Shown: positions 1 through 19,306 of the stretch, one piece after another
How positions within the stretch are numbered: position 1 is the first letter of the stretch
How the letters are laid out: every line of letters starts with the position of its first letter
Assembly (NCBI GenBank): GCA_030446525.1
Contig: JAUJNC010000101.1
Coordinates: 1 to 19,306, forward strand
Direction: 5' to 3'
Length of the DNA stretch: 19,306 nucleotides
Source: Armatimonadaceae bacterium
GTDB lineage: Bacteria > Armatimonadota > Armatimonadia > Armatimonadales > Armatimonadaceae
Position numbers and translations under genes: made by a program
Notes under the pieces: model-generated
Seen by the model: only the letters and a program-made list of their open reading frames with translations
The model's database searches: none
Told to the model about the DNA's origin: nothing

Positions 1-5
1 TCCCG

Positions 6-818
6 TCAGGTCGGTTGCTCAGCCGCGGCATCCCGCCTGTGTTCCGCAACCACGCTGGCAAGATCGATCCACATACTCGCGTTATGATACCGCCTCATGG
101 TCTCTTCGAATGCTCGCTGAAGATGTGGGAGGCCCGTTCCTGGGTCTTGATCCAAACGAAGCGGCGGCACGGCGCGCTCGGCAAGGATGTAAAGAAGGTA
201 TACGCTGTCACGAGCGTGATGAAGGAGATCTGCTAACGCAAAGGCGGCCCCGAATTCTGGGTGGTCTGATTTGGATACTCCACGCTCAATCGGCCAACTC
301 GGTTCAGGACCTACGTGTAGCATCCCACTGTGGGCGCGGTATTCCGCTGTGTCTACCAGGTCTGCGACTGGTACCCGAAGACGATCGGCGTGGCGACGGC
401 GCAGTTGACCCGGACCGAAAATGCGCCAGCGGTCATCGTCGGTGGCAGAAAGCCACTGGTTGATACTCGCCGGCTCGTGCAGGAATTCACGGAGCAAGTA
501 TTCGATCTCCATCACATCGCGCATCTCGTCGAACGTTGCTTGGTCAAGGCCCGAGAGAAACGCGAACAGTCCAGTCTCGAAGTCTGCACGAACCCGCCGA
601 ACCAGCACAACCACCTGCGCAAGCACGGGATGCTGCGCGAAGCGTTCGACCGCCGTATCAAGGTAGTTGAACAGCTCCTCGAAGCCCTCCACGTGGGTAT
701 CAGTCAGATCGTAGCGAAGCCGCTCGTCCCTGCGCCTTGCTACGAGCTCGAACAGCTCGTGCATAAGAGGCTGGCGGTCCGGTGAAGGGTTACTTGGCGT
801 CCGGCACTCATCTGTCAT
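6..818 (-). CDS. Cassette 6: unknown 270-aa protein, weakly DUF5677/HEPN-like
   Basis: The reading frame is open further upstream to 959, but that extension would run through attC 842-925, so the ATG at 818 (29 nt inside the cassette) is the sensible start. The product is a soluble, largely helical protein without a signal peptide or membrane segment. It has many acidic/basic helical stretches, an EIEYLLREFL helix near the middle and a YRAHSGMLHVGP element about two thirds along. The pairing of a family-specific helix with a Y-x3-S-x2-H-like element reminds me of DUF5677-type proteins, but this is from memory and weak. The stop codon is at bases 6-8, so the attC that should follow lies outside the window. 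No function can be assigned; the main information is that it is cassette-borne. Confidence 0.75.
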   Translation of the reverse strand: MTDECRTPSNPSPDRQPLMHELFELVARRRDERLRYDLTDTHVEGFEELFNYLDTAVERFAQHPVLAQVVVLVRRVRADFETGLFAFLSGLDQATFDEMRDVMEIEYLLREFLHEPASINQWLSATDDDRWRIFGPGQLRRRHADRLRVPVADLVDTAEYRAHSGMLHVGPEPSWPIERGVSKSDHPEFGAAFALADLLHHARDSVYLLYILAERAVPPLRLDQDPGTGLPHLQRAFEETMRRYHNASMWIDLASVVAEHRRDAAAEQPT

Positions 819-841
819 TCGTGTTCCATCCTGGCGAAGCG

Positions 842-925
842 GCCCAACGGTCAAGTTCACCGGCGACAAAGCCAGAGCGAGGAACGAGCGGCAGCTTTGG
901 CGTCCGGTGCAACACGTCGTTAGTC
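842..925 (-). other. attC site between cassettes 5 and 6 (84 bp)
   Basis: The ends are GCCCAAC (842-848) and GTTAGTC (919-925), the imperfectly matching RYYYAAC/GTTRRRY boxes. The inner arms TTCACCGG and CCGGTGCAA pair, and an unpaired base lies on the arm next to the cassette 5 stop codon, as in the other sites. The outer box at 919-925 departs from consensus at one position (T for R), so it may be a slightly weaker site. Confidence 0.88.
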
Positions 926-928
926 CGG

Positions 929-1531
929 CTACGGCGCATCGTCCGGCTCTTCGGGCCACGCTTTCGCATCCCGCCCCGTCCGCGTAGAAGGCGGCGGGGA
1001 CAGCGGAGCCGGAACACCGCTTGCGCTACTGCCGGGGTCGTCGTCCGAGTATCTGTCCAGCATCTGCTGGGCGGGCACGCCCCACCCGTAAGGCGGACCG
1101 GCCGGGTCCTGTGCCACGGCCAGCCGCCACTGCTCTCGTGCCTGCACGCGCTGTCCCAGAGCCAGTAGCGCATCCCCCAGGAGCTTGTGCACCATGGCGC
1201 TCTGGTACGCCCTCCCGCCACTCATCTCCCCACCGGCGGCCAGAAGGTCCAAAGCCATGCGCAGAGCACGAGCGGCTTGCCCCGCATAGCTTGGCTGCAG
1301 CGGTCGTTCCGATAGCAGGCGGGTGGCCAGAGTGATGTGCGTGTTCGCATCGGCCGGGTTGCGCTGTACCCGCCGGCGCAACCGGTCCAGGCTGTCTCTG
1401 CCGAACTGAATCCAGTGGCGGCTAAACGGGATCCGCAAGGCGAGCGCGACGGGAAAGCGTGGGGCTAACTGGATCGTGTACGATCGGACGACAGCGTATC
1501 TCCAATTCATAGCCCCTTGTGCCGGTGTCAT
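929..1531 (-). CDS. Cassette 5: TPR-like protein, 200 aa
   Basis: The start at 1531 is supported by a GGAGGG Shine-Dalgarno sequence seven bases upstream on the minus strand. The N-terminal 40 residues are mixed hydrophobic and basic without a clear signal peptide. The middle contains helix pairs with the spacing of tetratricopeptide repeats, for example NPADANTHITLATRLL (about 58-73) and KLLGDALLALGQRVQAREQW followed by AVAQDP (about 115-141). The tail (about 160-200) is rich in Pro, Ser, Asp and Glu and is probably disordered. TPRs act in protein-protein binding; the partner is unknown. The stop lies only a few bases from attC 842-925, the usual compact cassette arrangement. Full-length, no frameshift seen. 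Confidence 0.8.
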   Translation of the reverse strand: MTPAQGAMNWRYAVVRSYTIQLAPRFPVALALRIPFSRHWIQFGRDSLDRLRRRVQRNPADANTHITLATRLLSERPLQPSYAGQAARALRMALDLLAAGGEMSGGRAYQSAMVHKLLGDALLALGQRVQAREQWRLAVAQDPAGPPYGWGVPAQQMLDRYSDDDPGSSASGVPAPLSPPPSTRTGRDAKAWPEEPDDAP

Positions 1532-1591
1532 CCTTCAACCCTCCATCACGCGAGCGAGTTACCGATTATCGACGGTGCCGACCACAAGCCG

Positions 1592-1683
1592 GTCTAACGG
1601 CCCGCTTCACCGACGCGGCCCGGTAAGGGCGGGAGTGACGCGGGATGCGCCGCTGCCGCGTTCGGTGCAAGCGTTGGTTGGGC
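1592..1683 (-). other. attC site between cassettes 4 and 5 (92 bp)
   Basis: The outer boxes are GTCTAAC (1592-1598) and GTTGGGC (1677-1683). The inner arms TTCACCG-ACGCGGC and GCCGCGTTCGGTGCAA are complementary, with one extra base on the arm nearest the cassette 4 gene. The central part (about 1618-1660) is a GC-rich variable loop. A 76-bp stretch between this site and the cassette 4 stop codon shows nothing else. Confidence 0.92.
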
Positions 1684-1759
1684 CGCGTCGCGCGGTAGTA
1701 CAGGCCGGACCAAGTGACCGTGCCGCGCCACGGCACACGGCGACAACGAAGCCGCGCCG

Positions 1760-2797
1760 TCAGGCTACTTCCTTTTTCGCCTGTACCGCTGCCAGTAAAG
1801 CGTCCGAACCTACGGAGTAGCCCCACCGCGCCTCGATGCTGTTGATCGCCAACTTGGTTTTCCACAATCCCGCCAGTGTTTCGGCAGTTTCGTAGGTGGT
1901 GGTGCAGTCGCGTACGATGGTACACAGGTAGCCGTAGCCCTGGTGCTCGTCCTGCATGTTCGCCATGCCGTAGGGGCTGAACTGAACACACTCGTCCGTC
2001 TCGAAGCCCATGTAGAACAGGACGCGAATTCGCCTGTCCGTCAACAAGCGATGGAACTGCGCGGCGGCGTACACCAGCAGGTCGCCCGCCTTCGGCTCCG
2101 CAGGCTTGGGGATGGCAATCTTGGGATACACCTCTTTGCTTTGGCGTGACTGCCAGTCCGGCGTGCCCCAGACCCGTTCCCGATGCTGTTTACGCCATTC
2201 CTCCGTCCAGTCCTGGGAAGGCCACTTCTTCGCGAGCGGCTCTTTACTGCCCCCGTCACTTTGACCGGGCGCGGAATCCGACTTAGGCTCAAGTGCTTCT
2301 CGTTCTTGCTCCGTGGTGGATGCCAACCACTGCTGCGGGTACCTGCGCAAAAACTGCGGGTGATTGCAGTGAAACACCTGCACCCCCAACCTTCTGAGTT
2401 GATCAACCGTGGGAGCGATTTTCGTTTGGATGATACGCCGTTTCCGTTCTGCATGAGAGCGTCCCCGCTCCAAACTCAGTTCGAGGCCAAGCGTCTCGCC
2501 GACGGGGCCGCCTTCCCAGCCGAAGTTCCACACGTCCACCAACGCCACGCCTACCTCGCTGATGTCGAAGGTAAACGGAACGCTTTGGCGAGTGAAACTG
2601 CTTTCCGTAAACGGCTGCCCCGACTGAGGAGAGCGCGGCGTGTATTCCAAAGCGATGGTGAACATCATGGGCTTTTTCTTTGCTTGCGGGCGGAACACTT
2701 CTGTGGGAGAAGTCAAGATGGCGAAACCCGCAGCAGCCGCTTGGCAGAAGTCGCGTCGGTTCAAACCTTTGTCGTGTTGTTCATCTTGTGGCTTCAT
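1760..2797 (-). CDS. Cassette 4: Tat-exported isochorismatase-like cysteine hydrolase family protein
   Basis: The chosen ATG at 2797 gives 345 aa; a GTG nine bases upstream is possible. The N-terminus carries NRRDF (13-17) followed by a short hydrophobic stretch, a twin-arginine signal, so the protein is probably exported folded. The core resembles the isochorismatase-like fold: VALVDVWNF with the expected catalytic Asp at about 88, and MGFETDECVQFSPYG with the expected nucleophilic Cys at about 270, then YLCTIVRDCTTTYET. Between them lies a long, charged insertion (about 160-235). The usual third active-site residue, a Lys before the C-terminal half, is not obvious; the matching stretch reads DLLVYAAAQF. 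It may be a divergent amidohydrolase or a non-catalytic relative. The substrate cannot be predicted. Confidence 0.78.
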   Translation of the reverse strand: MKPQDEQHDKGLNRRDFCQAAAAGFAILTSPTEVFRPQAKKKPMMFTIALEYTPRSPQSGQPFTESSFTRQSVPFTFDISEVGVALVDVWNFGWEGGPVGETLGLELSLERGRSHAERKRRIIQTKIAPTVDQLRRLGVQVFHCNHPQFLRRYPQQWLASTTEQEREALEPKSDSAPGQSDGGSKEPLAKKWPSQDWTEEWRKQHRERVWGTPDWQSRQSKEVYPKIAIPKPAEPKAGDLLVYAAAQFHRLLTDRRIRVLFYMGFETDECVQFSPYGMANMQDEHQGYGYLCTIVRDCTTTYETAETLAGLWKTKLAINSIEARWGYSVGSDALLAAVQAKKEVA

Positions 2798-2828
2798 GTT
2801 ACGCACCAGCGCGCCCGATGACGCTGCG

Positions 2829-2922
2829 GCCCAACGGCAAAACTCAGGGGCGCGAAGATGCTGACCATCGTGCGCAGCAAACCACCGGCTGCTTTCGCGT
2901 CCCCTGCAGTGCGTGGTTGGGC
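2829..2922 (-). other. attC site between cassettes 3 and 4 (94 bp)
   Basis: The outer boxes are GCCCAAC (2829-2835) and GTTGGGC (2916-2922). The inner arms differ from the other sites in a paired way: CAGGGG on the left and CCCCTG on the right replace CACCGG and CCGGTG. This compensatory change supports folding of the site into the attC hairpin. The extra unpaired base is kept on the same arm as in its neighbours. Confidence 0.93.
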
Positions 2923-2941
2923 CGGTCGGTACACAGCGCCA

Positions 2942-3403
2942 CTATCGACGGTTACGCCGTCTGCGAGAGCCTCGTGGGCGATGAACGTACCAGCCGCCGT
3001 ACCCCATCTTCACGGGTATCCCCGCGACGTAGCGGGCGAGCCAACCAGAAATTATCCAGCAGATTATCGTTCCGAACCAGATTATCCCGCCAGATATGGT
3101 GAGACCGCTTACTTTGTCCTGCAGACCTATCGAGTTCCATAAGCCTGCCAAGATAATCAAACCCCTGAGCCAGCTTGCGGCAGTTTCAGTAGCGCTCTCT
3201 TTTGCTTCCGGCTCCCACGTACCGTCTCGGAACGATTTTGCGGCTCGGTATGTCGCAACAAGGTCGGCAGCTTCCGTTAGGATGAAAAGGGCTGCTCCGG
3301 CTATCATGAACGGGTCGCTGCCCTTTACCGCTCCGAACGCAAGCAATCCTGCCGAGAGGAGCAGGGATGCTAGTTTCATCTGCACCTCACTCTCTGTTGC
3401 CAT
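2942..3403 (-). CDS. Cassette 3: small integral membrane protein, four predicted helices
   Basis: The product is 153 aa from the ATG at 3403, or 145 aa from a second ATG at 3379 that follows GAGGTG. Four hydrophobic segments are visible: LASLLLSAGLLAFGA (about 11-25), FMIAGAALFILTEAADL (about 32-48), LRGLIILAGLWNSIGL (about 79-94) and ISGGIIWFGTIICWIISGW (about 103-121). Helices 1-2 and 3-4 form two hairpins joined by a charged loop. The C-terminus is strongly basic (SRRRRNRR), suggesting a cytoplasmic tail. I do not recognise the family. Membrane proteins are common cargo in chromosomal integron arrays; transport, toxin-antitoxin or envelope roles are all open. Spacing to both attC sites is normal for a cassette. 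Confidence 0.8.
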   Translation of the reverse strand: MATESEVQMKLASLLLSAGLLAFGAVKGSDPFMIAGAALFILTEAADLVATYRAAKSFRDGTWEPEAKESATETAASWLRGLIILAGLWNSIGLQDKVSGLTISGGIIWFGTIICWIISGWLARYVAGIPVKMGYGGWYVHRPRGSRRRRNRR

Positions 3404-3418
3404 CCGTCGTTAGCTGCG

Positions 3419-3528
3419 GCCCAACGTCCCGATTCACCGGCGCGAAGAAGCTGCTATCGAACGGCGGTAAGCCTTCTTTCGGCGACAGAACCGGCTGCTT
3501 TCGCGTCCGGTGCAAGCGGTTGTTAGGC
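3419..3528 (-). other. attC site between cassettes 2 and 3 (110 bp)
   Basis: The outer boxes are GCCCAAC (3419-3425) and GTTAGGC (3522-3528). The inner arms TTCACCGGCGCGAA and TTCGCGTCCGGTGCAA pair with one unpaired base. It is the longest of the five sites because of a larger central loop. The stop codon of the cassette 2 gene (3523-3525) lies inside the outer box, so the gene ends exactly at its attC. Confidence 0.94.
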
Positions 3529-3960
3529 AGCTTCTAAGTCTGGCTCAAAAGGCGGCGCGTTCAGCAACCTCTTGATAAGCCCCTTCAGTCCCTGGTCGGG
3601 TAGTCCCTGCGGCGAACGCACTACCTCCGGCCGCTGGTAGTAGCCATCTGGCCCTGTCTTATAGACGAACATACCTTCGTTCTGCCTACGCATATACAGC
3701 ACGAGCACGCGGGGACGATGCGGGTTATCAATTCCCCGAAGCTGTTTCATGAATTCCTGGTCGTATCTTTGCCAGTCTGACCACCTATCCGGTAAAGCCC
3801 CGTCCAGCACAACAAGGTCAGGGGGCTCTTGTGCTACTTTTTCCAACGCCTCGGGAAGGAACGTTACCAAAGTAAGCTCATAGCCCTGCGGTTCGAGCAT
3901 CTGCTGTATATGGCTTTTTAGATCGGTGTCGTCGCTTATCACCACTACTTTTGCTGACAC
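3523..3960 (-). CDS. Cassette 2: stand-alone response-regulator receiver-like protein, 145 aa
   Basis: The start appears to be GTG (3960), preceded by AAAGAGA. Receiver-domain landmarks are present: a first beta-strand VVVIS followed by the acidic pair D10-D11, and VVLDGALPD with the expected phospho-acceptor D53. The later strand reads PRVLVLYM, without a clear switch Ser/Thr, and the conserved Lys-Pro is Arg-Pro (R110-P111). A loop of about 20 residues (59-79, rich in Trp, Tyr and Arg) is inserted after the phosphorylation site. There is no output domain. It could be a single-domain CheY-like shuttle or a pseudo-receiver that works without phosphorylation. No histidine kinase is encoded nearby, so any partner is elsewhere in the genome. 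A signalling protein as integron cargo is unusual. Confidence 0.83.
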   Translation of the reverse strand: MSAKVVVISDDTDLKSHIQQMLEPQGYELTLVTFLPEALEKVAQEPPDLVVLDGALPDRWSDWQRYDQEFMKQLRGIDNPHRPRVLVLYMRRQNEGMFVYKTGPDGYYQRPEVVRSPQGLPDQGLKGLIKRLLNAPPFEPDLEAA

Positions 3961-4006
3961 TACTTGTCTCTTTCGCTACATGCCGATGGTGTTCGCCAAG
4001 CCCGCT

Positions 4007-4099
4007 GCCTAACGGCGAAGCTCACCGGCGCGAAGAAGACGACCATGAGCGGAGCAAAGAGCCGCTTGTGTTCGCGTCCGGTGCAGCACCCCGTTAGGC
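4007..4099 (-). other. attC site between cassettes 1 and 2 (93 bp)
   Basis: The outer boxes are GCCTAAC (4007-4013) and GTTAGGC (4093-4099), a perfect complementary pair. The inner arms CACCGG-CGCGAA and TTCGCGTCCGGTG pair with a single unpaired base (T at about 4077 on the plus strand). That base is on the arm next to the cassette 1 gene, the position expected of the L'' side, and so fixes the cassette orientation as minus. Confidence 0.95.
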
Positions 4100-4116
4100 G
4101 CATGTGTTTGGGTCAA

Positions 4117-4564
4117 TCAACTCTTTGCGCCAGCCTGCTTGATCGCGCTGATAATGGCTCCCTTCTCCCCCAAGCGCTCCACCCGCAATAACATCCATTG
4201 GCTCGTGTTGTCGGGCCGCATTGTCTTGCTCAGAAACACGATCCCGTCTTGGCCCCTGCGCAACCCGGTCTCGAAACCTGAGCCGTAGTCCGGATCACCC
4301 CTGCGCCACCGGTAACGGACCCAAAGAGCCTCACCCCGCTTGCTGCCTTTGAGCGGCGACATCTGACGCACCTTGTAGGACACCTGGACCTCTTCCTGCC
4401 CGTGACCGACTGGTGACACATCAACGATTGTCACCGCCCATATGTCCGTTGCAGCCCTTAGCGCCACAACAAGTTTGTTTCGTCTGGGAGTCTGTGGGTC
4501 GGGTGCAGAAACGGCCGGGGCGCGCGAGCAGCAATACGGCGACGGCCACAGCACTTTTCCTCAT
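4117..4564 (-). CDS. Cassette 1: small exported protein, one apparent frameshift
   Basis: An ATG at 4564 begins MRKSAVAVAVLLLA, a textbook signal-peptide start, but this frame soon leaves the main ORF. The main frame continues as RAPAVSAPDPQTPRRN and runs to 4117. Joining the two by one base at about 4525-4535 gives a complete signal peptide with a likely VSA cleavage site and a mature domain of about 125 residues. The mature part contains KLVVALRAATDIWAVTIVDV and a basic, Trp/Tyr-containing stretch near YRWRRGDPDYGSGF; I recognise no family. Without the join, a GTG at 4554 would give a protein with no sensible N-terminus. It is the attI-proximal cassette, hence likely the most recently inserted and best transcribed. 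No cysteines suggest a simple soluble periplasmic or secreted product. Confidence 0.68.
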
Positions 4565-4660
4565 GATTGTTGTCCGCCTGATTGCCTCCGACTGGATACC
4601 TGATCAACATCCGCTGGCCGACCAACCATCCGGATACGAAGCAGCACATGGTCAGCTTAC

Positions 4661-4805
4661 GCCTAACTTTGTATTTTACGTCGCTTTCTGACGCAAAGCA
4701 CGGCGGAAGAAGTACGGCACTTTTGCGGTATTTTACCACCCTTCCACGTGTTTTACGTCACTTCCGCGGTATCATGCACCTGCCAGCCGGGCTTTACGTC
4801 ACCGG
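4661..4805 (-). other. attI-like region: crossover box plus four imperfect direct repeats
   Basis: GCCTAAC at 4661-4667 (GTTAGGC on the minus strand) marks the junction with cassette 1. Beyond it four related elements lie on the plus strand: TATTTTACGTCGCTTTC (4672-4688), TATTTTACCACCCTTCC (4729-4745), TGTTTTACGTCACTTCC (4749-4765) and a shorter GCTTTACGTCACC (4791-4803). Four integrase-binding sites, two at the core and two direct repeats, are known for attI1; the number here is similar but the sequence is unrelated. The minus strand also shows TAAAAT boxes at 4673-4678 and 4730-4735 that could serve as -10 elements of a cassette promoter; no good -35 matches were seen. Confidence 0.72.
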
Positions 4806-4841
4806 GAAATACCTCACCGGACGAGCCCGCTGACACAGGCG

Positions 4842-4862
4842 TCTGCCGGCCCGTCCGGCAGA
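4842..4862. promoter_or_regulatory. Perfect inverted repeat upstream of intI
   Basis: TCTGCCGG (4842-4849) and CCGGCAGA (4855-4862) are perfectly complementary around a five-base centre. The repeat ends 25 bases before the intI start codon, upstream of a CGGAG ribosome-binding site (4874-4878). It could be a repressor operator or an mRNA hairpin limiting integrase synthesis; it is not a LexA box of a form I recognise. Confidence 0.55.
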
Positions 4863-4887
4863 TAAGTCACCTACGGAGTTCGACGCC

Positions 4888-5851
4888 ATGACCATCGAAT
4901 CCTTCCTCCATCAGGTACGCGAGGCGATCCGCCTGAGGCACATGAGCATCCGTACCGAAGAGGTCTACCTGCACCGCATCCGGCAGTTCATCGTCTTCCA
5001 TGGTAAGCGCCATCCCGCAACTCTGGGTGTGGAGGAGATCCGGGCCTATCTGTCCCATCTGGCCGTCGAAGGCAACGTCGCCGCCTCGACCCAGAACGTC
5101 GCGCTCGCCGCCCTGCTGTTCCTGTACCGGGATGTGCTCCGCACCGATCTGCCCTATATCGACGGCGTCGAGCGCGCTAAACGCCCCTCACGGGTGCCCA
5201 CCGTCTTCACTCGCGGGGAGGTGAAGGCCCTCCTGGCTCATCTGGACGGGACGCATCACCTGATGGCAAGTCTGCTGTACGGGTCTGGCCTTAGGCTCAT
5301 GGAATGCGTACGCCTTCGCGTCAAGGACATCGACTTCGACATGGGGCAGATCACCGTGCGCGACGGCAAGGGGCAAAAGGACCGGATCACTATGCTGCCC
5401 AAACGCTGGGGGAACCGCTGCAGCGCCAGGCTCGTCAAAGGGCGTGCGCTCCACGAGAAGGATCTGGCCGATGGCTGTGGCGAAGTCTACCTGCCATTCG
5501 CGCTGGAGCGAAAATACCCGCACGCAAGCAAGGGATGGGCCTGGCAGTATGTGTTCCCTGCCGACCGGCTGTCGTTGGATCCCCGGTCGGGCCTTCAGCG
5601 CCGCCACCATATCGGCGAGGAGTCGCTCCAGCGGGCGGTGAAGGCGGCGATCCGAACAGCGGGCATCGCGAAACACGGGAGAGCGCCACACGCTGCGCCA
5701 CAGTTTCGCGACGCACCTGCTGGAAGACGGCTACGACATCCGCACCGTGCAGGAGTTGCTGGGCCACAAGGACGTGCAGACGACGATGATCTACACCCAC
5801 GTGCTGAACAAGCCAGGCCTGGCGGTCAAAAGCCCCCTGGACCTCACGTAG
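4888..5851 (+). CDS. intI: Integron integrase (tyrosine recombinase), one frameshift near 5677-5686
   Basis: IntI recombines cassette attC sites with attI. The start at 4888 is nine bases after CGGAG. The N-terminal SAM-like DNA-binding domain spans about 1-90. The catalytic domain shows R136 in [12 protein letters not shown] and the beta-hairpin lysines in DGKGQKDR (159-166). The integron-specific extra region, which separates IntI from XerC/XerD, is present as [20 protein letters not shown] (205-224). After K262-H263 the frame shifts: ten bases replace the expected nine, and the next frame gives [16 protein letters not shown], then [14 protein letters not shown] with the nucleophilic Tyr and the end at 5851. 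All five catalytic positions are therefore encoded, in two frames. The product would be about 320 aa, normal for IntI. The shift may be a read error or may have silenced the integrase. Confidence 0.95.
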
Positions 5852-6034
5852 ACGCCCGGGGACGTTCAGAGCGTGGGTTCCGTCTGGGCCACAAGATCTT
5901 TCTGGCGCCACACCGCATCCCGGTCCATAACGGCCAGCCGCTGACGGGTGGCCGTCTGGGCGCAGGATCTGCCGGCGGGCGAAATCCTCCTCCGGGATGC
6001 GAGGCGAGCTAAGATTCCAAACGGGCCAGCGGCG

Positions 6035-6805
6035 TCAAGCGACGTGCCGCCTGGGCGGGGGCACGTTCTCGATCAGGTAGCGCGCGGCCTCCTGGTGCGT
6101 GCACTGGCGGGCCTGCGCCGTGCGCAGCAGACCCTCCTTGGTCCGGGCGCCCGGACAGACCGTCAGGCGCCAGTCCACGTACACGCTGCAGCGGCGGAAG
6201 GTGGCCGGGTCGCGGTTGCGCGCCCGGGTCACCTGGGAGCGCACGTCCGGCAGCGGCCGCTGCACCAGGGGCGAAGGCGTGTACGGCCGGGCGGGCGGGC
6301 GGATGATGACGGTGCGCACGCTGCCGTCGGGCTCGTGGACGCGCCGGGCGCTGTCCATGATCAGGGGCTGGGCCGCGCGGCGGAAGACCTGCCGCACGGC
6401 GTCGCGGGGTGCCAGGCCGGTGGCCTGGCAGTAGCGGTCCAGGGCGCGCGCGGCCAGGACGCCCAGGCACAGGGCCACGCGGTATGGGAACGGCCCGCCC
6501 TCGGGCCTGGGCCAGCGCATCCCTTCGGTGTTGTAGCGCCCGCAGTCACGGCACCAATACACCTGATTGCAGTTCCTTCTCCCCTTTCCCCTTCGCTGGC
6601 ACCTGCCGCCGCAATGGGGGCAGGGCGGACAAGGGGGGCGGGGCTCGGTGCCGGGACGCGGCTCGCGGAATTGACGCCCACAGGCCGGGCAGCGGTACTT
6701 TTGCCGGCCGTCTCGGGTGCAACCGGCGCGACGCACGTGCGTCGCGCCGCAGCGCGGGCAGGGGGGGACGTCGGGTCGGGCGCCGGCTTGCGCGGTGCTG
6801 CTCAT
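6035..6805 (-). CDS. Protein with two N-terminal zinc ribbons, IS1 InsA-like at the start, 256 aa
   Basis: The start at 6805 is chosen because GGAGG lies five bases upstream; a longer reading from 6832 lacks this. The first zinc ribbon is CPRCGATHVRRAGC followed by YRCPACGRQF (about 16-45), the same layout as the InsA zinc ribbon of IS1-type elements. A second ribbon, CPHCGGRCQRRGKG followed by YWCRDCGRYN, spans about 62-94. A helical section (about 105-150) might hold a helix-turn-helix. The C-terminal third has VDWRLTVCPGARTKEGLLR but no DDE motif that I can place. There are no terminal inverted repeats near it. It may be a domesticated DNA-binding protein or a transposase relic. It sits just downstream of and convergent with intI, 183 bp away, with nothing seen between them. 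Confidence 0.7.
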   Translation of the reverse strand: MSSTAQAGARPDVPPCPRCGATHVRRAGCTRDGRQKYRCPACGRQFREPRPGTEPRPPCPPCPHCGGRCQRRGKGRRNCNQVYWCRDCGRYNTEGMRWPRPEGGPFPYRVALCLGVLAARALDRYCQATGLAPRDAVRQVFRRAAQPLIMDSARRVHEPDGSVRTVIIRPPARPYTPSPLVQRPLPDVRSQVTRARNRDPATFRRCSVYVDWRLTVCPGARTKEGLLRTAQARQCTHQEAARYLIENVPPPRRHVA

Positions 6806-6922
6806 GGTGACCTCCGTGAGGTAATCAAACATTCGTTTTATGTTATGCCACCTTTTCGCCGGAACAAGGACAAGAAGCCCCAGGATGTAGAGGCGCTCGC
6901 CTTATAGTAGGAGCTTGTGCCG

Positions 6923-6952
6923 TTGTATCTGTCGTGCGGCGCCGTGTATACT
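6923..6952 (+). promoter_or_regulatory. Candidate sigma-70 promoter for the hydrolase gene
   Basis: TTGTAT (6923-6928) and TATACT (6947-6952) are separated by 18 bases. This would start a transcript about 30 nt before the gene at 6990. The -10 box is a good match; the -35 matches at three positions. Confidence 0.5.
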
Positions 6953-6989
6953 ATCCCAGGAAGCTTTGCCCTCAAGGAGCGAGGTTCGT

Positions 6990-8328
6990 ATGCTGGGCTT
7001 ACAAAAGATCCTCCGTTTTTCGGTCGCCTGCCTGCTGGTGGGTCTCGCCTGTCGCGCCGCGGCGGCGCAAAGCGGCGTCACGCCGCCGCCGCAGCCTGAG
7101 GCCGGACCCGGCGGCAGCGACTACGCGTTCCCCGGCTATGTTTTCGAGCAGGTCGGCAGCGGCCCCGGCTCGTACTGGCTGTTCGAGCCCAGGCCCAGGC
7201 CGGCCCAGGCGCCCGTGATCGTCGTGCTGCACGGCTACAGCGCCGAAGGCAGGCCCAACCTTTACCGGGGGTACCTGGGCTGGGTCGCGCACCTGGTCCG
7301 GAAGGGCAGCGTGGTCATCTTCCCGCTGATCCAGGACGCCGCCACGCCCCAGCGCGATTTCTACCCCAACGCCCTGCGGGCCATCAAGGACGCCCTGGGC
7401 GTGCTGCAAACGCAGCCGGGGCGGGTCCGGCCGCAGACGGGCGGCGACGGGCGGATGAACTTCGCCATCACCGGCCACTCGCTCGGGGCGGGCCTGACCT
7501 ACGTGCTGGCGTCGCTGTACCCGGCCAACGGCATCCCCAAGCCCAAGGCGCTGATGCCCGTGATGGGCGGCACCAACTACCGGCCCGGCGTCGCCTTCGA
7601 CACCCGGAATATCCCGCCCGACACGTACCTGCTCACCGTGAGCGGCAACGACGACACGGGGATAGGCAATCGGGGGCACGTGGTGATGATGGACCTGATC
7701 CGCAAGAACACGCCCCAGATCCCCTCAGACCGCAAGGACTGGGTCCTGTTCTACAGCGACGATCATGGCACGCCCCCCCTGGTGGCGGACCACTCCCTGC
7801 CGTCGACCGCCGTGACCGACGCCCTGGACTACTACGGCGTCTGGAAGCTTTCACAGGCGCTGTTCCACTACGCTTTCTACGGGACCGACCGCGACTATTG
7901 CCTGGGCGGCGGGCCCGACATGACGTACCTGGGCGCCTGGAGCGACGGGCGCCCGGTGGTCCCGCTGTACGTCTCCGACGCCAACATGGACTGGACGGAC
8001 CGGGTGAGCGTCACCCGCAGCGGGCAGAGCCCAGACGGCGAGACCGGACGCTTCGTGCAGAAAGTGACCCTGCGGAACACGGGCGACCGTGCGGTCCCGG
8101 GCCCCGTGTCCCTGGTCCTGGACGGCCTGCCCGCCGGCGTGAGCCTGTACGCCAAAGGCGGCGTTTCCGGCGTCACCACGAGAGACGCCCCCGGAACAGC
8201 CCGTACCTGGATGTCAGCCCCGGGCTGGACGCGGGGCAAAAGTGGTAATCACGCTGGAGTTCATCAACCCGGCGAACGCCGCCATCCGCTACACGACGCG
8301 GGTGCTGGCGGGACCTGGGGGCCGATGA
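6990..8328 (+). CDS. Exported alpha/beta hydrolase with C-terminal beta domain, two frameshifts
   Basis: The start ATG at 6990 follows AAGGAG and GAGG. A signal peptide is visible (hydrophobic SVACLLVGLACRAAAA, about 11-26). The catalytic domain has the oxyanion-type HGYSA (81-85), the nucleophile elbow GHSLG with Ser164, a candidate acid in SGNDD (about 221) and a candidate His at 259 or 268. It is probably a secreted esterase, lipase or peptidase; the substrate is unknown. From about residue 330 a beta-rich tail resembles CARDB/NPCBM-like add-ons (VQKVTLRNTGDRAVPGPVSL). Two single missing bases, one in a C/G run at 8187-8194 and one in an A run at 8238-8241, break the frame; restoring both extends the tail as NSPYLDVSPGLDAGQK then VVITLEFINPANAAIRYTTR to TGA at 8326-8328, 446 aa in all. 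Confidence 0.83.
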
Positions 8329-8378
8329 GCGCCGATGAGCCATGCGGGAACCCCTGGCGCAAACAAGCGGAGTGCAGG

Positions 8379-8936
8379 ATGCCTGACTCGCTCTTTCACG
8401 TCAGCGACCTACCGGACATCACGCGCTTCGAGCCGCGCCCCGCATCGCGCCCCGGTTCCGGGCAACAAGGTGATATGGTCTGGGCGATCGACCGCGACCA
8501 CCTTCACAACTACTTGCTGCCGCGCCAGTGCCCGCGCGTGACCTTCTACGCGCTGCCGGAGAGTGCGCCGGCGGACGTCGAGCGCCTGATGGCCGGGAGC
8601 GCCGCCAGGTATGTCGTGGCTATCGAGTCAAGGTGGCTGCCCGAAGTGATCAGCCACTGCCTGTACCGGTACGAGTTCGCGCCGGACACGTTCACGCTGG
8701 TGGACGCGGGGGCGGGATACTACATTTCGCGCCAAACGGTCGTCCCTCGCTCCGTGACGCCGATCCCGGATGTGCTCGGCGCGTTGCTGCAGCGGGATGT
8801 GGAACTGCGGGTCATGCCGTCGCTGTGGAAGCTGCGCGACGCGGTGACAGCTTCCACGCTGCAGTATTCGATCATCCGGATGAGCAACGCGCTCCCTCCC
8901 GGCGAGGGAACGGCGGCGCACCACCCGTTGCCGTAG
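8379..8936 (+). CDS. DUF6886-like family protein, 185 aa
   Basis: The ATG at 8379 is preceded by GGAG at 8369-8372 with normal spacing. The pattern MPDSLFHVSDLPDITRFEPR at the start, then MVWAIDRDHLHNYLLPRQCP, LYRYEFAPDTFTLVD and AGYYISRQTVVP, matches what I remember of DUF6886, a small bacterial family of unknown function whose members look like ADP-ribosyl-transferase-type or Rnf146-like folds only by speculation. No signal peptide or membrane segment is present, so the protein is cytoplasmic. It follows the hydrolase gene by 50 bp on the same strand and could be co-transcribed, although the functions do not obviously match. Its frame is intact; a continuous reading from the hydrolase frame reaches it only because of the two upstream frameshifts. 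Confidence 0.8.
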   Translation: MPDSLFHVSDLPDITRFEPRPASRPGSGQQGDMVWAIDRDHLHNYLLPRQCPRVTFYALPESAPADVERLMAGSAARYVVAIESRWLPEVISHCLYRYEFAPDTFTLVDAGAGYYISRQTVVPRSVTPIPDVLGALLQRDVELRVMPSLWKLRDAVTASTLQYSIIRMSNALPPGEGTAAHHPLP

Positions 8937-8979
8937 GCCGGACAATCAACAGCAAGTCACGGACAGTCTTCCTGTTCGG

Positions 8980-9399
8980 TCAGCGTCCCGTGCCTCGCCC
9001 CTGCGGCCCTTCCACTTCGAGAGCGAGCGGAAAGGCCAACCTCGCAACCGCCTCTGCCCAGCCACACGGCTCCCCGTCCTGCGTCCACCCACGCTCCCGG
9101 TCCACCGCGGCGCCCGCCTCCTGCGCCTGTCTCAGGAGGGCCAGGAGGCGGCGGGTTGCCGGGGTGTCGAGCAGCTCCACGGGCACCTCTGCGGAGGACT
9201 GCAGCCTCACCGGCCGGTCCGCCCCCCCGCGGAGCATCTTCTGCAGCAGATACCAGTTCGCCTCCTGCACCCGGTTCAGGTAATCCCGTGCCTGGTCCAC
9301 TTCGCCGCGCTGCAGCATCGCGTCTGCGCGGGTGACGTTCGCGTTTGCTGCCTCCATTCCGCGTGCCCAGGCGTCCAACTCGTTCTGGTCGACGTACAT
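8980..9399 (-). CDS. Unknown small helical protein, 139 aa
   Basis: The ATG at 9399 is preferred to an upstream start at 9576 because the first 59 residues of the longer form are low-complexity and Pro/Arg-rich, while AAGGGAG precedes the ATG at about ten bases. The N-terminal 55 residues form one or two amphipathic helices, with repeated Asn/Asp/Glu and Ala (ELDAWARGMEAANANVTRAD and QARDYLNRVQEANWYLLQKM). The C-terminal half has leucine-rich helical segments ending in an acidic Gly-rich tail. No known family is recognised. It is transcribed toward, and convergent with, the DUF6886-like gene 43 bp away. Confidence 0.65.
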   Translation of the reverse strand: MYVDQNELDAWARGMEAANANVTRADAMLQRGEVDQARDYLNRVQEANWYLLQKMLRGGADRPVRLQSSAEVPVELLDTPATRRLLALLRQAQEAGAAVDRERGWTQDGEPCGWAEAVARLAFPLALEVEGPQGRGTGR

Positions 9400-9607
9400 A
9401 GTAGAGGTTCTCCCTTCCCTTGTCGCTCCGATATCGACGGATGGCCGGATACACCGCTGCCACGGGCGCGGAAGCGGTGGCGGGCAGATCCGTTGCGCTT
9501 GGGCAACAGGGATAATGCAGCGCTCGTCACGATGAGTACGAGAGCGCTCCACGAGGGGTGCAGGCAGGTCCGTCACACGGGCGCGACGCGGAGTCCTGCA
9601 TCACAGC

Positions 9608-9643
9608 GGATGCCGGGCGCATCGGGAATGCGCCCGGGCATCC
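9608..9643. other. Strong imperfect hairpin in a 575-bp intergenic region
   Basis: GGATGCCGGGCGCAT and ATGCGCCCGGGCATCC pair over 15 bp with one bulged C around a CGGGA loop. There is no T-run on either side, so it is not a standard terminator. It sits between the divergent genes at 9399 and 9975. The rest of 9400-9974 holds the promoter and leader of the RRM gene; I see no coding or tRNA-like sequence there. Confidence 0.7.
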
Positions 9644-9789
9644 GGGTGGGGCGTCCTAACATCAGCGGGAACAACATCGGTCGTTGTATTTAGTGTACCT
9701 CGCGCATTGTAGATTTCCGACTGGTATCTCAAGGGAAAAGAAGAGGGGCGGATCAACAAACCATTTATTTTCAAAGAATGGCCGGAAGG

Positions 9790-9818
9790 TGGTGAATGTT
9801 CCGGAAACCTGGTATACT
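9790..9818 (+). promoter_or_regulatory. Candidate promoter for the RRM protein gene
   Basis: TATACT (9813-9818) is preceded by TGG, giving an extended -10 element; the -35 region (about TGGTGA at 9790-9795) is poor. The start would leave a leader of about 150 nt. Confidence 0.5.
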
Positions 9819-9833
9819 GAGACCGTGCTTCTT

Positions 9834-9855
9834 GCGGGTGTGGCTCTCCACCCGC
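9834..9855 (+). promoter_or_regulatory. Leader hairpin upstream of the RRM gene
   Basis: GCGGGTG (9834-9840) and CACCCGC (9849-9855) form a perfect seven-pair stem with an eight-base loop, soon after the predicted transcription start. Long structured leaders are common for cold-induced RNA-binding proteins; a role here is inference. Confidence 0.45.
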
Positions 9856-9974
9856 TGGTATCGGATCAACAGTATCAGTGTTTTCTTCCGGCTTAACCCC
9901 CGTTCTTGGACCCCTGCTCTCCTGTTCGTTGCGTGCTGCACAGAATCTATCCGGGAGTCAAACAGGAAACGCAC

Positions 9975-10274
9975 ATGCGTATCTTCGTAGGGGGAATCTC
10001 CTACAGCACCAATTCGGAGGGGCTGCGGAGCCTTTTCGCTCAGGCCGGCGGCGTCACCGAGGCCAGCGTGGTCGAGGATAAGTACTCGGGTCAGTCGAAG
10101 GGCTTCGGCTTTGTCGACATGCCCAACGACGAGGAGGCCCGAACGGCCATCGCCAAGTTCAACGGCTACAGCCTCGATGGTCGCCCTTTGACGGTCAACG
10201 AAGCCAAGCCGCGCGAGAACCGCAGTGGCGGGGGCGGTTACGGCGGGAATCGGGGCGGCGGCAGCCGCTGGTAA
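9975..10274 (+). CDS. Glycine-rich RNA-binding protein with a single RRM, 99 aa
   Basis: The start at 9975 is preceded by AGGA with eight-base spacing; an in-frame start at 9906 would add a tail with no RRM homology. The RRM occupies about 1-78: RNP2 is RIFVGGI (2-8) and RNP1 is KGFGFVDM (42-49), where the last position is Met instead of the usual aromatic residue. The C-terminal 20 residues are Gly/Arg-rich (SGGGGYGGNRGGGSRW). This is the layout of the bacterial Rbp family, best known from cyanobacteria, whose members bind single-stranded RNA and are often cold-induced. It is monocistronic: own promoter, own terminator. Confidence 0.93.
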   Translation: MRIFVGGISYSTNSEGLRSLFAQAGGVTEASVVEDKYSGQSKGFGFVDMPNDEEARTAIAKFNGYSLDGRPLTVNEAKPRENRSGGGGYGGNRGGGSRW

Positions 10275-10300
10275 CAGCGCCTGCACCGCTCATTGATGCA

Positions 10301-10349
10301 CGCAGGGGCCGGGGACGAAGAGACGTCCTTGGCCCCCGCGCTTTTTATT
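10301..10349 (+). terminator. Rho-independent terminator of the RRM gene
   Basis: The arms 10301-10317 and 10324-10340 pair as CGC/GCG, GGGGCC/GGCCCC, two G-T wobbles and GGACG/CGTCC, with one A-C mismatch and an AAGAGA loop. TTTTTATTT follows immediately. It starts 27 bp after the stop codon. Confidence 0.92.
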
Positions 10350-10426
10350 TGTGCCCGATGCCTGACACAGGGGGCGGTGGCCCGACCCTTCGGGGCCTGT
10401 GTGGGGGCGGCGCAGCACAAGAGGTT

Positions 10427-10999
10427 ATGAAGATCGGCAGCCAAGTTCTAGCGGCTTTTTTCTGGTTTACCTACACCAGCTTCTTTGAGTGGTTCGTCCA
10501 CCGTCACGTCATGCACGTCAAACGGTTCCCCCTGCACGACGCCTTCCGGGGGCATACCCTGGTCCACCATCAGATCTACCATGGAACGGACTTCCTGGTG
10601 CAGGTCCCGGGCCGCGCGCCCCATGTCACGCTCCGCTGGTACGCGTTCCCGGCAATGCTCCTGGGTCATCTCCCGCTGTTCGGCCTGTTCCAGTGGCTGA
10701 CCGGATGGCCCACGTTCTGGGGCGCCGTCGCAGGATGCACGCTCTACTTTGCGGGCTACGAATATACGCACTACTTGATGCACGTTCCCCGAGGGCACTT
10801 CGTGGAGCGGCTGCGCTGGTTCCGGTTCCTGCGGGAACACCACCGCCTGCACCACAAATACATGCTTCGCAACCTGAACGTGTTTCTCCCCCTGGCGGAT
10901 GTCTGTCTCGGGACCCTGGTCACGGCCGAAGGGTGGCGCTCCAAGCCCGCCAAGCGCCGGCGCTTTCTTGCGCGCCGGCGCAGCGAGAAGCCTTCATGA
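10427..10999 (+). CDS. Fatty acid hydroxylase / sterol desaturase superfamily membrane protein, 190 aa
   Basis: The ATG at 10427 is used; its only Shine-Dalgarno-like element (GAGG) is very close, and the upstream GTG lies in the terminator. The diiron-binding His clusters of the superfamily are visible: EWFVHRHVMH (21-30), HTLVHH (43-48), H52, YTHYLMH (113-119) and HHRLHH (138-143). Hydrophobic segments flank them (about 6-22, 73-92 and 97-112). Members hydroxylate or desaturate lipid chains or sterols at the membrane using O2 and a diiron centre. The last codon and stop overlap the neighbouring methyltransferase gene tail-to-tail. A joint role in lipid modification with that methyltransferase is plausible but not shown. 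The C-terminus is basic (KRRRFLARRR). Confidence 0.88.
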   Translation: MKIGSQVLAAFFWFTYTSFFEWFVHRHVMHVKRFPLHDAFRGHTLVHHQIYHGTDFLVQVPGRAPHVTLRWYAFPAMLLGHLPLFGLFQWLTGWPTFWGAVAGCTLYFAGYEYTHYLMHVPRGHFVERLRWFRFLREHHRLHHKYMLRNLNVFLPLADVCLGTLVTAEGWRSKPAKRRRFLARRRSEKPS

Positions 11000-11815
11000 A
11001 GCCGCCGGCTTCTGGAGGGTGCAGCGCCAATACTCCACCTCGCCCGCCCGCAGCGCCTCGTACACCCGGGTCCCGCGTACGCCCGCGAAATCTTCGAACC
11101 AGCGCAGCAGGTAGCGGGGGACATGCCGACGGATCGTCGCGCGCTTGCGGTCATGGACGCGGTCCAGGGCCAGAAGCACGTTGGGCGTGATGTCCGCTTC
11201 CTGCCGCATCTGCAAACCCGCGCTCTGGAACTGGGCACGGACGGCGTCACGCTGCCCTCTGGGCCGCATGTCCGCCCAGAGAAAGTGGCCTCCGGGCCTC
11301 AACACGCGGTAAACTTCGCCCAGGAAACGCCCCATGGACCCGTAGCAGTGTGACGACTCCACGTTAACGACCGCGTCGAAGGCGCCGTCCTCGCAGGGGA
11401 GCGCCTCGGCGTCGCCTTGCTGGAAGCTCAGGCGCGGGATAGCATGGAGCTTCCGGCTGAGTGCGACGGCATTTTCCGAGAAGTCGATGCCGCACGTGGA
11501 CCGGGGCCGCAGATAACGGGCGATGTAGGAGCAGCCGCCTCCGCGGCCGGAACCCACTTCCAGAACATCCCGCCCGCGCAGGTCCAGCTGGCCCACAAGC
11601 TGGTGGTACAGTTGAATGGAGTAGCGGTCGGGTTCATCGGCGGCCTCCAGGTCCAGTTCCGGCGCATGGTTGCCCGGGTCGGCAAACCCGTAGTTCATGA
11701 AGGTCCAATCCTCTTGCCGGTAGCCACCGGCCAGGAACTGATACCACCTTTTCCACAGCGTGCGCTTCAGCCCGGGAGAGGCGGCGACGAGCGGCCCTAA
11801 GATCCTTGTCAGCAT
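10994..11815 (-). CDS. Class I SAM methyltransferase, phthiotriol-methyltransferase-like, 273 aa
   Basis: The ATG at 11815 follows AAGGGA with eight-base spacing; the reading from 11854 is less likely. Motif I is VLEVGSGRGGG (84-94), the acidic loop of motif II follows near GIDFSENA (109-116), and GDAEALP (134-140) and VVNVESSHCY (149-158) are the motifs after it. The N-terminal WTFMNYGFA and the EAADEPDRYSIQLYHQL stretch, and the SSHCY element, closely recall the mycobacterial phthiotriol/phenolphthiotriol dimycocerosate methyltransferases (family knowledge, not a search). It likely O-methylates a lipid or polyketide. It is the last gene of the minus-strand run, 13 bp after the 79-aa gene, and ends back to back with the hydroxylase. 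Confidence 0.88.
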   Translation of the reverse strand: MLTRILGPLVAASPGLKRTLWKRWYQFLAGGYRQEDWTFMNYGFADPGNHAPELDLEAADEPDRYSIQLYHQLVGQLDLRGRDVLEVGSGRGGGCSYIARYLRPRSTCGIDFSENAVALSRKLHAIPRLSFQQGDAEALPCEDGAFDAVVNVESSHCYGSMGRFLGEVYRVLRPGGHFLWADMRPRGQRDAVRAQFQSAGLQMRQEADITPNVLLALDRVHDRKRATIRRHVPRYLLRWFEDFAGVRGTRVYEALRAGEVEYWRCTLQKPAAS

Positions 11816-11828
11816 CAGACGATTCCCT

Positions 11829-12068
11829 TCACGGTCTCGGCGGCGGCTCGTCACCCAGCCCGGGGGTGAACTCCTCGGCGTAGCCCTGGAGCAGCTCGGC
11901 GATCTTCTCGCCGGCGGCGGCCTTGGCGGCGTCGAAGATGATGTCGTGGCGGTTGTCGAGGAACCGGTCGATCTCGCCGGCGCGGATCTGGAGCGCCCGG
12001 GCGATGTCGTCGTTGATGTCGATGGAGACGGTGAGCTTGACCGTCCTGCTGTACGTTAACCGGTGCAT
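11829..12068 (-). CDS. Unknown 79-aa protein
   Basis: The ATG at 12068 follows GGAG with a six-base spacer. The product opens with a beta-like stretch (VKLTVSIDI, 10-18) and continues as a helical, acidic segment (IARALQIRAGEIDRFLD, then AAKAAAGEKIAELLQGYAEE), ending in a Pro-rich tail. No family recognised. It is 13 bp from the genes on both sides and is clearly part of the rpoD operon. The short beta-helix order is seen in small antitoxin-like or ribbon-helix-helix proteins, but no toxin is next to it, so I make no such call. Confidence 0.72.
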   Translation of the reverse strand: MHRLTYSRTVKLTVSIDINDDIARALQIRAGEIDRFLDNRHDIIFDAAKAAAGEKIAELLQGYAEEFTPGLGDEPPPRP

Positions 12069-12081
12069 CGGGCTCTCCTCG

Positions 12082-12600
12082 CTAGAAGCGCTTCTTGAAG
12101 GCGGTGACGGCCAGGTCGGCGGCGGAGTGGAGGAAGGCGCCGAGGAACAGGCCGAGCAGAAGCATCTGGAAGTGGCGCGGGTGGGTCTGCCACAGGTGGA
12201 ACAGGGCGTCGGTCCACTGGCGGGACAGGGCGTTGCGGTCCACGGGGGTGAGGAAGCGGTCCACGAAAAAGGAGCCGGCGCGGAAGAGCGCCCAGGCGGC
12301 CACCAGGAAGTAGGCGACGCGCAGCAGCGGGCCGAGCAGAAACGAGTGCGAGATCCAGGAGCGGTGCGGGACGAGCTTCTGGTAGGGCCACCAGAGCCAC
12401 CGGAAGAAGCCCCAGCGCCGGTACACGGAGGAGTCCAGGTCCAGGTCGGGCGAGATCGCCAGCCCGGAAAACAGGAGCGAGAAGAGGAACACGGCGCCCG
12501 CGCCCGCGTCGCGCGGTGTGGGCGAGAAGTGCCACCAGACGGGGACGGACAGCCCCGCCGCGACCAGGGTTATTCGGTCGTGGACCTTGCCGCTGGGCAC
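12082..12600 (-). CDS. DUF2227-like predicted metal-binding membrane protein, 172 aa
   Basis: The start is a GTG four bases after the rpoD stop, typical of translational coupling, and matches the family's MPSGKVHD opening. Conserved metal-binding-type residues are visible: H7-D8, SPDLDLDSS (50-58), HRSWISHS (79-86) and FLHSAADL (156-163). Hydrophobic segments at about 35-50, 88-108 and 145-160 suggest a membrane protein. Family members are found in cyanobacteria and other phyla as predicted membrane-bound metal-dependent proteins; their reaction is not known to me. Its place between rpoD and two genes of unrelated type suggests a housekeeping role at the envelope. Confidence 0.85.
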   Translation of the reverse strand: MPSGKVHDRITLVAAGLSVPVWWHFSPTPRDAGAGAVFLFSLLFSGLAISPDLDLDSSVYRRWGFFRWLWWPYQKLVPHRSWISHSFLLGPLLRVAYFLVAAWALFRAGSFFVDRFLTPVDRNALSRQWTDALFHLWQTHPRHFQMLLLGLFLGAFLHSAADLAVTAFKKRF

Positions 12601-12604
12601 GGGG

Positions 12605-13750
12605 TTAGTCGATGTACTCGCGCAGGCGGCGGCAGCGGTTCGGGCTGCGCAGCTTTTTGAGCGCCTTGGCCTCGATCTGCCGGATGCGCTCGCGGGTGAC
12701 GCTGAACTGCTGGCCGACCTCTTCCAGGGTGCGCGGGCTGCCGTCGTGGTCCAGGCCGAAGCGCATCTTGAGCACGTCGCGCTCGCGGTCGGTCAGGGAG
12801 CTGAGCACCTCCTCGATCCGGTCGCGCAACACGGACTTGGACGCGGCCTCGGAGGGCGTGCAGTTCTCGTCGTCCTGCACGAAATCGCACAGGTGGGAGT
12901 CTTCCTCCTCGCCGACCGGGGTTTCCAGGGACAGCGGCTCCGGCGCGATGCGGATGATCTCGGAGACGCGCTCCACCGACGTGCCCATCTCGCGCGCCAG
13001 CTCGTCGAGGGTCGGCTCGCGGCCCAGCTCCTGCAGCAGGTGGCCGGACGTCTTGACCAGCCGGTTGATGGTCTCGACCATGTGCACGGGGATACGGATG
13101 GTGCGCGCCTGATCGGCGATGGCGCGGGTGATGGCCTGGCGGATCCACCAGGTGGCGTAGGTGGAGAACTTATACCCTTTGCGGTAGTCGAACTTCTCGA
13201 CGGCGCGGATCAGGCCGAGGTTGCCCTCCTGGATCAGGTCGGGGAAGGACATGCCGCGCCCCGAGTAGCGCTTGGCGATCGAGACCACCAGGCGCAGGTT
13301 GGCCTGCGTCAACACGGCCTTGGCCTCGTGGTCGCCGCGCTCGATCCGCTTGGCGAGCCGGATCTCCTGGTCCAGGGTGAGCAGGTGGGTCTTGCCGATC
13401 TCGCGCAGCCACATCCGCACCGAGTCGTCGAGCGGCTGGCCGTCCGTGCCCGAAAAGTCGTCGCGCAGGTCGGCGGCGGGGGAAAGGGTGTCGGCCGGGA
13501 CGGGGCGCGCGCCGCCCGCCTCGAGGGAGACGGCGAAGTCCTTGGGCGTCGGGGTGTGCCGCTCGACCACCTGGATCCCTTCGTCCGCGAGGAGCTGCAG
13601 CAGGTCCTCGTAGTGCCCGGCGTACGCGTCCTCCTGCCGACAAAGGGTGTCGTTTATCTCCTCGTACGTGAGGACGCCGTGCCGCCGCCCGGCGTCCAAG
13701 AGCCGCTGAATGTCGCCGTTCTCCCCCACCGCCTGTTGAACCGCCACCAT
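12605..13750 (-). CDS. rpoD: Primary sigma factor (sigma-70, RpoD/SigA), 381 aa
   Basis: This is the housekeeping promoter-recognition subunit of RNA polymerase. Region 1.1-like helices occupy about 10-62. A low-complexity linker leads to region 1.2 ([13 protein letters not shown], 108-120). Region 2 is complete (about 143-213), with the -10-reading helix [19 protein letters not shown] (193-211). Region 3 is about 222-300. Region 4 (about 312-366) carries the -35 helix-turn-helix [19 protein letters not shown] (342-360). The protein is short for a primary sigma because it lacks the long non-conserved region between 1.2 and 2, as in Firmicutes and several environmental phyla. It starts 62 bp after dnaG and overlaps no neighbour. 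The frame is intact, in contrast to dnaG. Confidence 0.98.
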
Positions 13751-13812
13751 TGCCTTCTCCCCCGCCCAGCCCGGCGCACGCCGCTGTGAACGGTAGCCCC
13801 CGGCGGCTATTC

Positions 13813-15771
13813 TCAGGTTTCCTGATCTTCCGCCGTCCTGGGGGTCTTCAGTGCCCGCATCTGGCTGTACCAGCGACGTAGTTTTTCATCATCGTCTGCG
13901 CCGTTTCCTTCTGCCCCGCGTATTTCCGCGGCGGTTTGGCGCAAGTTTTCGCGGCGGCGCCGCTCCCCCAGGGCATGGAGGCAGCCCTGGATGATGGCCT
14001 CGGAAAGCGGCTCCTCTTCCGCCGCCAGCAAAACCCCGTTGGCGTAATCGGCCAGGGAGGCGTCGGCCAGCAGCGCGACCGCCTCCCGGGGGGGGTACTT
14101 GCCGTCCACGAGGGGCAGGATCTCCTCGACCAAGCGGGCCGCGTTCGCGTCGGGGAAATCGGAGGGCTGCAGGCGGCCGCGCACCAGGTCGGCCCACTCG
14201 TCGGAAAGCAGGGCGCGCAGCAGGGTCTGCTCGGCCACGGCGGCGGCGCCGCGCTGCGGCGGCGCGGGCGACGGCTCCGCGAACGCGGGCGCGGCGGGCC
14301 AGCGCCCCCCGCCGGGTGCGCGCGCCCGTAGCCGGGCGGGCCGGGGCGCCTTGCCCCCCGGCCCAGCGCACGGCCTCGCCCTGCAGGCGCACCGGCGGGG
14401 CCGGAAGGGGCGGCTCGGGCATCTCTTCCCGGGCGGCGGGCGGCGCCTTGCTGGTGGGAGTGGCCCTCCCCCGGCGCGCGCAGCGACTCCTCGACCCGCG
14501 CGCCGCCGGAGGCAAGGCCGGGTGGTAGGGCGCCAGGCGCCGCAGGAGCATGTCGCGCTCGATCGGGGAGCGCACGGAGGAGAGTATGGGCACGCCTCGC
14601 GCAGAAAGGCGAGCTTCCCCTCGTCCGCCGACGTGTCGTAACGAGTCTCCAAAGCGCGCAGGCGGAATTCCGGCACGGAAAGGGGCGCTGTCGATCTCGC
14701 CTTGCGGAAAGCCGCGGCGCTGCCGCGCGCCAGAAGGGAGTCGGGGTCCTCGCCGGGGGGCAGGGCGAGGACGCGCAGCGTGAAGCCCCCACCGCCTCGA
14801 AGAGGGCGGCGGCGCGCAGGGCGGCCCGGGACGGCCTCGTCGGCGTCGAAGGACAGGACGACGTTTTGGCGTAGCGCCCGAGCAGGCGGACGTGCTCCTC
14901 GGTCAGCGAGGTGCCCAGCGTCGCCACGACGTGGGGGAAGCCGGCCTGGTGGGCGGCCACGGCGTCCATGTACCTTCCACCACGACCGCGCGCCCCTCCT
15001 CCTGGATCGCCTTGCGCGCGCGGTTGAGCGCGTACAGGATGCGGCTCTTGGAGAAGACGGGGGATTCGGGCGAGTTCGGATGCCCGGCGCGTTCTCCGCG
15101 GGAAGCAGGAGGCGGCCCCCGAAGCCGGCCACGCGCTCCTGAACGTCGAAGATGGGGAAGATCAGGCGGCCCCGGAACTTGTCCGTGTGGCCGTCGCCGC
15201 GCCGGGACGGGAAGACCAGGCCCGCCTTCTCGGCGTCGGCCATCACGTGCGGGTGGCCGGCCTCGTGGCGGGCGAGGAACTCGGCCAGCGCCTCCCAGTC
15301 GTCCGGGGCGAAGCCGATGCGGGCCTCCATCGTCTCGTGGGCCAGCCCGCGCTTCTCGGCGTAGTCACGCGCCAGCCGGGCGCGGGCGAAGCTTTCGCGG
15401 AAGAAGCGCAGCGCCAGGGCGTTCACGGCGTACAGGCGGTCGCGCTCGTCGCGCGCCTGCTGCGCCGCCCCGGCGTCGGCGCCCCGCGCGCTCAGCGTCA
15501 CCCCGGCCTTTTCGGCCAGGCGCTCGGCGGCTTCGGGGAAGGACAGCCCTCGGCCCGCATCAAAAAGGAGAAGACGTCGCCCCCCGTGGAGCAGGCCCCG
15601 AAACAGTGCCACAGGCCCCGCTCGGCGTCCACGGTGAACGAGGGCGTCTTCTCCTGATGGAAGGGGCAGATCCCTTTGTGCCTGCGCCCCGCTTTTTCAG
15701 GGTCGTGTAGCCCGACACCGAACCGGCGATGTCGGTGCGCGCCCGTATCTCTTCCTTTCGCTGGGTTCCAT
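13813..15771 (-). CDS. dnaG: DNA primase, broken by about ten single-base frameshifts
   Basis: DnaG makes RNA primers at the replication fork. Pieces in different frames assemble into a normal primase: [21 protein letters not shown] start, the CHC2 zinc finger ([14 protein letters not shown], then [13 protein letters not shown]), the RNA-polymerase core ([33 protein letters not shown]), the TOPRIM motifs ([22 protein letters not shown]) and a C-terminal DnaB-binding domain ending at 13813. Shifts are near 15745-15752, 15693-15697, 15547-15549, 15083-15085, 14971-14975, 14864-14867, 14817-14835, 14786-14790, 14588-14595 and again in the linker (14300-14530). Nearly all are one missing base, mostly in runs of A, C or G. 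dnaG is essential, so consensus error is likelier than decay unless a second copy exists. Confidence 0.9.
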
Positions 15772-15782
15772 GCAGCCATCAA

Positions 15783-16639
15783 CTACTCTACCGAGGCGAT
15801 GGTCATGGCGATGACGCGGCCGTTCAGGAACTGGAACGAGGCGTGCGCCCGGTTGCGGTACGAGGCGACCAGGATCGGGCCGAAGCCTGCTGGAACTGCT
15901 CCGGGTAGCCGTACTTCTGCTGGACCTGGGCGTACGTCGAACCCAGCCCGATGCCCCGCGTGGTGCGGACGGTGGCGCCTTTCCCGCCGTAGCCGATCAC
16001 CTTGATCTGGATCACGCGGCCGTCGGCGCCGATCAGGAACTCGTAGGAGATTCGGCCCGGCCGGTCGTAGATCCAGGTGACCTCCTGGCTGCGCGCCAGA
16101 CTGGACGTCGTGTTGCCGAACGGCCCGGCGGCGCCGCCGACGCCGCCCCCGGGGTAGCCCTCCTCGGCCGATCCGGAAGGCGAGCCGGGAAACCGCCCGG
16201 GGCGCCGGGGAAGCCGCCGGGCGCGCCGGGAAACCGCCGGGGGCGCCGGGAAGCCGGGCACCGCGCCGGCGTCGCTGGGGCCCCGCTGCCGCCAGGGGCG
16301 GCAGGCCGCCTGGCGCGGCCGGGAACGGCGAAAGCCGCCCGCGTCGCGGCGGTCCCGGCGCCCCTCGGTCCCGCGCGCCGCCGAAGCCGGGCTGGCCGGC
16401 GGCTCCGGGGACCACGCCGGTCGCCCTGCCGCCCTGGGGCGCGGTAGCCGACCTCCCGACGACGATCTCTGCGTCGGGTTCCCGTGATGGCCCAGAACGC
16501 TCCTCGAGTTCGTGTTCAGGCGGATGCCCGCCAGCGTGCGCTCCGATACCTGCGCTGGGCCCGATGGGCTCGCCAGCGCGGCTCGCAACCGCAAGCGCGC
16601 CGCGCCGCACGCGCGCGCTGTGTTACGCCGGATCATCAA
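15783..16639 (-). CDS. Gly/Pro-repeat protein with a duplicated short domain, frameshifted
   Basis: The ATG at 16639 has a strong AGGAGG nine bases upstream. No known family is recognised. An N-terminal copy of a short motif (AGIRLNTNSRSVLGHHGNPT, then EIVVGR after a frameshift) reappears near the C-terminus as GIGLGSTYAQVQQKYGYPEQ, followed after a second frameshift by GFGPILVASYRNRAHASFQF and the end at 15783. A low-complexity, Gly/Pro/Ala-rich region with GAPGGFPG-type repeats lies between, then GNTTSSLARSQEVTWIYDRP and beta-strand-like ISYEFLIGADGRVIQIKVIG. The C-terminal part looks like an exported or envelope beta domain. Its stop codon is 11 bp before the dnaG start, so it heads the dnaG-rpoD run. 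Frameshifts at about 15891-15895 and 16470-16475, and more in the repeat, look like missing bases. Confidence 0.65.
16186..16257 (-). repeat. Tandem 20-21-bp repeat coding Gly/Pro-rich units
   Basis: About three and a half units of a sequence like GGGAAACCGCCGGGGGCGCC follow one another, some 20 and some 21 bp long. In frame they read GFPGAP-type units on the minus strand. The unequal unit lengths break the frame and are a likely place for read or replication slippage. Confidence 0.75.
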
Positions 16640-16752
16640 ATTCTTCCTCCTGGAATCGCCGTCGCACCCGACGGCAACTTTTCTTTTTCGCCCCCGGCGC
16701 GAAAATTCCTCCCGCGGGCGCGGCTTTCTTTCGTGATTATGTCCTTTGTTCT

Positions 16753-16770
16753 GTACACTGTAGAGTGTAC
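16753..16770. promoter_or_regulatory. 18-bp palindrome, candidate operator upstream of glnD
   Basis: GTACACT, GTAG, AGTGTAC: a perfect 7-bp inverted repeat with a 4-bp centre, in the 182-bp region between the divergent genes at 16639 and 16822. A TACACT box that overlaps the left arm (16754-16759) would be a -10 element for glnD with a weak TCGTGA -35 at 16731. A regulator bound here would block it. The half sites share GTA/TAC ends with NtcA-type nitrogen sites but the spacing differs. Confidence 0.6.
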
Positions 16771-16821
16771 CCTCGGTTCCCCGAAAGGATTCCGGCCCGG
16801 GGCCGGTGAAAAAAAAGCCGT

Positions 16822-19306
16822 ATGCAACACTGGAAGCAACAACTGGCGACGCTCTCCGACGATCACGAACTCGCCCGGTTCCTGGTGACCGAGCGCGAGG
16901 GCCTGATGGCCGCCTGGACCCCGGAGGAGGGGGGGCGCGCCTGGATGCGGCGCCACGCCGATTTGATCGATACCGTTGTGCGCCGCTTGTTCGCCCTGGC
17001 GGCGGGGCGCGCCGAGGGCGAGTCGCCCCCGGACGACCCGGAGGCGCACCAGATCGCCATCGTGGCCACGGGCGGCTACGGGCGGCGCGAGCTGTCGCCC
17101 CACTCCGACGTCGACATCACGTTCCTGCCGTCGCGCGACGACGACGCGTACCTGAACCGCGTGATCAAGGAGATGTTCCGCCTGGTGATGGACGTCTTCC
17201 TTTCCGGCGCGCGCATGAAGGTCGGCTACTCGTACCGCCTGCTTTCCGACTACGAGGGGCTGGACCACCAGACGCAGACGGCCCTGATCGACGCCCGCTG
17301 CGTCGCGGGCAACGCGGGGCTCTTCGCCCAGTTCGACCGCGATTTCACCCAGCGCCTTCAGGCCACCGATTTTTTGTTCCGCAAATACGCCGAGCGCAAC
17401 GCGACGCTCGACAAGAACGGCGTCTCGCCCTACGGCGTAGAGCCCAACATCAAGGAAGGCGCGGGCGGGCTGCGCGACATCCAGGCGGCCGAATGGGTGG
17501 CGGAGGTGCGCTTCGGCAAGGGCGGCGACGCGCTGTGGCGCGATCTGGTTAAGCGCAAGGTGATCACCGGCGACGAGGCGCGCGTGGTCGCCGAGGCGCG
17601 CGAGTTCCTGTTCACCGTCCGGAACCTGGTGCATCTGATCACGGGCGACACCCGCGACACGCTGACGGCGGAGCGCCAGGAGGCGGTCGCCGCGCGCCTC
17701 CAGTACCCCGACAGCGAGGCGGCGCCCGGCGTCGAGCAGTTCATGCGCGACTACTACCGCCGGGCCGGCCAGGTGCACCACATCGCCAACAAGATCCTGG
17801 TGCGCTGCCTGAACTCGCCCCTGCCGCTGGGGGCGGGGCTGTCGTCCGTGCGGCGCTCGATCACCGTCTCCGACGCCGCGGAGGCCGAGGCCGACCCGCT
17901 GTGGCCGCTGCGCGCCCTGGTCGCCTGCCAGACGTACGACCTGGATCTGGCGCTCGGGACCGAGGAGGCGATGCAGCGCCATTCCGAGCGGCTGGCGGCC
18001 CCGCGGGGGGCGGGCGCGGACCCGCGCGCGGCGGGGGGCTTGTTCCTGGACCTGCTCCGGCGCCCGCGCAACGTCTACTGGGCCGTGCGCCAGATGCACA
18101 ACACCGGCCTGCTCGGCTGGCTGCTTCCCGAGCTCGCCGCCTGCATGGACCTGATCCCCTACGACCCGGCGCACGAGTACACGGTGGGGGAGCACACGCT
18201 GTTCGTGCTGCGCAACCTGGAGCGCCTGCGCGGCGCGACCGAGCCGCCCCTGGTGGAGTACCGGCGGCTGCTGGAGGAGGTGGGCGCGCCCGAGACGCTG
18301 TACCTGGCCGCCCTGCTCCACGACGTCGGCAAGCAGTGGTCCGGCAAGCACGCCGAGACAGGGGCGGAGTGCGCCGTCCGGATCTGCGAGCGGCTGGGCT
18401 GCCCGCCGGAGATGACCGAACGGGTCGCGTTCCTGGTCCGCCACCACCTGCTGATGGCCGAGACGTCCCGCCTGCGGGACCTGGCCCTGGACGAGACGAT
18501 CCGCGAGTTCACCCGCACCGTGGGCGATCTCGACCTGCTGCGCATGCTGTACCTGCTCACCTATGCCGACACGTCGGCGGTGGGGACGGGGGTATGGACC
18601 GAGGTCAAGGCGCGCTTCCTGGGCGACCTGTTCACGCGCGCCGAGGCCGCCCTGTCGGGGCCGCAGGAGGAGACGCCGCGCGCGCCCAACCTCCATGCGT
18701 TCCGCGAGCGGGTGCGGCGGCAGCTGGCGCGGGAGAAGAACCTGCCCATCGAGGTGATCCACGAGCACACCTCTGCCATGCCCGCCTCGTACCTGCTGAA
18801 CACGTCCCTCGAGGACATGTACCTGCACATCGCCCTGATCGCCCGCGTCCGCGCCAGCTTCCGGCCCACCGTGGACTCGCGCACCGAGTTCGGCTCCGAC
18901 TACACGGAGCTGACAGTCGTGACCTACGACGACCCCAAGCCGGGGCTCCTGTCCAAGATCGCCGGGGTGCTGTACGCGCACGACGTCAACGTGCATTCGG
19001 CGCAGGTGTTCACGCGCACGTCCTCGGACCGCATCGCCATCGACACGCTCTGGGTCGACTTCCGCGAAAAGCCGCTCTCGCCGGCGCGGCGCGCCGACCT
19101 GGAGGGGGCGTTCCGGCAGGTGCTCACGGGCGAGACGACGGTCGCCAAGCTGCTGGAGCGCCGGGGCAAGCCCGCCCAGATCGTGCAGCCCGTGCGCTCG
19201 CTGCGGCTGGACGACCAGACGTCGGACAACTACGCGATCCTGGACGTGCAGACGCCCGACGTCAAGGGGGCGGTCTACCGGCTCGCCTCGGCCCTCTCGT
19301 CGGTCG
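16822..19306 (+). CDS. glnD: PII uridylyltransferase/uridylyl-removing enzyme GlnD, cut by the right edge
   Basis: GlnD senses glutamine and adds or removes UMP on the PII protein, controlling nitrogen assimilation. The reading frame is open from the ATG at 16822 to the window end (828 codons). The nucleotidyltransferase domain shows GGYGRRELSPHSDVD (84-98) with the metal-binding pair D96/D98. The HD phosphohydrolase domain has LLHDVGK (498-504) and a later RHHLL, the uridylyl-removing site. The first ACT domain starts at about 697 (TVVTYDDPKPGLLSKIAGVL), and the second begins near 804 (YAILDVQTPDVKGAVYRLAS), so only the end of ACT2 is missing. Frame and domain order are intact. The gene is divergent from the repeat-protein/dnaG/rpoD run, and no PII gene is in view. 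Confidence 0.97.
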   Translation, partial: MQHWKQQLATLSDDHELARFLVTEREGLMAAWTPEEGGRAWMRRHADLIDTVVRRLFALAAGRAEGESPPDDPEAHQIAIVATGGYGRRELSPHSDVDITFLPSRDDDAYLNRVIKEMFRLVMDVFLSGARMKVGYSYRLLSDYEGLDHQTQTALIDARCVAGNAGLFAQFDRDFTQRLQATDFLFRKYAERNATLDKNGVSPYGVEPNIKEGAGGLRDIQAAEWVAEVRFGKGGDALWRDLVKRKVITGDEARVVAEAREFLFTVRNLVHLITGDTRDTLTAERQEAVAARLQYPDSEAAPGVEQFMRDYYRRAGQVHHIANKILVRCLNSPLPLGAGLSSVRRSITVSDAAEAEADPLWPLRALVACQTYDLDLALGTEEAMQRHSERLAAPRGAGADPRAAGGLFLDLLRRPRNVYWAVRQMHNTGLLGWLLPELAACMDLIPYDPAHEYTVGEHTLFVLRNLERLRGATEPPLVEYRRLLEEVGAPETLYLAALLHDVGKQWSGKHAETGAECAVRICERLGCPPEMTERVAFLVRHHLLMAETSRLRDLALDETIREFTRTVGDLDLLRMLYLLTYADTSAVGTGVWTEVKARFLGDLFTRAEAALSGPQEETPRAPNLHAFRERVRRQLAREKNLPIEVIHEHTSAMPASYLLNTSLEDMYLHIALIARVRASFRPTVDSRTEFGSDYTELTVVTYDDPKPGLLSKIAGVLYAHDVNVHSAQVFTRTSSDRIAIDTLWVDFREKPLSPARRADLEGAFRQVLTGETTVAKLLERRGKPAQIVQPVRSLRLDDQTSDNYAILDVQTPDVKGAVYRLASALSSV

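Follow-up and report, generated by a model that had tools for sequence, protein, structure and literature searches.

Sedentary chromosomal integrons are known from Vibrio, Xanthomonas and Pseudomonas types. The window (the whole 19,306-nt stretch of DNA analyzed here; Table 1) resembles them in several respects: intI diverges from an array of single-gene cassettes that run one way, chromosomal genes lie nearby, and the attC sites have paired R boxes, bulged bases and inner arms. The window's IntI falls into the same integron integrase family as the Vibrio cholerae enzyme (PDB 2a3v) and the class 1–3 IntI proteins. Differences from the sedentary chromosomal integrons are the host phylum, attC sites that are only 47–72% alike and an IntI set drawn largely from the host's own phylum.

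We conclude that the left 5.9 kb of the contig very probably constitute a chromosomal integron of an Armatimonadota bacterium, with an IntI that would insert cassettes at attI. The data show the family of the integrase, five structured attC sites, the cassette boundaries in circle register, the divergent layout and the host phylum. The preliminary description, which had proposed an integron with cassettes from the letters of the sequence, is confirmed as an observation and partly supported in its interpretation. Armatimonadota thus join the phyla known to host integrons, and their IntI proteins form a lineage largely of their own; in searches of an open-licence collection, which mostly does not extend to subscription papers, no title or abstract dealt with integrons in this phylum.

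In the proposed mechanism IntI would recombine the folded bottom strand of a cassette attC with attI, cutting at G4667/TT, and promoterless cassettes would be added singly beside intI and read leftward. That this strand is chosen, that a promoter near attI drives transcription and that the system is active are expectations drawn from knowledge of the family.

Table 1. Integron components and marker genes in the window (positions counted from its first nucleotide)
Feature	Position	Strand	Remarks
Cassette 6 ORF, 270 aa	6..818	-	cut off at left window end, which is the contig end
attC5	842..925	-	54.6 bits
Cassette 5 ORF, 200 aa	929..1531	-	weak TPR-like signal, below cut-offs
attC4	1592..1683	-	54.3 bits
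Cassette 4 ORF, 348 aa	1760..2806	-	isochorismatase-like hydrolase
attC3	2829..2922	-	64.4 bits
Cassette 3 ORF, 153 aa	2942..3403	-	no family; hydrophobic-looking by eye
attC2	3419..3528	-	59.9 bits
Cassette 2 ORF, 145 aa	3523..3960	-	N-terminal part response-regulator receiver-like
attC1	4007..4099	-	60.8 bits
Cassette 1 ORF, 145 aa	4117..4554	-	no family
attI region	4661..4887	-	crossover G at 4667, then TTAGGC; reads ...GCGACGTAAAATACAAAG/TTAGGC
intI, integron integrase gene	4888..5851	+	frameshifts leave two pieces, 4888-5691 and 5687-5851
Marker block rpoD, dnaG (frameshifted), orf15824, glnD	12605..19305		places the host

Integrase gene

The first piece of intI scores 344 bits in a search with the TIGR02249 profile (cut-off 265), and the protein matches the structure 2a3v (E = 6e-67, residues 4–262 of 2a3v); the profile score and the alignment place it in the IntI subfamily that has the extra domain. 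The XerC profile gave only 68 bits (cut-off 335) and the XerD profile 57.5 bits (cut-off 330), and IntI is separate from three Xer-like rows in the tree. Grouping with XerC/XerD, named in the preliminary description as an outcome that would refute it, was thus not seen with these rows.

An intact homologue of 320 aa (P0001) is 97% identical to IntI. Relative to P0001, the window's protein differs at about residues 172–181, and the frame is lost for good at about 5678–5690; the C-terminal part is legible downstream in another frame. Since intI is split over frames here, an inactive integrase has to be considered. On that view the gene would be a genuine pseudogene, and the array would be a relic that could be mobilized only by an IntI of foreign or related origin. 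The loss of frame relative to P0001 fits such decay, as does the state of the nearest genomes, G029 and G038, which have kept cassettes and show no TIGR02249 match at E ≤ 1e-30. Against it stand the identity of IntI to P0001 everywhere outside the shifted stretches and the condition of dnaG, an essential gene, which on the same contig likewise needs frame changes. We regard decay as improbable: given the similar damage to dnaG and the existence elsewhere of P0001, which is intact and nearly identical, the intI frameshifts are probably contig errors.

attC sites

The five attC sites proposed earlier (84–110 nt) are all present; they occupy the minus strand upstream of intI and are antisense to it. 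With a covariance model, R2, they score 54–64 bits; its 47 training sites all lie outside the window and were found with the window-trained model R1, so that the test is only partly independent. The next-best R2 match was attC1 read backwards, at 14 bits. The covariance check suggested in the preliminary description thus gave high scores, with these purpose-built models in place of that of IntegronFinder. The window yields five attC matches, whereas 60 shuffled versions of it averaged 0.017 and never exceeded 1. In 79 of 80 loci (L001–L080 without L028) all 38 matches of R1 were antisense to intI and upstream of it; R1 therefore does detect attC sites.

The folded structure is conserved among the sites, and their arms covary (both partners have changed in 8 of 22 pairs, a number reached in 0 of 500 shuffles). 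The inner arm CACCGG-A-CGCGAA, described as common to all five, occurs exactly in attC1 and attC2; those of attC3, attC4 and attC5 differ, mostly by compensating changes. The array is also less homogeneous than had been described, with whole-site pairwise identities of 47–72%. The outer boxes of attC1–attC5 pair in place at 7, 6, 7, 5 and 5 of 7 positions and in the register of the free circle at 7, 7, 7, 7 and 6 of 7; the free-circle register thus matches at 34 of 35 R box positions versus 30 of 35 in place. A strict attC scan recovered three of the five sites and missed attC4 and attC5 because their outer boxes pair poorly in place. No Rfam family reached its gathering score in the window, and ARAGORN found no tRNA or tmRNA there.

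attI and cassettes

An attI adjoins intI; its predicted crossover, at G4667/TT, is read from the sequence and from the cassette register. Direct repeats resembling TTTTACGTCAC lie within 4670–4802. No sigma-70-like promoter was found in positions 1–6900, so a cassette promoter is putative here.

Counted by crossover positions, with attI at 4667, the five complete cassettes measure 654, 588, 590, 1237 and 750 nt. Six minus-strand ORFs lie between or beside the attC sites, in keeping with the six one-way cassettes described earlier, except that the sixth is incomplete: the contig ends inside it, and its attC would fall past the contig end.

None of the cassette ORFs has a match to any resistance family in four libraries, as the preliminary description had supposed. 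PHROGs searches of these ORFs returned just families of unknown function or weak matches; weak PADLOC matches were confined to cassette 2. The Pfam scores behind the two domain assignments in Table 1 lie under the cut-offs: 29.9 bits for PF00072 in cassette 2 (cut-off 30.2) and 24.8 bits for PF00857 in cassette 4 (cut-off 27). The cargo is less unexplored than had been claimed. Cassette 4 belongs with 77 proteins at E ≤ 1e-3, the window's own included (76 others), and cassette 6 matches 10 proteins including the window's own, the best of the others being 66% identical, in a Planctomycetia record. A possible Tat signal was seen by eye in cassette 4. In cassette 1 a signal-peptide-like start is present at 4564 in a different frame, a hint of an indel.

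Host and chromosomal setting

The marker genes place the host in Armatimonadota, the phylum of Abditibacteriaceae, and bear out the earlier view of a host outside the classical gammaproteobacteria; GlnD is 82% identical to that of G029 and 77% to that of G038. The rpoD, dnaG and glnD genes lie on the integron contig, in a block that is syntenic in G038, and from this neighborhood we infer the sedentary character of the integron.

Could the integron instead be mobile, brought in next to these genes on a transposon or a plasmid? A gene beside intI (6035–6832) encodes a zinc-ribbon protein of 265 aa whose N-terminal domain is of the IS1/IS1595 type, and the left end of the element falls outside the contig. 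Among the window proteins scanned there was no transposase core domain and no plasmid gene; moreover, the integron shares its contig with the syntenic rpoD-dnaG-glnD block, and the IntI lineage is mostly that of the phylum. We consider a mobile origin very unlikely.

Integrons across the phylum

IntI proteins above the cut-off occur in 10 of 291 genomes of the phylum, and 37 of the 291 bear attC sites. In IntI trees (class 1–3 and 2a3v proteins left out) the window falls into a 12-row set (support 96/97) together with nine of the 11 over-cut-off IntI proteins of the phylum; in a wide tree the window's starred 24-row set also includes rows from Cyanobacteria, Chloroflexota and Acidobacteriota. 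Judged by these sequences, most of the IntI lineage belongs to the phylum itself.

Scattering of cassettes was tried as a trait peculiar to Armatimonadota and rejected: 16 of 17 intI genomes of other lineages had attC sites among the matches listed, several of them on many contigs.

Remote copies of attI-like sequences

Insertion of cassettes away from attI has been described. According to the papers that cite the work, attG sites diverge from classical att sites (Loot et al. 2024, cited in PMC12444791, PMC12690207 and PMC12901181), and for IntI1, attI-like sites are said to be frequent across genomes and usable by the integrase away from attI (off-target; PMC10127599). Relatives of the window similarly have cassettes remote from intI, as in CALIN/SALIN elements and attG insertion. 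In contrast to attG sites, the left flank in several of the cases studied here is a copy of an attI-like unit. In the searchable part of the literature we met no description of a genome whose own attI recurs at remote positions.

In genomes G008, G022 and G038 we identified 22 remote copies of the attI-like core, 16 of which have attC within 3.3 kb. A blind search accounts for 13 of the 22, and seven of these have attC. The 18-nt core matched 16 times and its reversed pattern 0 times; for the 20-nt core the counts were 14 and 1. In G003 and G314, genomes of other phyla, remote clusters start at copies of the genome's own attI that are 56–98 nt long, with one of 168 nt, and that end at the crossover or at most 4 nt from it. 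The secondary sites of IntI1 differ in having a 3-base GNT or a 7-base GTTRRRY motif (PMC10127599), in contrast to both the 18–20 nt cores and these 56–168 nt copies.

These observations suggest that a single chromosome can hold numerous cassette entry sites, and not just the one beside the integrase. We tentatively propose that remote attI-like copies capture cassettes in trans in some genomes, spread over at least three phyla and including that of the window. It is conceivable, at a similarly tentative level, that the one integrase serves these copies far from intI; a single intI is documented in G008 and G022 only, and G314 has a second one. The phylum core sets a promoter-like box 5–6 nt before the cassette; many cassettes would therefore occupy an expressed first position. 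The attI unit may itself be mobile, e.g. as a circle of attI plus cassette.

Equally tentative is an account of the remote sites as leftovers of whole integrons whose intI has decayed, no longer docking sites in use. Fragments of intI persist at G008 C8:52395 and G314 C19 and at locus L282 of G008, and the G008 copies on C8, C17, C40 and C56 have common flanks for ~100 nt beyond the core, both as expected of leftovers. Less easily accommodated is the lack of any intI trace (E ≤ 0.01, up to 1.5 kb upstream) at 21 of the 22 remote copies of G008, G022 and G038. The same holds for two copies in G003 with 93–94% identity to attI, which break off 89 and 98 nt from the crossover and show no intI match in the loci examined (the copy on C114 lies 388 nt from the contig end).

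It is unlikely that the remote sites are ordinary promoters, with cassettes inserted downstream of a −10 box and kept through expression. The motif CGGYATAAT does look like a −10 box, and the short form GCGGYATAAT-N5-6-GTT is present in 59 of 291 genomes: 46 without attC, and 13 of the 37 with attC. For this lack of specificity the short motif was also rejected as a phylum-wide marker. Against a promoter alone speak the excess of the 18- and 20-nt cores over reversed patterns, attC downstream of 16 of the 22 copies and repeats that span 56–168 nt in G003 and G314.

If capture in trans is true, the solitary cassettes and CALINs of such genomes are satellite docking sites, not debris; and if one integrase uses the remote copies, the usual view that each integron has a single entry site is incomplete. 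The origin of integrase-less clusters could then be tested computationally, genome by genome, by a comparison of attI with the sequence to the left of the scattered cassettes.

In Nitrococcus (G311) the attI beside intI is not repeated at the start of any examined cluster; two clusters have in common a different repeat of 217 nt. The idea of remote sites as hairpins found partial support, with perfect inverted repeats of at least 6 at 14 of 27 remote sites versus 7% in controls.

Integrase gene and attC sites of the window

Apart from its unusual host, the integron of the window is an ordinary one. Over its first 268 residues, IntI scored 344 bits against TIGR02249, the NCBI integron integrase model (cut-off 265), and the XerC and XerD models gave 68 and 57.5 bits, far below their cut-offs; the gene encodes an integron integrase and not a Xer recombinase. 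The structure 2a3v (V. cholerae integron integrase) was matched as well, with E 6e-67.

The C-terminal 54 residues of IntI were recovered from a different frame of the window. P0001, an intact homologue of 320 residues encoded on a contig of 1274 nt, shares 97% identity with the window IntI and differs where the window frame is lost; dnaG of the window needs several frame changes, versus a single 781-residue frame in the relative G038. These comparisons suggest that indel errors in the contig may lie behind its broken genes, dnaG included. Because an intact 97% homologue exists and dnaG is broken on the same contig, we read the intI frameshifts as probable contig errors. Besides intI, genes at 13813-15782 (dnaG) and 4564-4117 are frameshifted or seemingly so. 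Adjoining intI, 6035-6832 encodes a zinc-ribbon protein with an IS1/IS1595-type N-terminal domain, in which a protein family scan found no transposase core.

Features of the window and attI copies starting remote clusters in Propionivibrio soli (G314)
Feature	Position	Strand	Description
intI	4888-5851	+	ORF reading of window
Cassette array	from 4667 leftward	-	ORF reading of window
attI copy	G314 C3		59 nt
attI copy	G314 C31		56 nt, end 4 nt before crossover
attI copy	G314 C19		over all 168 nt compared, 38-residue intI remnant

A scan requiring both box types and paired inner arms found exactly five attC sites, all on the minus strand (60 shuffled copies gave 0.017 on average), in agreement with the number first claimed. 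In the alignment the five sequences have a common helix in which 7 outer pairs are followed, after a 5/6-nt spacer, by blocks of 3, 6 and 6 pairs, each separated from the next by one bulged base. Among these five, 95.5% of cells are paired and both-side changes occur at 8 of the 22 pairs, a number reached by 0 of 500 shuffles.

When R1, a covariance model made from the five sites, was run on 92 loci that did not include the window, 47 matches reached E ≤ 0.01; all 38 matches in named loci (79 of L001-L080, without L028) are upstream of intI and antisense to it. For the covariance-model check proposed in the preliminary description we used our own second model, R2, built from the 47 R1 matches. 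It scored the five sites at 54-64 bits (next-best match 14.4 bits, attC1 on the opposite strand) and is not fully independent of the window, because its training sites were found with R1.

Cassette register and cargo

Once a cassette is a free circle, its R' box, located at the cassette start, is the pairing partner of the R'' box in its attC. In the circle register 7, 7, 7, 7 and 6 of 7 box positions match in cassettes 1 to 5 (34/35 in total), versus 7, 6, 7, 5 and 5 (30/35) in the in-place register. We take the box register as a likely footprint of cassette entry as circles, with a putative attI crossover at G4667. The attI region, 4670-4802, has direct repeats of TTTTACGTCAC type.

All six cassette ORFs were scanned with NCBIfam, Pfam, PADLOC and PHROGs, with 6-959 entered for cassette 6 in some scans; no resistance family was found with the four libraries, as had been stated from the sequence. 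The N-terminal part of cassette 2 is receiver-like, slightly below the Pfam cut-off, and cassette 4 is isochorismatase-like, also below cut-off; many of the 77 relatives of the latter (E ≤ 1e-3, own protein included) have an isochorismatase-like domain. Cassette 6 has 10 relatives, own protein included; the best other, 66% identical, is named after a Planctomycetia record and hints at possible exchange between phyla.

Host and distribution in the phylum

As a host marker, RpoD did not discriminate among genomes. The best match of the window GlnD among 16 genomes was in G008, an Abditibacteriaceae record; the GTDB phylum of this record, of which 291 genomes were searched, is Armatimonadota. Among the 291, GlnD identity to the window is 82% in G029 and 77% in G038, which, with intI and five attC sites, bears out the proposal of an integron outside the usual hosts. 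The block orf12082-rpoD-dnaG-orf15824-glnD has the same order in the window and G038; integron-side genes of the window have no match in the syntenic G038 locus.

TIGR02249 gave 11 matches above cut-off in 10 of the 291 genomes. A careful 41-row tree placed the window IntI in a 12-row set (support 96/97) with nine of these 11; for a constrained tree holding together all 11, the window, P0001 and P0011, the test gave p 0.065 and no clear rejection. R2, scoring 15 candidates in each genome, detected attC at E ≤ 0.001 in 37/291 genomes. At the same setting, the 10.6-kb contig C132 of G043 (L307) has twelve attC matches on one strand; intI of this genome was found on another contig, C52. In IMG/VR viral contigs, 145 of 186 pattern-matched stretches encode IntI relatives, and 80 loci were kept (L081-L160).

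Scattered cassettes in relatives

Sites of attC at E ≤ 0.01 (150 candidates scored per genome) numbered 52 in G008, 20 in G022, 17 in G038 and 7 in G029, over many contigs; 92 of the listed sites, two on C16 of G008 being left out, formed 58 clusters. An exact own R' box, pairing with R'' of the same cassette's attC in the free circle, was present 120-1600 nt upstream in 13 and downstream in 2 of 23 G038 and G022 sites (a 24th, at a contig start, was excluded); permuted boxes gave a mean of 2.4 upstream and reached 13 in 0/1000. A 1152-nt cassette of G038 is absent between orthologous flanks in G029, where flanking genes align and a short intergenic stretch does not; another gap in this region, about 1 kb long, contains no recognised attC.

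Remote attI-like sites

The unexpected part of the analysis is the presence of putative attI-like copies remote from intI. Passages of PMC9024848 describe a typical integron as having one initial attI near the integrase, call attI outside class 1 poorly described and mention CALINs as proposed degraded integrons; according to PMC10127599, attI-like sites occur frequently across genomes.

The motif GCGGTATAA recurs upstream of intI in six regions, those of the window, G043, G042, G008, G022 and L001, with a score of 25 (at most 17 in 30 shuffled sets); these six regions were picked after a first look, the motif is mostly missing from other loci, and the window by itself is not enriched for it (p 0.12). 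Of the 30 leading cassettes (the first of a cluster) for which an exact own R' box is available, 11 match CGGYATAAT at 8 or 9 of 9 positions, the better-fitting box being used in cases with two, against 0.26% of 13306 GTT positions, the cassette sites included. No exact own R' box was found for 28 of the 58 leading cassettes.

Whole-genome searches of G022, G008 and G038 with two cores (≤2 mismatches) gave 24 copies, two of them attI adjoining intI. An attC follows on the same strand ≤3.3 kb downstream of 16 of the 22 remote copies (15 within 3 kb); site density gives an estimate of about 1% for random positions. Nine of the 22, all with attC, were already known when the cores were chosen; among the 13 found blind, seven have attC. 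Two of the six copies otherwise without attC have weak matches (17.7 and 14.5 bits), and an intI fragment is kept at 1 of the 22.

In G029, the genome closest to the window, no intI was found. An attI-like sequence of 60 nt occurs there in two copies, at C535:3072 and C611:3761, one followed by two attC sites and the other 20 nt from a contig end. They agree with the window attI weakly, at 13 and 12 of 18 positions (3 of 612 GTT positions in G029 loci reach 13).

attI copies in other phyla

Seventeen intI genomes of other lineages were searched, and flanks were analysed for three chosen for many sites: G003 (Acidobacteria record), G311 (Nitrococcus) and G314; their 59 sites form 22 clusters, and for 14 of these an exact own R' box was found. 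Two remote clusters of G003 start at copies of the intI-side attI (93-94% over 89 and 98 nt), and another two have a second, 67-nt unit in common. In G314, three remote clusters start at attI copies (see table); C33 lies near an intI of its own, and no attI copy is seen at C7. With the exception of C19, homology of the remote copies in G003 and G314 ends short of intI. Judged from such comparisons, decay would fit at least two remote sites and would fit most others less easily.

No examined cluster of G311 starts at a copy of its intI-side attI. Two clusters on G311 C1, at about 408821 and 2849360, have in common a 217-nt left flank, 94% identical and distinct from that attI.
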